64,000 nt of DNA from positions 656,640-720,639 of the forward strand of contig NZ_ML142848.1 of NCBI RefSeq assembly GCF_004138485.1. Reading direction: 5' to 3'. The notes beneath the pieces are model-generated. The model saw only the letters and a program-made list of their open reading frames with translations, was not told the DNA's origin and did not search any database. The stretch is from Peristeroidobacter soli (GTDB lineage: Bacteria; Pseudomonadota; Gammaproteobacteria; Steroidobacterales; Steroidobacteraceae). Positions within the stretch are counted from its first letter, which is position 1. The number at the start of each line of letters is the position of its first letter. The position numbers were made by a program, and so were the translations under genes. This document shows positions 1 to 64,000 of this stretch, piece by piece.

Positions 1-455
1 AGCGGGATCTGGATCCGCCGCTGCACATTCCCGATTCGATCTCGGTCCTGCAATTGCTGGATCAATTTCAGCGCTCCAGCACGCACCTGGCCGTGGTCAC
101 CGACGAATACGGCGAGATCGAAGGCATCACCACGCCCATCGATATTCTCAAGGCGATAGCCGGGGAGCTGCCGGACCTGGGCAGTCGCGAACGCGCCGAG
201 TATGTTCAGCGCGAGGACGGCTCGTGGCTGGTCGACGGCCACATGCCCATCGAAGAGTTACAGCAGCGCCTGGGCCGCCGCGACATGGGTGGCCGCGACT
301 ATCACACCGTCGCGGGCTTCGTGCTGGCGCGCCTCGGCCGCATTCCCAAGGCCGGCGATACGCTGACCTGGCGCGATCTGAAGATCGAGATCATGGACAT
401 GGACGGCGTGCGCATCGACAAGATCCTGCTGCGCAAGCAGAACGCGGCGACTTGA
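1..455 (+). CDS. CorC/HlyC-family CBS/transporter-associated protein, C-terminal part
   Basis: The reading frame is open from the left edge of the window, so the N-terminus is missing. What is visible is the end of a CBS pair (a stretch reading HLAVVTDEYGEIEGI and ITTPIDILKAIAGE, typical of the second CBS repeat) followed by a CorC_HlyC domain with the family pattern YHTVAGFVLARLGRIPKAGD near the end. Full-length members carry an N-terminal DUF21/CNNM membrane domain and act in divalent cation or polyamine efflux at the inner membrane, or are soluble CorC types. Which type this is cannot be told from the fragment. It converges on the permease gene to its right, with only three bases between the stops. 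Confidence 0.85.
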   Translation, partial: RDLDPPLHIPDSISVLQLLDQFQRSSTHLAVVTDEYGEIEGITTPIDILKAIAGELPDLGSRERAEYVQREDGSWLVDGHMPIEELQQRLGRRDMGGRDYHTVAGFVLARLGRIPKAGDTLTWRDLKIEIMDMDGVRIDKILLRKQNAAT

Positions 456-458
456 GGC

Positions 459-1583
459 TCAAGGCGTCCCGGTCTTCTTGACCGAGATCTTGGTCGAGCC
501 GTCGGCCGCGACGATCGCCAGGTCTTCCTTGGTCGAGTGCTCTTCCAGCCATTCGCGCCAGATCGCCAGCGACACCGCCAGCAGCACCGGACCGATGAAC
601 AGGCCGACCAGGCCGAACGCCAGCACACCGCCGAGCACACCGAACACCACCAGCAGGAACGGCATGCGGGTCGCGTTGGAAATCACCAGCGGCCGCACGA
701 TGTTGTCCACCCAGCTGACCAGGATCAGACCCCACAGAATCAGGCCGATACCGTCGACCATCTCCCCTCGCACCAGAGCCCAGGTCGCGAGGCTGCCCCA
801 CACCATGGGCGCGCCGAATGGAATCAACGCGATAATCACGGTGACCGCGCCCATCAGCACCGGCGCTTCGACACCGAAAATCCAGTAGCCGATACCCGCC
901 GCCACACCCTGGGCGAGCGCGCCCAGCATCAGTGCGTACACGACGGCTTGGGTCGTGGCACCCGCCGCGTCGATGTAGTCATGCACGCGAGGACCCAATA
1001 TTCCTTCCAGCACGGCGCGCGCTTCACGCATCAGCCGCGGACCGTCGCGTAACAGGAAGTACATGGAAAACACGGCGAAGAACAACTTGGCGATGTTACG
1101 TCCCGCGCCACCGATGAGCTTGGTCACCTCGACCGACGACTGTTCGAACATCAACATCAACTGACCGCGCAACGCCTTGGGCTCGGCGGCGATCTGATTC
1201 AGGATTTCCTGCGCCTGTGCGCCGACATAAGGCAGATCGCGAATGGCCTGCGGCAATTGCGGGTTGGTCGCCAGGAACTCCTGGATCCGCGTATAGGCCG
1301 CCACGCCTTCCACTCGCAGCATCAGGATCAGCCACACCAGCGGCACGACGATGATGAGCGTCACCAGAATCGTCGAAATCAACGAGGCCGCCGAGTTGCG
1401 ACTGCCGCACATCTGCAGCACCCGCAAGTGCAACGGCCAGGCGACATACGCCAGGATGGCGCCCCAGATCAGCGGCACGATGAACGGCTGCAGCACCGTG
1501 AAGGTCAGCAGCAGAATGCCCAGGATCAGGCCTGAAACCAGCAGGCGACGGAACCAGGGCGCGGTAGGCAGATCGGCGAGCAT
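459..1583 (-). CDS. AI-2E family transporter (PerM/YdiK-type permease)
   Basis: A 374-residue polytopic membrane protein. Hydrophobic segments lie at about residues 12-60, 70-95, 160-180 and 210-350, the usual AI-2E layout of two N-terminal helix pairs, a long soluble stretch and a helical C-terminal block. The final third has the family-typical run VFGVLGGVLAFGLVGLFIGP. The family name comes from a quorum-signal exporter (TqsA), but most members have no proven substrate and some look like Na+/H+ antiporters, so the substrate is open. It lies downstream of tgt on the same strand, 36 bp from the tgt stop, and could share its transcript. Confidence 0.85.
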   Translation of the reverse strand: MLADLPTAPWFRRLLVSGLILGILLLTFTVLQPFIVPLIWGAILAYVAWPLHLRVLQMCGSRNSAASLISTILVTLIIVVPLVWLILMLRVEGVAAYTRIQEFLATNPQLPQAIRDLPYVGAQAQEILNQIAAEPKALRGQLMLMFEQSSVEVTKLIGGAGRNIAKLFFAVFSMYFLLRDGPRLMREARAVLEGILGPRVHDYIDAAGATTQAVVYALMLGALAQGVAAGIGYWIFGVEAPVLMGAVTVIIALIPFGAPMVWGSLATWALVRGEMVDGIGLILWGLILVSWVDNIVRPLVISNATRMPFLLVVFGVLGGVLAFGLVGLFIGPVLLAVSLAIWREWLEEHSTKEDLAIVAADGSTKISVKKTGTP

Positions 1584-1619
1584 GAATGGAGATCGGCTAA
1601 CTCAAGCGTGTTTGTCGCA

Positions 1620-2747
<1,128 letters not shown>

Positions 2748-2758
2748 TTACCCAACCG

Positions 2759-3784
2759 CTAACCGCGAACCGCCAACCGCTGTTCTAGAAACATCGCGTC
2801 ACCGTAACTGAAGAAACGATAGCGCTGCGCGACCGCGTGCCGATACGCCGACATCACTGCGTCGAAACCGCCGAAGGCACTGACCAGCATCAGTAAGGTC
2901 GATTCCGGCAAATGAAAGTTGGTGAGCAGCGCATCGATCACGTTGAACCGATAGCCCGGCGTAATAAACAATCGGGTTTCGCCCTCGTAGGGCTGCAACT
3001 TGCCCGATTGCGCCGCCGACTCGAGCGTACGCACGACGGTGGTTCCCACCGCGACCACTCGCCCGCCTCGCGCTTTCGTTGCTTCGATGGCGGCGCAAGC
3101 AGCGGCGCTCACACTGATTCGCTCGGCGTGCATGCGATGTTGCTGCAAATCCTCGACGCGGACGTTCTGAAACGTGCCGGCGCCGACATGCAATGTCACA
3201 AACGTCGACTCGACGCCTTTGGCTTTGCACCGGGCCAGAATTTCAGCATCGAAATGCAGCCCCGCCGTCGGCGCCGCCACCGCCCCCGGCTCGCGCGCGT
3301 ATACCGTCTGATAGCGAGTTGCGTCGTCGAGCTCGGCGGTGCGCTCTATATAAGGAGGCAGCGGCATCGCGCCGTATTGCTGAAAGAACGCCAGCGGCTC
3401 GGCACTCAACTCCAATTCGAACAGATCGTCGTGTCGCTGGATGAAACGCGCCTGGACGCCGCCGGCCAGCGCGACGGGCGCTTCGGTACGGAGCGGCTTG
3501 CTCGCATTCACGTGCGCCAGAATCCGATTTCCGTCCAGCACGCGCTCGAGCAGGATTTCCACCTGCCCACCGGTCGGCTTCACGCCGTGTACGCGGGCCG
3601 GGATGACCCGCGTGTCGTTGAAAACCAGCAGGTCGCCGGCCCTCAGCAAGCCCGGAAAGTCGGTAAAACGCAGGTCCTGCAAGGGGCTAGCCACGTGCAG
3701 CAGCCGCCCTCCCGCCCGGTCTTGGGGAGGATGCTGGGCAATCAGGTCGACCGGCAGGTCATAGGCGAAGTCGGTGCGCCGCAT
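2759..3784 (-). CDS. queA: S-adenosylmethionine:tRNA ribosyltransferase-isomerase
   Basis: Transfers and isomerises the ribosyl group of SAM onto preQ1-tRNA to give epoxyqueuosine, the step after Tgt. The start chosen (ATG at 3784) gives MRRTDFAYDLPVDLIAQHP, the standard QueA N-terminus, and a 341-residue product. A longer in-frame extension to 3844 has no family counterpart. Family blocks seen include DLLVFNDTRVIPARVHG, PTAGLHFD, VTLHVGAGTFQ and NFHLPESTLLMLVSAF near the C-terminus. It lies 14 bp upstream of tgt in the same direction, so the two are probably cotranscribed. Confidence 0.97.
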   Translation of the reverse strand: MRRTDFAYDLPVDLIAQHPPQDRAGGRLLHVASPLQDLRFTDFPGLLRAGDLLVFNDTRVIPARVHGVKPTGGQVEILLERVLDGNRILAHVNASKPLRTEAPVALAGGVQARFIQRHDDLFELELSAEPLAFFQQYGAMPLPPYIERTAELDDATRYQTVYAREPGAVAAPTAGLHFDAEILARCKAKGVESTFVTLHVGAGTFQNVRVEDLQQHRMHAERISVSAAACAAIEATKARGGRVVAVGTTVVRTLESAAQSGKLQPYEGETRLFITPGYRFNVIDALLTNFHLPESTLLMLVSAFGGFDAVMSAYRHAVAQRYRFFSYGDAMFLEQRLAVRG

Positions 3785-3843
3785 GGGGCGCGCACGGTAA
3801 CAGAAATTGCCGCCTGCGCCGAAAAGTGCGCCGGCGGCGACCA

Positions 3844-3874
3844 AGCCAGGGGGCGCAGCACCGCCCCCTTGGCT
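3844..3874 (-). terminator. GC-rich hairpin after the PDZ gene
   Basis: An inverted repeat with arms reading AGCCAGGGGGCG and CGCCCCCTTGGCT forms about 12 base pairs with one bulge and a short loop. It lies 14 bp past the PDZ-protein stop and ahead of queA. No clear T-run follows, so it may be a weak or Rho-assisted terminator. Confidence 0.4.
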
Positions 3875-3887
3875 CAGGTGAAATCGT

Positions 3888-4964
3888 TTACGCGGGCTCG
3901 TCCCCGATGGTGATCAAGCCGCGCTCCGGCCCGCCCGGCCCAGGCGGCGGTAGCGGCACCGCGCCCGGTCCACCCGGCCCGGGGCCGATCATGATGTCCT
4001 CGCGCGGCCCGCCTTCCGGCCCTTCAAACTGCTGATGGAAGATGAAGGGCCCGGTGCGCGCGGCCGCCGGCTCGTCCGGGATGGTGATGTCGAACGACAT
4101 CTTCTTTTTCTGGCGCAACACATTGAGTGTCAGCTTCTCGCCCGCCTGATAGGAGCCGAGGATCCGGAACGCATGCGCCGGATTCGAGGGTGTGCGTCCG
4201 TCGATATCGACGATGACATCGCCATCCTCCAACTTCAGGCGACTGTCCGCAGGCGCGCGCACCACGAGCAGGCCCTTGTCCGTGCCGAAGTACTGACCGA
4301 GCTTAGGCGTCAGCGGCACCAACTCCGCCGAACCGAACACGCCGACCGCGCGCATCGCGCCGAGCGGCCCCATCGGAAACGTCGGCCCCCCCACCGTCCC
4401 GAACTTCCCGCGGACCGCCACCGGCGGCATCGCGAACAAACGATCCGGCGTCTGCGCCGTCACGGTCGCTGTCGCGACTTTGTTCTCCCGGCGATAGCGG
4501 AGTTGCACCTTCTCGCCGGGCTTCACGTCGCTCAGTGCCTTGAGCAACACCTCGCGCGCGGACGAGTCATCCGTGCGCTTGAGCTGCGTGTCGCCGATCG
4601 CGACCAGCACGTCGCCCGCCTTCAGCCCCGCGCTCTCGGCAGCACCACCCGGGCTCACGCTCACAACGCGCACGCCTTCGGCCTGATCGTCACCGCGCGG
4701 TCCGAGATTGATCCCGAGCATGGCACGCGGCGGACCGAACCCGGTGAACGCCCGCATCGACGGCACCGAGTAGTCCGACATCGACATGCTCAGCTCAGCA
4801 ACTTCGCGAGCCGCCGTGTCGAGCCGACGCCGCGCATCCTCGAGCTTCTTCTCGATCTGCGCCTGCGACTCCTCGGACTTCTTCTCAACTTCCGCCGCAG
4901 TAACCGACACCGTCGCAACGGCCGCGGCAATGGCCAGTAACGCGACGCGAACCTTCGTATTCAT
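3888..4964 (-). CDS. Exported double-PDZ domain protein
   Basis: A 358-residue protein starting at MNTKVRVALLAIAAA, a Sec signal peptide probably cut after the Ala-rich stretch near residue 24. A charged helical segment (about 27-55, Glu/Lys/Arg-rich, likely coiled coil) precedes a first PDZ domain (about 78-165; PGGAAESAGLKAGDVLVAIG) and a second PDZ-like domain (about 215-285; LKLEDGDVIVDIDGRTPSNP). The tail is Pro/Gly-rich and low in complexity. There is no trypsin-like protease domain, so this is not DegP/HtrA; it is more likely a scaffold or regulatory factor in the periplasm. It lies downstream of the ECF sigma/anti-sigma pair on the same strand, about 80 bp from the anti-sigma stop, and may belong to that stress regulon. 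An upstream extension to 4991 is open but unlikely. Confidence 0.75.
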   Translation of the reverse strand: MNTKVRVALLAIAAAVATVSVTAAEVEKKSEESQAQIEKKLEDARRRLDTAAREVAELSMSMSDYSVPSMRAFTGFGPPRAMLGINLGPRGDDQAEGVRVVSVSPGGAAESAGLKAGDVLVAIGDTQLKRTDDSSAREVLLKALSDVKPGEKVQLRYRRENKVATATVTAQTPDRLFAMPPVAVRGKFGTVGGPTFPMGPLGAMRAVGVFGSAELVPLTPKLGQYFGTDKGLLVVRAPADSRLKLEDGDVIVDIDGRTPSNPAHAFRILGSYQAGEKLTLNVLRQKKKMSFDITIPDEPAAARTGPFIFHQQFEGPEGGPREDIMIGPGPGGPGAVPLPPPGPGGPERGLITIGDEPA

Positions 4965-4975
4965 AGCCTTACTCC

Positions 4976-5038
4976 GTGCAACGTAGCCCATTGGTAGAGC
5001 AGCTGACTCTTAATCAGTCGGTTCCAGGCTCGTGCACT
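4976..5038 (+). pseudogene. Truncated tRNA-Lys(CUU)-like remnant
   Basis: The D-arm (TAGCCCATTGGTAGAGC) and a full anticodon arm with loop CTCTTAA, anticodon CUU, are clear. The variable region and the 5' T-stem (CCAGG) follow. The T-loop and the 3' T-stem strand are missing, and the sequence jumps to CGTGCAC, which still pairs with the 5' acceptor start (GTGCA or TGCAACG). A D-stem mismatch adds to the decay. About 11-13 bases of the T-arm therefore appear deleted. It lies between the PDZ gene start and the anti-sigma stop, both on the other strand. It is most likely a dead tRNA copy rather than a working one. Confidence 0.55.
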
Positions 5039-5043
5039 ACTGC

Positions 5044-5661
5044 CTAGAACCAGAGCGCGCCGGCCTCGGCGTAGCGCACCTTCACCAGCGAATCCATCAA
5101 TTCCACGCGCTCGCGCCACAGCTGGCGCGATTGCTCTTCGTTCAAATCCGCCTCGGGCGCATTCGAGAGCTGGAAATCCAGCCATTGAATACGCTGCTCG
5201 ATCGTGTCGATGGTGGCCGCCGTGGACACGCGCTCGATGCGCGGACGGTCCGGCAGCTTCTGCAGCATCTGCTCGAGTTGCTGAGACTGCGCGACCAACT
5301 CGTCGACATGCGGGATGATCTGCGGCAGCGTTGCTTCCGCCGTCGCGCTCTCGCTGCGCCGATCGAAATGACCGGCGAGCAACGTAATCACAGTTAACGT
5401 AACTATCGCCGCGGCCGCCGCCGCGAGCCCGACCTTACGGAGACGCGGACCGAGGTTGCGTTCAGGAATCGTCTGGCGGATTCGATCCCACGCCATGTCC
5501 GGCGCCTGGAACTGCGGCAATGCCTGCATCTCCGCGCGAATCGCCGACAGCCGCTGCAACTCGCCGCTGCAGATCGGGCACACCCTGACGTGTTCGGCAA
5601 CGTCGGCCGCGACCGGCTCGCCATCGCGAAGACTCAACAAGTGCTCGATACGTGCGTGCAT
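5044..5661 (-). CDS. Membrane anti-sigma factor with zinc-finger (zf-HC2) domain
   Basis: A 205-residue protein. The N-terminal anti-sigma zinc finger shows the H-x3-C-x2-C pattern at H24, C28 and C31 (AEHVRVCPICSGELQ). A single membrane helix at about 78-97 separates it from a roughly 105-residue periplasmic part rich in Gln/Glu/Leu that could be helical. Its start overlaps the sigma gene stop by 28 bp, so translation is probably coupled. It is expected to hold the sigma factor at the inner membrane until a signal removes it. Confidence 0.8.
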   Translation of the reverse strand: MHARIEHLLSLRDGEPVAADVAEHVRVCPICSGELQRLSAIRAEMQALPQFQAPDMAWDRIRQTIPERNLGPRLRKVGLAAAAAAIVTLTVITLLAGHFDRRSESATAEATLPQIIPHVDELVAQSQQLEQMLQKLPDRPRIERVSTAATIDTIEQRIQWLDFQLSNAPEADLNEEQSRQLWRERVELMDSLVKVRYAEAGALWF

Positions 5662-6236
5662 GACGTTGCTCTCGCCGGTTGCTCCAACAGCTCCCGCAAG
5701 CGGGCATGTGCCCGCGACAGCTGCGACTTCGAAAAACTCGCCGTGCGTCCCAGCAGGCGTCCAATCTCCGCGTGTGTATAACCCTCAACGTCGTGCAGCC
5801 ACACCACACTGCGCGTGAGCGCAGGCAACGTCGCCAGAGCACGCTCCACATCGGCACTCGCCGACGCCTGCGCATCCGGGTGCGAGGCCCCATCCAGCAG
5901 CACCACCGGCGCCGCGGACTCATCGTCGTTATCCAGGTACAGCAGGCTGCGATGCCACGGCGAACGCAGGTACATCAAGCACTTGCTCACCGCGATACTG
6001 CGCACCCACCCGCCAAACGCCCCCTCTCCGGAATACGCGCCGACGTTCCGCAGGACCTCGACAAAGGTCTCCTGGAACAGCTCGTCCGCGATCGCCGCGC
6101 GGACCACCAGGCGCCGAATCAGGGTATAGATGGGCCGCCGACACGCCCGATAAATGGTCTCGTGGGCCCGCGGATCGCCCCCCTGGGCTGCCCGGACCAC
6201 TTCAGCGGCGACCTCGATACCCTGAAAGTGCGACAT
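5634..6236 (-). CDS. ECF-type RNA polymerase sigma factor
   Basis: A 200-residue product from the ATG at 6236 (MSHFQGIEVAAEVV). Region 2 lies at about 20-95 (YRACRRPIYTLIRRLV, then DELFQETFVEVLRNV) and region 4 at about 130-185 (LPALTRSVVWLHDVEGYTHAE, then the recognition helix). An in-frame extension to 6371 would run into the tRNA-Leu gene region and is rejected. The anti-sigma factor overlaps its 3' end. The region-2 and region-4 sequences differ from the FecI-type sigmas elsewhere in the window, so this is a different ECF group, probably for envelope stress. Confidence 0.88.
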   Translation of the reverse strand: MSHFQGIEVAAEVVRAAQGGDPRAHETIYRACRRPIYTLIRRLVVRAAIADELFQETFVEVLRNVGAYSGEGAFGGWVRSIAVSKCLMYLRSPWHRSLLYLDNDDESAAPVVLLDGASHPDAQASASADVERALATLPALTRSVVWLHDVEGYTHAEIGRLLGRTASFSKSQLSRAHARLRELLEQPARATSCTHVSSTC

Positions 6237-6307
6237 CGGCTGGTTTGATGCGGCCGCCGGCAAAAAGGTCGCAAAAAAGTGGTTGTAGCCGGGCAACGTC
6301 CTTCCGC

Positions 6308-6313
6308 TATAAT
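6308..6313 (+). promoter_or_regulatory. Candidate -10 box of the tRNA-Leu gene
   Basis: A perfect TATAAT lies 21 bp before the mature tRNA 5' end. The best upstream -35 candidate, TTGTAG at 6283-6288, is 19 bp away and matches the consensus poorly. Placement before a stable RNA gene is the main support. Confidence 0.5.
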
Positions 6314-6334
6314 CGCCGCCCTTCGCTTCCCGTA

Positions 6335-6421
6335 GCCGGCGTGGCGGAACTGGTAGACGCAGCGGACTCAAAATCCGCCGCCCTTAAAAGCGTGTGGGTT
6401 CGATTCCCTCCGCCGGCACCA
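6335..6421 (+). tRNA. tRNA-Leu(CAA)
   Basis: An 87-nt class II tRNA. The acceptor GCCGGCG pairs with CGCCGGC, the D-loop contains TGGTAGACGC, the anticodon loop is CTCAAAA (anticodon CAA), a long variable arm follows, and the T-arm is GGGTTCGATTCCC. The discriminator is A and CCA is encoded. All stems pair. The integrase remnants and accessory genes start right after its 3' end, which fits use as an attachment site. Confidence 0.97.
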
Positions 6422-6580
6422 TCTTCTTCGTCCGAGAGAGCGGCCAGTCAGGTCCTCTCATGCCCGTTGCGGCCTAGTTTCTAGACGTTTTTGCTCCACC
6501 ACGTTCTTCGGTTGTCCAAGGACCGCCTAGCACGTACGGGTAACTCTAGGACTCGCCGCCCAACTAGGGGTAACCGGACG

Positions 6581-6860
6581 ATGCTGACCGAAGTCGAGAT
6601 TCGCGCGGCGAAAGCCGTTGAAGTTGCTCGACGGCGGCGGGCTGTATTTGCTTGTTACCCCGGTGGTGGGCAGTGGTGGCGGCTCAAGTATCGGGCACGA
6701 CGGGAAGGAGCGCGGGATTTCGCTTGGGGTGTAGCCGGATGTCTCGCTGAAGCGAGCAAGGATCTGCCGCGACGATGCTCGGCGCATGGAACGCCGACCA
6801 AGATGGGTTGGCTGCGGCGCGCGAACAGCACCTCAAGGCATTTCAGTGGCACGTCGAAAA
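6581..6860 (+). pseudogene. Degraded DUF4102-type integrase, N-terminal fragment
   Basis: Starts with MLTEVEIRAAK, the typical first residues of P4/DUF4102-type tyrosine recombinases, 160 bp after the tRNA-Leu end. The homology then changes frame. One frame gives DGGGLYLLVTP, another GGQWWRLKYR, and a third GKERGISLGV followed, across a one-base gap, by PDVSLKRAR. All are in the normal order of the family's N-terminal domain. At least three frame changes make it a dead gene. No catalytic domain follows on this strand. It marks a former island or prophage insertion at the tRNA. Confidence 0.7.
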
Positions 6861-6944
6861 GGAACTCGCCCAGCAAGGCGAGAGACTTTACGAGGTGAAA
6901 GGGAAAAAGATGTTGGTTCGTGGCCCTCTTCCGAATTAGGAACC

Positions 6945-7083
6945 GCGCGTAGACGCTCGCGATATATAGCCCAGGCCCATCGCCGTGCCCCAGATCCAGC
7001 GAGGTCGCTACTCGCGCCTCTCGCTCACTGAAGCCTTCATCGCGATAAGCCTGCATGCGTTCGGCTGCGGAGGCGTAGCGGGC
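6945..7083 (-). pseudogene. Possible integrase C-terminal remnant
   Basis: This minus-strand reading contains SEREARVATSLDLGHGDG and then YIASVYAR, resembling the LGH...Y box at the catalytic end of tyrosine recombinases. It is short, on the strand opposite to the neighbouring integrase fragment, and runs into unrelated sequence. It may be part of a second element. I hold it loosely. Confidence 0.3.
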
Positions 7084-7819
7084 ACTGTGACGCTGAGTGT
7101 CGGCGCGATGGCAGACATTTCAATAAACACCAATCGCCAGTTCCAGATCCGGACTGACTGAGACATCGGCGCGCGTCAAGAGGCGTCGGTTGCAGACGCG
7201 GTGTCACTTGCCCGGCGTCGGTGAAATGTGTTGCGGTGACAACAGGTTGCGGCAGTGGGCCGTGTGCGTCACCTTCTCGGCTTCGCCCAAGACAGTGACG
7301 CACGCGTGGAGGAACACTGCGTTTGGCGCAGCTTTATATGTTTACGTCGTTAGAAGACTGGTTGCCGCAGGATGCGACCGCTGGACAGCGGATTGGAGAA
7401 GAATGGCGTCAGCGCCCGAGTGATGAGTCAGGACCACAGCCTGGTTGGCTGCGTAGCTCTGCTTGGTCTAAAGCTGCTTTTGGGGTTGCCTGCAAATGCA
7501 GGCGGGGTTACGACGATGCCCTCGTCGTCAGGGAATAATCGCCGAGGTCGAGAATGCGCCAGCGGCTAGCGATCTGCAAACTATCATCGTGAGTCCGCGC
7601 GCCCTACGTCTGCCGAGGTCCACCGAGAACTGCAAACCAAGCAGTGATCGACCAAGCTCGCCAGACTTTGCGCTGGCGCTGCGCTCGGCTGCCGACGCGT
7701 CGGACCACATCGCGACGCTCTATCCCTTGGAGAACCTTCTTGGACGATGCGGCGGAATCCAATGCTCAAATTGCGAGCCAACCGCGCATGCTGAACTGGG
7801 CACGTTTGTTTTTTGACAC
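7084..7819. other. Gene-poor decayed stretch
   Basis: Both strands carry only short open frames with no recognisable motif, signal peptide or ribosome site. The stretch lies inside the tRNA-Leu-adjacent element and looks like eroded mobile DNA. I see no RNA gene or repeat in it. Confidence 0.5.
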
Positions 7820-8446
7820 CTACTTAGCAGGTAGATAGCTTATCGGACATCGAGCTACCACCCGCCCCGTCTCATCTGTTACGTTCCGCGGCATCAAGCA
7901 TGTCGCCAACCTTCCTTCGGAAATTTCCGAGCGATGCGAGGCCGCCTTACATAGATCCCGCGCCTCTCGCATCCGACCTGGAGGAGCAGCGATATGGACG
8001 GCGAGCGCTGGGAAGGACTCAACGAGTTGCCGAACGAGAGGAATTTGATCGCTGTCGGCGGTGACTAAGATGGCTCTATCCATCACTCCGAGATGCGCGT
8101 CGGTCAGGACGCGCACAGCAAATGCCACGTCCGTCTGCTTCTCTTCATAGAAGTCGCAGTATCGCGCGAACCCGTTACAGTATTTCTTGCTCTTGAGAAA
8201 CCGAGATTCGACTACCGCGACTCGCTGCGCGACAAGGGCGGTGATGTACTCACGATGGCGCTGGTACTTGTCGGCGTTCCATACCATTGGCGCCGTGAAA
8301 TACGTCACGCCAACCAATGTGTCCTGTTTCTCAAGAAACGATGCAGCGAGCACCCGGAGGTTGAGCCACTTGAGCTCCGGGCGCTGTAACTTGCTGATGG
8401 CATGGTACAAATTGAATCCGTCGACATAGAACGAAACTTTGGCCAT
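7820..8446 (-). CDS. NYN (PIN-like) domain putative ribonuclease
   Basis: A 208-residue protein beginning MAKVSFYVDGFNLYHAI, the standard start of NYN-domain nucleases. Candidate metal-binding acids are D9, D106 (EEKQTDVAFAV), D131 and D133 (ILVTADSDQIPLVR), all where the PIN/NYN fold needs them, so it looks intact. The family cleaves RNA; several members sit in defence or toxin loci, but a defence role here is only inference from its place in a mobile region. It lies downstream of a frameshifted XRE regulator and a 77-residue ORF, with a conserved two-hairpin element 30-120 bp upstream of its start. Confidence 0.8.
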   Translation of the reverse strand: MAKVSFYVDGFNLYHAISKLQRPELKWLNLRVLAASFLEKQDTLVGVTYFTAPMVWNADKYQRHREYITALVAQRVAVVESRFLKSKKYCNGFARYCDFYEEKQTDVAFAVRVLTDAHLGVMDRAILVTADSDQIPLVRQLVESFPALAVHIAAPPGRMREARDLCKAASHRSEISEGRLATCLMPRNVTDETGRVVARCPISYLPAK

Positions 8447-8472
8447 GGTCTAGCAATTTCCTTTTCGATCCT

Positions 8473-8553
8473 TATAATCTTCGCATCTCCCCGCCGGGCT
8501 GCGGACGGCGGAAAAAGGGGCTAAACCTTCGGGTTGGCCCCTTTCTCTTTTCT
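8473..8553. ncRNA. Two-hairpin structured RNA element, copy 1 (C4-like candidate)
   Basis: On the plus strand a TATAAT (8473-8478) is followed by a hairpin CCGCCG/CGGCGG (8491-8511) and then by a strong stem GGGGCTAAACC / GGTTGGCCCC closed by a TTCG loop (8517-8541) and a T-rich tract. This could be a ~70-nt small RNA with its own terminator. On the minus strand the same block is the leader of the NYN gene. A second copy at 27464-27545 keeps both stems and the -10-like box. The setting recalls the C4 antisense RNAs of P1-like phages, which regulate antirepressor genes. The assignment and the transcribed strand are inference. Confidence 0.45.
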
Positions 8554-8620
8554 GGGGTTCTGCTACTCCGATGCGAGCGGCCCCGACAGAACGTCGGAGC
8601 CGCTTGGTCATTGACCGCCT

Positions 8621-8854
8621 TCAATGCGGCCCTTTGCCCTCGATCTCCGCTTTTTCATCCTTGAGTAAGCTCGCGTCGATACGCGCGCTCGCCGCGGAGA
8701 CAAACGCGTGGACGACCGCCACGGCATCAGCTAAGTCAGCGTCACATTCGTTGTCGTACTCAGCCGCGCATTGAATGCATGCGAGTACCGCTGATGCCTT
8801 CTGAAGCTCTCTGACTTCCGCGCGAATGCGCTCAGCGTCTACCGTGGCCGTCAT
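8621..8854 (-). CDS. Small hypothetical protein (77 aa)
   Basis: An Ala- and acidic-rich, probably helical protein (MTATVDAERIRAEVRELQKA) with two cysteines near the middle. I do not recognise a family. Its ATG overlaps, as ATGA, the stop of the restored XRE reading frame (LTAYFSAQGGAP then stop). This is typical coupling and supports it as a real second gene of a XRE-small ORF pair. It could be an antitoxin partner or a regulator accessory; nothing in the sequence decides. Confidence 0.45.
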   Translation of the reverse strand: MTATVDAERIRAEVRELQKASAVLACIQCAAEYDNECDADLADAVAVVHAFVSAASARIDASLLKDEKAEIEGKGPH

Positions 8855-9323
8855 GGAGCACCGCCTTGCGCGGAGAAGTACGCGGTGAGCGCTTCGAGCA
8901 CCTCTTCCACGAGTGTCCGAGCCGACCTAATGACCGAGGCAATTGCACCTGGGTAACGCTCGATGTTTTCGGGTTACACCAGCAGGGTTCAACCCCGTAT
9001 CGAGTTGGCTGCCGAGGCTTAGGCGGCGCCGGTTGCTCTAGGTCGCGGAAGTCATCATCGCGGGAGAGATACTCCAGCAGAGGCAACGGATCATCGCCGA
9101 CCCGGCGAACGATCCACATGAACTCCCTAACCTCCACCAGCCGCGCACCGCTCTCAATCTTCGAAATATACGACCGGCACCGGTCCAGCCGATCCGCGAG
9201 CCGCGTTTGGCTCAGACCCGCCCACCTTCTGGCCCTGGCTATGATCACCCCGACACGCTTCGCCGGGTCGGCCCGTTTCTCAGCTTTGGCGCCGCCGTCC
9301 GCGCCATCGGCGAATGACCTCAT
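8852..9323 (-). pseudogene. XRE-family HTH regulator, frameshifted
   Basis: Residues about 24-85 form a Cro/C1-type helix-turn-helix (VGVIIARARRWAGLSQTRLA, then SYISKIESGARLVEVREF). After about residue 100 the original frame turns basic and unlike the family. A shifted frame reads SARTLVEEVLEALTAYFSAQ and stops with an ATGA overlap on the next ORF, so the true C-terminus lies in that frame. The frame change lies near 8970-8985. Unless it is a base-call error, the gene is broken. A scrap of the same C-terminal coding sequence recurs at 27562-27578. In phage-like elements this type of gene is the operon's own repressor. Confidence 0.6.
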
Positions 9324-9327
9324 ACCT

Positions 9328-9537
9328 CACTGAAGCGTGCCCGTGAGCGGTTGAGTGAGGCGCGCCATCTGCTCGCCGATGGCATCAACCCGGCCGCGAA
9401 GAAGAAGGCCGAGCGCGAAGCCGACGGTATCGAAAGCCCAATGGCTGCTCGATGATTGGCTGAACAAGTCTGCGGGCAAGATCCCGCTCCGCCAGCTAAG
9501 GGCCGCCGACTCGTACCGCGACACCGTGCGTCCGCAT
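9328..9537 (+). pseudogene. Degraded DUF4102-type integrase, middle fragment
   Basis: Begins in mid-gene with SLKRARERLSEARHLLADGI and NPAAKKKAEREADG, the end of the N-terminal domain. After a frame change it continues with AQWLLDDWLNKSAGKI and SYRDTVRPHLG, the start of the core-binding domain. It has no start codon and no catalytic domain. Because SLKRAR also occurs in the fragment at 6581-6860, the two come from different integrase copies or from a duplication. It ends where the S9 peptidase gene ends on the other strand. Confidence 0.65.
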
Positions 9538-11520
9538 CTAGGGCAGATGCGCTTCGAACCATTGCACCAGGCGCGCGGTGTAATCGATGGCCGCCGGCAG
9601 CTTGCGAATCCCATGCCCCTCCTCCGGATAAGTCACGAGGACGGAACTCACGCCATGCTCCAGCAGCGCATTGTGAAACTGCACGGCCTCCTGAGGCGGC
9701 GTACAGCGATCGAGAGCACCGCAGATGCTGAGCGTGGGAGTTGTAACTTTTTTCGCATGCATGACGGGGCTGCGGTCGAAGTACTTGCCCGTGGAGTTGT
9801 GATAGGTGTCGTCGAGAAACAGCGCGACGAAATGCGGGATGTTGGAGATGAGGTGTTGCGTGACATGGTTGGAGACGGGCGCGACGGGCACGGCGGCGGC
9901 GAAACGTTGATCCTGCGTGATCAACCAGTAGCTCATGAAGCCGCCGTAGCTCACGCCGGTGACGCCGAGGCGATCAGGATCCGCGACGCCCATGGCGACG
10001 AGGTGGTCCAAGCCTGAGAGATAGTCATAAGTATCAGCGCCGCCCATGTCACCCACCACGGCGCGCGCGAACTCCTGCCCGTACCCGGCGCTGCCTCGAG
10101 GATTCGGAAGAAACACGGCGTAGCCGCGCTGAATCAACACCAGGGCATACATCGTGCCGCGCGCGAGCCAGCGAGGGCGCCAGTGGCCGACGGGTCCACC
10201 GTGGATGGCCATGACCGTCGGGTGAGGCCCTTCACCCTTCGGTGTGAGTAACCATCCCTCGATGTCCAGGCCGTCCGGTGCTTTCCAGGTGAGTCGCTCG
10301 ATGTCACGGATGGCTTGCGTAGCGTGACCGTAGCCAAGATCAAATGACTTCACTGTTCGATATCTGCCGCTCTCGATCACAGCGATCTGCGGCGCGCATT
10401 TGAACCCTTCGCCGACCAGCACGCAGTCGCCGGTCTCTCCAAATCCTGAAGCGGATGCAAACAACCCTGGCGTAGTCAGTTCGTCGCTCGCCCAGAGCTC
10501 CGTGAACGTTCCCACTCTCGCATCGCATACTCCGATCACAGTCTGGAAGCGGCGATGTCCGACGAGCACGAGCTGATGTTCGGAACGCCATTCGGTGTGA
10601 GTGACGTCGACGCGGTTCGTGTCGATGGCGCGGGCGGTGCCTGACACCACGTCGAGCAACTTCAAATCACCCGCGACGAACCAGCGATCGCTGCACACGG
10701 CCTCGACGATGGCGACGCAGGCGCCCGAGGGCGATGCCGACGGCCATCCCAATTGGTCTTTCGGGGTGAAGATCTCGCGACCGTTGCCGGTCTCGATATC
10801 GATGATCTTCAGCCGCGCGCTGTACCAAAGCCCTTCTCCGGGTCCTGCTGAAACGATGGCGGCCACGGATGAATTCCCGCACCAGGCCGATTCCCAGATG
10901 TTGCAAGCCGCGGGCCCGATGGGGCGAACGCTAACGTCGGCGAGCTCATGGATCCACGCGCGCCGCCACTGAAAGCTCTCATCGCCGGTATCGACGGCGG
11001 GAACCCATGCGGGCAACGGTTCAGCCGTGCGCTTGCTCGAAATTGCGCCCTGCCCTCCGGCGATATCGGCACCGTGTCCGGCGACACCGAGCAGGATGCG
11101 TTGGCCATCCGGCGACCAATGCAGATACTCGACCCAACCGTCGACGCGTGGCGTGCTTTGCACGGCACCCGTCTCGGGATTCAGCAGGTACAGCTGAAAA
11201 TCACCGGATGCGTGGCGATCCGACAGAAATGCGATGCGCCGACCATCGGGAGAAAACCTGGGCAGACGATCCGTGTTCGGCCCGAACGTGAGCACCCGGG
11301 TGTCGCCCGTTGCAAGCGTCGTCAAACAGATGCGGGTGGCAGGCAGGCCCTCGAGCTTGTCCATGATCGCGCCTGCGAACACGGCTCTCGTGCCATCCGG
11401 CGAAGCATTCACCTCGGCCGCATCGCTGATCTGGCCGGTGCCCGGCTGCCTGAATGTGTTGAACAGCGTTGCGATTTCGCCGTACAACGCGGTGGTTCGC
11501 AGGTCTCTTTCCACACGCAC
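9538..11520 (-). CDS. S9 family peptidase (prolyl oligopeptidase/acylaminoacyl peptidase type)
   Basis: A 660-residue protein. An N-terminal beta-propeller (about 20-390, with PRFSPDGRRIAFLSDRHASG and similar blades) is followed by an alpha/beta-hydrolase domain. The catalytic triad is S524 (GVTGVSYGGF), D604 (ICGALDRC) and H636 (PEEGHGIRKL). No signal peptide is seen, so it should act in the cytoplasm on short peptides brought in by its neighbours. It is the last gene of a cluster of sigma, FecR, TBDR, S12 hydrolase, MFS and S9, 9 bp after the MFS stop. The start is a GTG with AGGA almost touching it, so a start a few codons further in is possible. A paralogue lies at 19932-21848. Confidence 0.9.
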   Translation of the reverse strand: MRVERDLRTTALYGEIATLFNTFRQPGTGQISDAAEVNASPDGTRAVFAGAIMDKLEGLPATRICLTTLATGDTRVLTFGPNTDRLPRFSPDGRRIAFLSDRHASGDFQLYLLNPETGAVQSTPRVDGWVEYLHWSPDGQRILLGVAGHGADIAGGQGAISSKRTAEPLPAWVPAVDTGDESFQWRRAWIHELADVSVRPIGPAACNIWESAWCGNSSVAAIVSAGPGEGLWYSARLKIIDIETGNGREIFTPKDQLGWPSASPSGACVAIVEAVCSDRWFVAGDLKLLDVVSGTARAIDTNRVDVTHTEWRSEHQLVLVGHRRFQTVIGVCDARVGTFTELWASDELTTPGLFASASGFGETGDCVLVGEGFKCAPQIAVIESGRYRTVKSFDLGYGHATQAIRDIERLTWKAPDGLDIEGWLLTPKGEGPHPTVMAIHGGPVGHWRPRWLARGTMYALVLIQRGYAVFLPNPRGSAGYGQEFARAVVGDMGGADTYDYLSGLDHLVAMGVADPDRLGVTGVSYGGFMSYWLITQDQRFAAAVPVAPVSNHVTQHLISNIPHFVALFLDDTYHNSTGKYFDRSPVMHAKKVTTPTLSICGALDRCTPPQEAVQFHNALLEHGVSSVLVTYPEEGHGIRKLPAAIDYTARLVQWFEAHLP

Positions 11521-11529
11521 TCCTGAACA

Positions 11530-12780
11530 CTAAACGGCCTGGGCTTTTTCGATATCGCCGGTGACCGACACGCTGCCTCGCCAGACATGCAAAGCAGCCC
11601 ACAGGTAGCCGGGACACAGGGCGAGCAGCGCATAACGAAGCGACTCTTCACCGGCCCAGCTGCGAAACTGATCGCTCAAGAATCCCGCGGCCAGGGGTCC
11701 CAGCCCCATGCCAATGAGATTGGCGAAGAGATAGACGATCGCGATGGACGTGGCGCGCATGTGCTGCGGCACCACGGTTTGAACGGTGGCAAACAAAGGG
11801 CCGGTGGCGGTGGCGCCGCCGAGCGTCGCGAGCGCAACCAGCGCAAACGCAATTCGATAATCGGAGGTCAGATAAACACCGGCCGAGATGACACCGAAGG
11901 CTGCGAAGCCCACAGCCATGAGCTTCAACTGCAGACCTTCATTTCGCGCCGCATAGCGTGAAGCAATTTCTCCGCCGGCAATGGCACCGACAACCCCGGC
12001 GAGTCCTGCCGTCAGCGCAAACCAGGTGCCGAGCTCTCCGGTCTGCAATCCAAAGCTGCGCACGAAATAGCTCGGCTGCCATTGCCAGATCCCGGTGCCA
12101 AAAAAAAACGTAATGGAGAAACAAATGTGCAGATGACGAAACGTTCGGTTGGACCAAAGGGTCGAGATCACCCGCTTCAGGTCCGGTGGCGGGCCCGCGT
12201 CGGCATGCCGGCGGGGCGGCTCTTTCAAGGTGAAATGAGCCAGTAAGGCCAGTAGCAGGCCGGGTGCGCCGAGGATCACGAACGTTGCCCGCCAGCCGTA
12301 GAGCTCGTTCAGCCACCCTGCCAGGAAGTAACCCACGACGATACTCAACGGACCACCGAGCATATAGATCGAAACCGCTCGCGGCCGCTGCGCTCGGGAG
12401 AACGTGTCGGCGATCAGCGAATGCGCTGGCGGCACACATCCGGCCTCACCCACGGCGACGCCGACCCGTATCAGCAGCAGCTGCGCAAAACTGCCAGCCA
12501 TCCCGCACAGCGCGACCAAGCCACTCCAGAGCGCGGTCGTGATGGCAATGATCGAGACGCGATTACCGCGATCAGCCCAGCGTGCGATCGGAATGCCGGC
12601 GACGGAATAGAACAGCGCAAAGGCGATGCCGCTCAGGAACCCCAGCTGCGTGTCGCTCAAGGCAAGGTCGGCCTTGATGTCCTGCAGGGCAATCGCCAGG
12701 ATCGAGCGATCCAGAAAGTTGAACGTCAAGATGACGAGCAGGATCGCGAGCAAATAGTGCGGGCGCGACGGGCTCATCAT
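11530..12780 (-). CDS. MFS transporter, Spinster-like
   Basis: A 416-residue, 12-helix carrier. The start is set by ATGATGA overlapping the S12 hydrolase stop; the longer open frame to 12918 is rejected. It has the MFS loop signatures GIPIARWADRGNR between helices 2 and 3 and RVGVAVGEAGCVPPAHSL in helices 4-5, typical of Spinster-type carriers in TBDR clusters of Proteobacteria. In context it should move the compound taken up by the TBDR across the inner membrane to the cytoplasmic S9 peptidase. Its paralogue at 18679-19932 plays the same part in the second cluster. Confidence 0.85.
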   Translation of the reverse strand: MMSPSRPHYLLAILLVILTFNFLDRSILAIALQDIKADLALSDTQLGFLSGIAFALFYSVAGIPIARWADRGNRVSIIAITTALWSGLVALCGMAGSFAQLLLIRVGVAVGEAGCVPPAHSLIADTFSRAQRPRAVSIYMLGGPLSIVVGYFLAGWLNELYGWRATFVILGAPGLLLALLAHFTLKEPPRRHADAGPPPDLKRVISTLWSNRTFRHLHICFSITFFFGTGIWQWQPSYFVRSFGLQTGELGTWFALTAGLAGVVGAIAGGEIASRYAARNEGLQLKLMAVGFAAFGVISAGVYLTSDYRIAFALVALATLGGATATGPLFATVQTVVPQHMRATSIAIVYLFANLIGMGLGPLAAGFLSDQFRSWAGEESLRYALLALCPGYLWAALHVWRGSVSVTGDIEKAQAV

Positions 12781-14390
12781 TCGCAGGGAGCGAACGGCAG
12801 TGCGCGCGTGCGGAGCGTCGTGTACTGAAGTCCGCTCGCATCCTCGCTGAAAACCAGGAACCCGCCCCAACTCATCGAAGTCGTCGAGCGAGCGCGCCAG
12901 ATGTTCTCGGCGAGGCATTCGAGCGTGAAGTCTGCAGAGCCGAAGCGTCCCTCCGTGTGCATTCTTACTCCTTCCGCCGCTGCGAAGATCGTGAGCTCGG
13001 TCCGGGTGGCGTCGTGGCGATAGCGCCCGACAAAGTGTCCGGCACTTTTTCTCTCAGGCACGACGCGATGCAGTTCGTCACGATTGCCGAAGTCGTCGAA
13101 GAGAACTGTCACCGGCTCGAGCGAGTCTCCGACGGGCGTCACGCTCATCTTCATATATGACAGAAGCGCCGTGGGATGGAGCGTCCCGCGGTCCTCGCGC
13201 CCCTCATTGCGCTCCACGGGGATGTCGTATCCGTCCATCACCAGGATCGGATCGCCTTTATTGATCCAGGGATGATCCTGCTCGGACGCAGTCAGCTGGA
13301 GCACACGCCCAGTCGTCGGCGAGCGGAATACACCACGCGCAAAAGGTCCTTGGACGGCAGACGCGTGCGGGGCGAGCTCCGGAAGACACGTGTCCAGAAT
13401 TTCCAAAGCCAGCATCACGGCCGACACATCGTGACGATTGGTCATGACGATGAGGTCGAGCCCGGCCGCGGGCACCTTCAGCATCTGCGAATTGGCGCCC
13501 TGTCCGCCGCCGGCGTGATGGAGAATCGAGAAGCCGCGATAGTCGCCACTCATCAAACCCATGCCGTAGCCGGTCGACGAACCGTTCGCCAGGTACTGCG
13601 GTTCTTTCAACAGCCGCCACGTTGCAGCGCTGCCGACGATCGGAGCATCCATGTGCGCCATCCAGCGCAGCATGTCATCGACCGTGGAGACCATGCCGGC
13701 TTCACCCGCCAGTGCCGTGCCAACGTAGCAACGGTCGAAACCGCCCTTGCCGTCGATCATGTGCATGGTGGCGCTGTTAGGAACGAAATCGTTATCCGTT
13801 CGCCGCAGCAGCGTGTCGTGCATGCCGATCGGCGCAAAGATGCGCTCGCGCAGTACGGCTTCGAGCGACTGCCCCGAGATTTTTTCGATGACGGCACTCA
13901 GCAGCAGAAACCCGCCATTCTGATAGGACCATGCCGTCCCGGGTGCCGAGTTCACATCGTCCAGGTCCCGGTAGTACGACAGCAGATCGTCGCTCGACAT
14001 GGGGCGGCCCGTGCCGCTGAACTGCCAGGTGAGATCGTGCGGATCGCGTAAACCGCCGAGGTTACCCATGAGCTGCCGCATCGTCACACCGTGCGTGATC
14101 GAATGCAGCGCTGGCAGATATGAGCCGAGTGTGTCGTCGACACCTGCCAGCCCCTGTTCACAAAGCAACAGATACGCGAGGCAGGTGAACTGCTTGGAGG
14201 TCGAATAGATCCGCATGCGCATCGATGGCGACAGCATCACGGGCAGCTCCATGCTCGCGAGCCCGAACCCCTTGCGATAGACGACTCTGCCCTGCAAGCG
14301 GATGCCGACTGCTGCACCCGGCAGTTGGCACTGATCCAGGGCCGCGAAGATCGAATCGATGCGGCGCGAATCGAAGCTGACCTCGGTCAT
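12777..14390 (-). CDS. Serine hydrolase, class C beta-lactamase/S12 peptidase family
   Basis: A 537-residue protein with all three active-site motifs: S63-T-S-K66 (SxxK), Y156-Q-N158 (YxN) and H292-A-G294 in place of KTG. The beta-lactamase-type domain covers about 10-345. An extra C-terminal part of about 190 residues resembles the beta-barrel tails of D-aminopeptidase- and esterase-like members. No signal peptide is seen, arguing against resistance to beta-lactams and for a cytoplasmic aminopeptidase, amidase or esterase acting on the imported compound. It starts on the base after the TBDR stop, so it is tightly coupled. The second cluster lacks a counterpart. Confidence 0.85.
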   Translation of the reverse strand: MTEVSFDSRRIDSIFAALDQCQLPGAAVGIRLQGRVVYRKGFGLASMELPVMLSPSMRMRIYSTSKQFTCLAYLLLCEQGLAGVDDTLGSYLPALHSITHGVTMRQLMGNLGGLRDPHDLTWQFSGTGRPMSSDDLLSYYRDLDDVNSAPGTAWSYQNGGFLLLSAVIEKISGQSLEAVLRERIFAPIGMHDTLLRRTDNDFVPNSATMHMIDGKGGFDRCYVGTALAGEAGMVSTVDDMLRWMAHMDAPIVGSAATWRLLKEPQYLANGSSTGYGMGLMSGDYRGFSILHHAGGGQGANSQMLKVPAAGLDLIVMTNRHDVSAVMLALEILDTCLPELAPHASAVQGPFARGVFRSPTTGRVLQLTASEQDHPWINKGDPILVMDGYDIPVERNEGREDRGTLHPTALLSYMKMSVTPVGDSLEPVTVLFDDFGNRDELHRVVPERKSAGHFVGRYRHDATRTELTIFAAAEGVRMHTEGRFGSADFTLECLAENIWRARSTTSMSWGGFLVFSEDASGLQYTTLRTRALPFAPCE

Positions 14391-16916
14391 CTAGAAATTC
14401 CGTGTCAACGAAACACCGTAGGTCCTCGGCTGGATATAAGTAATGGTGTTGGGGCTCGCCGAGCCCACGCCGATCACGCCGCGCTTGTCGGCGAGGTTGT
14501 TGACGAACAGCGTGGCGCTCCAGGAGTCATCGCGCAGGCCGGCTCTCAAATCGGTCTTCGTATACGACGGCATCTGCTCACGCGGAACCGCCGCGCTCAC
14601 GGCGAAGGCTTCCTCGCGGTCACCGACATAACTGAGCGATGCGCCCAGCGAACCGGTCCAGGCACCCAGTGGGAAATCCTGATCGAGCGACAAGCTGCCG
14701 GAGAAACGACTGCTGTAGGGCAAGCGATCACCCGCCAGTGCGAAGGCACCGGAGGCTGTCGACGGCAGATCTTCCTTCAGCTCCGCATCGCTGTAGGTCG
14801 CCCACGCGGACAACGTCAGGCCATCGGTCGGTCGCGATTCCAGCGACAGCTCGATTCCCTGACTCTTGGCGCGGCTGCCGTTGTCGTTATAGCCCACGGC
14901 TGAACTGGTCAGTGCAATCTGAATGTCCTTCCAATCGATGTAGTACACCGAGGCATCGAAGGCCAGCAGCCCGTCGAACGTCTTGCCCTTCACGCCAACT
15001 TCATAGTTCAGAGTCTTGTCGGGTCCGTACTCGGTCGGGATGCCGAGCCCGATGCTCGTGTTGGGGCCGCCCGGCCGATAGCCCGAAGCGAGCCGCGCAT
15101 ACATCATGAGATCGGATGAGAGTTTGAAACGCGGGGTCACCAGATACGTGAACGCGCTGTCCTCGGAATCGAACACATCGCCTCCGCCCTGAGCACCGCC
15201 ATTGACCCACGCCAGGCTTGCAGTCTGCGCGTACGTCGCCTGGTCGCGAACGAACCGACCGCCGACCTGAACATCGAATCGATCGGTCACATCGAAGGTG
15301 AGATTGGTGAACGCCGCGTATTCCTCGAATGAGGCGATCGTCCTGAACCGCGCCAGCTCGCCGACAATCGCGGCGGTATCGAAATCGGCAGCGTAGGCCA
15401 GCTGGCTGCCGTCCGTGTCTTCATCCGCGTAATAGACTCCGACCAACCACTCGACCCGATCGCTCAAAGGCACCACGGCGCGGACCTCCTGCGTGAACCG
15501 CGTGGTCTTGCTGGGTTGAATGACTGATACGCCCGACACGCCGAAGCCGTTGAATCCCACCATCGGGATACCGTCGCGGGCAATCCCGCCCAACCCAGGG
15601 CTGAGATCGAACAGGAACGTCGTATCAACGTCGGCATAGGCACTGATCGACGTGAGCTCGACCCCACCGATCCTGGCGGAAAGATTGGCGCTGTAGATCC
15701 GGAGCTTCTTGTCATAGCCGCCCGAATCAGGAACGACGCTTTGCTCGAGATCGCCCCGATCCGCAGCCGCTGAGACGTAGTTGTTTCCGGAGGAATCGCC
15801 GTTCTGTACCAGCGCGCCGAGTTTCAACGTCACATTGTCCGAGATGCGCCAGAGCGCCGATGCGCGCCCGCCTTGCACGTCCTGTTCGTTGACGCCTGTC
15901 GCGCCATGATCCGGATCGTCGATATAACCGGCCTCGCGCCGTTTGAATCCGCTCACACGGATCGCCCAGCGGTCACTCAACGGAATGTTGACGTTACCGC
16001 GGACGCTGTAGCCGGCATCGTCTGCGTTTTCGACCCCGCTCAATCCCAGTTGCACCGAGCCTTCGAGCGCATCGGTGGACGGGTCGATGGTGACGTACTT
16101 CAGCAAGCCGCCAATGCTGCTCGCGCCGTACAGCGTACCCTGGGGTCCGCGCAGCACTTCGACGTGCGACAGATCGCTCGGGTCGACCTCGGCGACGACA
16201 TTGCCGAAGCCGGAGGATGAAGGCGAGTTATAGGAAACATCGTCGATGACCGTGCCGACGGTGGGATTCGAATATAGACCAGAGACCAGGCCGCGAATGG
16301 CGATCGTCGCGCCACCGTAGGAGCCGGGCGGAGTGAGACTCAAGCCGGGTATCCGCGTGTAGTAGTCCTGCAGTTGATTCTGGCTGCTGTTGACGAGCAT
16401 CCGGGCGCCGATCACGGAAACGGGCACGGGGACGTCTTGCAGGCGCTCTTGTTTCTTTTGTGCGGTGACAATGATCTCTTCAACGTTGAGTTCGCCGACG
16501 GCGGACGCCGAATTGCCGGAGACCGTGTCGTCCGGGCTCGATGTCGCTTGCGCCAGCCTCACTCGACCGGTCTGCTCCACCACCATCGCCGTGGGCTTGC
16601 CGATCAGGATGGCGCCATTCTTGGTCGTGCTGAAAGTGAGCCCGGTATCGCGCAGCAGCTGCGAGAGGGCGGCGAACGCATCGAGCTTCCCCTGAACCCC
16701 AGCGGTGGACTTTTCGCTGACCAGTTCGGGAGCGAACAACAATTGCTGCTGACTCTGGCGCGCAAACTCCGTCAGCGCGCTCGCCAGATTCTGTGCACCG
16801 ATGCTGAAGGCGACCGGTGCAGACTCCTCGGCATGGATTGTCATGGCACCCATCGCCAGGACCGAACACGCCACGCCAAGCAGGGCTCGTTTCACGGCCG
16901 AATGGATCAGCGACAT
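14391..16916 (-). CDS. TonB-dependent receptor with N-terminal STN signalling domain
   Basis: An 841-residue outer-membrane receptor from ATG at 16916, with GGGGAG just upstream. The signal peptide is about 1-30. The STN domain (about 35-105: FSIGAQNLASALTEFARQSQ) touches FecR to switch on the sigma factor. A TonB-box region (VEEIIVTAQKKQERLQDVPV) leads into the plug (RGLVSGLYSNPTVG; VEVLRGPQGTLYGASSIGG) and the 22-strand barrel, which ends with a terminal Phe (SLTRNF). It is closely similar to the receptor at 21853-24384 across plug and barrel, so the pair are paralogues. Its neighbours suggest a peptide-like ligand. Confidence 0.93.
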   Translation of the reverse strand: MSLIHSAVKRALLGVACSVLAMGAMTIHAEESAPVAFSIGAQNLASALTEFARQSQQQLLFAPELVSEKSTAGVQGKLDAFAALSQLLRDTGLTFSTTKNGAILIGKPTAMVVEQTGRVRLAQATSSPDDTVSGNSASAVGELNVEEIIVTAQKKQERLQDVPVPVSVIGARMLVNSSQNQLQDYYTRIPGLSLTPPGSYGGATIAIRGLVSGLYSNPTVGTVIDDVSYNSPSSSGFGNVVAEVDPSDLSHVEVLRGPQGTLYGASSIGGLLKYVTIDPSTDALEGSVQLGLSGVENADDAGYSVRGNVNIPLSDRWAIRVSGFKRREAGYIDDPDHGATGVNEQDVQGGRASALWRISDNVTLKLGALVQNGDSSGNNYVSAAADRGDLEQSVVPDSGGYDKKLRIYSANLSARIGGVELTSISAYADVDTTFLFDLSPGLGGIARDGIPMVGFNGFGVSGVSVIQPSKTTRFTQEVRAVVPLSDRVEWLVGVYYADEDTDGSQLAYAADFDTAAIVGELARFRTIASFEEYAAFTNLTFDVTDRFDVQVGGRFVRDQATYAQTASLAWVNGGAQGGGDVFDSEDSAFTYLVTPRFKLSSDLMMYARLASGYRPGGPNTSIGLGIPTEYGPDKTLNYEVGVKGKTFDGLLAFDASVYYIDWKDIQIALTSSAVGYNDNGSRAKSQGIELSLESRPTDGLTLSAWATYSDAELKEDLPSTASGAFALAGDRLPYSSRFSGSLSLDQDFPLGAWTGSLGASLSYVGDREEAFAVSAAVPREQMPSYTKTDLRAGLRDDSWSATLFVNNLADKRGVIGVGSASPNTITYIQPRTYGVSLTRNF

Positions 16917-16956
16917 CGATTCTCCCCTCCTCGGCGCTGGCATGCGCTCGTTCGGG

Positions 16957-16985
16957 GAATAAAACGCAGCGGGCTGAAAAACCCG
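16957..16985 (-). promoter_or_regulatory. Candidate FecI-type promoter of the TBDR gene
   Basis: In the 80-bp gap between the FecR gene and the receptor, the minus strand reads GGGTTTTTC, then ten bases, then CGTTTT. Related T-tract/CGTY pairs precede the other two STN receptors (24440-24460 and 62555-62577). Spacing varies between them, so this is a candidate only. Confidence 0.35.
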
Positions 16986-16996
16986 AACCGGTCTCG

Positions 16997-18007
16997 CTAC
17001 CGGCGCGCTTCGAGGACGATGCGCTTGCCGCCCGCCTGATGCGATTCGATCGGAAAATAGCCGGTGAGCGCTTCGACGAAGAGCTCGGGACGGCCGGTGG
17101 CGAAAGCACCACTGATCTTGAGATCCGCCAGTTTCGGGTCGAGCAACTCGATCTGAACGTCCGAGTACCGATTGATTTCGGCGATCGCCTCGGCCAGGCG
17201 CGTGCCTTCGAAGATCACCTGCCCGCGCCGCCAGCTCGTGACTTTCTCGGCGTCGGTGGTGCGGACGGTCGCGACCTCGCCGCCGTCGATTCGCAGTTGC
17301 TCTCCAGCCGTCAACGGCGCGAGAGCAACTTGCTTCGAAGGCATGCGAGGCTCCACACGCACCGAGCCCTCGAGCATGGTGAGCAGCACCTGATGCCCAT
17401 CGATACGAACATCGAACACCGTCCCGAGCGCCACGAATCGTCGTCCGGTCGCTTCCACCACAAACGGCCGGGTGGGGTCCTTGGCGACCTCGAACAATGC
17501 CTGACCTCGCATCAGCCGAACTCGCCGCTCCGACTCTTGGAATGCGAGGCGCAGTTCACTGCCACTGTTGAGCGTGACGTGCGAGCCGTCAGGAAGCGTT
17601 GCCGTGAGTCGCTCTCCGACCGCCGTGGCATAGTGCTCAGGACTGCGCCCAAAGGGTCTGAGGGAAAGCTGGGTGACGGCCAGAAGCCCCGCCATGGCCA
17701 AGACGAACCCCGCTGCCCAGGCGAGCGGCCTGGCCGCAGTCCGGTTTCGCCGCGTGAGCATCAACGCCGTCTCGTGCCGAAGGGCGAGCAGCGGTGCCGC
17801 CGTGGCATGGGCTTGTAGCGCACGCCAGGTCTCGCTCACCCGATCGAAGGCCTTCTGATGAGCTGCGCTAGCCATTCGCCAGGCATCGAATTCTTTTCGG
17901 AGTGCCTCAGTAACGTTCTCGTCGCGCAGCCGCTCATGCCATCGCGCTGCCGCCTCGCGCACCGGATCGTCCTCATGAGGTTGCAGGCTTTCCATGATTC
18001 TACTCAT
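16997..18007 (-). CDS. FecR-family anti-sigma/sensor protein
   Basis: A 336-residue inner-membrane protein. The N-terminal DUF4880-like segment (about 15-60; REAAARWHERL, WRMASAAHQKAFDRV) binds the sigma factor. One membrane helix lies at about 95-115, followed by a periplasmic FecR domain (about 125-225; LTATLPDGSHVTLNSGSEL, LFEVAKDPTRPFVV) and a C-terminal region that would meet the receptor's STN domain. Its start overlaps the sigma stop by eight bases; a second ATG four codons in (MESLQPHEDD) is possible. It passes the ligand-bound signal from the TBDR at 14391 to the sigma at 18000. Confidence 0.9.
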   Translation of the reverse strand: MSRIMESLQPHEDDPVREAAARWHERLRDENVTEALRKEFDAWRMASAAHQKAFDRVSETWRALQAHATAAPLLALRHETALMLTRRNRTAARPLAWAAGFVLAMAGLLAVTQLSLRPFGRSPEHYATAVGERLTATLPDGSHVTLNSGSELRLAFQESERRVRLMRGQALFEVAKDPTRPFVVEATGRRFVALGTVFDVRIDGHQVLLTMLEGSVRVEPRMPSKQVALAPLTAGEQLRIDGGEVATVRTTDAEKVTSWRRGQVIFEGTRLAEAIAEINRYSDVQIELLDPKLADLKISGAFATGRPELFVEALTGYFPIESHQAGGKRIVLEARR

Positions 18008-18575
18008 CCTGCGCGTCGCTCATCTGCTCCAGCGCAAGGCTCACCTGCGCCAGCGCTCTAGCCGAATGCTTTTCGACCGCGCGAACGGAAATACCGTAGA
18101 GCCGTGCGATCTCAGCATGCTTCAAGCCTTCGAAGCAGCGGAGCATGAAGACATCGCGCGTGCGTCCCGGCAACTTGCGCAAGGCGGCGACGACCTGCGC
18201 CATCGCCTCCTGACCCAGTAAGACGCGCTCCGGCGAAAAATCCGAACCCGTCCCGCCAGTCTCTTCGACGATTTCCACCTCAACGCCTCGAACCACTCGA
18301 CGGCGCAAGTGATCGCGCCAGGCATTCGAGGCGGTTTGGAAGATGTAGGCTTCGGGGTTCTGGAGGGCGGTGACTCGAGGGTTGCGGGACAAGCTCAAGA
18401 AAACCTGCTGCACGAGATCCTGCACATCCGCGGAGCGCCGTGCCCGCTTTCTGAAAAAGCTCAGCAACGGAGCGTAGTAGCGCTCGGCCACCTCATCCAG
18501 GCGGGTACGAGCAGGCGAGTGAGCGGATTTTGCGGTAGGTGTACCCAATGGGGATCTGTATCCGAAGATCGGCAT
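18000..18575 (-). CDS. FecI-type ECF sigma factor
   Basis: A 191-residue protein with region 2 (about 28-95; VAERYYAPLLSFFRKRARRS, DVQDLVQQVFLSLSRN) and region 4 (about 135-185; KLPGRTRDVFMLRCFEGLKH, then IARLYGISVRAVEKHSARAL). FecI-group sigmas drive the adjacent TBDR operon when the receptor signals through FecR. It is the first gene of the leftward cluster that ends at 9538. It is 103 bp from the end of the MFS gene to its right, and that gap presumably holds its promoter. Confidence 0.92.
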   Translation of the reverse strand: MPIFGYRSPLGTPTAKSAHSPARTRLDEVAERYYAPLLSFFRKRARRSADVQDLVQQVFLSLSRNPRVTALQNPEAYIFQTASNAWRDHLRRRVVRGVEVEIVEETGGTGSDFSPERVLLGQEAMAQVVAALRKLPGRTRDVFMLRCFEGLKHAEIARLYGISVRAVEKHSARALAQVSLALEQMSDAQDE

Positions 18576-18678
18576 ACGTTGACCCAGCGCGATACCCGAT
18601 GCAACCGGGAAAATAAATTTCGGCCAGGCGTTCGGGATTCGGAAGATCGTGCGTTTTACTTTGGATCGGAGCGGTCGC

Positions 18679-19932
18679 TCATGCCTCTAAATCGGCCCGA
18701 ATCGTTTCGCCCGTTTTCCAGAAATGCACGGCGCCCCAGAAGGCGACCCCTGAGACCATGAGCATCGAGTAACGTAAAGCGTCGGCTCCCAGACTGGGTC
18801 GCAGCACATCGCTGAGGATGCCGACGATTTGCGGCCCGAGGCCCATCCCGATCAGGTTCGCGAACAGCATCACCACCGCGAGCGTTGTAGCTCGCATATC
18901 CTCCGGCACGAGCCGCTGCAACAACGCGAACACGGGGCCGAAAAAGAAGTTGAATGCCACGGCGATCGGTACCAGCGCCATGAGCGCCTGATGCTTGTGA
19001 GGCAACAGCAGGAATGCAGCAAGGCACGGCACCAATGAGGCAATCCCGAACGCAATGGCTCGCAGTTGACCACGCTCATCATGAGCATAGAAGCGACTCG
19101 CCCCGTAGCCCCCCAGAAGAATACCGGCGGTGCCCCCTACGCCGACGATGAGTCCCAGCCAGATGCCGAGCTCCGCGGTGCCCATGCCGTGGCTACGCAT
19201 CAGGAAGGCGGCGTACCAGGGGCTCAGGCCCAGGCTCATCATATAAAGAACGATCAGCGCGATGCTCAGGTGCCGGCACGAGCGCTGGTTCCACAGCAAA
19301 CTCAAAACGTCTCGAAAAAAAGGCGCGGGCTTGATGCTCTTCGTGACGGCGTGGACGTTGACTCGCGGCTCACGCACGGTGAGCTTCACCAGAATCGCAA
19401 GCAGCAAGCCCGGGATGCCAAGCAGGAAGAAAGTCATCCGCCAGCCGTACTGCTCGTTGAGCCAGCCGCCGAGCATGAAACTCAGCAACGCCGATAGGGT
19501 GCTGCCCGAGACGTAGACCGACAGGGCCCGGCTGCGCTCGCCCGCCTCAGGAAAATAATCGCCCACCAAAGAGTAGGTCGGTGGATTGCTTCCCGACTCG
19601 CCGACAGCAGCGGCGATACGCGCGAGTACCAGTTGCGCATAATTCGTGACGAGCATGCAGCTCATCACCGTAACAGCCCAGAGCGCAACGGCCAGCGAGG
19701 CGATCGTGACGCGATTGCCCCGATCGGCCCAACGTGCCATGGGCAAGCCCAAGGTGGCATAGAACAGTGCGAACGCAATGCCCGTCAGGAAGCCGAGCTG
19801 CGTGTCACTGAGACCCAGATCCTCCTTGATCGGCTCCAGCAGCAGCATCATGAGGCCACGGTCGACGAGATTGAACAGGTAAACCGCCGCCATCACGCCC
19901 AGCACGTATCGCTTGTAGGCTGTGCTGAACAC
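18679..19932 (-). CDS. MFS transporter, Spinster-like (second cluster)
   Basis: A 417-residue, 12-helix carrier, paralogous to the one at 11530-12780: shared LSDTQLGFLTGIAFALFY, LPMARWADRGNRVTI and RIAAAVGESGSNPPTYSL blocks. Its GTG start shares one base with the S9 peptidase stop (TAGTG), so it is translationally coupled. It is the last gene of the TBDR-S9-MFS operon. It probably imports the receptor's ligand from the periplasm for the coupled cytoplasmic peptidase. Confidence 0.87.
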   Translation of the reverse strand: MFSTAYKRYVLGVMAAVYLFNLVDRGLMMLLLEPIKEDLGLSDTQLGFLTGIAFALFYATLGLPMARWADRGNRVTIASLAVALWAVTVMSCMLVTNYAQLVLARIAAAVGESGSNPPTYSLVGDYFPEAGERSRALSVYVSGSTLSALLSFMLGGWLNEQYGWRMTFFLLGIPGLLLAILVKLTVREPRVNVHAVTKSIKPAPFFRDVLSLLWNQRSCRHLSIALIVLYMMSLGLSPWYAAFLMRSHGMGTAELGIWLGLIVGVGGTAGILLGGYGASRFYAHDERGQLRAIAFGIASLVPCLAAFLLLPHKHQALMALVPIAVAFNFFFGPVFALLQRLVPEDMRATTLAVVMLFANLIGMGLGPQIVGILSDVLRPSLGADALRYSMLMVSGVAFWGAVHFWKTGETIRADLEA

Positions 19933-21848
19933 TACAGAAAGCGCTCAAACCAATCGATGAGTGCAGCGTTCTGACCGACGCGCGCCGCGGGCGGCCCCAT
20001 GGAATCGCCCATGTGATCCGCATCGCGCAGACGTACCATCTCGGTCGTGCAGCCGGCATCCAGCAGCGCGCGGTAGAACTGCTCGGCTTGCGAGATCGGA
20101 CAGCGAAAATCCTTCTCACCGTGGATCAACAGCGTCGGCGTAGTCACCCGATGCGCGTATGTGATGGGCGAGCGAGATCGGTAAACGTCGGGAATCTCGT
20201 GCGGCCTGCCACCGAGATCGCGGCTGAAAAAATCCGGCGCGTCCGAGAGATAGTAGGCCGTCGTCAGATCGGTAATCGAAGCCTCGGCGACAGCGGCGCG
20301 AAAGCGGTGGGTGTGCCCCACGACCCAGGCCGTGGCAAACCCGCCATGTGAAGCGCCCCACACGGCGAGCCGATCGCGATCGGCGAGGCCGAGCTCGATG
20401 GCCCGCTCCACCGCCGCCATGTGATCGGGAAAGCCGCGGGCACCCCAGTCGCCCATGATGGCGCGCGCGAAGGATTCGCCATAGCCGAACGAGCCGCGGA
20501 AATTGGCAAACAGCACACCGAAGCCGCGGGCGGCTAGCAGGTGAAAATCGAATCTGAATGCATGTCCCGCGGCCATGAAGGGACCGCCGTGAATGAACGA
20601 GACGGTGGGCAGCGGGCCACGCGAGTCTTCACGCGCTATGAACCAACCTTCGAGATCGGTGCCATCCTCGCTACGAAATTGCAGCGACTGCAGACGCAGC
20701 CGCGGCCACGTGGCTAATACGTCGTCGTTCGCTCGAGTGATGCGACGCTCAGTCGTGCTTTCGAGCAGATGGAGATCCGGCGGGCATCGCATGTCCGTTG
20801 CGAGGAACAGCATCCTGTCGGTGCCCGCATGGGCATCGAGCAGCAGACATGCGCGCTCGCCACCCACGATGCGTTCACTGCTACGAAGCTCGCCAGACAG
20901 CGAGACTCTCCAGATCTCAGCCTGGCCGCCGTACTGGATATTGACCCACGCGCTCTCGGCATCCCTCACGATCAAGCCATTGAACGAACCGACATCCCAG
21001 ATCGGCATGTCGTGATGCAGGCGAAACCCCACCCGCCCCGGGTGCTCGTTGGATCGACAGCTCGCAGTACCGTCATTCAGATCCAAAACCCACAGATCGG
21101 TGGTCGGAATAGTCACGGTACTGCGGTAAGCGCCGATGAATGCTATTCCCATCCCGTTCGGCAGCCATCTCGCCTGGCCGATGAACCAGCCATCGCTCAG
21201 CGGTTGCCGCAAGCTGTGCCGACTCACATCGACGATGTATAGAGTCGGTGAGTAGCCTGCGCCCGGAATCGGACTGCGAGTGCCGAGGAACAGGATGCGC
21301 CGACCCGCATCGTCCCATTCCATTTGGGTATAGAAGCCCAGCTCATCGACCAGCGTCGCTACAGTGCCCTGGGTCACATCGATCAGGCAGAGTCGTTGCG
21401 AACCTCCATCGACGAGGCCGATCCCATCCGCACGAAAGTCTCGGGACGTGATGCGTCGAACCGGGGAGCTCTCCTGATGGAGCGTCGCGAGGACCACTGC
21501 GATTTGTTGGCCACTCGGCGAGCAGGCAGGAGGTCCTTGAACCGCCGCGTCGGTCAGGGGAATCTCGCGTCGCTGACGAGTTCCGACGTCGGTCAAGACG
21601 AGGCCGACGCCCTCTTCGCCCGACTCCACATGAACCAGCCAGCGACCGTCGGGCGACCACCGCGGGTACCGGCCATCGCCCTGGCCGGAAATACACTGCT
21701 GCGCTCCGGATTCGAGATCGAGAAGATAGACCTCGAATCGATCCGCGCACGCACTCGCCCGCGTCATCTCGTACGCAACCCATTGGCCATCGGGCGACAG
21801 GCGTCCGTCGCGGATGAACTGCAACCGCAATACGTCCTCCGCGTCCAT
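19932..21848 (-). CDS. S9 family peptidase (second cluster)
   Basis: A 638-residue protein from ATG at 21848 (MDAEDVLRLQFIRDGRLSPD), four bases after the TBDR stop. A further upstream start at 21908 would overlap the receptor and is less likely. The propeller blades (PRWSPDGRWLVHVESGEEG and others) precede the hydrolase domain with S500 (WGASHGGF), D580 (LIHGEKDF) and H612 (RDADHMGD). There is no signal peptide, so it is cytoplasmic. It shares domain order with the peptidase at 9538-11520, but sequence away from the motifs differs enough to suggest a different peptide specificity. Confidence 0.9.
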   Translation of the reverse strand: MDAEDVLRLQFIRDGRLSPDGQWVAYEMTRASACADRFEVYLLDLESGAQQCISGQGDGRYPRWSPDGRWLVHVESGEEGVGLVLTDVGTRQRREIPLTDAAVQGPPACSPSGQQIAVVLATLHQESSPVRRITSRDFRADGIGLVDGGSQRLCLIDVTQGTVATLVDELGFYTQMEWDDAGRRILFLGTRSPIPGAGYSPTLYIVDVSRHSLRQPLSDGWFIGQARWLPNGMGIAFIGAYRSTVTIPTTDLWVLDLNDGTASCRSNEHPGRVGFRLHHDMPIWDVGSFNGLIVRDAESAWVNIQYGGQAEIWRVSLSGELRSSERIVGGERACLLLDAHAGTDRMLFLATDMRCPPDLHLLESTTERRITRANDDVLATWPRLRLQSLQFRSEDGTDLEGWFIAREDSRGPLPTVSFIHGGPFMAAGHAFRFDFHLLAARGFGVLFANFRGSFGYGESFARAIMGDWGARGFPDHMAAVERAIELGLADRDRLAVWGASHGGFATAWVVGHTHRFRAAVAEASITDLTTAYYLSDAPDFFSRDLGGRPHEIPDVYRSRSPITYAHRVTTPTLLIHGEKDFRCPISQAEQFYRALLDAGCTTEMVRLRDADHMGDSMGPPAARVGQNAALIDWFERFL

Positions 21849-21852
21849 GCCG

Positions 21853-24384
21853 TCAAAAAGTCTTTTCGACTGAAAGACCAATGATTCTCGGCTGAATATA
21901 GGTGACACCGGTCAGGCCGTAGGTGTTGAGCACGCCGCGCTCGTCGGTCACGTTGTTGGCAAACAAGTTCGTCGTCCACGTGTCGAACCGCAAACCCGCT
22001 CGCAGGTCGCTCTTGGTATAGGAGGCATAGGCGGGGGCGCCACCGGACCCGATTGCACTCAGTCGCTTGCCGACGTAACTGACCGAGCCGCCAACGAAGC
22101 CCAGCATGCTTCCCAGCGGAAACTCCTGGTCGATCGACAGATTGCCGGCGAATCGGCTGCTGAACGGCAATCGATCGCCCTTCCGAGCGGTACCGGCGGT
22201 GGACGGAAAATCTTCCGTGAGTTCGGCATCGGTCCAGGTCGCGGAAGCCGCAAGCGTCAAGCCAGTCACCGGACGCGATTCCAGCGTGAGCTCGAGACCC
22301 TGACTGCGTGCTTCACCGGCGTTGTCGTAATAAGTCAGGAACGTCGCTGGATCTTGCAACTGCAGCTGAATGTCGCGCCAGTCGATGTGATACAGCGAGA
22401 CATCGAACGACAGTGCCGAGTCGAGCAGATCGCCCTTCAAACCGACTTCGCTACTGCGAGTCTTGTCGGGATCGTATTCACGGGGCAGATTGGAGATCAC
22501 GCTGATGCCGCCGTTCGGCCCGCCCGGGCGATAGCCGGAGGCGAGACGTGCGTAGAACATGAGGTCGTCCGACACCCTGAAACGGGGCGTCAACAGATAG
22601 GTGAACGCGCTGTCCTTCGAATGGGCTTCGGGTTGCATCGAGTCCGGGCCGCCGAACAATGGACCGCCCACGATGTTTTGAAAATCCGATTCGTTGCGGC
22701 TCTGGCGTCCGCCAACCTGCACGTCGAAGCGGTCGGTTACATGCCACGTCACATCGGTAAAGGCTGCGTACTCCTCGAAAGTGTTCAGATAGGTGAGGTG
22801 CGCGATCTCGCCTGCCGAGGCGCTGGTGGTGAAATCCACGGCAGCCACCGTCTGATAATTTCGTGGCGTCTTTTCGCGTGCGTAGAACGCGCCGAACAGC
22901 CAATCGATACGTTCTCCCAGCGGCATCGCGACTCGCAGCTCTTGCGTGAACTTGTGCGTGCTCACGTCCTGCACGGAATTGGCGCCCGCGACTCCGAACT
23001 GAGAAGCAGCATACCCGCCGAGCAACCATGAAAAATCCCACCGGAACGTATTCTCGCTTTGCGTGTAAGCGCTGATGGAGGTGAGATCGGCAATGCCGGC
23101 TTTCGCCGTGAGCTGCGCGCTGTAGACCTCGAATCGCTTGCGATAGCCGCCGGAGTTCGGCGTGCGGTTCTGTTCGAGATCGCCCAGCTCGCCTGGTCCG
23201 GTCACTACATCCGCCTCCGCGCTGCCGTGAACGTTGGTGTCCTGCATGAGCGCGCCGAGCTTCAGCGAAACATCGTTGGAGAGCTTCCATAGAGCAGTCA
23301 GTCGCCCTCCCGAGACACGGCCCCAGTTGACCGCCTTTTCATCGCTTCCCGGATTGTCGATGAAGCCCGGGTCTTCGCGGGTGAAGGCACTGGCGCGCAG
23401 CGCCAGCGTGTCGCTGAAGGGAATATTGGCCGCCGCCCGCACGTTGTAGCCCGGCTCGTCGCCATTCTGGATGCTGCTGATTCCGCCCTGCACGCGTCCC
23501 TTGAATGTGTCGGTGGTCGGATCCACGGTGACGTATTTGATGAGCCCCCCGATGCTACTCGCGCCGTAGAGCGTTCCCTGTGGCCCGCGCAACACCTCGA
23601 CTCGCGCGAGGTCGCTGGGATCGAAGTCCGATACCACGTTGCCGAATCCCACCGTGTTGGACGAGGTATGAGGTACGTCATCGACGACGATCCCCACCGT
23701 GGGGCTTTGGAAGAATCCCGTGACCACGCCGCGAATCGCGACGGTCGAACTCCCGAAGGGTTGCGAGGTGGTCAGACTCAGCCCCGGAATGCGGGTGTAG
23801 TAGTCCTCGAGCCGCAACTGATTCGACTGAGTGAGCAATTGGCCACTCACCGCAGTGACCGGAACGGGAACGTCCTGCAGGCGCTCCACACGCTTCTGGG
23901 CGGTGACCACGACCTCGTTGACGCTCAGAACCGCGATGGCATCCGCATCGGACCGGGCGTCGGCCCCATTGAAGGACGCGGCTGCGGCTTGCGCGAACCG
24001 CATGGGCGCCGGCGTCGAACGAAGGTTCACACCCACTTCTGTGCTGCTTGAAGTCGTCTCCCCCGCGACTGCCCTGAAGACCTTTACTGTTCGTTCGTTC
24101 ACGAACTCATACTTCAAGCCAGTATTGGCCAAGAGCTCATCGAGCGCGCCCGCGACGGTACGCTCCCCGCTCACTGGAGGGGTCTTGAGTCCATTGAGAG
24201 AAACGTTATCGACCCGCACCAGCACCTGGATCCCGGCCTGGCGACCCAGTTCTTTCAGCGCCGCCCGGATCGGCTGCGATTCGATATTCAGCGGCACCCG
24301 AGCAGCTTCCTCTGCTTTCCCCGGCGCGACACAGCAGATCCCCAACGCAACGGCAGTGCAAAGACGTGCGGCAATTTTGTTCAT
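21853..24384 (-). CDS. TonB-dependent receptor with STN domain (second cluster)
   Basis: An 843-residue receptor. The signal peptide is about 1-25 and the STN domain about 30-105 (VPLNIESQPIRAALKELGRQ, VAGALDELLANTGLKYEFV). A TonB box (VNEVVVTAQKRVERLQDVPV), plug (VEVLRGPQGTLYGASSIGG) and barrel follow, ending with Phe (GLSVEKTF). It is strongly similar to the receptor at 14391-16916 in plug and barrel but less so in the STN domain, as expected if each signals through its own FecR. It is transcribed away from its sigma/FecR pair, unlike the first cluster where all genes run one way. Confidence 0.93.
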   Translation of the reverse strand: MNKIAARLCTAVALGICCVAPGKAEEAARVPLNIESQPIRAALKELGRQAGIQVLVRVDNVSLNGLKTPPVSGERTVAGALDELLANTGLKYEFVNERTVKVFRAVAGETTSSSTEVGVNLRSTPAPMRFAQAAAASFNGADARSDADAIAVLSVNEVVVTAQKRVERLQDVPVPVTAVSGQLLTQSNQLRLEDYYTRIPGLSLTTSQPFGSSTVAIRGVVTGFFQSPTVGIVVDDVPHTSSNTVGFGNVVSDFDPSDLARVEVLRGPQGTLYGASSIGGLIKYVTVDPTTDTFKGRVQGGISSIQNGDEPGYNVRAAANIPFSDTLALRASAFTREDPGFIDNPGSDEKAVNWGRVSGGRLTALWKLSNDVSLKLGALMQDTNVHGSAEADVVTGPGELGDLEQNRTPNSGGYRKRFEVYSAQLTAKAGIADLTSISAYTQSENTFRWDFSWLLGGYAASQFGVAGANSVQDVSTHKFTQELRVAMPLGERIDWLFGAFYAREKTPRNYQTVAAVDFTTSASAGEIAHLTYLNTFEEYAAFTDVTWHVTDRFDVQVGGRQSRNESDFQNIVGGPLFGGPDSMQPEAHSKDSAFTYLLTPRFRVSDDLMFYARLASGYRPGGPNGGISVISNLPREYDPDKTRSSEVGLKGDLLDSALSFDVSLYHIDWRDIQLQLQDPATFLTYYDNAGEARSQGLELTLESRPVTGLTLAASATWTDAELTEDFPSTAGTARKGDRLPFSSRFAGNLSIDQEFPLGSMLGFVGGSVSYVGKRLSAIGSGGAPAYASYTKSDLRAGLRFDTWTTNLFANNVTDERGVLNTYGLTGVTYIQPRIIGLSVEKTF

Positions 24385-24439
24385 CGTTTCCCCTTCGGCC
24401 TACGCGGTCACCCTACCGTTCATGTCGGTTCGGCCGGTC

Positions 24440-24460
24440 GAAACGTTAGTTGAAAAATCT
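24440..24460 (-). promoter_or_regulatory. Candidate FecI-type promoter of the second TBDR
   Basis: In the 129-bp divergent gap the minus strand reads GATTTTTCAACTAACGTTTC, a shorter-spaced version of the T-tract/CGTTT pair seen before the first receptor. The same gap must also hold the sigma-gene promoter on the other strand. Confidence 0.3.
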
Positions 24461-24513
24461 CACTAACGAACGCCTCCTGAAACCCGATATAGCTTGTAGA
24501 GGGCCCATACACC

Positions 24514-25038
24514 GTGGCTTACGAGAACCTGGCCGAGCCGTCAGGCGCCTTGAAGCGCCTCGAGGAGGTATTTCGCCTCTGCTCGCCGCAATTGCATCGC
24601 TATATCCGGCGTCGGCTCCGCCGACCCGCGGACGCGCAGGATCTGACGCAGGAAGTATTCGAACGCTTCCTGCGCGGCGACTGGCGGGCAAAAATCCGCG
24701 ACCCGCAGGCTTACCTGTTCGGTATCGCCTCGCACGTCGTCGCGGATGCGCGGATCGCCGAACACCGCAGCCCGATAACCTATGACTCCGAGACATTCGG
24801 CGAGGTCAGCGAGAGCGTCGCGGCGTTGGACAAGGCCGATAGTCTGGTCTTCGTGGAGGAGCTCGAGCACGCGATGGCACACCTGCCGGCCGCCCACCGG
24901 GTCGCATTGCTGCTGACGAAGCGGGATGGCCTGACGTGCAAGGAAGCTGCACTGAAGATGAGCAGTACCGAAGGCACTGTCCGTCTGTATGTGTGTGAAG
25001 CGAGGGCGCAGCTTCGGGCGCTGCTCAGGAAACGGTAA
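24514..25038 (+). CDS. FecI-type ECF sigma factor (second cluster)
   Basis: A 174-residue protein beginning with a GTG (MAYENLAEPSGALKRLEEVF). Region 2 covers about 20-90 (CSPQLHRYIRRRLRRPADAQ, DLTQEVFERFLRGDW) and region 4 about 125-170 (LPAAHRVALLLTKRDGLTCK). It resembles the sigma at 62657-63214 more than the one at 18000-18575, sharing the RRLRRP..A.D.TQ.(V/I)FERFL and PQAYLFGIA.HV blocks. The FecR partner starts 11 bp downstream. It presumably drives the divergent TBDR-S9-MFS operon. Confidence 0.92.
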   Translation: MAYENLAEPSGALKRLEEVFRLCSPQLHRYIRRRLRRPADAQDLTQEVFERFLRGDWRAKIRDPQAYLFGIASHVVADARIAEHRSPITYDSETFGEVSESVAALDKADSLVFVEELEHAMAHLPAAHRVALLLTKRDGLTCKEAALKMSSTEGTVRLYVCEARAQLRALLRKR

Positions 25039-25048
25039 GGACGACGAG

Positions 25049-26065
25049 ATGGAAGTCCAAGAGAAGATCGACGAGTTGATCGCGCTACGAGCCTCGCAAT
25101 GGCTCGATCGCCTGCCTGCGGCCACCGAATCCGAGCGTGAGGAATTCGTGCGCTGGCTCGAGGAAAGCCGCGCGAATCTGCAGGCGTTCCTCGAAGTCTC
25201 GGAGATCGAGCTGGGCTTGCATCAGGTCGACGCCGGCCGACGTGAGAATATAGATGCGCTATTGAAACAGCTCGCCGGGAATGTCGTTCCATTGAATCGC
25301 GGCACTCCTCGGCCGCGCCTTCGTCACCGTGGTCGATTGATTGCAGCACTGGCGGCCGGCGTGGGATTCATTGCGATCGCCGTGCCGATCGCTTTCAGGT
25401 CGTTCAGCCCACCCCAGTTCACGACGGCGATCGGTGAGCAACGGACGGTGGAGCTGGACGATCGATCCGTGGTGACCCTGAATGCCGCGTCCCGAATGAG
25501 AGTGGATCTCCGCGCGACCGAGCGCGACGTCGAACTGCGCGAGGGCGAAGCCATCTTCATCGTGGCGCATGATCCGAAACGCCCGTTTCGGGTGTACACA
25601 ATGAATGCCCAGGTCGAGGCCGTCGGCACACAGTTCAATGTCTATGCCAAGGCCAACGGCAGCACACGTGTCTCGGTACTGGAAGGCCGGGTGCGGCTGC
25701 TGCCGAGGGCAGGCGGCAGCGCGCAGGCTGGCACCCTCTTCCTTGATGGCGGAGAGGAAGCCGAGATTCGGATTGACGGCTCGGTGCATCGGATTCCGGA
25801 TGCCGTCGTGGCAAATGCAGTGGCCTGGCGGCAGCGGCGTCTGGTCTTCAACGATGCCTGGCTCGAGGACATGGTGACGGAATTCAACCGTTACAATCGG
25901 AACCTGCAGTTGAAACTCGAGGGCGTACCGGAACACTCTTACCAATATGACGGCATTTTCGATGCCGCCGATCCACAGTCGTTCGTGGACCTGCTCTCCA
26001 AAGAACCGGATCTGCAGATTGAGCGCGAGGGCGCCGACGTGTTCGTGCGGCGAAGGACGCCCTAG
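25049..26065 (+). CDS. FecR-family anti-sigma/sensor protein (second cluster)
   Basis: A 338-residue protein from ATG at 25049 (MEVQEKIDELIALRASQWLD); the longer frame to 24989 would lie inside the sigma gene. A DUF4880-like N-terminus (about 5-55) is followed by one membrane helix (about 100-120), the FecR domain (about 130-230; TVELDDRSVVTLNAASRMRV, EAIFIVAHDPKRPFRV) and a C-terminal DUF4974-like part (LVFNDAWLEDMVTEFNRYNR) that contacts the receptor STN domain. It shares an opening with the FecR at 63211 (same QRASEWV/LRASQWL stretch). Confidence 0.92.
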   Translation: MEVQEKIDELIALRASQWLDRLPAATESEREEFVRWLEESRANLQAFLEVSEIELGLHQVDAGRRENIDALLKQLAGNVVPLNRGTPRPRLRHRGRLIAALAAGVGFIAIAVPIAFRSFSPPQFTTAIGEQRTVELDDRSVVTLNAASRMRVDLRATERDVELREGEAIFIVAHDPKRPFRVYTMNAQVEAVGTQFNVYAKANGSTRVSVLEGRVRLLPRAGGSAQAGTLFLDGGEEAEIRIDGSVHRIPDAVVANAVAWRQRRLVFNDAWLEDMVTEFNRYNRNLQLKLEGVPEHSYQYDGIFDAADPQSFVDLLSKEPDLQIEREGADVFVRRRTP

Positions 26066-26211
26066 GACTTGAATCCTCGCCACGAGGCGAGCGCACCTCG
26101 CATCAGTTACTGCCCCTTTCAACACAGCGAGAGCACGTAGGACTAACATTGCGGTCAGCAATGCACTCACTCGTTATGGGCTAGATTTGACCCTGTAACG
26201 GATGACTGAGC

Positions 26212-26610
26212 ATGTGCGCGCGAATACTCCCTGTCTTTGTTGCCTCTTTGGCGCTCCTGAGTTCGATTACCTCGGCTGCGGCGCGTGAGCCGCAAGTTGA
26301 GGCCCGTGAACCTCAGCAATCGGAAATCGAAGAAGCACTGCTGCTGGCAGAGGGTGAACTTGAACCATACCTCGATGATTACACTCGGCGAAGGTTGTAC
26401 AACAGAGGCATGGAACGCTCTGCGTTTGACAATCTAGCGTGGCAGTCATTTTGTAGCGATGTGTACGCCGCACTCGCCAACCCCACACCAATACTTACGC
26501 CAGTACCTGTAGTAGTACTTGGCGGCACCTATTCCAGTTGCATGGACATCGCTTCGTCTAACTCTCAGACCAAACAGAACTGGCTACGGAATGCATTTGG
26601 TGAATTTTAA
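26212..26610 (+). CDS. Exported hypothetical protein (132 aa)
   Basis: Starts with a clear signal peptide (MCARILPVFVASLALLSS, cut probably after SAAA near residue 24). The mature part is Glu-rich at first, then has YLDDYTRRRLYNRGMERSAF and two Cys (at about 81 and 110) that could form a disulphide. I do not recognise the family. The base composition is less GC-rich than the surrounding clusters, which fits acquired DNA. The next gene starts 12 bp downstream, so the two may be one transcript. Confidence 0.55.
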   Translation: MCARILPVFVASLALLSSITSAAAREPQVEAREPQQSEIEEALLLAEGELEPYLDDYTRRRLYNRGMERSAFDNLAWQSFCSDVYAALANPTPILTPVPVVVLGGTYSSCMDIASSNSQTKQNWLRNAFGEF

Positions 26611-26622
26611 AGGACAGCACGT

Positions 26623-27048
26623 ATGTTGAATCGTACTTTTTCATACATTGACATGAACAACGATTGTCACAACGTTGTCGCCATTATCGATGCCCCGAAA
26701 AAGCTGGAGCTCCCCCTCAATGCCCCGCCGGGGCAGCCAGGCGCATACGCATGTGATTTCCGAGTCAATGGTGCCGACTTAGATATCAAAGGCAGTGCGT
26801 TCGGAGTCGATGAGTTTCACGCCGTTCTGGGGGCGTTCCGCGATTTGCGACTTCAGCTTGATGCCTTGGGGGACAGGATTAAGTTCCTGGACATTGCAGG
26901 ATGGACCGGTATACCAAGAATGGTGACACTGGGAGATTCGATTGAGGTTCAACGGCGCATCGAAGCCGTATTGGACAACGAACATAAGAAGCGCCAGGAC
27001 GAACTTACCGCCAGGCGTTTGGCCGCTGAGTCCAAGGAAAAGCGCTAG
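26623..27048 (+). CDS. Hypothetical protein, possibly DUF6968-like (141 aa)
   Basis: A soluble protein without a signal peptide. The middle part (YACDFRVNG, SAFGVDEFHAVLGAFRDLRL, then WTGIPRMVTLGD) resembles small bacterial proteins of the DUF6968 kind that occur singly or beside phage-type genes; I place it there only tentatively. The C-terminus is a charged Lys/Arg/Glu helix. Codon use and GC content match its partner at 26212 rather than the flanking clusters. Function unknown. Confidence 0.5.
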   Translation: MLNRTFSYIDMNNDCHNVVAIIDAPKKLELPLNAPPGQPGAYACDFRVNGADLDIKGSAFGVDEFHAVLGAFRDLRLQLDALGDRIKFLDIAGWTGIPRMVTLGDSIEVQRRIEAVLDNEHKKRQDELTARRLAAESKEKR

Positions 27049-27230
27049 TCGTTATCGATTGCAGCTCATGCGCTGCTCGGGAACGCGCGCGGGCGACATG
27101 TCGGACCCGCGCGGGTTCGTAAGTCATGGTTCCCGGCTCATGACGATCAATTCGCCAGGGGCTGGTACGGCATTGCTGCGCCGGCCAGTCGCCCTCTTCT
27201 CATATTTAAGTATGTTCAAGCGGCCGGCAG

Positions 27231-27431
27231 TCAGCTCGCGCCCGGCGATCGCATGAACTCGCAATAGGGCGCTTGCACCCGAGCGCGCTTCAAACAAAAA
27301 CACCGGCCGGTCTTCACGCCGTAAATCGCGGCGAGGTCACGGTCCAAAATAACTCGACAACCTCGCACGAGCAGGATCGACGAGCTGATCTGCTCGATCG
27401 GCACGAGCGCGGTTGCTTCGTTCTTGGTCAT
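27231..27431 (-). pseudogene. ORF6N-domain protein, truncated
   Basis: Residues 10-45 (PIEQISSSILLVRGCRVILD, RDLAAIYGVKTG) match the ORF6N domain of phage antirepressor/KilA-N-type DNA-binding proteins. The family normally continues with a block on the pattern NQAVKRNxxRFPxxFxFxL and 100-200 more residues. Here it turns into an unrelated short tail and stops at 66 residues, so it is a fragment. Its ATG is 33 bp from the second copy of the two-hairpin element, in the same relative position as the NYN gene to copy 1. Confidence 0.65.
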
Positions 27432-27463
27432 TCGCTGCTCCTGGACTTCTCAAAGCGCACTCG

Positions 27464-27545
27464 TACAATTTCAGCATCTCCCCGCCGGTCGGCGGACGGC
27501 GAAAAAAGGAGGCTAAACCCTACGGTTGGCCCCTTTCTTTTTTCT
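27464..27545. ncRNA. Two-hairpin structured RNA element, copy 2 (C4-like candidate)
   Basis: A diverged copy of the element at 8473-8553 in the same orientation. It has TACAAT (27464-27469), stem CGCCG/CGGCG (27483-27501), then GGCTAAACC / GGTTGGCCCC (27511-27533) with a CTAC loop, then a T-rich tract. The stems are kept while loops change (TTCG to CTAC, GGCTGCGGA to GTCGGCGGA), which is what selection on RNA structure would leave. On the minus strand it is the leader of the ORF6N gene. ORF6N/antirepressor genes are known partners of phage C4 antisense RNA. Confidence 0.45.
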
Positions 27546-27561
27546 GCGGTTGTGCTACGGC

Positions 27562-27578
27562 GAGAAGTACGCGGTGAG
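27562..27578 (-). pseudogene. Scrap of the XRE regulator 3' end
   Basis: The 17 bases gagaagtacgcggtgag are identical to 8873-8889, which encode part of the XRE C-terminus (LTAYFS). Here they follow the hairpin copy directly, with the small ORF deleted, so the order XRE tail, hairpins, downstream gene is kept on the minus strand. Confidence 0.5.
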
Positions 27579-27655
27579 TGCCGTTCCGGCGCAGCGAAGC
27601 CGCGGAGGCTGAGGTACAAATCGCGCACGGTCGACGCGAAACAGAGCCTGCACCC

Positions 27656-28621
27656 ATGAAACATTCCATCAAAGTGTTTCCGATTCTCCTCGCTGTGTTT
27701 GGAACGGCATCTGGCGCAGTCGATGGGGAAGTCCCTGCGTGGGCCTATGCGCTGAATCCACCGACCGCGCAGCCGGTCATGAAGGAGGACGAGCCGCAGC
27801 GCGTTCCTGGAAGTTCCGCGAGCTTCACTCGAGGTGAGATCGCGGCAATTGCAGTTCGGCCACCCGATTGGCACCCGGATGAGCATCCGACGATGCCTGG
27901 AATCGTCGGGCGCAGCAGGGAGCCGCGGGTATATGCCTGCGCCTACTGTCATTTGCCCAATGGCGCGGGACGCCCGGAAAACGCCAGCCTTGCCGGGCTG
28001 AGCGCCAGCTACATCAAAGCTCAGATAGCGGCTTTTCGCGAGGACCGGCGCTTGGGCTCGGAGCCAGGACGCGCGCCTCAAACGAATATGATTGCGCTCG
28101 CGAAGCAGCTGACGGAGATCGAAATTGAAGAGTCGGCAAATTACTTTGCGGCGCTGAGTCCGGTGTCCTTCGTCAAGGTCATAGAGTCTCCGACCGCGCC
28201 GCGCACGGTGGTGGCCGGCTGGATGCTCAGGAAGGCGCCCGGCACGAGTACTGAACCCATCGGCAACCGGATTGTCGAGCTGGCCGAAGAAACGGAGCGG
28301 TTCGAGAACCGGGATTCACGCACGCCCTACGTTGCATACGTGCCGACAGGAAGCCTCGCGCGAGGCGCTGATCTGGTCGCCACGGGTAGTTCCGGACTCA
28401 CCCTGCCCTGCGCGTCCTGTCACGGCGCAGATTTGAACGGGCTGGCTGACGTACCGCGAATTGCGGGCCGCTCGCCGAGCTATCTGTTTCGCCAGCTATA
28501 CGATCTGCGCGGAGGCACACGCACGGGCGCTGCATCGGAGTCGATGAAGCCAGTCGTTGCCAGCCTGACGGACGCAGATATGGTGGCAATAGCAGCGTAC
28601 CTGGCGAGTCGAACCCATTGA
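27656..28621 (+). CDS. Di-haem c-type cytochrome
   Basis: A 321-residue periplasmic protein with a short signal peptide (MKHSIKVFPILLAVFGTASG). Two haem-attachment motifs are C95-A-Y-C98-H99 (CAYCHLPNGAGRPENA) and C252-A-S-C255-H256 (CASCHGADLNG), each in a class I cytochrome c domain with a downstream Met region. The tandem architecture resembles c4-type cytochromes, though longer. It probably shuttles electrons to a terminal oxidase or receives them from a periplasmic dehydrogenase. The start at 27656 is the first Met with a signal peptide; an upstream frame to 27578 runs into mobile-element debris. Confidence 0.8.
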   Translation: MKHSIKVFPILLAVFGTASGAVDGEVPAWAYALNPPTAQPVMKEDEPQRVPGSSASFTRGEIAAIAVRPPDWHPDEHPTMPGIVGRSREPRVYACAYCHLPNGAGRPENASLAGLSASYIKAQIAAFREDRRLGSEPGRAPQTNMIALAKQLTEIEIEESANYFAALSPVSFVKVIESPTAPRTVVAGWMLRKAPGTSTEPIGNRIVELAEETERFENRDSRTPYVAYVPTGSLARGADLVATGSSGLTLPCASCHGADLNGLADVPRIAGRSPSYLFRQLYDLRGGTRTGAASESMKPVVASLTDADMVAIAAYLASRTH

Positions 28622-28699
28622 TCGATGCTGAAGTCACATTCGCATCAGCGCATGCTTTAAACTTCCCCACTCATCCTCTGACCGATCGAAGGCAACGCG

Positions 28700-29446
28700 T
28701 TGGCGCAGAAATTCTATGTAGTGTGGGCGGGACGGCAGACCGGCGTGTTCACGGACTGGCCTACCACGCATCGACAGGTCGATGGGTTCGCGGGTGCGCG
28801 CTACAAGTCATTCCCAACTCGCGGGGAAGCTGAGCGGGCTTTTGCGAGCGGTGCGCCGAAGGCCGCCTTCGTGCGCCGGACGCCAGCGAAGACGAGCGCG
28901 CAGGCGGCGGTACCCATCGATCCAACGGCGTTCGATTTACAGATCTACTGCGATGGCGCCTGCGATCCCAATCCTGGCCGGTCGGGTTCCGGGCTCGCGG
29001 TCTATCATCAAGGCAAGCTGGCGCAGCTGTGGTTCGGTCTTCACAACCCAACTGGCACCAACAACACCGCCGAGCTCAACGCTCTGCATCGCGCGTTGCT
29101 GATGGCGGAAGCCGCGCTCGTCAATGGCTCGACGGTGCAGATCCTTTGCGATTCGACCTACGCGATCAATTGCATTTCCAAATGGGCCGCCGGTTGGGAG
29201 AAAAAAGGCTGGCGCAAGACCGGCGGTGAGATCAAGAACCTCGCGATCATCCAAGCCGCGCACGCGGTCTTCAGCCGCATTCAATCCAAGGTGCACCTGA
29301 CTCACGTCAAAGCGCACGTGGGCACACAAGGCAACGAGCTGGCGGATCGCATGGCGATGTACGCGGTCGAGACCGGCAACGTGGAGCTGAGCGAGTACGG
29401 CGGCGACATCGATGTCGCCGCGATTCTGCGCATGCGCGCAGGGTGA
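28700..29446 (+). CDS. rnhA: Ribonuclease HI with N-terminal viroplasmin domain
   Basis: A 248-residue protein starting at a TTG with GAAGG upstream (MAQKFYVVWAGRQTGVFTDW). The viroplasmin/RNase H1 N-terminal domain (about 4-52), which binds RNA-DNA hybrids, is joined by an Ala/Pro linker to the RNase H domain (about 78-225). Catalytic acids are D85 (YCDGACDPNPG), E125 (NNTAELNAL), D151 (LCDSTYAIN) and D216 (GNELADRMAM). It removes RNA from hybrids such as primers and R-loops. It stands alone with its own start region. The hybrid-binding domain is common in eukaryotic RNase H1 and found in a minority of bacteria. Confidence 0.92.
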   Translation: MAQKFYVVWAGRQTGVFTDWPTTHRQVDGFAGARYKSFPTRGEAERAFASGAPKAAFVRRTPAKTSAQAAVPIDPTAFDLQIYCDGACDPNPGRSGSGLAVYHQGKLAQLWFGLHNPTGTNNTAELNALHRALLMAEAALVNGSTVQILCDSTYAINCISKWAAGWEKKGWRKTGGEIKNLAIIQAAHAVFSRIQSKVHLTHVKAHVGTQGNELADRMAMYAVETGNVELSEYGGDIDVAAILRMRAG

Positions 29447-29650
29447 ACGGCTTCGACAGCTGGAGCAGGGTTGGTTGATCGAACAACCGCCCTCGCTGCA
29501 GGCTGCACTCGGGCATCGTGCTCAATTCGTCAACACTGACGAATCAGCATTCGCCACAGCCCATGCAGTATTCGCCCCATGTACCATTACCTGTGATCGG
29601 TTCCGCCCCGGCGGGTCGGTACATTTTTCAGTCGACTATTTTTTTCAGCC

Positions 29651-31501
29651 TTGGCGTTCAATCCGTATTTCAAACCTCTCGTCGTCAGTCTGCTGCTGGC
29701 ATTCCTGTTCGGCGCATCGGCCTCCGCCGACGACCTGGTGACCTCGCGTGCCGTGCTGGTGGACGGCACCGGCAACCTGGACATCGAGGACGTAGTGAAG
29801 AGTGAATTCAAGCGCACCGGGCCAATCTTGGTCGGCGGCTTCACCGATGCAACCCAATGGCTGCGCATCACGGTGCGTGCGCCGACGGACGGCGGAACGT
29901 TCGAATTGCGCATCCGGCCGACCTTCCTCGATGAAGTCGTGCTCTACGAACCGAACCCGGCAGAGCCAGGCGCCTGGCGACAGCGCGTGACGGGCGACCG
30001 CCACGCCAACCCGGACCGTCCGGCCACCACGCTGGGCTTTCTCATGGCACCGGTGCAGGAACAGACGACCTATTATCTGCGGCTCAAAACAACGAGCAGT
30101 TCACTGCTCGTCGTGGAAGCGCTCACGCCCGTCGATGCGCGGACCGACGATCTCTTCCGGCAGTTGATCCACGTCATCTACCTCGGTGTCATGCTCTCGA
30201 TGGCCGTGCTCGCGCTGCTCGGCATGATCAACCTGAGCTCACGTCTGGCAGCAGTGTTCCTGCTTTACCTCACGACACAGACGGCGGCATTCGTCGCGCT
30301 CAACGGCTATCTGGCCTACTTCACTACCGCCGCGCATGCCCATTGGGGCGACACGATCACCAGCATCCTCGTGCTGGGGAGCGTCGCCACCGGCGTACTC
30401 TTCTACAGCCACGTGTTTCGCGACTACGAGGCATCCTCTGCCGGTCTGCGTTTTCTCTACGCTCTGCTGCTCGTCTTCATCGTCGAGCTCTGCCTCATGA
30501 GCGTGGGCCAGGCCCGACTCGCGCTACAGATCAACAGTTACGTCGTTCTGATACTCGGTGCGCTCACACCGTTCGTTGCGCTGTCGATGCGTGCAGGCCC
30601 CGAGCGCGAACGTCGCATCATCTGCGGGCTCGTCTGGCTGCAGGCTGGCGCCCTCACATTCATGATGATGCCGATGTTGGGATTGCTTTCGTCCGGCGTA
30701 GAGTGGATCGTCGACGCGCCATTGAGCCAGGGCCTGGTCGCCGCCGCGGTGATGTGCGCGATTCTTCACCAGCGCACGCGCGGCTTGGTCGAAGCCCGGC
30801 GCCGGGCCGAAATTGAAATGAAGATGACTCACACTCTGCTAGACGCCGAGCGCCAGCGCGCCGCCGAGCAGGCGCGCTTCATGGACATGCTCACTCACGA
30901 ACTGAAGACGCCGATCGCCGCGGTCAAGATGATGTTTGAGTTGCCCGACGCCTCCGAGAGAACGCGGCGTCACGCACTGAGTACGCTCGAGGATATGGAT
31001 GCCGTCGTCGAGCGCTGCCGGCAACTGGATCTTCTTCAGCAAGGCCGTTTCACACCACGCCGCGAGCTGTGCCAGGTTGATGCTCTGTTGGAGGAGATCT
31101 TCGCATCCAGCCGCGCTCCGGATCGGCTGCATCTGGCCAGCGAACCGGCGCCCGACGTCGAAAGCGATCGGCACCTGCTGAAGATCATTCTGGGCAATCT
31201 CGTCGATAATGCGCTCAAATATTCCGCGCCCGGCTCCGATATCGATTGCCGCATCGAGCGACAGGAGAGCGATGGACAGGCGCATGTCCGCGTTTCCATC
31301 GAAAACCAACCCGGCCCGGCCGGGTTGCCGGATCCGGACAAATTATTCGACAAGTATTACCGCAGCCCGCTCGCTCACCGTTACACCGGCTCGGGCCTCG
31401 GCCTCTATCTCGTCCGGCATCTGGCGGAGCTGCTGGAGGTTCGCTTGAGTTACGACCAGATTCACCAGCGCGCACGGTTCACCCTATGGATCCCCACCTG
31501 A
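29651..31501 (+). CDS. Sensor histidine kinase with 7TMR-DISM input
   Basis: A 616-residue protein. An N-terminal hydrophobic signal (PLVVSLLLAFLFGASASA) precedes a periplasmic DISM-type beta-sandwich (about 30-160). Seven membrane helices follow (about 170-375). The cytoplasmic kinase has H416 in MLTHELKTPIAAVKMMF, N516 and N520 in LGNLVDNALKYSAPGSD and a G-box TGSGLGLYLVRHL (579-591). DISM domains in other systems bind carbohydrates or small ligands. The start is a TTG, without a strong Shine-Dalgarno. The gene overlaps the response regulator by 16 bp, so the two form one system. Confidence 0.9.
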   Translation: MAFNPYFKPLVVSLLLAFLFGASASADDLVTSRAVLVDGTGNLDIEDVVKSEFKRTGPILVGGFTDATQWLRITVRAPTDGGTFELRIRPTFLDEVVLYEPNPAEPGAWRQRVTGDRHANPDRPATTLGFLMAPVQEQTTYYLRLKTTSSSLLVVEALTPVDARTDDLFRQLIHVIYLGVMLSMAVLALLGMINLSSRLAAVFLLYLTTQTAAFVALNGYLAYFTTAAHAHWGDTITSILVLGSVATGVLFYSHVFRDYEASSAGLRFLYALLLVFIVELCLMSVGQARLALQINSYVVLILGALTPFVALSMRAGPERERRIICGLVWLQAGALTFMMMPMLGLLSSGVEWIVDAPLSQGLVAAAVMCAILHQRTRGLVEARRRAEIEMKMTHTLLDAERQRAAEQARFMDMLTHELKTPIAAVKMMFELPDASERTRRHALSTLEDMDAVVERCRQLDLLQQGRFTPRRELCQVDALLEEIFASSRAPDRLHLASEPAPDVESDRHLLKIILGNLVDNALKYSAPGSDIDCRIERQESDGQAHVRVSIENQPGPAGLPDPDKLFDKYYRSPLAHRYTGSGLGLYLVRHLAELLEVRLSYDQIHQRARFTLWIPT

Positions 31502-32172
31502 ACATCGCCGTGGTCGAAGACCACGAGGCACTGCGCATCGTCACTGTCGAAGCGCTGCAGAGCCGGGGACATCGCGTCACTGGAGTCGAAAGCGCCGAAA
31601 GCCTGCAGGAGATGCTCGGCAATCAGCCGCTCGAACTGGTGGTGGTCGACGTCAACCTGCCGGGCGAGGACGGTGTCAGCCTGGCGCGCCGGCTCAAGCA
31701 GAGCCATCCGGATCTGGGTGTGATCGTGGTCAGTGCGGGTACGCGGCTCGACGACAAGCTCGACGCTTATGAATGCGGGGCGGATATCTATTTGACCAAG
31801 CCGATCGCGGTGGAAGAGCTCTGCGCGGCGGCAGGCGCGCTGGGGAAACGAATTCAACGCACGAGTCATCCGCCGCCCTCGGGCTTCAGCCTGGATCTCA
31901 AACGGATGCGGTTGCGCGGTCCCGCCGGCGAAATATCACTCACATCGCAGGATGCGACTCTGCTCGCCGCGCTGGTGCGTGCCCCCGGTCGTCGTCTCGA
32001 AACCTGGCAACTCCTCGAACAGCTCGGTTGGCTCGAAACCGGCAAGATCGCGCTCGAAGTTCCCGTCAGCCGTCTGCGACGCAAGTTCAGCGTTGTCGGC
32101 GCAACAGCGAATCCCCTCATCGCCATCCGCAAGCAGGGCTATCAGCTCAGCTGTGACGTCGTAATCGCGTAA
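31486..32172 (+). CDS. OmpR-family response regulator
   Basis: A 228-residue protein from ATG at 31486 (MDPHLNIAVVEDHEALRIVT). The receiver domain has acidic E11/D12, phospho-acceptor D55 (LVVVDVNLPGEDG) and K105 (YLTKPIAVEEL). The winged-helix DNA-binding domain covers about 135-225 (ITLTSQDATLLAALVRAPGR without the first two residues, then VPVSRLRRKFS). It pairs with the overlapping kinase. The giant autotransporter gene starts 300 bp downstream in the same direction and is an obvious candidate target. Confidence 0.92.
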   Translation: MDPHLNIAVVEDHEALRIVTVEALQSRGHRVTGVESAESLQEMLGNQPLELVVVDVNLPGEDGVSLARRLKQSHPDLGVIVVSAGTRLDDKLDAYECGADIYLTKPIAVEELCAAAGALGKRIQRTSHPPPSGFSLDLKRMRLRGPAGEISLTSQDATLLAALVRAPGRRLETWQLLEQLGWLETGKIALEVPVSRLRRKFSVVGATANPLIAIRKQGYQLSCDVVIA

Positions 32173-32369
32173 GGCGCCTCGGTAGGCCGCAGTGCGGATA
32201 AACCCCGACGGGGATCGCGACAAAACCGGATCCGCGCGCCATACCGACCCCGTAAATGGCGCCGTTACTCGCTGTCGAATCACGCCGGACTTTTTTCCGC
32301 AATGTTTCGCAAGGATCTTGATGTCCGGCTTCATAGATTCCGGTCGCACAGGCACGGACGCGGCGAAAA

Positions 32370-32385
32370 TGTGAGTTAAATCACA
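32370..32385. promoter_or_regulatory. CRP/Vfr/Clp-type binding site
   Basis: TGTGA-GTTAAA-TCACA is a full match to both half-sites of the CRP consensus with the right six-base spacer, and A/T flanks (AAAA before, CTG after). Its centre is about 95 bp before the ESPR-type ATG of the autotransporter. It lies in the 284-bp gap after the response regulator, which has no other visible gene. Confidence 0.65.
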
Positions 32386-32471
32386 CTGCTGCGCGATTAT
32401 TTACATGGTCGCGACAGCACCCTGGCGCCGCTCCGCCCGCACTCTAGGAGCCGTCAATGCGATATCCCTCA

Positions 32472-35400
32472 ATGAATCATGTGTACCGTCTCGTCTGGAG
32501 CACGGCGAAGAATGCTTGGGTTGCCGTGGCCGAAACCACGCGAGGACGCGGCAAATCATCGCGCTCCAAGACCCTCCGACGAACAGTGCTGGCGACGTTG
32601 CTCGCAGCGAGCGGCGCGCACGCTCAGACCACAGTGGTCGACGGCGGTGGCAATTCGGGCTGCATGATTGGCGTCTCCACCTGCAATCTGCAGCGAAGCG
32701 ACGCCACCTATACCAACTTCTACACCCAGGGCGGCGCCGGTAGCGGTGGCGGCGCGGGTTTGGGCGGCGTGTTCTTCGTCAACAGCGGTGCCAGCCTGTC
32801 ACTGAACAATGTCAGCTTCCTGCACAACGTCGTCAAAGGCGGTGAAGGCGGCAGCTCTCCCGACGTGAACGTCTCCGGTCTGACGCTGAACCTGCTCGAC
32901 AAGACCGCCGACGTAACATCGGTCAGCGCGCTGCAGGTCAGACCCACGCTAGCGGACGACGGCAATGGCAACCTCAGTGTGTCCGGGGCGATCCTGAGCT
33001 CCGCGAACCCGCTGATCAAATCCGGCGCGGTGGTCAACGTGACCGGTACCACGGGCGCCACCACGATCAGTAACATCAATGGCAGCACCGTCACCTTCGG
33101 CTCGGCGCTCGCGGTCGATAACAGCGCGATCAAGAATCTGGGCGGCGCCACCCTCAACGCCGGCACCGACACGATAAGCGTCGCCAGCTTCGGCTCGCTG
33201 CAGCCCTCGGACATCGTGGCCGGCTTGTCGGTAGTCGGCGCGGGGATCCCGAGTGGCACCACCATCCTCGATGTCACGCGCGACAACACCAACGCGGTGA
33301 CCGGCATCAAGCTCAGCAACAACATCACAGTCGGTGGCACCAACGCCAGTTTGAGACTGGTCGACGTCCGCAGCTTCAACGCCTCCCAATTCGCAGTATC
33401 GAACGGAGGCACGCAGCTCACGCTGCCGGCCACAGGCCTGGGCCTCGCGGTCGGCATGACCCTCACCGGCACCGGCGTTCCGGCCGGCACCAGGATCACT
33501 GCCATCAACGGCGACGAAGTCACATTGTCGCAGGCGATCTCGTCCACCGCCGTCGGCTTCTCCGGCAGCCTGCCGGCGACGGTAGTCGGCCAGAACACCA
33601 TCCAATTGACTGCTCTCGACAGTCGCCTGCAGGTGGGCGCGGCAATCAGCGGCACCGGTATTCCCGCCGGCACCACGATCACCAATATCGACCCGGCGAC
33701 CGGCGTGCTCACGCTGAGCCAGAGCCTCACGGCCAATCCCACGCAGTTCACCTCCAAGCGCATCACCGCGCAAAGCGGTACTCAGTTGACCCTGCTCAGC
33801 GCCACCGGTCTGGTGGTCGGCATGCAGGTCGAGGGCACGGGAATCCCGGCGGGCACCACGATTACCGGCATCAATGGCAACGTCGTCACCCTCTCGAGCA
33901 CTCCGACAGGGACGGTCAACGGTTTCATCGCCAGCTCTCCCTATCGCGTCGGCGGCTCCCTCAACGGGATGTCTGTCACAGGAGCCAATGGCTCGAACGG
34001 CGGTGGCGGCGTCAATGCGCCCTCCGCCATCGTCTACATCACGGACGGCGAAGGCCGCGACGGCACCCGAGGCGGCAGCGCCGGCAACGGCAGCGGCGGA
34101 GTCGGTGGTAACGGCGGTAACGGCGGTAACGGCAGCGGCGGCGTTCCGTTCAACTACGAGTTCACCAGGGACACGATTGAAAAGACGGCGGCGGCTGTTT
34201 CCGAAACGGCCGCCGCGGCTGGCGCACTAGCGACATTTCCTCCTAACGCAGTGCTGTCGGCCGCCCATATCGCATCAGCTACCGTGGCCTACGCGCAGCT
34301 CGCTGTCGCTATCGCCAACCTCACGCAATGGGGTATTGACCTGAGCAATGGCACTGCTGGACGAGGCGGTGACGGCGGCGGCGGCGGCAATGGCGGCAAC
34401 GGCTCTCCGTTCTTCGGCGGCGGCGCGGGTGGCGCGGGCGGCGACGGCGGTAGCGGTGCGCTCAGCTTCACCGACGGCGGCGAAGGCGGTAGTGGTGGCG
34501 GAGGCGGTGCTGGCGGCTTTGGCGCGGGCGGCGGCTCGGGCGGTGCCGGCGGTTCGAGCGGAGGCACCGGCAACTCCACCGACGGCGACTCCGGCGCCGG
34601 TGGCCTCGCCGGCTTCGGCGGCGGCGTTGGCAGTAATGGCGACGGCTTGTTTGGCGGCGGCGGCTCCGGCTTCGGCGGCGCCATCTTCGTACGTAACGGC
34701 GGCACCTTGAGCTTGACCGGCAACGTGCTGTTTCGAGAGAACACCGTGCTCGCCGGTTCCAGCAACAACGGCGGCGCGCCCGGCCAGGCGGCGGGCTCCG
34801 ATATCTTCATCATGCGAGGTGCCGATGTGCTGCTGGCACCTGGCAACGGCAGGACCATTCGCATCGAAGGGCAGATCGCCGACGACAGCGCCGCGAGCAT
34901 CGCCAACGGCAGCTATGCCGCGGGTGCCGGCGCCGATCTGCGCATCGGCGGCGGCGGCTTGGTGCAATTGGCGGGCACCAATACCTATTCGGGCCGAACC
35001 ATCCTCGAAGGCGCCACGCTTGAAACCACGCTGGGCCGGGGTATTCATTCGGCCAGCTCCGTCGTATTCCGAGGTCAGGGCAGCCTGGGCGGACTGAATA
35101 CCGGCAACGCCGGTGTGCTGTTACTCAGCGAGAACGTGACCCAGCGCGCCGGGTCGGTGGTGCCGGGGCAATTCAGCTGGAACGGCGCGGGCGGGTTCGC
35201 CTCAGGCACCGCGAGCGGCATCACGATCAATTTCGGCCAGACCGCGGGAGGCACCGGGCAGGTGCTCGACTGGGGCAGCTCCTATCTCGCCAACAACTCG
35301 ACGCTGGTGTTCGGCTCGGAGTACAGCCAGGGCTCGGTCGATCTGCGCAATGACATCAATCTCAACGGCAACACCGGCAGGGTCGCGGTTTACGGCAGCC

Positions 35401-38400
35401 TGTCCGCCAGCACAGCGGTACCCGCGCAGACCGCATATCTGAGCGGCAGACTCACCAACGGCAGCTTGCAAGTCGGCAGCGCCGGCTACGCTGGCACGCT
35501 GTATCTGACTGGCCAGAACGAGCTCGGCGCCTTCACTCTCAACACCGGAGTGGTGTCCACGCTTGGCACTGCCGGCGCCAACGGTCGCTTGATGCGCACC
35601 AGTGGCGGTAGCGTCGCCATCAACGGCGGCACCCTGGTGCTGGCCGGCGACGAAAACCTCACCTCGCTGTCCGTCGCAACCGGCGGCCACTTGCTATCGG
35701 TCGGAACTCTCACTGGTGGCACCGCCGTCAACGACGGGATGCTCTCCTATCTCGGCAGTACCACACTCACCAACCTGACCAACAACGCCGACGGTATTCT
35801 GAATATCGCTGGCACCTTGACGGCGAGCGGCGTACTCGACAATCACGCCCAGGGCATGCTGGTCCAGATCGGTCAGATCACTGCGGGCAGCGCCGTGAAC
35901 GACGGCCTGTGGACGGTGAGCGGCCAGCGCACTCTGACGACACCCTCGCTGACCGGCAGTGGCGCGTTCGACCTCGCCACGGCGCCGGACCTCCTGACCA
36001 TCGACCAAAGCGGCAACAGCACCTTCGCCGGCAGCTTCGGCGGTGCAGGTGCCATCATCAAGACAGGCACAGGCACGCTGACACTGACTGGCGCCAGCAG
36101 CCACGCAGGTGGCACGACGGTCGCGGCCGGTACGCTGGACACCACCGGCGGCGGCACGCTGGTGGACAACGGTGCAATCACAGTCAACACGGGCGCCACG
36201 TTCAGAGCGGGTACCGTCGATACGGTCGGCGCGGTCGTCAACGGCGGCACCCTCATCGTTGCAGCGGATCAGCACGTCGCCTCCCTGGCGAATGCTGGCA
36301 CCACCCAGCTCGCCGCCGACCTGACGAGCGCCGGCAACGTTGCGAACGACGGCGTCTGGGCAGTGAGCGGCCAGCGCACCCTCTCGACGGCTGCACTGAC
36401 CGGTAGCGGAACGTTCGACCTCACCACGGCACCGGAGCTGCTGACCATCGACCAGAGTGGCAACAGCACCTTCGCCGGCGCCTTTGGCGGCGCAGGTGCC
36501 TTGATCAAGACAGGCGCGGGCACGCTGGCACTGACTGGTGCCAGCAGCCACCTCGGTGGCACCACGGTTGCGGCCGGTACGCTGGACACCACGGGCGGCG
36601 GCACGCTGGCCGACGGCGGCACAATCGCGATCAGCACTGGCGCGACCTTCACGGCGGGCACCGTCGACACAGTCGGCGCTGTGATCAACGACGGCAATTT
36701 CATCGTGGCAGCGGACCAGTACGTCGCCTCTCTGGCGAATACCGGCACCACCCAACTCGCCGCCAACCTGACTAGCGCGGGCGGCGTCGTGAACGACGGC
36801 CTCTGGGCAGTGAGCGGTCAGCGTACTCTCGTGACACCGACGCTGACCGGCAGCGGCGCGTTCGATCTCACGACGGCACAGGATCTGCTGACCATCGATC
36901 AAGCCAGCGACAGCACTTTCGCCGGCAGCTTCGGCGGCTTGGGTGCTCTGATCAAGGCCGGTGCCAGCACGCTGACACTCACCGGCGCCAGCAGCCACCG
37001 GGGTGGCACTGCGGTTGCGGCCGGCACGCTGGACACCACCGGCGGCGGTACGCTGGCCGACGATGGCGCGATCGCAATCGTCACTGGCGCCACCTTCAGG
37101 GCGGGCACCGCCGACACCATCGGCGCGGTGATCAACGGCGGCAATTTCATCGTGGCAGCGGATCAGCACGTCGCCTCCCTGACGAACGCGGGAACGACCC
37201 AGCTCGCCGCCAACCTGACGAGCGCCGGAACCGTGACCAACGAGGGCGCCCTCAATGTGTCCGCCAGCCACACAATGACGACCACCGGACTGGCCGGCGG
37301 TTTGACGGGTGTGGTTCAGCTCGATCAGGCAACCGATGTGCTGACTCTGAATCAATCGCAGAACAGCGCGTACAGTGGCCGGATCTCGGGCGCAGGCTCG
37401 CTGATCAAGACCGGCGCAGGCACGCTCACGCTCGACAACAGCAACGTGAGCTCGATAAACATCGGCGGCGAGCTGGTCATCAATCAAGGCACGGTGGCCC
37501 TGGATGGCGACTACATCCTCGATCAGGGCATGGACGTGGTGGTCAACAGCGGCACCGTCGACAATCAGCAGGTCGTCGGTACGCTGCAACTGATCAACGG
37601 CGATCAGAGCATCTTCTCGCTGAGCGGCGCGGGCCAGATCGATCTCGGCGCGACCAATCGCCTGACGGTGCGCAACGGCGGCAACTTCACCGGCTCGGTG
37701 CTGGGCTCCGGCGCGCTCGACATTCGCAGCGGTTCGTTCCAGCTCGACAACGATCTGATCTCGCTCGATCCGACCAGCGTGTTCGAGTTGGGCGGTGAGG
37801 ATTCCCAGGCATCGACGACGGTGGGCAGCGGCGCCACGCTGCAATTCCCGGCCGTGGATCTGCTGCAGAACTCGACGCTCGCGGTCGCGACGGGCGGCTC
37901 CGTTGTTTCCAACCGCATCGGCCTCGGCGGCAATTCGCTGCTCGAGATCGCGGCGGGCGGCACGGCGCAGTCGAGCACCGTCCGGGTGACCGACATCGCG
38001 AAGCTCGACGTGCAAGGCACGCTGAACGCGAGCGAGATCGTCGTCAGCTCCACCGCCACGAGCCCGGACACGGCGGCGGTCCTGCATCTGGGCAATCCGT
38101 TCGATCCCACCACTCGGGGCAGCGTCACTGCGACTCGCACCGAGATCACCGGCGGTGTTCTCTCCGGCAACGGCTCGATATCCGGCCAGGTGATGATGGG
38201 CTCGAGCTCGTGGCTCAGGCCCGGCAATTCACCGGGCAGCCTGCAGTTCGTCGATCTGACCTTGGGCAACCAGTCCACCGCGCAAATGGAAATCGGCGGC
38301 ACCGCCGGCAGCCGGGTCGCGGGCGTCGACCACGATGTCATTCAGGTCACGGGCAGCCTGCGCATCGAGAATGGCGCCACGCTGGTCATCGATCAGTTCG

Positions 38401-39620
38401 GCAACGGCGACGACCTCGCCCGCGGCGAGGCGATCAAGCTGTTCGATTTCCGAGACGGCCAGGTTTCCGGCCAGTTCGCGAGCGTGCAGAAGACCTACGG
38501 TGAGGAGGCCTTGCTCAACGTCAGCACCGGTACCGTCATCGGCCTGGGTAGCGGCGGCTATGGCGATTTCCATAGCCAGGTCGCACACGGTCGCAACAAC
38601 AGCGCGATGCTGGATGCCCTGATGGTCGAAGAGGCGGGCGGCGTTCGTCAGTTCTACGGCGGCAAACTGGTCGAACGGCTGGTCGCTGCCTACGCCAACG
38701 GCGCCGACAGCACATCGATCTTCGCTCAAGCCTCGCCCGAGGCTTACACCAGCTTGATCGAACAAGGCCGGCAGGCGTTGTTCTTCACGCCGGACGCCGA
38801 TATCGGCAGCGATCTCGGCGAGGCACGCGGCGCCTTCGCGACCGTCTACACCCGTAGCGGCAAAGCGAGGAACGGCGGTTACGCCAAGTACGATCTGGAT
38901 GCCGACGGCGTACAGGTCGGTTACAGCATGGGCGAGAGCCTGATCGGCAAGGCGAGCCTGGGCATGGAGGACGGCCGGAACCACAGCAACACGTTGCGTG
39001 GCAGCTCGGACGGACTGATCGGATCGCTGGCGGCAGCGAAGACGTTGCCAGTGAAAGGTCTGTATCTGTCGGGCCGCGTGTCTTACGCGGAGTACAAGAC
39101 GGATGCCTCGCGTCAGACCAGCGCCGGTACCGCCAAGGCTGACCGTATCGACTCGAGCGCGTGGCTCGCCGGCGTCGGCGTGATGCATCTGGCCCACTTC
39201 GAGCGGCTGAGCTTGCGCTCGTCGTTTGAAGTTGCCAGCTACAGTGTCACGGTCGATGGCTTCAGCGAGACCAACTCACTGTCGGTCACCGATGCTCTGT
39301 CCGTGCGCGAACTGAAGCAGGACGGAACTGCGCTGGTCGCCGGCATGGAACTGAGCGGCAATCTGTCCGACAGCTGGTTGTTACGTGCTGGCGCCAACGT
39401 CGTGCACGACTTGAGTGGCGACGACCAGGAAGTGAGTGCCAGCGTGAACGGCGAGAATGCGGCGTTCACCGTGCGCAATCCGGGCCTGGGCAAGACGCAG
39501 TTCAGCGTTTTGGGCAGCGTGGGTTATCGCATGGGCGATGCCGGCAACCTCGACCTGTCGCTGCAGACCTTCGGCAGCAAGGGTTCGCAGGCCAGCCTCT
39601 CGTACAGCAAGCAGTTCTAA
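32472..39620 (+). CDS. Giant autotransporter adhesin with ESPR signal and tandem repeats
   Basis: About 2,382 residues from MNHVYRLVWSTAKNAWVAVA, a typical extended signal peptide region; five extra codons upstream (from 32457) are open. The passenger has, in order: a first beta-helix part, GTGIPAGT-type repeats (nt 33237-33920), a very Gly-rich stretch (nt ~33985-34690), PATR/autotransporter-associated strand repeats (LAGTNTYSGRTILEGATLE), and three 447-bp tandem units (nt 35898-37238), each with a LTLTGASSHxGGTTVAAGTL block. The C-terminal autotransporter barrel (nt ~38820-39617; ARGAFATVYTRSGKAR onward) ends in the expected aromatic residue (SLSYSKQF). It should be displayed at the cell surface as an adhesin or aggregation factor; no protease triad is apparent. 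Confidence 0.9.
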   Translation: MNHVYRLVWSTAKNAWVAVAETTRGRGKSSRSKTLRRTVLATLLAASGAHAQTTVVDGGGNSGCMIGVSTCNLQRSDATYTNFYTQGGAGSGGGAGLGGVFFVNSGASLSLNNVSFLHNVVKGGEGGSSPDVNVSGLTLNLLDKTADVTSVSALQVRPTLADDGNGNLSVSGAILSSANPLIKSGAVVNVTGTTGATTISNINGSTVTFGSALAVDNSAIKNLGGATLNAGTDTISVASFGSLQPSDIVAGLSVVGAGIPSGTTILDVTRDNTNAVTGIKLSNNITVGGTNASLRLVDVRSFNASQFAVSNGGTQLTLPATGLGLAVGMTLTGTGVPAGTRITAINGDEVTLSQAISSTAVGFSGSLPATVVGQNTIQLTALDSRLQVGAAISGTGIPAGTTITNIDPATGVLTLSQSLTANPTQFTSKRITAQSGTQLTLLSATGLVVGMQVEGTGIPAGTTITGINGNVVTLSSTPTGTVNGFIASSPYRVGGSLNGMSVTGANGSNGGGGVNAPSAIVYITDGEGRDGTRGGSAGNGSGGVGGNGGNGGNGSGGVPFNYEFTRDTIEKTAAAVSETAAAAGALATFPPNAVLSAAHIASATVAYAQLAVAIANLTQWGIDLSNGTAGRGGDGGGGGNGGNGSPFFGGGAGGAGGDGGSGALSFTDGGEGGSGGGGGAGGFGAGGGSGGAGGSSGGTGNSTDGDSGAGGLAGFGGGVGSNGDGLFGGGGSGFGGAIFVRNGGTLSLTGNVLFRENTVLAGSSNNGGAPGQAAGSDIFIMRGADVLLAPGNGRTIRIEGQIADDSAASIANGSYAAGAGADLRIGGGGLVQLAGTNTYSGRTILEGATLETTLGRGIHSASSVVFRGQGSLGGLNTGNAGVLLLSENVTQRAGSVVPGQFSWNGAGGFASGTASGITINFGQTAGGTGQVLDWGSSYLANNSTLVFGSEYSQGSVDLRNDINLNGNTGRVAVYGSLSASTAVPAQTAYLSGRLTNGSLQVGSAGYAGTLYLTGQNELGAFTLNTGVVSTLGTAGANGRLMRTSGGSVAINGGTLVLAGDENLTSLSVATGGHLLSVGTLTGGTAVNDGMLSYLGSTTLTNLTNNADGILNIAGTLTASGVLDNHAQGMLVQIGQITAGSAVNDGLWTVSGQRTLTTPSLTGSGAFDLATAPDLLTIDQSGNSTFAGSFGGAGAIIKTGTGTLTLTGASSHAGGTTVAAGTLDTTGGGTLVDNGAITVNTGATFRAGTVDTVGAVVNGGTLIVAADQHVASLANAGTTQLAADLTSAGNVANDGVWAVSGQRTLSTAALTGSGTFDLTTAPELLTIDQSGNSTFAGAFGGAGALIKTGAGTLALTGASSHLGGTTVAAGTLDTTGGGTLADGGTIAISTGATFTAGTVDTVGAVINDGNFIVAADQYVASLANTGTTQLAANLTSAGGVVNDGLWAVSGQRTLVTPTLTGSGAFDLTTAQDLLTIDQASDSTFAGSFGGLGALIKAGASTLTLTGASSHRGGTAVAAGTLDTTGGGTLADDGAIAIVTGATFRAGTADTIGAVINGGNFIVAADQHVASLTNAGTTQLAANLTSAGTVTNEGALNVSASHTMTTTGLAGGLTGVVQLDQATDVLTLNQSQNSAYSGRISGAGSLIKTGAGTLTLDNSNVSSINIGGELVINQGTVALDGDYILDQGMDVVVNSGTVDNQQVVGTLQLINGDQSIFSLSGAGQIDLGATNRLTVRNGGNFTGSVLGSGALDIRSGSFQLDNDLISLDPTSVFELGGEDSQASTTVGSGATLQFPAVDLLQNSTLAVATGGSVVSNRIGLGGNSLLEIAAGGTAQSSTVRVTDIAKLDVQGTLNASEIVVSSTATSPDTAAVLHLGNPFDPTTRGSVTATRTEITGGVLSGNGSISGQVMMGSSSWLRPGNSPGSLQFVDLTLGNQSTAQMEIGGTAGSRVAGVDHDVIQVTGSLRIENGATLVIDQFGNGDDLARGEAIKLFDFRDGQVSGQFASVQKTYGEEALLNVSTGTVIGLGSGGYGDFHSQVAHGRNNSAMLDALMVEEAGGVRQFYGGKLVERLVAAYANGADSTSIFAQASPEAYTSLIEQGRQALFFTPDADIGSDLGEARGAFATVYTRSGKARNGGYAKYDLDADGVQVGYSMGESLIGKASLGMEDGRNHSNTLRGSSDGLIGSLAAAKTLPVKGLYLSGRVSYAEYKTDASRQTSAGTAKADRIDSSAWLAGVGVMHLAHFERLSLRSSFEVASYSVTVDGFSETNSLSVTDALSVRELKQDGTALVAGMELSGNLSDSWLLRAGANVVHDLSGDDQEVSASVNGENAAFTVRNPGLGKTQFSVLGSVGYRMGDAGNLDLSLQTFGSKGSQASLSYSKQF
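33237..33920 (+). repeat. GTGIPAGT repeats inside the autotransporter
   Basis: Four copies of a segment around G-x-G-(I/V)-P-(A/S)-G-T-x-I, each followed by a short stretch ending in (V)TLS, begin at about 33237, 33468, 33651 and 33834. The last three are exactly 183 bp apart; the first interval is 231 bp. The motif recurs in bacterial surface proteins and phage tail fibres. Confidence 0.8.
33985..34690 (+). repeat. Low-complexity Gly-rich segment
   Basis: Codes for runs of GGxGGxG (for example GGVGGNGGNGGNGSGG) broken near nt 34150-34350 by a helical Ala-rich insert (VSETAAAAGALATFPPNAVL). The GC-rich repetition produces long false open frames on other strands. It resembles PE_PGRS-like or flexible surface-protein linkers but belongs to the autotransporter passenger. 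Confidence 0.8.
35898..37238 (+). repeat. Three tandem 447-bp repeats in the autotransporter
   Basis: Units start at 35898, 36345 and 36792 and the array ends at 37238, so each is exactly 447 bp (149 codons). Each unit runs from NDGLWTVSGQRTL (or close variant) through LLTIDQ, FAGSFGG, LTGASSH, GTLDTTGGGTL and VAADQHVASL to the next NDG/NEG. Similarity is high at DNA level. A partial fourth unit decays after 37239. Confidence 0.9.
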
Positions 39621-39627
39621 GGTGATT

Positions 39628-39654
39628 GGGGGATTCGGCCCGGCCGGATCCCCC
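39628..39654. terminator. Strong hairpin between autotransporter and dld
   Basis: GGGGGATTCGGCC (39628-39640) pairs with GGCCGGATCCCCC (39642-39654) over 13 positions with one G-T pair, 8 bp after the autotransporter stop and 5 bp before the convergent dld stop. It could end both transcripts, although neither side has a long T-run. Confidence 0.65.
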
Positions 39655-39658
39655 TGTT

Positions 39659-41344
39659 CTACCGCCACTGCGCGCGCTTTGACGTCCGACCGATCCCCGG
39701 GTTGAACTGGTTGCGGGGATCGAGCGTTCGATAGAACTCGGCCAGCGCCGGCTTCGCTGGATACAAATGGCCGACATTGTGTTCAGCGGGATACTCCGCA
39801 CCTCGCTCATCGAGCCAATGCAACAGTCGATGTTCGAGCGCCTGGGCATCCACTCCCTGGCGAACCAGATAGTCCAGGTGAAAGACGTGACAGAAGAAAT
39901 GTCCGTAGTTCAGCGCCAGATGAATGTCGTCGCGAACATCGTCCGGCGGCGCATCGGACCATCTCATATCGTTGCGTCGCAGAGCGACATCGAGTGCGAC
40001 GATGTCCGCCACTTGCTGGCGATGCATGGTCCGATACCGGATGGCCGCGCCAGCCGCCACGAACCGGTGTAGAAGGGCTTTCTCAGCTTCCTGCTCGGTA
40101 CATTCGAAAACGTCTCCGCTGCCGGAAGGAAACATGGCGCCGAAATAGCCGGCGGCTTCCTCGATGCCCTCACCCGCCATTTTCAGAATCAGATGATGCT
40201 CGAAGCGGTCACGCCAGGCTCTCATTCGGGTCGGCAGATGATTCGGGAACAGGCCGCTCAACCTCTGTAATAAAACATCGCTGGCCCCTCGACCTCCCAG
40301 CCCGAGGCGCAACACCCAGTCATCGAATCTTCGCTTCAGACTCATCAGGGCCGGCAGTCGCCTCGTGCCCAGATGATGAATGATCAGGAAGGCATCTTTG
40401 CCGTACCGGTCGGCGACATCGAACATGTCACGATGCATGTACTCACCGGCCACGGGCAGGTTCTCGAAGCGCGAGAGTATGTGCCGCCGTATCTCGGTGA
40501 GTTCTGCCGGATCCCGGGTGCCAACGTAGAAGACACGCGTCCGTACATCTTTTGGAAACGTATCGAGGCGAGCAGCGAACACCACAACCTTACCCGCACA
40601 GCCCGACGCTTCGAACAGCCGCTCGGGGTTGGCATTGAAACGTGCTGGCACATCGGAGTCGATCTCTCGCAGGCGCCGCGCGTAGTCGCGATCGGAGCCC
40701 CAGCGATCTGGATCGTATTCGATATCCCCGGCGGCGAACTCGCCCCGGTCGAGCCGCGCCAGCATTTGCTCGCTGTCCTGGCCCAGCTTCACGCCGAGAT
40801 GATTGACGAGCTGCAGCTCGCCACTCGCACTCACTCGTGCAAACAACGCCATCTGCGTAAACGCCGGACCGCGTCTGATCAACGCCCCGCCGGAGTTGTT
40901 ACTCACTCCTCCGAGCACCGATGCGCCGATACAGGACGAACCGATCACTGAGTGCGGCTCGCGGCCGAACGGTTCGAGCGCCTGTTCCAGTTGATGTAGC
41001 GTGGCACCGGGCAGACAAATCACCTGTCGACCCTGGTCGATCACGTACAGCTTTGTCATGGACATCGTGTTGACGATCACGACATCGCGATCGTAGTCAT
41101 CGCCCGCTGGCGTGGATCCACCCGTGAGCCCGGTGTTGGCGGCTTGCACGATGACGACCTTGTCAGCCGCGACGCAAGCCTGCAGGACCCGCCACAGCTC
41201 GACTAACGAGCGCGGGCTGACAACTGCGAGCACAACACCGGCGCCGTAGCGGAATCCTGTGCGATAGGGTCGCGTGGCGTTGCTATCAGTCAGTACGCGC
41301 GCATTGCCGACGATCAGCTTCAAAGCAGCAACGAAACCACTCAT
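39659..41344 (-). CDS. dld: Quinone-dependent D-lactate dehydrogenase
   Basis: 561 residues from ATG at 41344 (MSGFVAALKLIVGNARVL), overlapping the lactonase stop as ATGA; the open extension to 41593 lies in that gene and is rejected. The FAD-binding PCMH domain covers about 35-210 (VQAANTGLTGGSTPAG; VIGSSCIGASVLGGVSNNSG). The C-terminal membrane-associated domain is closely like E. coli Dld (RDRFEHHLILKMAGEGI, AAGAAIRYRTMH, ERGAEYPAEHNVGHLYPA, LDPRNQFNPGIGRTSKRAQW). Dld oxidises D-lactate to pyruvate and reduces quinone at the inner membrane. As last gene of a sugar-acid operon it probably oxidises the hydroxy acid released by the FAH-family hydrolase. Confidence 0.93.
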   Translation of the reverse strand: MSGFVAALKLIVGNARVLTDSNATRPYRTGFRYGAGVVLAVVSPRSLVELWRVLQACVAADKVVIVQAANTGLTGGSTPAGDDYDRDVVIVNTMSMTKLYVIDQGRQVICLPGATLHQLEQALEPFGREPHSVIGSSCIGASVLGGVSNNSGGALIRRGPAFTQMALFARVSASGELQLVNHLGVKLGQDSEQMLARLDRGEFAAGDIEYDPDRWGSDRDYARRLREIDSDVPARFNANPERLFEASGCAGKVVVFAARLDTFPKDVRTRVFYVGTRDPAELTEIRRHILSRFENLPVAGEYMHRDMFDVADRYGKDAFLIIHHLGTRRLPALMSLKRRFDDWVLRLGLGGRGASDVLLQRLSGLFPNHLPTRMRAWRDRFEHHLILKMAGEGIEEAAGYFGAMFPSGSGDVFECTEQEAEKALLHRFVAAGAAIRYRTMHRQQVADIVALDVALRRNDMRWSDAPPDDVRDDIHLALNYGHFFCHVFHLDYLVRQGVDAQALEHRLLHWLDERGAEYPAEHNVGHLYPAKPALAEFYRTLDPRNQFNPGIGRTSKRAQWR

Positions 41345-42270
41345 CTTGCGCCGAAGGCCGCGATGCCGCTGCCCCGTACATCCGTTTCCACGGCGAACAA
41401 GCCGCCCGCGAGCGGTTCCTCGGCCAACTGTTGCGCACTCAGATTCTTGCGCGCAGTAGTGATAAACAGTGTCGTCCCTCGCGGACCGCCAAAGGCACAT
41501 TTGGTCGGATTGCTGACTGGCATGCCCATGCTGGAAAGCACCTCTCCGGTTGCGGAGAGTCTGACGATCTTTCTTCCCCCCCATAGCGCGCACCAGACAC
41601 CGCCGTGCTCGTCGATCGTCATGCCGTCCGGGTAGCCCTCGCGCTCATCGAATTGATGAAAGAGCTGCGCCCGCGCGGCGAATCCCTTTTCATCTACGGG
41701 CGCGCGATAGATGCGCCGGGCAAGCGTATCGGTGAAGAACACGATGCGCCGCTCGAGGTCGAACGCGGGACCATTGGTGATCGCACACGCTCCCCACATC
41801 TCGGCGGTCGAGCGCTCGGCGGTGAGTCGATAGAACCGGCCGCTCGGATTGCGCTCGAGCAGGTCCAGCGTGCCGTACCAAAAATTCCCCCACGGGTCGC
41901 ACGCGCCGTCGTTAGTACGCAGGCCCGGACCGGTCCCCGAAGCGATGCGCGAGCCAACGGTGCGAGCATTCGTGTCGAGCTCATAAAATCCCGAGGCGGA
42001 CGCCGCAACGAGACGACCGGCGCCCGCTGGCACCAGACACGTTGCAGCGAACGGCAAACACCATTGCCACCGCTCCTGCGTCTCGGGATCGAACCTATGC
42101 AACAGAGCGCGCGCGATATCTACCCAGTAGATCGAACGATCTTCGTCGTGCCACAGGCAGCTTTCGCCAAGCTCGGCCTTGGCATCCCAGACGCAGACGG
42201 GGGATTCAGTGCGAGTGTCGTGGAGGACCTTCGCTCGCGGCGATTCGTTGATAGTTCTTTTCTGTTGCAA
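41341..42270 (-). CDS. SMP-30/gluconolactonase family lactonase
   Basis: 309 residues if translation starts at the TTG at 42270, which has GAAGGAG at a good distance; this start lies inside the end of the dehydratase gene, and longer open frames have no such site. The beta-propeller carries the usual metal ligands: Glu in LGESCLW, Asn/Asp in RTNDGACDPWGNFW, Asn in ITNGPAFD and Asp in YPDGMTID. It opens sugar lactones to aldonic acids. It is flanked by the aldonate dehydratase and D-lactate dehydrogenase, both overlapping, so it acts before the dehydratase in the pathway. Confidence 0.88.
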   Translation of the reverse strand: MQQKRTINESPRAKVLHDTRTESPVCVWDAKAELGESCLWHDEDRSIYWVDIARALLHRFDPETQERWQWCLPFAATCLVPAGAGRLVAASASGFYELDTNARTVGSRIASGTGPGLRTNDGACDPWGNFWYGTLDLLERNPSGRFYRLTAERSTAEMWGACAITNGPAFDLERRIVFFTDTLARRIYRAPVDEKGFAARAQLFHQFDEREGYPDGMTIDEHGGVWCALWGGRKIVRLSATGEVLSSMGMPVSNPTKCAFGGPRGTTLFITTARKNLSAQQLAEEPLAGGLFAVETDVRGSGIAAFGAR

Positions 42271-43987
42271 GACCGGCTCCTTCGTCCAGCGGACGAACAT
42301 AGGCTCGATAGATCTCCTGCCAGGGCGTCTGGTGTTGCGGATGGCGCGGCACCGATCGCGACCGCCGCCGGGACAATTCCGCGTCGTCGACCAGCAGATC
42401 GACGCGGCGCTGAACCAGATCGATACGGATGCGATCGTCGGTTTCGACCAGTGCCAGGCCCTCGCCGGTCGCTGACTCCGGCGTGACATGCAGGATGGAA
42501 GGACTCGCCGACGTGCCGCTCTGGCGGCCATCGCCGATGCAGGGAAGGATGTCGACGCCGCGTCGAATCAGATAATCCGGAGGAGACATGTTGACGACTT
42601 CCGCCGACCCCGGATAACCGACAGGACCGCAGCCGCGCATCACCAGAATGCAATCTTCGTCGATCGCCAGCGACGGCTGGTCGATTCGCTGGTGATAATC
42701 TTCCGGACCTTCGAAGACGATGGCCCGCCCGACGAACGCGCCGCGCCGCTCCGGCCCCTGGAAATAACGTTGTGAGAACGCTTCAGTGAGCACCGATGTC
42801 TTGAACACGGCGGAGCGAAAGATGTTGCTCTCCAGGATCAGAAAGCCGGCGTCGGCGCGAATCGGATTGGCGACCGATCGGATGACGCGCTCGTCAGTGC
42901 TTCTGTAATCCGCGTAGACCTGGCCCACGCTCGGGCCGGCAACACTCAGAGTCTGTGTTTCGATCAGCCCTGCCCGAATGAGCTCGCCGAGCACGGCGGG
43001 CACACCGCCGGCACGATAGAAATCCTCGCCCAGATATTCACCAGCGGGCTGACAGTTCACCAGCAGCGGCACCTCGGCTCCGCACCTGCCCCACTCTTCG
43101 AGCTTGAACGGCAATCCGATGGAGTCGGCGATCGCTTGAACATGGACGGTCGCGTTGGTCGAACCGCCAAGCGCCGCACAGACGCGAATGGCGTTACGGA
43201 ACGCGGCGGCGGTCAAGATCGCGGAAGGCCGAAGGTCTTCATGCACCATCTCAACGATGCGGCGACCGGTGGCGTAAGCCATCTGAGCTCGCTCTCGGTA
43301 GGGAGCGGGAATGGCCGCGCAACCGGGTAACGACATGCCGAGCGCTTCGGCAAGACTGTTCATGGTCAGCGCGGTGCCCATGGTGTTGCAGTGACCGATG
43401 CTCGGCGAGGACGCGAGCACTTCTCGCATGAACCCTTCGAAATCGATCTCGCCCGTTTTCAGTCGATCACGAGCACGCCAGATGATGGAGCCCGAACCGA
43501 CGCGCGCATCGCCAGCCCAGCCGTTCAACATCGGGCCGCCGGACAGAACGATTGCGGGAATATCGACGGCCGCCGCGGCCATCAGGCTCGCTGGCGTCGT
43601 CTTGTCGCAGCCCGTCGTCAGCACGACCGCATCGAGCGGATAGCCGTACAGAATTTCGATGAGCCCGAGGTAGGCCAGATTCCGGTCGAGCGCCGCCGTC
43701 GGACGCTTGCCCATTTCATGAATGGCGTGCACCGGAAACTCGAACGGCACACCGCCAGCGTCGCGAATTCCGTCGCGCACGCGCGCGGCCAGGGCGATGT
43801 GATGTCGATTGCAGGGAGCGAGGTCGCTGCCGGTCTGTGCGATGCCGATGATCGGGCGTCCCGATCTCAGCTCATCGCCAGTCAATCCGTAGTTGAGATA
43901 CCGCTCCAGATAGATGGCGGTTTCGACCGGATGCCCGGGATCGTCGAACCACGCACGGCTGCGAAGTTGCCGGGACGGTTTGCTCAT
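42206..43987 (-). CDS. IlvD/Edd-family sugar-acid dehydratase
   Basis: 593 residues from MSKPSRQLRS (ATG at 43987); six extra upstream codons are open. Cysteines C59 (SDLAPCNRH), C127 (TTGCDKTTPA) and C200 (IGHCNTMGTA) sit at the [2Fe-2S] positions that I recall for Rhizobium L-arabinonate dehydratase, with the carbamylated-lysine candidate K129. It should convert an aldonic acid to a 2-keto-3-deoxy acid. Pentonates and 6-deoxy-hexonates are both possible substrates; sequence alone does not choose. It is not an amino-acid-pathway IlvD, as shown by its operon. Confidence 0.9.
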   Translation of the reverse strand: MSKPSRQLRSRAWFDDPGHPVETAIYLERYLNYGLTGDELRSGRPIIGIAQTGSDLAPCNRHHIALAARVRDGIRDAGGVPFEFPVHAIHEMGKRPTAALDRNLAYLGLIEILYGYPLDAVVLTTGCDKTTPASLMAAAAVDIPAIVLSGGPMLNGWAGDARVGSGSIIWRARDRLKTGEIDFEGFMREVLASSPSIGHCNTMGTALTMNSLAEALGMSLPGCAAIPAPYRERAQMAYATGRRIVEMVHEDLRPSAILTAAAFRNAIRVCAALGGSTNATVHVQAIADSIGLPFKLEEWGRCGAEVPLLVNCQPAGEYLGEDFYRAGGVPAVLGELIRAGLIETQTLSVAGPSVGQVYADYRSTDERVIRSVANPIRADAGFLILESNIFRSAVFKTSVLTEAFSQRYFQGPERRGAFVGRAIVFEGPEDYHQRIDQPSLAIDEDCILVMRGCGPVGYPGSAEVVNMSPPDYLIRRGVDILPCIGDGRQSGTSASPSILHVTPESATGEGLALVETDDRIRIDLVQRRVDLLVDDAELSRRRSRSVPRHPQHQTPWQEIYRAYVRPLDEGAGLATEKNYQRIAASEGPPRHSH

Positions 43988-44091
43988 GTCTTCCCTTGTG
44001 CCCACTGAATGGACTGGGAAGGTGCGCTTCGGAGCCTGCGCCCACTACCTCGGAGTTTTCGTGCGTGTGGGCTTTTTTTGCCCGCCGTTGG

Positions 44092-45084
44092 TCACACGGC
44101 TTTCAGGGGCGGATATTCGATGGCGCGCTCGTTGAGGACGCGGGTGCGCTCACGATATTCACTGGGGTTCATGTGCTTGAGCGCGCGGAACTGACGATTG
44201 AAGTTCGACAGGTTCCGATAGCCGCATTCCATCGCGATCTCGGTGATGCTGGCGTTACTGTTGCTGCCGAGCAGCCGACAGGCTTTGTGGACGCGCAGGA
44301 TGTTGACGAAGTCGACGAAGTTGCGCCCGGTCGCGGCCCGGAAGAAACGACTGAACGACGAAGCCGTCATGCCCAGACGCTCGGCCACCTCGGCCTGACT
44401 GATTTCCAGATCCAGATTCTCGCGCACATAACGATGCACGATCTCGATCCGGTGCCGGTTCACCGGCGTGATGTCGTTGTGGAGATGGTAATCCTTCGCC
44501 GCGAGCTGCCTGCGGTCCGTCGACTTGGACAGCAGATTCAAGATATCCAGCAAGCGAAGCAGCCGATCCAGCCCTTTCTGGGCCACCAGCGCGTGAAGCA
44601 AGGGACCGACCGCCTGAACCGTCGGGCCAAAAAAATGCAAACCGCAGGCCGCATCCTCGCACAGCTGCATGATCCCTTTGCTCTCCGGAAGCCTGCTGAG
44701 CAGGTCGCCGAGATAGTTCTCCCAGAACTGAACCACGACCAGCTCCGCCGTCTCGTGATTGGGCGCGTGCCGGTCGTTCTGCCAGCAATGCGGCAGGTTC
44801 GGACCCACCAGCACCAGGTCGCCGGGCGAGTAGCGTTCGATGCTATCGCCGACGAAGCGCGTGCCCTGGCTGTGAATCAGCCAGGTCAGTTCGAATTCCG
44901 GGTGATAGTGCCAGGTGTGATCGGTCGACAGGTCTTCGGATAGAAAGTGCAGGCAGCGAAAGCTGCTTTCGGTATCGGCCTGCACCGCTTCGAACTGCGG
45001 ATCCAACGTGTGGACGGCGGCACGCTTGCCTGGTTTCGCTTCCGATGCGCGCCCGTCGCTGACTGGCGAAGTACGCACTCTCAT
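44092..45084 (-). CDS. AraC-family transcriptional regulator
   Basis: 330 residues from MRVRTSPVSDGRASE (45084); an extension to 45171 is open. The N-terminal cupin ligand-binding part covers about 35-120 (WHYHPEFELTWLIHSQGTRF, YSPGDLVLVGPNLPHCW) and the two helix-turn-helix motifs about 220-320 (ISQAEVAERLGMTASSFSRF, ITEIAMECGYRNLSNFNRQF). It lies inside the sugar operon between the Gfo/Idh gene and the dehydratase and most likely controls it by sensing a sugar or sugar acid. Confidence 0.92.
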   Translation of the reverse strand: MRVRTSPVSDGRASEAKPGKRAAVHTLDPQFEAVQADTESSFRCLHFLSEDLSTDHTWHYHPEFELTWLIHSQGTRFVGDSIERYSPGDLVLVGPNLPHCWQNDRHAPNHETAELVVVQFWENYLGDLLSRLPESKGIMQLCEDAACGLHFFGPTVQAVGPLLHALVAQKGLDRLLRLLDILNLLSKSTDRRQLAAKDYHLHNDITPVNRHRIEIVHRYVRENLDLEISQAEVAERLGMTASSFSRFFRAATGRNFVDFVNILRVHKACRLLGSNSNASITEIAMECGYRNLSNFNRQFRALKHMNPSEYRERTRVLNERAIEYPPLKAV

Positions 45085-45146
45085 ATTGCATCGTCCGATC
45101 GAGATGGCGCCAAAGTAGCACTCCCTCGTAGACAGAGCAACGCCGG

Positions 45147-46297
45147 CTAAGCGGAACCCAGATCGACCCACGCCGAGTTGGCACGGCTCGACGCGATGAC
45201 CGCCGCGATGAAGCGCATGCCACGCAAGCCATCTTCCGCATCGGGCAACGGATGATCCATCTTGCCGCCGGCCGCGCCGTTGGCCGCTTCGATGAGGCCC
45301 GCAAAATCTTTATACAGCTGGGCAAAAGCCTCGATGTAGCCTTCGGGTGCCCGCTGGGGATGCGGGTCGCTTGCGATGCCGCCGCGCCGATTTCATGCCC
45401 GCCGCGAGAGAGCACTTGTGGAGCCTTGCCGAACTCGGCGAAGCGCAATTGATTGGGATGTTCCTGTTCCCATTCGAGGGACGCGCGCTCGCCATAGACA
45501 CGCAGGCGCAATCCGTTCTCGCGCCCGATGGCGACCTGACTCGCCCACAACATGCCGCGCGCGCCGTTGGTGAATCGCATCATCACCTGCACATCGTCAT
45601 CGAGCCTGCGGCCAGGCACGAACGTCGACAGTTGTGCGGCGACCGCCTCGCAGCGCTCGCCGGTGACGAACTCCGCAATCTGGTAGGCGTGTGTTCCGAT
45701 ATCGCCAACACATCCGCCGGCACCGCTTCGCGTCGGATCGGTCCGCCACAAGGCTTGCTTCTGACCGGATTGCTCCAGCGCGGTGGCGAGCCACTCCTGC
45801 GGATATTCCACTTGCACGACTCGAATCCCGCCGAGCTTTCCCGCGCGAGCCATGGCTCGTGCCTGACGCACCATCGGATAACCGGTGTAAGTGTGAGCAA
45901 GCCCGAAGACGCACTTCGATCTGGCCGCGGCCGCAACCAGATCCTCGGCTTCGGCGACGCTGGTGGTCATCGGCTTCTCGCAGAAGACGTGGATGCCGGC
46001 ATCGAGAAACGCGCGCGCTGGCCCGTGATGTAAATGGTTGGGCGTCACGATCGCCACGGCATCGATGCGGTCGGCACGCGCCACCTCGCGCTCCACCATG
46101 GACTTGTAGTCCGCATAGCTGCGTTCTCGCGAGACGTGACACTCGGCGGCGCTTGCGTGCGCACGATCCGGGTCTGAGGAGAACGCGCCGGCGACCAGCT
46201 CGAACCGATCGTCGAGCCGCGCCGCCATCCGGTGGACCGCACCGATGAAGGCGCCCTGGCCACCGCCCACCATTCCGAGTCGCAGTCGTCTACGCAT
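45147..46297 (-). pseudogene. Gfo/Idh/MocA-family oxidoreductase, apparent frameshift
   Basis: The N-terminal NAD(P)-binding half is normal (LRLGMVGGGQGAFIGAVHRM; FCEKPM; GDIGTHAYQI). Near 45375-45385 the original frame loses homology and runs on as Arg/Ser-rich sequence into the AraC gene. The adjacent frame reads on as family-like sequence (EGYIEAFAQLYKDFAGLIEA, LRGMRFIAAVIASS, WVDLGSA) and stops at 45147-45149. One missing base explains this. In such an intact operon a sequencing error is as likely as a real mutation. The enzyme would oxidise or reduce a sugar hydroxyl, for example at C3. Its ATG overlaps the upstream isomerase-like gene by eight bases. Confidence 0.75.
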
Positions 46298-47354
46298 GTG
46301 AGCTCAACCCCAGTACCGAGTCGATCAGACTTCGATCCACTTTCGAGTCGGCGAAATCGTCGAAGCTCCGCTCCGCAACCTTGATCAGATGCCGCTGGAT
46401 GAACGGCGCTCCTTCAGTCGCGCCCACCACCGCATCCTTGATGGCGCATTCCCATTCGAGCACCGCCCAGCCCGCATAGTCGTGCCGCGTCAGCCGCGAG
46501 AATATGCCGCCGAAATCGATCTGACCGTCACCGAGCGAGCGAAAGCGCCCGGCTCGCGCCGGCCAGGACTGATAGCCGCCGTAGACCCCCTGCCTCGCCG
46601 ACACGTTGAATTCCGCGTCCTTGACGTGAAACGCCTTGATCCGTTCGTGGTAGACGTCGATGTAGCCGAGGTAGTCGATGTTCTGCAGCAGCAGATGACT
46701 TGGATCGTACAGCATGTTGCAGCGAGGATGATTGTCGACCTGCTCCAGGAACATCTCGAAAGTCACGCCATCGTGTAGGTCTTCGCCCGGATGGATTTCG
46801 AAACACAGATCGACACCGGCCGCGTCGAACGCATCCAGGATGGGGCGCCAGCGCCGCGCCAGCTCCTTGAACGCCGTTTCGATCAGCCCGGGAGGGCGCG
46901 GCGGCCAGGGATAAAAATAGGGCCAGGCCAGCGCGCCTGAAAAAGTTGCATGCGCCGTCAGGCCGAAATTCCTGGATGCCCTGGCGGCCAGCAATAATTG
47001 TTCGACGGCCCATTGCTGACGAGCGACCGGATCGCGTTGCTGAGCCGGCGGCGCGAACGCATCGAACACCAGATCATAGGCCGGATGGGTGGCGACCAGT
47101 TGGCCCTGCAAATGCGTGGACAGCTCAGTCACCGCGATGCCGAGCTCCGCCAGCATCCCCTGAATGTCCTCGCAGTAACTTTTGCTGGCCGCCGCCTTCG
47201 CCAGATCGAACAGCCGTCCATCCCAGGTCGGAATCTGAACCCCGATAAACCCCAGTCCCGCCGCCCATCGCGCGATCGACTCCAGCGTATTGAACGGCGC
47301 TGCGTCGCCGGCGAACTGGGCCAGAAATATCCCCGGACCTTTGATCGTTCTCAT
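46290..47354 (-). CDS. Xylose-isomerase-like TIM-barrel protein (sugar phosphate isomerase/epimerase)
   Basis: 354 residues with no signal peptide, so cytoplasmic. The AP-endonuclease-2-like barrel is seen in LGFIGVQIPTWDGRLFDL, FEIHPGEDLHDGVTFEMFL (metal Glu/His), CNMLYDPSHLLLQNID, KAFHVKDAEFN and GWAVLEWECAIKD (second metal Glu). The combination E, D/H, H, E for a divalent metal looks complete. The family isomerises, epimerises or, in some 3-keto-glycoside pathways, eliminates sugar from aglycone. Pairing with the overlapping Gfo/Idh gene supports the last option. Confidence 0.87.
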   Translation of the reverse strand: MRTIKGPGIFLAQFAGDAAPFNTLESIARWAAGLGFIGVQIPTWDGRLFDLAKAAASKSYCEDIQGMLAELGIAVTELSTHLQGQLVATHPAYDLVFDAFAPPAQQRDPVARQQWAVEQLLLAARASRNFGLTAHATFSGALAWPYFYPWPPRPPGLIETAFKELARRWRPILDAFDAAGVDLCFEIHPGEDLHDGVTFEMFLEQVDNHPRCNMLYDPSHLLLQNIDYLGYIDVYHERIKAFHVKDAEFNVSARQGVYGGYQSWPARAGRFRSLGDGQIDFGGIFSRLTRHDYAGWAVLEWECAIKDAVVGATEGAPFIQRHLIKVAERSFDDFADSKVDRSLIDSVLGLSSHA

Positions 47355-47383
47355 TTGAAATCTCCTAGCGCGCGCGCCGCGAC

Positions 47384-48166
47384 TCAGGCGCCGGGCTTTT
47401 CATAGGGCCAATTGGCCTGCGTAAACACTCCGCCATCCACCCAAAGAGTTTGACCGGTGACGAAAGACGCGCCCGGCGATGCCAGGTACAGCACGACGTC
47501 CGCCACGTCTTTCGTCTGGCCGATCCGTCGCAGCGGCGTAATCGCCGACCAGGTACCGGCGTAGTCGCCTGCTTCCGCTTGCGTGCGTTCGATCTCGATC
47601 GCGCCCGGCGCGACACAATTCACTCGGATCGCATGCGGACCGAGCTCGATGGCTGCAACCTTGGTGAGCTGCTCGATGCCGCCCTTGGACGCGGTGTAGT
47701 CGACCAGCTTCGGGAACGCGAGCTTGTTACATCCCGAGCCGATGTTCACGATGGCACCGGGCTTACCTGCCGCGACCAGACGACGCGCCACGTTCTGTGT
47801 ATTCAGAAAACAGCCCTTCAGATTGGTGCGGATGACCCGATCCCAGCTCTCTTCCTCCAGATCGAGCAACGACGCCCAGGTTTGCACGCCGGCGTTGTTG
47901 ACCAGCAGGTCCGGAACGCCCCGCCAGGCGGCGACCCGGTCATAAAACGCGTCCACGTCCGACTTGATACCGACATCGCATTGGACACAGAGCACATCCG
48001 CTCCGGCGGCACGCGCGCTGGCCGATGTTTGCTCAGCCTCGTGCGGGCGGCTGACATAACTGAATGCAACGTCCCAGCCTTCGCGTGCCAGCGCATTCAC
48101 AATCGCACGACCGATGCCGGTACTGCCGCCGGTGACAACCGCCAGACGCCGTGACACTGCGCTCAC
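47384..48166 (-). CDS. SDR-family sugar dehydrogenase
   Basis: 260 residues starting at the GTG that overlaps the FAH-family gene stop (GTGA). Longer open frames are inside that gene. It has the nucleotide-binding TGGSTGIG (12-19), NNAG (90-93) and catalytic S144, Y157 and K161 (IVNIGSGC; VDYTASKGG). SDRs of this length oxidise sugars (C1 to lactone) or keto-deoxy acids. Of the two SDRs in the operon, this one may be the aldose 1-dehydrogenase and the other the keto-acid dehydrogenase, but the roles could be swapped. Confidence 0.9.
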   Translation of the reverse strand: MSAVSRRLAVVTGGSTGIGRAIVNALAREGWDVAFSYVSRPHEAEQTSASARAAGADVLCVQCDVGIKSDVDAFYDRVAAWRGVPDLLVNNAGVQTWASLLDLEEESWDRVIRTNLKGCFLNTQNVARRLVAAGKPGAIVNIGSGCNKLAFPKLVDYTASKGGIEQLTKVAAIELGPHAIRVNCVAPGAIEIERTQAEAGDYAGTWSAITPLRRIGQTKDVADVVLYLASPGASFVTGQTLWVDGGVFTQANWPYEKPGA

Positions 48167-49020
48167 TGGTTCGCACTCCCGATGTGAGCGCGCACGCGTT
48201 GACGCTGCTGGCCCAATCCTGAAATTCCCAATCTCATCTCGTCGCCCGCTTTCAGCCACACGGGCGGCTTGCGCCCCATGCCGACGCCAGGAGGCGTGCC
48301 GGTGCTGATGATGTCTCCGGGCTGCAGGCTCATGAACTGGCTGACGTAATGCACCAGGAACGGCACATTGAAAATCATGTGGCGCGTGTTGCCGGTCTGT
48401 ACCCGTTGGCCGTTCACGTCGCACCACAATTCGAGATCGGCAAGATCGGCGATCTCATCCAATGTCACCAGATACGGCCCCATCGGCGCGAACGTGTCGC
48501 AGCTCTTGCCTTTGTCCCATTGACCGCCACGCTCCAGCTGAAACGTGCGCTCCGACAGATCGTTGATCACGCACAGGCCCGCGACGTGGCTCAGCGCTTG
48601 CTCGACAGTCACGTTGCGCGCCTCGCGGCCGATCACGACGCCGAGCTCGACTTCCCAGTCGCTCTTGATCGAATCTTTCGGCAACTGCACGTCGTCGTTG
48701 GGACCGCAGATCGATGACGTCGCCTTCATGAATACGACCGGCTCCGCCGGAATCTCCATGTTGGCCTCGCGAGCATGATCTACATAGTTGAGGCCGATAC
48801 AGATGATCTTGCCGACCGCCGCGACCGGCGGTCCGATGCGGATCGTCTCATTCAAGAGCGGCAGTTTGTCCGGATCGATGGCGGCGAACGACGCGAAATG
48901 GCTGGCCAGATGGCGCGTCTCGAAATCGGAGAGCAGCGCGGACAGATCGCGATGGCCGCCGCGAGCGTCCACCATTCCCGCACGCTCGTGCCCCCGGGGT
49001 CCGTGTCGAAAAAATCTCAT
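48163..49020 (-). CDS. Fumarylacetoacetate hydrolase-family protein (2,4-diketo-3-deoxy acid hydrolase type)
   Basis: 285 residues from MRFFRHGPRGHERAG (49020). The FAH fold shows the metal-binding acids E123 and E125 (DWEVELGVVIG) and D154 (VINDLSERTFQ), the K100 region (VVFMKATSSI) and the C-terminal GDIISTGTPPGVGMGRKPP. Members with this layout and length split 2,4-diketo-3-deoxy-fuconate or -rhamnonate into pyruvate and lactate, or the pentose analogue into pyruvate and glycolate. The neighbouring SDRs, dehydratase and lactonase fit that pathway exactly. Confidence 0.9.
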   Translation of the reverse strand: MRFFRHGPRGHERAGMVDARGGHRDLSALLSDFETRHLASHFASFAAIDPDKLPLLNETIRIGPPVAAVGKIICIGLNYVDHAREANMEIPAEPVVFMKATSSICGPNDDVQLPKDSIKSDWEVELGVVIGREARNVTVEQALSHVAGLCVINDLSERTFQLERGGQWDKGKSCDTFAPMGPYLVTLDEIADLADLELWCDVNGQRVQTGNTRHMIFNVPFLVHYVSQFMSLQPGDIISTGTPPGVGMGRKPPVWLKAGDEMRLGISGLGQQRQRVRAHIGSANQ

Positions 49021-49102
49021 AGTGATAAAAAAGGTACTGGTGCCGACTGCTGATCGATAGGCCGCAGTTGCTTGCGCTTGCATATTCTTTTGCCACCGAC
49101 GG

Positions 49103-50068
49103 TCATCGGGAGCCGAAGCGATAGGCGACCTCGAAATGAAACACGCCGCCCGCCTCCAGGAGGGTGCAGGGAAAATCCGGGCGATTGGGTGCGTCCGGAA
49201 ACTGCTCGGGCTCCAGACATAACCCTCGATAGGCACGCCACGGCTGGTTCAGCCATTGACCGGTGTAGAACTGCAGCGCCGGCTGATTCGTGAAGAGCTG
49301 CATCGACATCCTGCCCCGCGGGCAGCTGAGTTCCGCGGCGGGTTGGGTCCCATCGAGGATGAAGGCATGGTCGAAGCCGCGAGCGCTCCGAATCTGTGGA
49401 TCGGGAGCGAGCAGACGATCTCCAATTCGGGTCCGCTGCCGGAGATCGAAGGGAGTGCCCGCCACCTGGCGCGGCGCGCCTTCTGGAATACCGCTCGGGT
49501 CGATGGGCAGGAAGCGATCGGCGTTGATGGCGACCTGATGATCCTCGACGTTGCTGGAGGGATCGCCGGTCAAGTTGAAATACGGATGCACCGTGAAGCT
49601 CACGGGCGTCGGCCGGTCGGTCGTGGCATCGACTGTCACGCTCAGCGCGTCTGGCGTGAGCTCATAAGTTGCCGTGACTGCCAGCGTGCCCGGATATCCA
49701 CCCTCGCCGTCGGGTGAGATGTAACGGAGCACGATACGCCGCGCCCCGGTTTCTTCCACGCTCAGCACCGTCCAGTCCCTGGAGTGCAAACCGGCAGAAC
49801 CGCCGTGCAAATGATTCGGACCGTCGTTCGGGTCAACTCGATATCTCTGGCCCGCGACAGAGAACGTCGAGTTGGCCAACCGATTCGCGTAGCGGCCGAT
49901 CATTCGTCCCATGTACGCGGAATCGAAACGGCGCGTCGAGGTGGAGGGAAGGATCAAGTCGATGTATTCGTCCGGCCCCGGTGCCCGCAATGACAACAAG
50001 GCCGCACCGAAGGGATCTATCCGTGCCTGCAAACCATCCTTCCACGCCAGTGTCAGCGGCTCCATCAC
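49103..50068 (-). CDS. Aldose 1-epimerase (mutarotase)
   Basis: 321 residues of the galactose mutarotase fold: N-terminal RMIGRYANRLANSTFSV, HLHGGSAGLHSRDW with the catalytic His, HPYFNLTGD with the second His, and CLEPEQFPDAPN with the catalytic Glu. No signal peptide. It interconverts alpha and beta sugar anomers before the dehydrogenase. Its ATG overlaps the SDR stop by four bases. The FAH-family gene follows 82 bp downstream, the largest gap within this group. Confidence 0.92.
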   Translation of the reverse strand: MMEPLTLAWKDGLQARIDPFGAALLSLRAPGPDEYIDLILPSTSTRRFDSAYMGRMIGRYANRLANSTFSVAGQRYRVDPNDGPNHLHGGSAGLHSRDWTVLSVEETGARRIVLRYISPDGEGGYPGTLAVTATYELTPDALSVTVDATTDRPTPVSFTVHPYFNLTGDPSSNVEDHQVAINADRFLPIDPSGIPEGAPRQVAGTPFDLRQRTRIGDRLLAPDPQIRSARGFDHAFILDGTQPAAELSCPRGRMSMQLFTNQPALQFYTGQWLNQPWRAYRGLCLEPEQFPDAPNRPDFPCTLLEAGGVFHFEVAYRFGSR

Positions 50069-50808
50069 AAACTCATCCCGCCATCCACGATGATGTCGCT
50101 GCCGGTCATGAACTTGGCTGCGTCGCTGGCCAGCATCACGGCGATCTCGGCAATCTCCTCGCTGCGCCCGAACCTGCCCATCGGCTGGCGCGCCAGGAAG
50201 GCGTCGAGCGCCGAGTCGCCTTGTTGAGCAATCCGTTCCTGCAACGACGGTGTCATCACAGTTCCCGGAGATATCGAGTTGCAGCGAACGCCGCGATCGA
50301 TGAAATCGCGCGCCACGGATTTAGTCAGTCCGATGACCGCGGCCTTGGTCGTCGCATAGGCAAAGCGGTTCACCACCGCCTTCGTCGAAGAAACGACCGA
50401 AGCGATGTTGACGATCGAGCCCTCTTTCGCAGCGAGCATCGAGGGCAACAGCGCGGAGATGGTGTTGAACATCGACATCACGTTCACGTCGAATGTTTTA
50501 CTGAGGACCGCCGGGCTCGTGTCCAGCACGCTGCCGGCCGGAACGATGCCCACGCAATTGACGAGAACGCCAATATCACGGTGCTGGTCCGCGATCTGGC
50601 GCATCGCGTTTGGATCGGTCACATCCAGCTGCAGCCACTCGATGCCTTGGCTGACAGGTTGATCGGGCGCCACGGGCTGCAAGTCCGCAGCGACGACGGT
50701 CGCCCCTTCTCTCGCGAAGGCTGCCGCGATGCTGCGCCCGATGCCCTGCGCAGCGCCCGTGACAAACGCCGTCTTTCCAGCCAATTTCCCCACCGTGGCA
50801 CTGCTCAT
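50065..50808 (-). CDS. SDR-family dehydrogenase, 2-keto-3-deoxy sugar-acid type
   Basis: 247 residues from MSSATVGKLAGKTAFVTGAA (50808), with ATGA overlap on the upstream isomerase-like gene. It has TGAAQGIG (17-24), NCVG (84-87), S137 or S140, Y151 and K155 (AYATTKAAVIGLTKSVARDF). The length and opening sequence resemble bacterial 2-keto-3-deoxy-L-fuconate dehydrogenases, which oxidise the C4 hydroxyl before hydrolysis by an FAH-family enzyme. The substrate assignment is inferred from family resemblance and operon. Confidence 0.88.
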   Translation of the reverse strand: MSSATVGKLAGKTAFVTGAAQGIGRSIAAAFAREGATVVAADLQPVAPDQPVSQGIEWLQLDVTDPNAMRQIADQHRDIGVLVNCVGIVPAGSVLDTSPAVLSKTFDVNVMSMFNTISALLPSMLAAKEGSIVNIASVVSSTKAVVNRFAYATTKAAVIGLTKSVARDFIDRGVRCNSISPGTVMTPSLQERIAQQGDSALDAFLARQPMGRFGRSEEIAEIAVMLASDAAKFMTGSDIIVDGGMSL

Positions 50809-51746
50809 GTGTCGAGGGTCTGGAGATATTTGTAGCTGATCCTGGCCGACTCCAGCGCGGGGCGAACGAACGGCGGCTCCTGCTCCACGTAGCCCGCTTT
50901 GACGCCGGTGGCTTTGGCGGCCTTGAACACGCTCGGCCAATCGACGGCGCCCTGGCCGATCTCCACCGAGGTCATTTCCATCGACGTGTTGCCGGCGACC
51001 GGTTTCAGATCCTTGATATGCAGCAGCTGGAATCGCCCCGGATACCGGGTCAGATAGCCCGCGGGATCCTGACCCGCGGCTTTCACCCAACCAACGTCCA
51101 TTTCCATCGCGACCAGCTTCGGATCGGTCACCCGCAACAGCTCGTCGTAGCCCGGCACGCCGTTGAACTTTTTGAACTCGGCGTTGTGATTGTGATACGC
51201 CAGCTGAATGCCCGCCTTGCGCGTCTGCTCGCCGATACGATTGAGCAGCTCGCCATCGCGCTTGAAATCATCCAGCGTCAATGAATCGAACGCTTCGCGC
51301 AGCTTGCTCAACTCGAATCCAGGCTTGCCGAAGCCGGGAATGCGCACGTTCGGAACGACCAGATACTTCCAGCCGATGGCTTGCGCGAACTCGATGCACT
51401 GTGCAAGGTTGTCGATCAGCGTCGGCGTGTTCGGCTCGAGCGCCTGCAACGGGAACATGCCGCTCTCGCAGACCAGGCCGGCCGCATCGAGCGACTTGCG
51501 CAGGGCGCGGGCGCTGCGGCCGTAGGTGCCCGGCAGCTCGACATATTTGTAGCCGATGGCGGCAATCTTCCGGAGCGTGCCGTCCAGGTCCTGGGTCATC
51601 TCGGCGTTGACCGTGTAGAGCTGGATGCCGATCTTGAGCTGCGACGCCGACGCGCCGGCCGCCAGAGCATGAGTCGAGATGACGCTGCCGGCCAGCATGG
51701 CCGCGGCACTTTGTTGTAAGAACAGACGACGCGACATTTCCATCAC
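50805..51746 (-). CDS. Tat-exported xylose-isomerase-like TIM-barrel protein
   Basis: 313 residues with a twin-arginine signal (MSRRLFLQQSAAAMLAGSVI, cut probably after ALA near residue 30), so it folds in the cytoplasm, perhaps with its metal, and works in the periplasm. The barrel has IGIQLYTVNAE, YVELPGTYGR, QLAYHNHNAEF, MEMDVGWVKA and LLHIKDLKPV, which hold the expected metal residues. It starts 20 bp after the PQQ dehydrogenase stop. Periplasmic members of this family act on 3-keto-glycosides or epimerise sugars; the substrate here is unknown. Confidence 0.87.
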   Translation of the reverse strand: MMEMSRRLFLQQSAAAMLAGSVISTHALAAGASASQLKIGIQLYTVNAEMTQDLDGTLRKIAAIGYKYVELPGTYGRSARALRKSLDAAGLVCESGMFPLQALEPNTPTLIDNLAQCIEFAQAIGWKYLVVPNVRIPGFGKPGFELSKLREAFDSLTLDDFKRDGELLNRIGEQTRKAGIQLAYHNHNAEFKKFNGVPGYDELLRVTDPKLVAMEMDVGWVKAAGQDPAGYLTRYPGRFQLLHIKDLKPVAGNTSMEMTSVEIGQGAVDWPSVFKAAKATGVKAGYVEQEPPFVRPALESARISYKYLQTLDT

Positions 51747-51766
51747 TGATCCTCTCGATTACTGCT

Positions 51767-53893
51767 TCACTTCGGCAATGCAAAGGCGATGTAGACATCG
51801 CCGCGCGGGCCGCTCAGCTTGCCACCGCCAGTCGCCGCGATCACGACGTACTGACGCCCATCGACCTCATAGGTTGCCGGCGTCGCCAGCCCCATGAACG
51901 GCAGCTTGTGTTCCCACAGCTCTTTACCGTTGCTCTTGTCGAACGCTCTGATCTTGCTGTCCCGGGCGCCGGCCGCGAACACGAGGCCGCCGGCTGTGAC
52001 GATGGTTCCGGCATAGTTCTCGGTGCCGGTTTTCGGAATCCCCTTGGCGGTCAGTTCTTCGTACTCGCCCAGCGGCACTTTCCATACGATCTTGCCGGTG
52101 CTCAGATCGATGGCATTGAGCGTGCCCCACGGCGGTGTGCTGGCCGGATAACCCTCATCGTCGATGAAGCGGCTGAACTTGGTGAGGGAATATTCGCCCG
52201 GCTGGTCCGACGGCTTGACGCCATCCATTTGCGGCACATCGCGCTCATACAGGAAATCCGCGACCGCCGTGAATTCATCGCCGCTCAATGCCTGCGGCGG
52301 CATGCCGCCCTGCCCGTTTCTGACGATGTCGGGGAAGTACTGTTCATGCACTCGTTCCTTCAGATTGACCAGCGACGGCGCGGTCCCCTTGCCCTCCCGC
52401 TGTTGTCCGTGACAGGCCGCGCAGTGAGATAGAAACACTTTCTCGCCCGGCGTCGGCGGCGCATTCGGGTCGCGAACCGCCGCCTTGTGGCCGCTCTTGA
52501 GCGTCAGGATCCAGGGAATCTCGTTGGCATTGACGAACAGCCAGCCACTGGTTGGATCGAACGACGCGCCGGTCCACTCGGCGCCGCCTTCGATGCCGAA
52601 CAGGATCAGCGGACGCCCATCGCTGAACGGCTTGAACCAGCCGAAGTCGGCTTTATCCGCCTGTTCCCGCACGAATGCGTGCGCCTTGGGGGTGCGCTGA
52701 GTGATGTCGGCCAGCGTGAACTCCTGGCGCGAGAACGGTTGCGGCAATTCCAGATCCGGTTGATACGGCCAGGTGCGCTCGCCGGGAAGCGTCGACGTCG
52801 GCGCGCGCCGCATGCGGTAAGGAAACAGCGGCTTGCCGGTGAGCCGATCCAACAGCAGCGTGTTGCCCATCTTGGTCAGCTGCGCCACTGCATCCACTTT
52901 CTTGCCGTTGCGGGTGACCGTCACCAGATTGGGTGGCGAGGCGATGTCCAGGTCCCAGATGTTGTGCGCGATGTCCTGGAAGTACCAGAGCAACTTGCCG
53001 GTGCGGGCATCGAGGGCGACGATGCTGTTGGAGTAGAGATTGCGTTCTTCGCGATTGTTGGGCTGCGGAATCAGCAGGTGCGGATCGCCCACCTGGAAGA
53101 AGGCAATGCCACGCTTGGCATCGAGCACCATCCCGGCCCAACAGTTGTATTTGAACTTCGAATCATCGGCGTTGAGGCTGAAGCCCCACACACGAGCGCC
53201 CGTGACGACGTTGAACGCATCCACGACGTTGGATTTGGGCGCGACCAGAATGTCTTCGAACACCGCGGGCGCTACCGGCGGACCGTCGTCGCCTCCGGTC
53301 GACGGCACTCTGCCCCGATCGCCGAATGTTTCAATCGGTTTGCCCGTCTTTGGATCCAGCGCGTACACCCACGTGCCGGATGCGAAGAACAATCGTGGCC
53401 CCACCGAGCCACTCTTGCCCGGCCAGTACAACAAACCGCGATAAGCGGGCCCCCAATAGCCACTCGTCTCGGGTTTGAAGCGCCACAGCTCCACACCGGT
53501 TGCGGCGTTGACGGCGGCAATGTGCTTGCCCGTGGTGGGCGCATACATCACGCCATTCGCAATCACCGGATTGGCGGCGACATCCGCCAGACCGTCACCG
53601 GAACGATAAGTCCACGCCACCTGCAGCTTCGAAACGTTGTCGCGCCGGATCTGATCCAACGCCGAATAGCGCGTGCCCCCGGCATCGGCATGTGAGCGCA
53701 TCCAAGAACGATGCGACTCGGTATCCGGCGCGGCGGGCGTCAGCTCCGAATCCTTGGCGGCTGGAATGACTTTATACAAAGGGAGAGCCGCCCTCGCGGC
53801 AGCGCTCTCCACGGTCAAAGGTTGAACCGGGGCGTCGGCATTGACGACGCCCGCGGCCATGCACGAGAGAAAAACGAGCCCGAATCGAACCAT
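51767..53893 (-). CDS. PQQ-dependent dehydrogenase with cytochrome c domain
   Basis: 708 residues from MVRFGLVFLSCMAAGVVNAD (53893), with a Sec signal. An eight-bladed quinoprotein propeller begins with SWMRSHADAGGTRYSALDQI and has many W-docking repeats (VNAATGVELWRFKPETSGYW, LDARTGKLLWYFQDIAHNIW). A haem c domain with the C-A-A-C-H motif (FLSHCAACHGQQREGKGTAP, GGMPPQALSG) is inserted before the last blades. It oxidises a sugar or alcohol in the periplasm and passes electrons to a cytochrome. PQQ synthesis genes are not in the window. It follows the TBDR by 17 bp. Confidence 0.9.
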   Translation of the reverse strand: MVRFGLVFLSCMAAGVVNADAPVQPLTVESAAARAALPLYKVIPAAKDSELTPAAPDTESHRSWMRSHADAGGTRYSALDQIRRDNVSKLQVAWTYRSGDGLADVAANPVIANGVMYAPTTGKHIAAVNAATGVELWRFKPETSGYWGPAYRGLLYWPGKSGSVGPRLFFASGTWVYALDPKTGKPIETFGDRGRVPSTGGDDGPPVAPAVFEDILVAPKSNVVDAFNVVTGARVWGFSLNADDSKFKYNCWAGMVLDAKRGIAFFQVGDPHLLIPQPNNREERNLYSNSIVALDARTGKLLWYFQDIAHNIWDLDIASPPNLVTVTRNGKKVDAVAQLTKMGNTLLLDRLTGKPLFPYRMRRAPTSTLPGERTWPYQPDLELPQPFSRQEFTLADITQRTPKAHAFVREQADKADFGWFKPFSDGRPLILFGIEGGAEWTGASFDPTSGWLFVNANEIPWILTLKSGHKAAVRDPNAPPTPGEKVFLSHCAACHGQQREGKGTAPSLVNLKERVHEQYFPDIVRNGQGGMPPQALSGDEFTAVADFLYERDVPQMDGVKPSDQPGEYSLTKFSRFIDDEGYPASTPPWGTLNAIDLSTGKIVWKVPLGEYEELTAKGIPKTGTENYAGTIVTAGGLVFAAGARDSKIRAFDKSNGKELWEHKLPFMGLATPATYEVDGRQYVVIAATGGGKLSGPRGDVYIAFALPK

Positions 53894-53910
53894 GGATTTC
53901 TCTCCCCGTC

Positions 53911-56631
53911 TCAGAACTTGAAGCGCATGCCGAGGTAGTAACGCCGCCCGGTGAGCTGATACAGGCGGTTGAACCCATACTTGTTGACCTCGACCTCGGC
54001 CTCTTCGGTCAGGTTCACGACCGAGGCATTGAAGGCCAGCGACTCGTTCAAGTTGTAGTTGGCGGACAGATCCAGCTGGCCGTAGCCCTTCACGTAGCGG
54101 CCATCGCCGAAGTTGGACACGGCATCGCCCACCCACTGGCTGCGATAGTTATAAACGGCGTGCACGTCGACCGCGCCGTTGTCGTAGTACAGGCCGAGGT
54201 TGTACGAATCATCCGAGACACCGGTGAGCGGCAGCGGCCCCTGACGTTCATTCAAGGTCACTTTGCCCGACCAGATGTGGGTGTAGTTGGCCTGCATGCC
54301 CAGGCCGCTCAGCACGCCGGGAAGAAACGCGAACGGCTGCTGGTAACCGATCTCGACCCCCTTGAGCGTGGTCGCCTGCGCATTCACCGGCTGCGCCACC
54401 GACAACGTGATGGGGATGACGTCGCCGATCTGATAGCCCGAGCCCAGCAGGTTGCCGCCCAACAGGATCTGATGAATCTCGTCGGTGTAGCGCGTGACCA
54501 CCAGATTTTTCACATCCTTATAGAAGCCCGCGATGGCCAGCAGGCTGCGATCGCCGAAATACCATTCCAGCGACAGATCGACCTGATCGGCCCGATACGG
54601 TTTGAGGTTGGGATTGCCCTTGGCCAACGTGCCGCGCCAGGTGCCTGCCGGCGGCGGCTGAGTCGGCGCGCTTGGATTGCTGGCTGCCGCCAGCAGGTTC
54701 ATGTCCGGTCGTTGCATGACGCGAGCCGCCGCGAAGCGCAGCACGACGTCGTCGCTCAGCTGATAACTCAAATTGAAGTTGGGCAACACGTCGTCGTACG
54801 TCGAGTCCTGTCCCAACAAGTCCGCGGCGCTGTAGCTCAGCGAGTTGTTCAACCCATAGATGAGATACGCATCGGAAGGCGGAACGAAGCCCGAAGACAG
54901 CGTCTCGGTGCGCACGGCGCGCACGCCCACGTTGCCGGTCAATCGATCGTCCGCCATCGCAAAGTCGAGCCGCGCATACAACGAGGTCGACTTCTCCTCC
55001 ACTTCCGTCGTGCTCGTCAGCTGCTGCGCGGCTGGATGAGCCGCCATGTACGCCGCCATCGGATAGTCGTGGAAGAACTTGTCCAGATTCACGGTCAGCC
55101 AGTTGCGCGGCGGCTGTGCTCCACCGCTGTACGAATCGAAGAACGTCGGATTGCGATTGATCATCGCGTACGGGCTCATGTCGGCCGCGAACCCGTCGGC
55201 GGTGTTGTTCAGCCAGTTCGGCGTGTTGGCCAACGTCCGGTTGGCATGATCGGCGCCGACTTTCAGCGTCTTCAACCAACCGGTGTCGAGCTGCCTGGCG
55301 GCGTCGAGCCTGAAATTCCAGATTTTGTCCGTGGTCGGCGCCTGATACGAACCTTGAATGCCGCTGAAGGTGTAGTTGTTGATGTCGTTCGGATCGAAAC
55401 CGTTGTAGAAGCTCACGGTGAGCGGCCCGCCTGGATCCCGGGAGGCGTCGTACGTCAGTGCCGCTCCGGGAGCTCGGGTGGCAAAGGACACGTATAGCTG
55501 GGTCGATTCGGTGCGCGCGTGCCCGTACGAAGCCTGGCCGTCGAGCGTCCAGGAGCCCAGCGACAGAGTGGCGCCGAGCGCGGTCGACGTAAGATTCTGT
55601 TCGTACTCGAACCGATTCGCCTGCATCCAGGCAAACACATTCCGGCCCGACCAGGCGGTCTCGACATTGTTGCCGTCGAGGGTGACCGAGTCCGTCGGCG
55701 AGACGCCCAAGGCGCCCGCGCCCGGGTAGAAATTCTGTCCCTGGTAGAAGTTGTAGCGCTGTTCGAATCGCGAGACCAACGTATCCGCGCGCAGCTCGAG
55801 CATGTCGTTGACCTTGAACTGAAGTGCGCTCACCGCGCTCCAGCGCTTGTCCGTGCCGACGTTGTCATTGGCGCGCAGACCGAACACACGATACGCAGTG
55901 CCCGGACCGGTGTAGCTCGCATCTTCAATGACGCCGTCCGTTCCGGTGTTCTGCACGTCGAAGTCGCGCTCGTTGTAGTCCACTCCGACCATCCAGCCGA
56001 GCCGGTCATCCATGAAGGTGTCCGTGTAGAGCGCGGATGCGCGCGGCGTGATGCTCGTGCTCGCCTGTTCGTCGTATGCGCCCTCGACGTTGAGTACACC
56101 GCGCGTCTGCCCGTAGGTCAGCGGTTGAATGGTCTGCATGTTCACGGTGGCGGCGAGGCCGCTTTCCGGCATGTCGGCGGTCGGCGTCTTGTAGACGTCG
56201 ACTCGCTGCGCGAAATTCGTGGGCAATACCTGGAAGTCGAAGGCGCGCGAGCCCGAACCCGACGGCACCTGGCGTCCGTTGTACAGCGTGTTGGTGAACT
56301 TCGGATCGAGACCGCGCACGCTGATGAATGCGCCATTGCCCAGCCGGCGGGTGATCTGCACACCGGTGATTCTTTGCAGGGACTCGGCCAGATTCTGTTC
56401 GGGAAACTTGCCGATGTCCTCGGCCGAGATGCCGTCGCTGATCACGTCCGCCACGCGCTTGTTCTCGATCGCACGCTCGAGACTGCCCGCGTAGCCGGTG
56501 ACGACCACCTCCTCCAGCGCCGCCTGCGATTCGGCCTGCGGCTCGGCAGCCCAAGCCATGGCGCCCGGAATGCCCGCTGAAACCAGCAGCACGCCACGCA
56601 CGGCCGCTGCGATCGTTCGCTCACTCATCAC
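53911..56631 (-). CDS. TonB-dependent receptor (no STN domain), sugar-operon type
   Basis: 906 residues with a signal peptide (cut near AWA, about residue 29). A TonB-box region (LEEVVVTGYAGSLERAIENK) leads into the plug (EDIGKFPEQNLAESLQRITG, VQITRRLGNGAFISVRGLDP) and a long barrel ending in Phe (YYLGMRFKF). The FPEQNLAESLQRI... plug type is common in receptors for complex carbohydrates in Xanthomonas, Caulobacter and relatives. It lacks STN, so it is not FecR-regulated; the AraC protein is the likely controller. As first gene of the leftward operon it should import the glycoside. Confidence 0.93.
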   Translation of the reverse strand: MMSERTIAAAVRGVLLVSAGIPGAMAWAAEPQAESQAALEEVVVTGYAGSLERAIENKRVADVISDGISAEDIGKFPEQNLAESLQRITGVQITRRLGNGAFISVRGLDPKFTNTLYNGRQVPSGSGSRAFDFQVLPTNFAQRVDVYKTPTADMPESGLAATVNMQTIQPLTYGQTRGVLNVEGAYDEQASTSITPRASALYTDTFMDDRLGWMVGVDYNERDFDVQNTGTDGVIEDASYTGPGTAYRVFGLRANDNVGTDKRWSAVSALQFKVNDMLELRADTLVSRFEQRYNFYQGQNFYPGAGALGVSPTDSVTLDGNNVETAWSGRNVFAWMQANRFEYEQNLTSTALGATLSLGSWTLDGQASYGHARTESTQLYVSFATRAPGAALTYDASRDPGGPLTVSFYNGFDPNDINNYTFSGIQGSYQAPTTDKIWNFRLDAARQLDTGWLKTLKVGADHANRTLANTPNWLNNTADGFAADMSPYAMINRNPTFFDSYSGGAQPPRNWLTVNLDKFFHDYPMAAYMAAHPAAQQLTSTTEVEEKSTSLYARLDFAMADDRLTGNVGVRAVRTETLSSGFVPPSDAYLIYGLNNSLSYSAADLLGQDSTYDDVLPNFNLSYQLSDDVVLRFAAARVMQRPDMNLLAAASNPSAPTQPPPAGTWRGTLAKGNPNLKPYRADQVDLSLEWYFGDRSLLAIAGFYKDVKNLVVTRYTDEIHQILLGGNLLGSGYQIGDVIPITLSVAQPVNAQATTLKGVEIGYQQPFAFLPGVLSGLGMQANYTHIWSGKVTLNERQGPLPLTGVSDDSYNLGLYYDNGAVDVHAVYNYRSQWVGDAVSNFGDGRYVKGYGQLDLSANYNLNESLAFNASVVNLTEEAEVEVNKYGFNRLYQLTGRRYYLGMRFKF

Positions 56632-56700
56632 TTCCCCCCGCCTGGCCTCTTGAGAGCCAATGTCATGCCAACTTCGGACCGCGATACTTGCCGGCCCGAG

Positions 56701-56717
56701 CGTCCGTGGTACGGACG
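56701..56717. promoter_or_regulatory. Inverted repeat upstream of the sugar operon
   Basis: CGTCCGT-GGT-ACGGACG is a perfect 7-bp palindrome with a 3-bp spacer, 70-86 bp before the TBDR start codon and away from any coding region. It could be an operator. AraC proteins usually bind direct repeats, so another regulator or an RNA hairpin is possible. The rest of the 56632-56841 gap holds no gene that I can see. Confidence 0.35.
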
Positions 56718-56841
56718 TTCAAACCGGCGCTGTTTGACTTTGCGGGATCAGCATAGGGGGCGGGCGCTCGGCCGAGCTACCCGTCATTTTCAGTGGGATC
56801 GCGCTTTTTTTGCCCGTGGTGACGCTACCACGGTCGGCGCG

Positions 56842-58116
56842 TTATTCGGGCGAACCGGTGCGAGCGACGACGCGCCCCTCCTTCATCACGAACGACACCT
56901 CGGCCAGCACACGCGCGTCGTCGAGCGGATTGGCCGGCGTCGCAATCAGATCGGCATACTGTCCTTTGGCAATGGCACCGCGCTCGCCATCGATGCGCAT
57001 GAGCCTGGCACCGTGAGTGGTCATCGCCTTGACGATGTAAGGCGAGCCAATGCCGGCCTCCAGCCACACATCGATGAAGTCCAGCGACATCCGGCCGCGA
57101 TCGCGACCTGGCAAGTCGTGCGTCACATCGGTGCCGAACGCGATCAGGACGCCGAGGTCATACGCACGACGCAACCTCGCCAGCTTCGCACGAGCTCGTT
57201 CGCGCGCCACCGCGGGGTTGGCAGGATTGCCCGCCAGCACGTGGCTCAGCGGGATATCGGTGTTCACCAGATAGGTGCCCTTCTGCTTCATCAACTTCAG
57301 CACTGGATCGGTTACCGCGTATGCATGCTCGATGCTGTCCGCGCCGCCGAGCACGGCGGCCTTTGCAGTCAGATCATCCTTGGCGTGCACGGCCAAAGTC
57401 ACTCCCGCGCGATGCGCCTCCTCCGCCGCGACCCGAATCTCCTCTTCTGTGTAGACGCCATGCGTGCCACCGCGAGCATCGGACACGAGCTTGATCACCC
57501 GCGCGCCGTAAAACAAATTGGTGCGCACTGCTTTGCGTACCTCCTCGACACCGTCGGCGTCGATGTACTCGTAGTTCCAGCACGGCCCGACATCGTGTGA
57601 AACGGCGTCCTGCTGCCCGCCGAACGGCGCGATGATCTTGCCCGCGTTGACGATGGTCGGTCCCACGAACAACCCGGCCTCGATCGCACGCCGCAGATCG
57701 GTATCGGCGTACTGACCGGCATTGCCGACATCACGAACCGTGGTAAAGCCGGCCCTCAGCATGTCCTGCGCGTTGCGCAGCCCCATCAGCGTCCGATAGC
57801 CATTGCCATGAGCGAGATAGTTCGTGCACAACGCGGCCGTGTAGTCGTAGCTCAGATGCGTGTGCAGATCCATCAGCCCGGGCAACACCCAGCTGGCCGA
57901 CAGGTCGATCACACGCGCCGGCGCCGGGACCGGCATGCGGTCCACGACATCGACGATCTTCGCGCCTTCGATCAGCACGATCTTGTTCTGAGACACGGTG
58001 GCCGTGGCCGGATCGATCAGATGCCCCGCCTTGAGAGCGATGATCTCGGCGAGCGCCGGCTCGATCAGCAGAGTGCTCGCGAGCGCAACGATCGCACACA
58101 CGCCGCTGCGCTTCAT
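56842..58116 (-). CDS. Exported amidohydrolase (imidazolonepropionase/prolidase-like)
   Basis: 424 residues from MKRSGVCAIVALASTLLIEP (58116), with a Sec signal cut near residue 23. The metal-dependent TIM barrel shows HxH in LMDLHTHLSYD, the bridging-lysine candidate in GARVIKLVSDARGG, His in TLAVHAKDD and HAYAV, and the catalytic Asp in FGTDVTHDLPG. Exported members of this group cleave Xaa-Pro or N-acyl dipeptides, but the range is wide. It lies between the second amidohydrolase and the sugar operon, with a 210-bp gap before the latter. Confidence 0.85.
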   Translation of the reverse strand: MKRSGVCAIVALASTLLIEPALAEIIALKAGHLIDPATATVSQNKIVLIEGAKIVDVVDRMPVPAPARVIDLSASWVLPGLMDLHTHLSYDYTAALCTNYLAHGNGYRTLMGLRNAQDMLRAGFTTVRDVGNAGQYADTDLRRAIEAGLFVGPTIVNAGKIIAPFGGQQDAVSHDVGPCWNYEYIDADGVEEVRKAVRTNLFYGARVIKLVSDARGGTHGVYTEEEIRVAAEEAHRAGVTLAVHAKDDLTAKAAVLGGADSIEHAYAVTDPVLKLMKQKGTYLVNTDIPLSHVLAGNPANPAVARERARAKLARLRRAYDLGVLIAFGTDVTHDLPGRDRGRMSLDFIDVWLEAGIGSPYIVKAMTTHGARLMRIDGERGAIAKGQYADLIATPANPLDDARVLAEVSFVMKEGRVVARTGSPE

Positions 58117-58223
58117 CGCTTCGCTCCTTCGTTGACGCGTGTTGCCTCGAACGAGTAAGAACGTCGCTGCGTCGAATGCCACGCGGCTGGCCTTGGTTCG
58201 ATTGAATCCCGCCAGGCTGAATT

Positions 58224-59957
58224 TCATTGAGCCGATCCCTTGAATGTGCCGCACGACTCGCATCGATACACGACCCGTCCCCCGAGCATGGTCCACTGCA
58301 CTTGGGTCTGCGCGATCTGCGCAGGCGTCAGTGCCGCCACGTTGCGATCAAGCAGAATCAGATCCGCCTCTTTGCCAACGACGATGGATCCGACCTTGTC
58401 TTCCAGGCGCGCAGCGGTTGCGGCACCGATGGTGTAGGCGTCGAGCATCGTGGGAAGCGTCACGCGTTCACGCTCATTGAGTACACCGAACGGTCCCGCT
58501 CGCGTCATCGCCTGCGCGATGGCTTCCCACGGATTGCCGCTGCTCACCGGCCAGTCGCTGCCGCCAGCGATGATTGCCCCTGCATCGGCCAGCGAACGCG
58601 CGGCGTATTGTTCCTCCCAGACCTCGGGCGTGAGATAAGGCTTGATCAGTTGCTGCTCAGTCTCATCGAGCGTCGCCCACAGCAACTGGAAAGAAGCGAC
58701 CGCACCCAGTTGCCTGAATCGGGGAACATCCGCCGGCGCGATCAAATGAAGATGTGCGAGCGAATGATGAATCGTGCTGGAAGGATTCTGCTTGCGCGCC
58801 GCTTCGATCGAGTCGAGCGCGACTCGCACCGCGCGATCGCCGATCGCATGAATATGAACCAGCATGTCGTGGCGCTCCGCATCGGTGACGATGCGCGCCA
58901 TCTCGGCGGGTTCGATCTTGAGCGCGCCGGTGCCGCCGGTGCCGACGTAAGGAGTCAGCACCGCCGCGGTCTGCGCGGGATAGTCGACCACGCCGTCCGC
59001 AAACAGTTTGACGCCGACGACCGAGAAATTCGGCAGCCCCGAATATTTGTCGCGCAACCGGTAGATCTCCGGCAGCTCCTGCGAGCTTTGCGCTTCCAGC
59101 AACGCCGACACTCGCACCGTGAGATCGCCGGACCGCGCCAGGTCCTGATACAAATTCAGGATCGCCTCGCCATCGGAAGACGGATGACCGGCATTCGCTT
59201 CGAGTAGCGCAGTGACGCCATGCTCGTTGAGATAACGAACCGCGGTTGTACCCCAAGCGCGGTCGTAGCGACCATCGCGACCGGGTAAGCCGCGAAACAG
59301 ATTGGACGCGCCGGCTTCCACCGCGAAGCCGGTCGGTTCACCGGCGCTGTCGACCGAGTAGTCCTTGCGCTTCTCCGCCGGCATGGCCGCAAGCGACTCG
59401 CGGCTGATGCCGAGAACCTTCAGCATCGCGCGGTTCGCCCACGCCGTATGCGAGTCCGAACCAGCAAACAACATCGGCCGTGCCGCGTACGGCGGCTGAT
59501 TGAAGATCGCGCCGAGATTCTCCGACCACAACGCAGGATGCACGCCAACGATGACCGCACGCCCCTCGTGCAATGCCTTGCCGCTGGCAATCGACTCGTC
59601 GACGAAGGCCTTGAACTGCGGCAATGTCACGTGACCGCCGCCGAGATCCGCGAGCGTCATCTGTCGCCCGCCGGCGAGCGGATGAACGTGACTGTCGATG
59701 AGACCGGGCATCAACATCCCGCCCTGTAGATCGACCACTCGCGTGGCGGGGCCGGTCCATGAACTCATCGCTGCATCGTCGCCGACGGCAATGATCTTGC
59801 CGCCGCGAATTGCCACCGCCTGTGCCCACGGGTGAGCCGAATCGGCGGTGTAGACCTTGCCGTTCTTCAACACCTCGTCGGCGGGCGGAGGCGATGCGGG
59901 CCGCGTGCACGCAACGAGCACTACGCTCGCGAAAATCGTGAGAGTGAATTTGAACAC
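58224..59957 (-). CDS. Lipoprotein amidohydrolase, YtcJ/Amidohydro_3 type
   Basis: 577 residues with a lipoprotein signal (MFKFTLTIFASVVLVACTRP; lipobox LVAC, lipid on Cys17), so membrane-anchored in the periplasm. Metal motifs are DSHVHPLAGGRQMTLADLGG, the Lys/Asp strand VVGVKLFADGVVDYPAQTA, HIHAIGDRAVRVALDS and AGGSDWPVSSGNPWEAI. The family hydrolyses amides, ureas or formamides (for example N-substituted formamide deformylase). The substrate is unknown here. It starts 75 bp after the siderophore-type receptor stop and may be in its operon. Confidence 0.87.
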   Translation of the reverse strand: MFKFTLTIFASVVLVACTRPASPPPADEVLKNGKVYTADSAHPWAQAVAIRGGKIIAVGDDAAMSSWTGPATRVVDLQGGMLMPGLIDSHVHPLAGGRQMTLADLGGGHVTLPQFKAFVDESIASGKALHEGRAVIVGVHPALWSENLGAIFNQPPYAARPMLFAGSDSHTAWANRAMLKVLGISRESLAAMPAEKRKDYSVDSAGEPTGFAVEAGASNLFRGLPGRDGRYDRAWGTTAVRYLNEHGVTALLEANAGHPSSDGEAILNLYQDLARSGDLTVRVSALLEAQSSQELPEIYRLRDKYSGLPNFSVVGVKLFADGVVDYPAQTAAVLTPYVGTGGTGALKIEPAEMARIVTDAERHDMLVHIHAIGDRAVRVALDSIEAARKQNPSSTIHHSLAHLHLIAPADVPRFRQLGAVASFQLLWATLDETEQQLIKPYLTPEVWEEQYAARSLADAGAIIAGGSDWPVSSGNPWEAIAQAMTRAGPFGVLNERERVTLPTMLDAYTIGAATAARLEDKVGSIVVGKEADLILLDRNVAALTPAQIAQTQVQWTMLGGRVVYRCESCGTFKGSAQ

Positions 59958-60032
59958 GTGGGCTCCCGAGCCAGTGGACGGCGGCCGGAGAGATGCCTCC
60001 AGCCGCCGCGAATCCGCTTCAGTACGTGACGG

Positions 60033-62516
60033 TCAGTAGCTCGCGCTGAGCGACATCCGGAACGTGCGCGGCTCGCCGTACATCAGGAATCCCTGTTGCG
60101 TGCCGCTGAAGTAGTTCTTGTCGGTGAGGTTCTCCACGATCAGGCGCAACTTGGCCTGGGTCTGACCGAGCGGGAAGCCGTAGATCAAACCGGCGTCGAA
60201 GCGCACATAGTCATCGATAGCGAAAGTATTGGCGGTATCGACGAAACGTTTGCCCGAATAGAAGGCACCGGCGTTGACCGACACCTCGGCCGGAATCGGC
60301 AGACGCCAGTTCGCGTACACGCTCGCCTTGAACCTCGGCACGTTGAACGGCTGCTTGCCATCCAGCGCGCCGCCCGCCGTCTTCTTCAGTTCAGCATCGA
60401 TGTAGAGCGCGCTGGAAACGAGGCGCAGATCCGGAGTCAGCTGACCGGACAGCATCGCCTCGACGCCCCGGTGCACTTGACGGCCGTCCTGAACGTAATA
60501 GTTGTTGGCGTCGACCAACTCCAGGCCTTTGTCGATTTCGAACACGGCGGCCGAGAACGTGGCGCCGTCCACCAGATCCGCCTTCACGCCCACCTCATAT
60601 TGATGGCTCTTGAGCGGCGACATGACCTGACCGACATTCTCCGTACCGACCGGTGCCTGCCCGCCTACCTCGAGCCCTTCGGCATAGCTGGCGTAGATAG
60701 AGACATTCGAGCGCGGCTTGAAGATGATGCCGCCGCTCGGCGTGATCGCCGACTCGTCATAGAGCCAGTCGCGCGTGTGGTCGTCGCCGTAGAAGGTTTC
60801 GAACTTCGGCTTGCTATAGCGCACGCCGGCGAACAGATTCAGCCAGTCGGTCAAGTGCATGTAGTCGGTGGCATAGACCGCGAACTGATTCAGGCGCTCC
60901 ATGAGCATGGAATCGCCCACCGCCGGGTTCGGATTCTCGATGTGCACGGACCGGTCGAAGATGTTCTTCGTGCCCGCCAGCACGAAACCGCTGGCCGCCG
61001 GGTAGTAGTTGGGATGTTCCATCTGCATCGCGCCCACCACCAGTTCGTGCTTGACCGACCCGGTCATCAACGTTCCGGTCAGTGACGCTTCCAGCGTCAG
61101 CGGCGAGAACTCCTGATCGGGCGCGCGCCACAGATAGACGTCGTAGTCACCATTGGTCTGCATGGAGCCGCCCACCCAGTAGAACTGCGAATGGTTGCGC
61201 CACACCTGCGCCTTCTGCGCGCCCAAGCGCAACTTCCAGTCCGGGCTCAGCTCATACGTCATCCGCACCGAGCCCATGAAGGTGCGCGTCGGATACCGCG
61301 TGTATTCCTCACCCACGTAGACGCGACGATCGATGCGCTTCAGAAAAGCGCGAATCTGTTCGTGACTGAACTGGTTCGGATCGAAGGCATCGAAATCGAT
61401 GTTCTGGCCGAGCTCGGTGTCGCGATACTGATATTCGGCGTCCGCCTCGACCAGCAACCGGTCGGTGGGCGTCCAGGTCAGGAACATGCTGACCATCTCA
61501 CGCTTGCCGTCCACGCCGCGAATGAACTGCTCCTCATGCGCGCGCACGGCGTTGAAACGAATGCCGATGTCGTCGCTGATCTTGCCGCCCAGATCCAGGT
61601 GCACGCCGTAGCCGCCATTGCTGTCGCCGAAGACGTCCATGAAGCGATACGGCGTTTCAGTCGGACGTTTCAACACATAGTTGACGATGCCGCCCGGCGC
61701 GGTGAAACCGTAGCGCAAGGCTGTGAGCCCTTTGACGATCTCCACCGCGGCCTTGTTCTCGAAAGGCATCTGCGCATTGTTGGGGAACAAGCTGCCTTCG
61801 CGGTAGTAACCGCTTTCGTTCGCGAGCGTGAAGCCGCGAATCGACACTGAATCGTAGAAGCCGACGCCGCCGCTGTTGTTACCCGTGCCGGTGGAGGCAT
61901 CGTTCTTGGCGACATGAAACAGGGTACGGACCTGCTGGTCCTGCAACAGTTCGATCGGGAACGCCGTCACCTGGAACGGCGTGTCGAGGATGCTTTGCTC
62001 GCCGAACAGTGCCGACGACTGGGTACGAGAGTTGTAGCCCAGCTCACGCACGCCCACGACCGTCACTTCTTCCAGACGCGAACTGTTTGTCTCTTCCTTG
62101 GCGGCCGCCGGGGCCGGCACGCGTGCCTGACTCTCGGTCTGTGCCACTCGCAGGAAGCCTTCCGACGGCCGCACGTACGCGCCCTTCTCCGCGACAGCCT
62201 CGCGAGGCGTGGAGATTCTGATGGTGCGGGCATTGACGAATTCATAGCGCAGCTCGGTGCCCATCAGCAGTTGCTGCAAGGCCTGTTGGGCGGACAACGC
62301 ACCGACCACGCGTGGTGTCATCACTGCACCAGCCGGCAGGTCCTCATCGCGCAAGACCACCTGCAACCCGGTTTGATCGGCGAACTTCTCCAGCGCCGCC
62401 CGGATCGGCTGCGGCTCGATGTTGAAGGCGACCCGTGCCGCTTCGTCGTCGGCGACCGCCATGCCACTCAACAACAGCGCGGTTCCGGTGGCCAGCCAGC
62501 GTTTCGGAATTCTCAT
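60033..62516 (-). CDS. TonB-dependent siderophore-type receptor with STN domain
   Basis: 827 residues from MRIPKRWLATGTALLLSGMA (62516); a further upstream start at 62600 would overlap the promoter. The STN domain covers about 30-105 (VAFNIEPQPIRAALEKFADQ, ALQQLLMGTELRYEFVNART). A TonB-box region (LEEVTVVGVRELGYNSRTQ), plug (IRGFTLANESGYYREGSLFP; VEIVKGLTALRYGFTAPGG) and barrel ending in FRMSLSASY follow. The plug matches FpvA/FecA-like siderophore receptors. The signal goes to the FecR at 63211 and sigma at 62657, divergently placed. It differs from the peptide-cluster receptors and is not their paralogue. Confidence 0.92.
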   Translation of the reverse strand: MRIPKRWLATGTALLLSGMAVADDEAARVAFNIEPQPIRAALEKFADQTGLQVVLRDEDLPAGAVMTPRVVGALSAQQALQQLLMGTELRYEFVNARTIRISTPREAVAEKGAYVRPSEGFLRVAQTESQARVPAPAAAKEETNSSRLEEVTVVGVRELGYNSRTQSSALFGEQSILDTPFQVTAFPIELLQDQQVRTLFHVAKNDASTGTGNNSGGVGFYDSVSIRGFTLANESGYYREGSLFPNNAQMPFENKAAVEIVKGLTALRYGFTAPGGIVNYVLKRPTETPYRFMDVFGDSNGGYGVHLDLGGKISDDIGIRFNAVRAHEEQFIRGVDGKREMVSMFLTWTPTDRLLVEADAEYQYRDTELGQNIDFDAFDPNQFSHEQIRAFLKRIDRRVYVGEEYTRYPTRTFMGSVRMTYELSPDWKLRLGAQKAQVWRNHSQFYWVGGSMQTNGDYDVYLWRAPDQEFSPLTLEASLTGTLMTGSVKHELVVGAMQMEHPNYYPAASGFVLAGTKNIFDRSVHIENPNPAVGDSMLMERLNQFAVYATDYMHLTDWLNLFAGVRYSKPKFETFYGDDHTRDWLYDESAITPSGGIIFKPRSNVSIYASYAEGLEVGGQAPVGTENVGQVMSPLKSHQYEVGVKADLVDGATFSAAVFEIDKGLELVDANNYYVQDGRQVHRGVEAMLSGQLTPDLRLVSSALYIDAELKKTAGGALDGKQPFNVPRFKASVYANWRLPIPAEVSVNAGAFYSGKRFVDTANTFAIDDYVRFDAGLIYGFPLGQTQAKLRLIVENLTDKNYFSGTQQGFLMYGEPRTFRMSLSASY

Positions 62517-62554
62517 CGGTGCTCCCCAGATCGTTTTAGTGTGGTCATTGGGGT

Positions 62555-62577
62555 AGTGGGACGCGAGCGGCAAAACC
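62555..62577 (-). promoter_or_regulatory. Candidate FecI-type promoter of the siderophore-type receptor
   Basis: On the minus strand GGTTTTGCCGCTCGCGTCCC gives a T-tract and CGTC separated by eight bases, about 40-60 bp before the receptor start. It lies in the 140-bp divergent gap shared with the sigma gene and resembles the candidate sites near 16970 and 24450. Confidence 0.35.
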
Positions 62578-62656
62578 TTGATTGTCGATCTGGAAATCAA
62601 GGAATTTGCCCGAACGCCCCACTAAGGTGTACTAGAGGGGTCCATCTGCGAAGGCC

Positions 62657-63214
62657 ATGACACAGGCGAAAGCGAAACATCTCGATGCGGCGGCCCGGCT
62701 GGCGGCGGTCGCATTCCAGAAGTACGAGGGAGCCCTGCACCGCTATGTACTGCGCCGGCTGCGGCGACCGCAATCGGCGCCCGACATCACTCAGGACATC
62801 TTCGAGCGCTTTCTGAAAGTCAATCGCGCCGACGCCATTCGCAATCCCCAGGCCTACCTGTTCGGGATCGCCGCCCATGTCCTGAGCGAAGCCCACTATC
62901 ACCAGGAGCACGACCCGGTGACCTACGACTCGGAGCTGCTCGAGAAGCGCACCGAGGTCGCGGGCTGCGGCAGTCCGGATGAATTGACCGACACACTGGC
63001 TATGCAAAGGGATCTGCTGGAGGCACTCAGGGCGCTCCCCGACAACCATCTGGTCGCGGTGCTGCTGGTGAAAGGCGAAGGCCTGTCCTACGAGGAGGCG
63101 GCCCGTGCCGCCGGCTTCACCGAAAGCACCATCGGCACCTATCTCACGCATGCTCGGGCCAAATTGAAGCTGATGCTCGAGGAGTACTACAGCGGCACGG
63201 AGTCACCGCCATGA
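62657..63214 (+). CDS. FecI-type ECF sigma factor (third system)
   Basis: 185 residues. Region 2 covers about 18-90 (FQKYEGALHRYVLRRLRRPQ, SAPDITQDIFERFLKVNRAD) and region 4 about 130-180 (LPDNHLVAVLLVKGEGLSYE, then ARAAGFTESTIGTYLTHARA). Close in type to the sigma at 24514. Its stop overlaps the FecR start as ATGA. It should transcribe the divergent siderophore-type receptor and perhaps the amidohydrolases behind it. Confidence 0.93.
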   Translation: MTQAKAKHLDAAARLAAVAFQKYEGALHRYVLRRLRRPQSAPDITQDIFERFLKVNRADAIRNPQAYLFGIAAHVLSEAHYHQEHDPVTYDSELLEKRTEVAGCGSPDELTDTLAMQRDLLEALRALPDNHLVAVLLVKGEGLSYEEAARAAGFTESTIGTYLTHARAKLKLMLEEYYSGTESPP

Positions 63215-64000
63215 CCCTGGTCCAGAAACAGATCGATCGGTTGCTGGCGCAGCGGGCTTCCGAATGGGTGGAAATACTGAAGACGGCCGGGCCCGCCGAG
63301 CACGAGGCCTTCGTGGACTGGCTACGCGAGTCGCGACGGCACGTCGAGGAATTCCTGACCGTCGTCGCGCTCGACCGTGAGCTGGACGGCCTCGACATGC
63401 AAGGCCGTTTCGACAAGGACGCATTACTGAGCCGCGTCTCTGCCACCGTCGCTCCGCTGCCATTGCCCGTGATGGAACCCGCGAGCCGCGTGACGAAAGC
63501 ACAACGTTTCACTCGCCGCCGCTGGGCAGCCGCGCTGGTTGCCGGCCTGGCCGTTGCACTCGTCGGCCTGCTGTTCGCGGCCGACTTCATCGTGCCCGCG
63601 CAGAATTTCGTCACAGCGCCCGGCGTGCGTCAGTCCATCGAGTTACAGGACGGCTCGGTCGTGCAACTGAATGCGGACTCTCATGTGCGGGTACGCATGT
63701 ATCGATCGGCGCGAGAGCTGGAGCTGCTGAGAGGCGAAGCGCTGTTCAAGGTGGCGCACGACACGAATCGCCCGTTCCGCGTTCACGCCGGCAATGCAGT
63801 GGTTCAGGCGTTGGGCACGCAGTTCAACGTCAGCACCCAATCCTCCGGCACGGTCGTCTCGGTGGTCGAAGGCAAAGTGCGGGTATCGAATGAAACATCC
63901 GACAGCCCCGCGCCACCGGTCGACGCGCTGATCGCCGGCCAACAAGCGGTGATTGCGCCAACCGGAACCATTACGCGCAATGAAACGGTCGACGTGAAGC
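63211..64000 (+). CDS. FecR-family anti-sigma/sensor protein, cut by window edge
   Basis: Open from ATG at 63211 to the end of the window (263 codons seen, no stop). An N-terminal DUF4880-like part (MTLVQKQIDRLLAQRASEWV; FVDWLRESRRHVEEFL) is followed by one membrane helix at about 105-125 (WAAALVAGLAVALVGLLF) and the FecR domain (about 135-235; RQSIELQDGSVVQLNADSHV, EALFKVAHDTNRPFRV). The C-terminal STN-contact region lies beyond the edge. It is the partner of the sigma just upstream and the receptor at 60033. Confidence 0.92.
   Translation, partial: MTLVQKQIDRLLAQRASEWVEILKTAGPAEHEAFVDWLRESRRHVEEFLTVVALDRELDGLDMQGRFDKDALLSRVSATVAPLPLPVMEPASRVTKAQRFTRRRWAAALVAGLAVALVGLLFAADFIVPAQNFVTAPGVRQSIELQDGSVVQLNADSHVRVRMYRSARELELLRGEALFKVAHDTNRPFRVHAGNAVVQALGTQFNVSTQSSGTVVSVVEGKVRVSNETSDSPAPPVDALIAGQQAVIAPTGTITRNETVDVK

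What the first reader, a model, noticed from the sequence alone, without database searches (positions are those of the whole stretch)
8473..8553. Two-hairpin RNA element present twice, beside two different accessory genes: C4-like antisense RNA candidate
Seen: copies at 8473-8553 and 27464-27545 share about 80 bp, keep both stems while loops change, keep a -10-like box and a T-tract, and lie 30-120 bp from the start of a minus-strand gene (NYN nuclease; ORF6N fragment). Established: phage P1/P7 C4 antisense RNA sits with antirepressor genes, and ORF6N domains occur in such proteins. Inference: this is a C4-type or analogous regulatory RNA, and its link to a NYN nuclease would be new.
Basis: partly seen in the sequence, partly recalled or inferred. 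Interest (0 to 1): 0.75.

Follow-up and report, generated by a model that had tools for sequence, protein, structure and literature searches.

The report
RNA partner of NYN defence nuclease
The repeated two-hairpin element is probably a small RNA gene; similar elements sit beside relatives of the same predicted RNA-cutting defence gene in distant bacteria and virus contigs, which suggests that this gene works with an RNA partner, perhaps an RNA antidote.

Summary
In detail: 8483-8554 and 27474-27546 are two copies of one ~70-nt element (88% over 85 bp) with a -10-like box, two hairpins and a T-tract. It is not C4: 17.2 bits (cut-off 45), out of register. Of the two neighbours, the NYN gene (7820-8446, PADLOC HEC-09) is the recurrent one. 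Starting from NYN relatives, a two-hairpin-plus-T-tract element lies within 250 nt upstream in 38 of 48 dereplicated genes not found through the RNA, against 8 of 102 other genes in these loci (P 1.5e-18); in loci fetched after the descriptor was fixed, 7 of 13 (P 1.7e-4). It occurs in Proteobacteria, Streptomyces, Thermus and viral contigs, in both orientations, and as arrays in a few loci. HEC-02B genes: 0 of 28; ORF6N genes: 1 of 6. The RNA also occurs without NYN (window copy 2, G702, G687). The element types share architecture; common descent of all is not shown. [quoted passage not shown] copy 2 is an orphan. That the RNA inhibits NYN is inferred.

The parts
8473..8478 (+). -10-like box TATAAT of RNA copy 1 (weak -35)
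   Evidence: read; kept in relatives; not called by the promoter scan
8483..8554 (+). RNA copy 1: AUCUCC leader, hairpin 1 (8491-8511), hairpin 2/terminator (8514-8544), T-tract
   Evidence: (R1 100.3 bits; a model row)
7820..8446 (-). NYN nuclease gene, HEC-09 family, 208 aa, divergent from the RNA, starts 37 nt from it
   Evidence: Pfam NYN 1.8e-8; PADLOC HEC-09 5.2e-46; AF2 pLDDT 97.2, Foldseek best 2qip; acidic residues invariant in 39
27442..27469 (+). promoter-like site of RNA copy 2 (TGGACT-16-TACAAT)
27474..27546 (+). RNA copy 2, orphan (no NYN beside it), hairpin 1 27482-27502, then hairpin 2 and T-tract
   Evidence: R1 86.9 bits; a model row
27231..27431 (-). ORF6N gene fragment, 66 aa; its first 43 aa match the 179-aa ORF6N of G115; not a recurrent partner
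8621..8854 (-). small ORF, similar to a small ORF beside the G115 and G106 copies
8832..9323 (-). HTH gene upstream; belongs to the same element by position only (the HTH protein of L061 did not match it)
   Evidence: Pfam HTH_31 1.9e-7
6949..7155 (-). integrase remnant between tRNA-Leu and NYN
   Evidence: tblastn of the L061 integrase, 61% over 69 aa
6335..6421 (+). tRNA-Leu(CAA), possible integration site (inference; no second copy of its 3' end in the window)

Best explanation
The element is the RNA gene of a two-component module: a ~60-75-nt RNA (short C-rich leader, hairpin 1, hairpin 2 that doubles as terminator) and the HEC-09-type NYN ribonuclease encoded beside it. Shown by comparison: the pairing of such elements with these NYN genes is specific and widespread, in both orientations; two subfamilies covary; promoter scores before hairpin 1 exceed shuffles; some loci hold arrays; the nuclease keeps its acidic residues. 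Inferred: the RNA is transcribed, acts in trans and holds the nuclease inactive (possibly being trimmed by it), as in type III toxin-antitoxin systems, and phage infection or loss of the locus frees the nuclease. In the window, copy 1 with NYN is a full module in an integrase-remnant region near tRNA-Leu; copy 2 and the third copy are orphan RNAs.
For: 38 of 48 dereplicated NYN relatives not found through the RNA have the element upstream (27 co-directional, 11 divergent) against 8 of 102 other genes of the loci, P 1.5e-18, and 11 of 260 two-mer shuffles. Loci fetched after the descriptor was fixed: 7 of 13, P 1.7e-4. Gene-specific: HEC-02B 0 of 28, ORF6N 1 of 6. Breadth: Streptomyces L150 and L159, Thermus L151, Microbacterium L152, Alphaproteobacteria L013 and L014, viral contigs (21 co-directional, 1 divergent, 6 without). 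Both orientations within one model: R2 was built from 7 divergent and 2 co-directional elements and also finds co-directional L086 (28.4 bits) and L129 (24.2 bits), not in it. Arrays before NYN in L098, L100, L101 and L102, by reading the sequence. Promoter score before hairpin 1: median 8.6 against 4.9 shuffled, P 5e-7, n 29. Covariation in two subfamilies. Orphan RNAs without NYN, as expected of an antidote.
Against: No expression, toxicity or binding data. The descriptor was written after seeing most of the loci; on later ones it passed 7 of 13. Of 48, 10 failed it; of 7 further plasmid NYN genes 1 passed, the ColE1-type enterobacterial and the Cupriavidus/Marinobacter/P. syringae ones showing by eye mainly one terminator hairpin. 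The element types are not linked by one sequence model: R1 gave E up to 0.1 in 4 of 54 NYN loci, and R2 matched neither the window copies nor most co-directional elements. Most copies are single units. The three genomes newly hit by R2 had no NYN in the loci, for G702 and G687 not within about 14 kb. Five of 11 R1 copies have no NYN beside them. With the whole RNA, pairing to the own NYN start is slightly stronger than to others (-32.9 against -30.4 kcal/mol, mean rank 17.6 of 41, not tested; some regions overlap the RNA's end). No pseudoknot was sought.
Confidence: 0.58

Rival explanations
1. A cis-acting leader: the hairpins only terminate or attenuate transcription into NYN, or end neighbouring transcripts on both strands.
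For: Hairpin 2 with T-tract is terminator-like; in 27 of 48 loci it lies before NYN in the gene's direction, median 21 nt from the start. Several plasmid NYN genes show by eye only the terminator.
Against: 11 of 48 are divergent, hairpin 1 covaries, arrays exist, a promoter-like site tends to precede hairpin 1, orphan copies persist.
Confidence: 0.17
2. The RNA is an activating guide or scaffold that loads NYN for cutting phage RNA, rather than an inhibitor.
For: Units within one array differ in hairpin sequence but keep the fold; a CRISPR-associated NYN is suggested to trim crRNA intermediates (PMC11346440, abstract).
Against: No spacer-like stretch noticed; the leader is short and alike in the second subfamily; orphan RNAs without NYN fit an antidote better.
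Confidence: 0.15
3. A cis antisense RNA (type I or C4-like) that blocks translation of the neighbouring gene.
For: In the window it is divergent and close to the neighbour's start; if NYN is transcribed from beyond the RNA its leader would be fully complementary. Whole-RNA pairing energy slightly favours the own NYN start (not tested).
Against: No cognate preference of the RNA leaders, mean rank 20.7 of 41, P 0.68; 27 of 48 are co-directional; C4 not matched.
Confidence: 0.06
4. A mobile DNA element or recombination site that marks exchange points of accessory genes.
For: In Steroidobacter the gene beside it changes (NYN, ORF6N, HigA-like) within partly shared flanks; in G702 it lies between an HmaA end and an HEC-02B gene.
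Against: Preference for HEC-09-type NYN; fold, T-tract and promoter-like site are kept as in an RNA gene.
Confidence: 0.04

Closest known systems
Type III toxin-antitoxin systems (ToxIN, CptIN, TenpIN)
   Same: RNA gene, sometimes tandem units, promoter-like site, terminator and then a ribonuclease-type gene.
   Different: Nuclease is NYN (PIN-like, recalled), not ToxN-like; mostly a single unit; 11 of 48 are divergent; no pseudoknot shown.
HEC-09 (PADLOC candidate defence gene)
   Same: The window NYN matches at 5.2e-46; all 39 members of A7 match.
   Different: The PADLOC model is a protein model; an RNA partner is not part of it as far as seen here.
C4 antisense RNA (RF01695)
   Same: Small two-hairpin RNA of mobile elements (recalled).
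   Different: No family match; other strand relative to the neighbour.
CRISPR-associated NYN ribonuclease
   Same: NYN nuclease acting on RNA in a defence system (PMC11346440, abstract).
   Different: No CRISPR genes were noticed here (not searched for); short structured RNA instead of crRNA.

Membership tests
C4 antisense RNA | Matches RF01695 at or above 45 bits | tested here: not met
   17.2 bits, out of register, copy 1; copy 2 none at E up to 10
C4 antisense RNA | Complementary to the start region of the controlled gene (recalled) | tested here: inconclusive
   leaders show no cognate preference over 41 loci, P 0.68; whole-RNA energy slightly favours the own gene, untested
int-alpA RNA | Matches RF02996 at 35.8 bits | tested here: not met
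   16.4 bits
Type III toxin-antitoxin | Noncoding RNA gene next to an endoribonuclease gene | tested here: inconclusive
   element beside 38 of 48 NYN relatives; NYN fold and acidic residues; transcription and RNase activity untested
Type III toxin-antitoxin | Tandem RNA repeats, terminator, toxin gene in one direction (PMC5086642, passages) | tested here: inconclusive
   arrays in L098, L100-L102; single units in most; window copy 1 is divergent
Type III toxin-antitoxin | Toxin of the ToxN, CptN or TenpN families | tested here: not met
   Pfam gives NYN only; best fold 2qip
Type III toxin-antitoxin | RNA folds as a pseudoknot and binds and inhibits the toxin | not tested
   no pseudoknot search made; binding needs biochemistry
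HEC-09 | Matches PDLC04163 | tested here: met
   5.2e-46; 39 of 39 members of A7; 14 of the 52 counted relatives are not in A7
Any Rfam 15 family | Gathering-score match on the element | tested here: not met
   none in the window or on the elements of 20 related loci

The most novel reading that the evidence does not exclude
HEC-09 NYN nucleases form a new family of RNA-neutralised toxin-defence modules, unrelated in fold to ToxN, spread over at least three bacterial phyla and viral contigs, in which structurally conserved but sequence-variable RNA units hold the nuclease; orphan RNA copies such as window copy 2 act as anti-addiction antidotes against incoming modules.
Probability: 0.38. Interest if true: 0.85.

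Novelty: new variant of a known kind. Interest (0 to 1): 0.7.

Why it matters
HEC-09 is a candidate defence gene that the library used here models as a protein alone. If it needs, or is restrained by, a partner RNA, tests of the protein alone could give misleading toxicity or no protection, and gene finders would need the RNA. It would also add an unrelated nuclease fold to the few protein-RNA toxin-antitoxin families, and it makes the mechanism of HEC-09 directly testable.

Tried and rejected
C4 antisense RNA: rejected on Rfam score and register, with the leader pairing test against it. int-alpA and BjrC68: 16.4 and 15.3 bits, far under cut-off. Exact-pattern and DNA-similarity searches: viral contigs pattern 0, plasmids 0 with the L014 element, phages 0 with copy 1.

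R1 hits under about 30 bits in Steroidobacteraceae (most of the places in the 55 of 217 genomes at E up to 0.1): the 12 that I read looked like ordinary gene terminators, and I used none.

ORF6N as a general partner: 1 of 6 (6 of 21 plasmid records with a match were fetched). HEC-02B as partner: 0 of 28 (28 of 29 places, one partial match left out; start taken as the codon nearest the domain, so the true 5' end of the long G702 gene was not tested), although the G702 RNA lies near an HEC-02B gene. A first MAFFT alignment of 15 co-directional elements (A5) did not align the stems and was not used; its L083 row had a mistyped 5' end that occurs in no locus.

Counts before the final one: 28 of 37 NYN loci, not dereplicated, against 25 of 263 genes; 29 of 38 against 5 of 77. 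Rows dropped before the final count: of 100 NYN loci offered, 30 failed the automatic NYN recognition, 70 remained, 52 after dereplication at 70% identity and a need for 150 nt upstream; 7 of the 30 were examined later with annotated starts (1 of 7). Of 320 plasmid and 3 phage records with an NYN match, 15 and 1 were fetched. A relaxed descriptor gave 45 of 52 against 21 of 102. A mechanical count of adjacent hairpins gave 6 for L098, 5 for L102, L085 and L136, but 1 for L100, where the greedy routine failed; so the arrays rest on reading the sequence. A VIA-align comparison was not available.

Full report
What was claimed. Two copies of a two-hairpin element beside two different minus-strand genes, read as a C4-type antisense RNA.

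The observation. Both copies are real. They align at 88% over 85 bp. Each has a -10-like box (TATAAT 8473-8478; TACAAT 27464-27469), an unpaired AUCUCC leader, hairpin 1 (CCGCCG...CGGCGG, outermost pair lost in copy 2), an A-rich linker, hairpin 2 (GGGGCUAAACC....GGUUGGCCCC in copy 1, with a bulged A) and a T-tract. On the other strand the U-G pair of hairpin 2 becomes C-A, which favours the + strand as the RNA strand, though single-sequence folding does not separate the strands. The genome, 9.37 Mb, is of the genus of Steroidobacter agaridevorans (G115) and Peristeroidobacter agariperforans (G106), told from contig lengths. Model R1, built from 7 sequences, gives a third degenerate copy at C1:1356082. 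A DNA search matched 10 of 200 genomes of the family: four, all of the genus, with full-length copies (own, G115, G106, G129) and six with short matches only. Two Alphaproteobacteria contigs, L013 and L014, have it too.

Not C4. Rfam at gathering thresholds finds only a tRNA in the window. C4 scores 17.2 bits (cut-off 45) with positions 23-64 laid on the terminator hairpin, and nothing for copy 2 at E up to 10.

The neighbour that recurs. In both Alphaproteobacteria contigs, in G048 (L049) and in G115 (L060), the gene divergent from the RNA is again an NYN gene. It belongs to PADLOC HEC-09. Of 11 R1 copies (L090 was found through the protein), 6 have NYN beside them (window copy 1, L060, L013, L014, L049, L090); window copy 2, L061, L062, L064 and L048 do not.

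From the protein to the RNA. NYN relatives were collected from plasmids and phages (16 of 323 records fetched), genomes and viral contigs. Upstream of many lies a compact element: a C-rich leader such as AUCAUCC or AACCCC, hairpin 1, a short linker, hairpin 2 and a T-tract. I then wrote a mechanical descriptor, having seen these. It found the element in 29 of 38 dereplicated genes against 5 of 77 control genes, and on a wider set in 41 of 52 against 8 of 102. Leaving out the four loci found through the RNA: 38 of 48 (27 co-directional, 11 divergent; P 1.5e-18), and 11 of 260 two-mer shuffles. In loci fetched only after the descriptor was fixed it passed 7 of 13 (P 1.7e-4 against the same controls), the fairest rate I have. 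Seven plasmid NYN genes missed by the automatic recognition gave 1 of 7; the failures are small enterobacterial plasmids and Cupriavidus, Marinobacter and P. syringae plasmids, with by eye mainly one terminator hairpin. So the association is strong but not universal.

Specificity. HEC-02B genes 0 of 28; ORF6N genes on plasmids 1 of 6. Hence the ORF6N beside copy 2 is most simply incidental: in G115 and G106, which share long flanks with each other and shorter blocks with window copy 1, the gene next to the RNA is ORF6N or a HigA-like antitoxin, in window copy 1 NYN.

The RNA. A second subfamily (AACCCC-GCYGG...; nine sequences from Thermus, Streptomyces, Proteobacteria and others) has 11 of 18 pairs changed on both sides, 0 of 500 shuffles as high; these elements had been picked for having hairpins, so the share of paired cells is biased. 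Upstream of hairpin 1, promoter scores exceed shuffles (median 8.6 against 4.9, n 29, P 5e-7; 21 of 29 above 6 against 33% of shuffles). L100, L101 (near-identical to each other) and L102 hold, by my reading, three units in tandem and L098 two or three, with a terminator after the last unit, directly before NYN; L100 and L101 show a TTGACA...GATAAT site before the first. G445 has two more tandem copies about 490 bp from its NYN-side copy. None of the elements in 20 loci matches an Rfam family. A caution: R1 and R2 do not recognise each other's members, nor most AUCAUCC-type elements, so one origin for all of them is not shown; what they share is layout, leader type and gene.

The reverse search. 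Model R2 hit 8 of 398 Pseudomonadota genomes at E up to 0.001, under strict filters. Five are next to an HEC-09 gene (G531, G445, G537, whose elements are in the model; G558, G524, not in it). Three are not: G702 (70 bits; between an HmaA end and an HEC-02B gene), G687 (68 bits; about 20 nt after what reads as a tRNA 3' end) and G490 (36 bits, probably a terminator). In L186 the order is HmaA, RNA, NYN, HmaB. RNA without NYN therefore exists; it fits an antidote that outlives its toxin but also any RNA with another role.

The nuclease. D9, N12, E102, K103, D106, D131 and D133 are invariant in 39 sequences. AlphaFold2 gives pLDDT 97.2; the best solved relative is 2qip, VPA0982. A CRISPR-associated NYN is an Mn-dependent RNase in vitro, with a suggested role in crRNA trimming (PMC11346440, abstract).

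Mechanism. Two orientations, arrays and orphan copies speak for a trans-acting RNA rather than a leader. RNA leaders show no cognate pairing with NYN start regions (mean rank 20.7 of 41, P 0.68); the whole RNA shows a slight, untested preference (rank 17.6). The layout of the co-directional loci is that described for type III systems (one promoter, RNA repeats, terminator, toxin; PMC5086642, passages). I hold inhibition of NYN by the RNA as most likely (0.58, lowered slightly from a first 0.6 after counting the later loci apart; the novel case from 0.40 to 0.38 and interest from 0.72 to 0.70 for the same reason), with leader-only and guide or scaffold roles next.

Known or new. HEC-09 appears in one paper of the library, there as a correlate of susceptibility (PMC12447246, one passage); PMC12988326 (two passages) says that several HECs, HEC-06 named, have antiviral activity. 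'NYN' with 'type III toxin-antitoxin' gave 0 papers, with 'RNA antitoxin' 1 (a type II review, listing only), and 'NYN domain' with 'toxin-antitoxin' and 'small RNA' 8 (listing; of one of them the abstract was read). Preprints and most subscription papers are not held, so an RNA partner may have been described elsewhere.

Noticed in passing
window 6335-9323: tRNA-Leu, integrase remnant, NYN, RNA, small ORF and HTH gene look like a decayed integrative element; G115 has tRNA, NYN, RNA and small ORF in the same order.
   Followed up: partly
L182 (G702:C3:3000-17000), RNA at 6302-6363: Orphan RNA (70 bits) with a TTGACA/CATAAT site before it, between an HmaA end and an HEC-02B ATPase gene; no NYN in the 14 kb held.
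   Followed up: partly
L183 (G687:C24), RNA at 7047-7108: Orphan RNA (68 bits) about 20 nt after what reads as the 3' end of a tRNA gene; possibly made as a tRNA trailer.
   Followed up: no
L048 2372-2695 (G000 C1, near the third copy): Probable addiction-module antidote gene (dnstrm_HI1420) about 400 bp from the degenerate third RNA copy.
   Followed up: no
L015 4034-4105: Sub-threshold SymR-like match (38.6 bits, cut-off 61) near the G106 copy.
   Followed up: no
L013 2448-2525: A SAM-alpha riboswitch lies about 70 nt downstream of the Methylovirgula copy of the RNA.
   Followed up: no
L067-L069: Small plasmids of E. coli and Klebsiella carry NYN relatives with one strong terminator-like hairpin upstream, perhaps a reduced form of the RNA; all three fail the descriptor.
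   Followed up: partly
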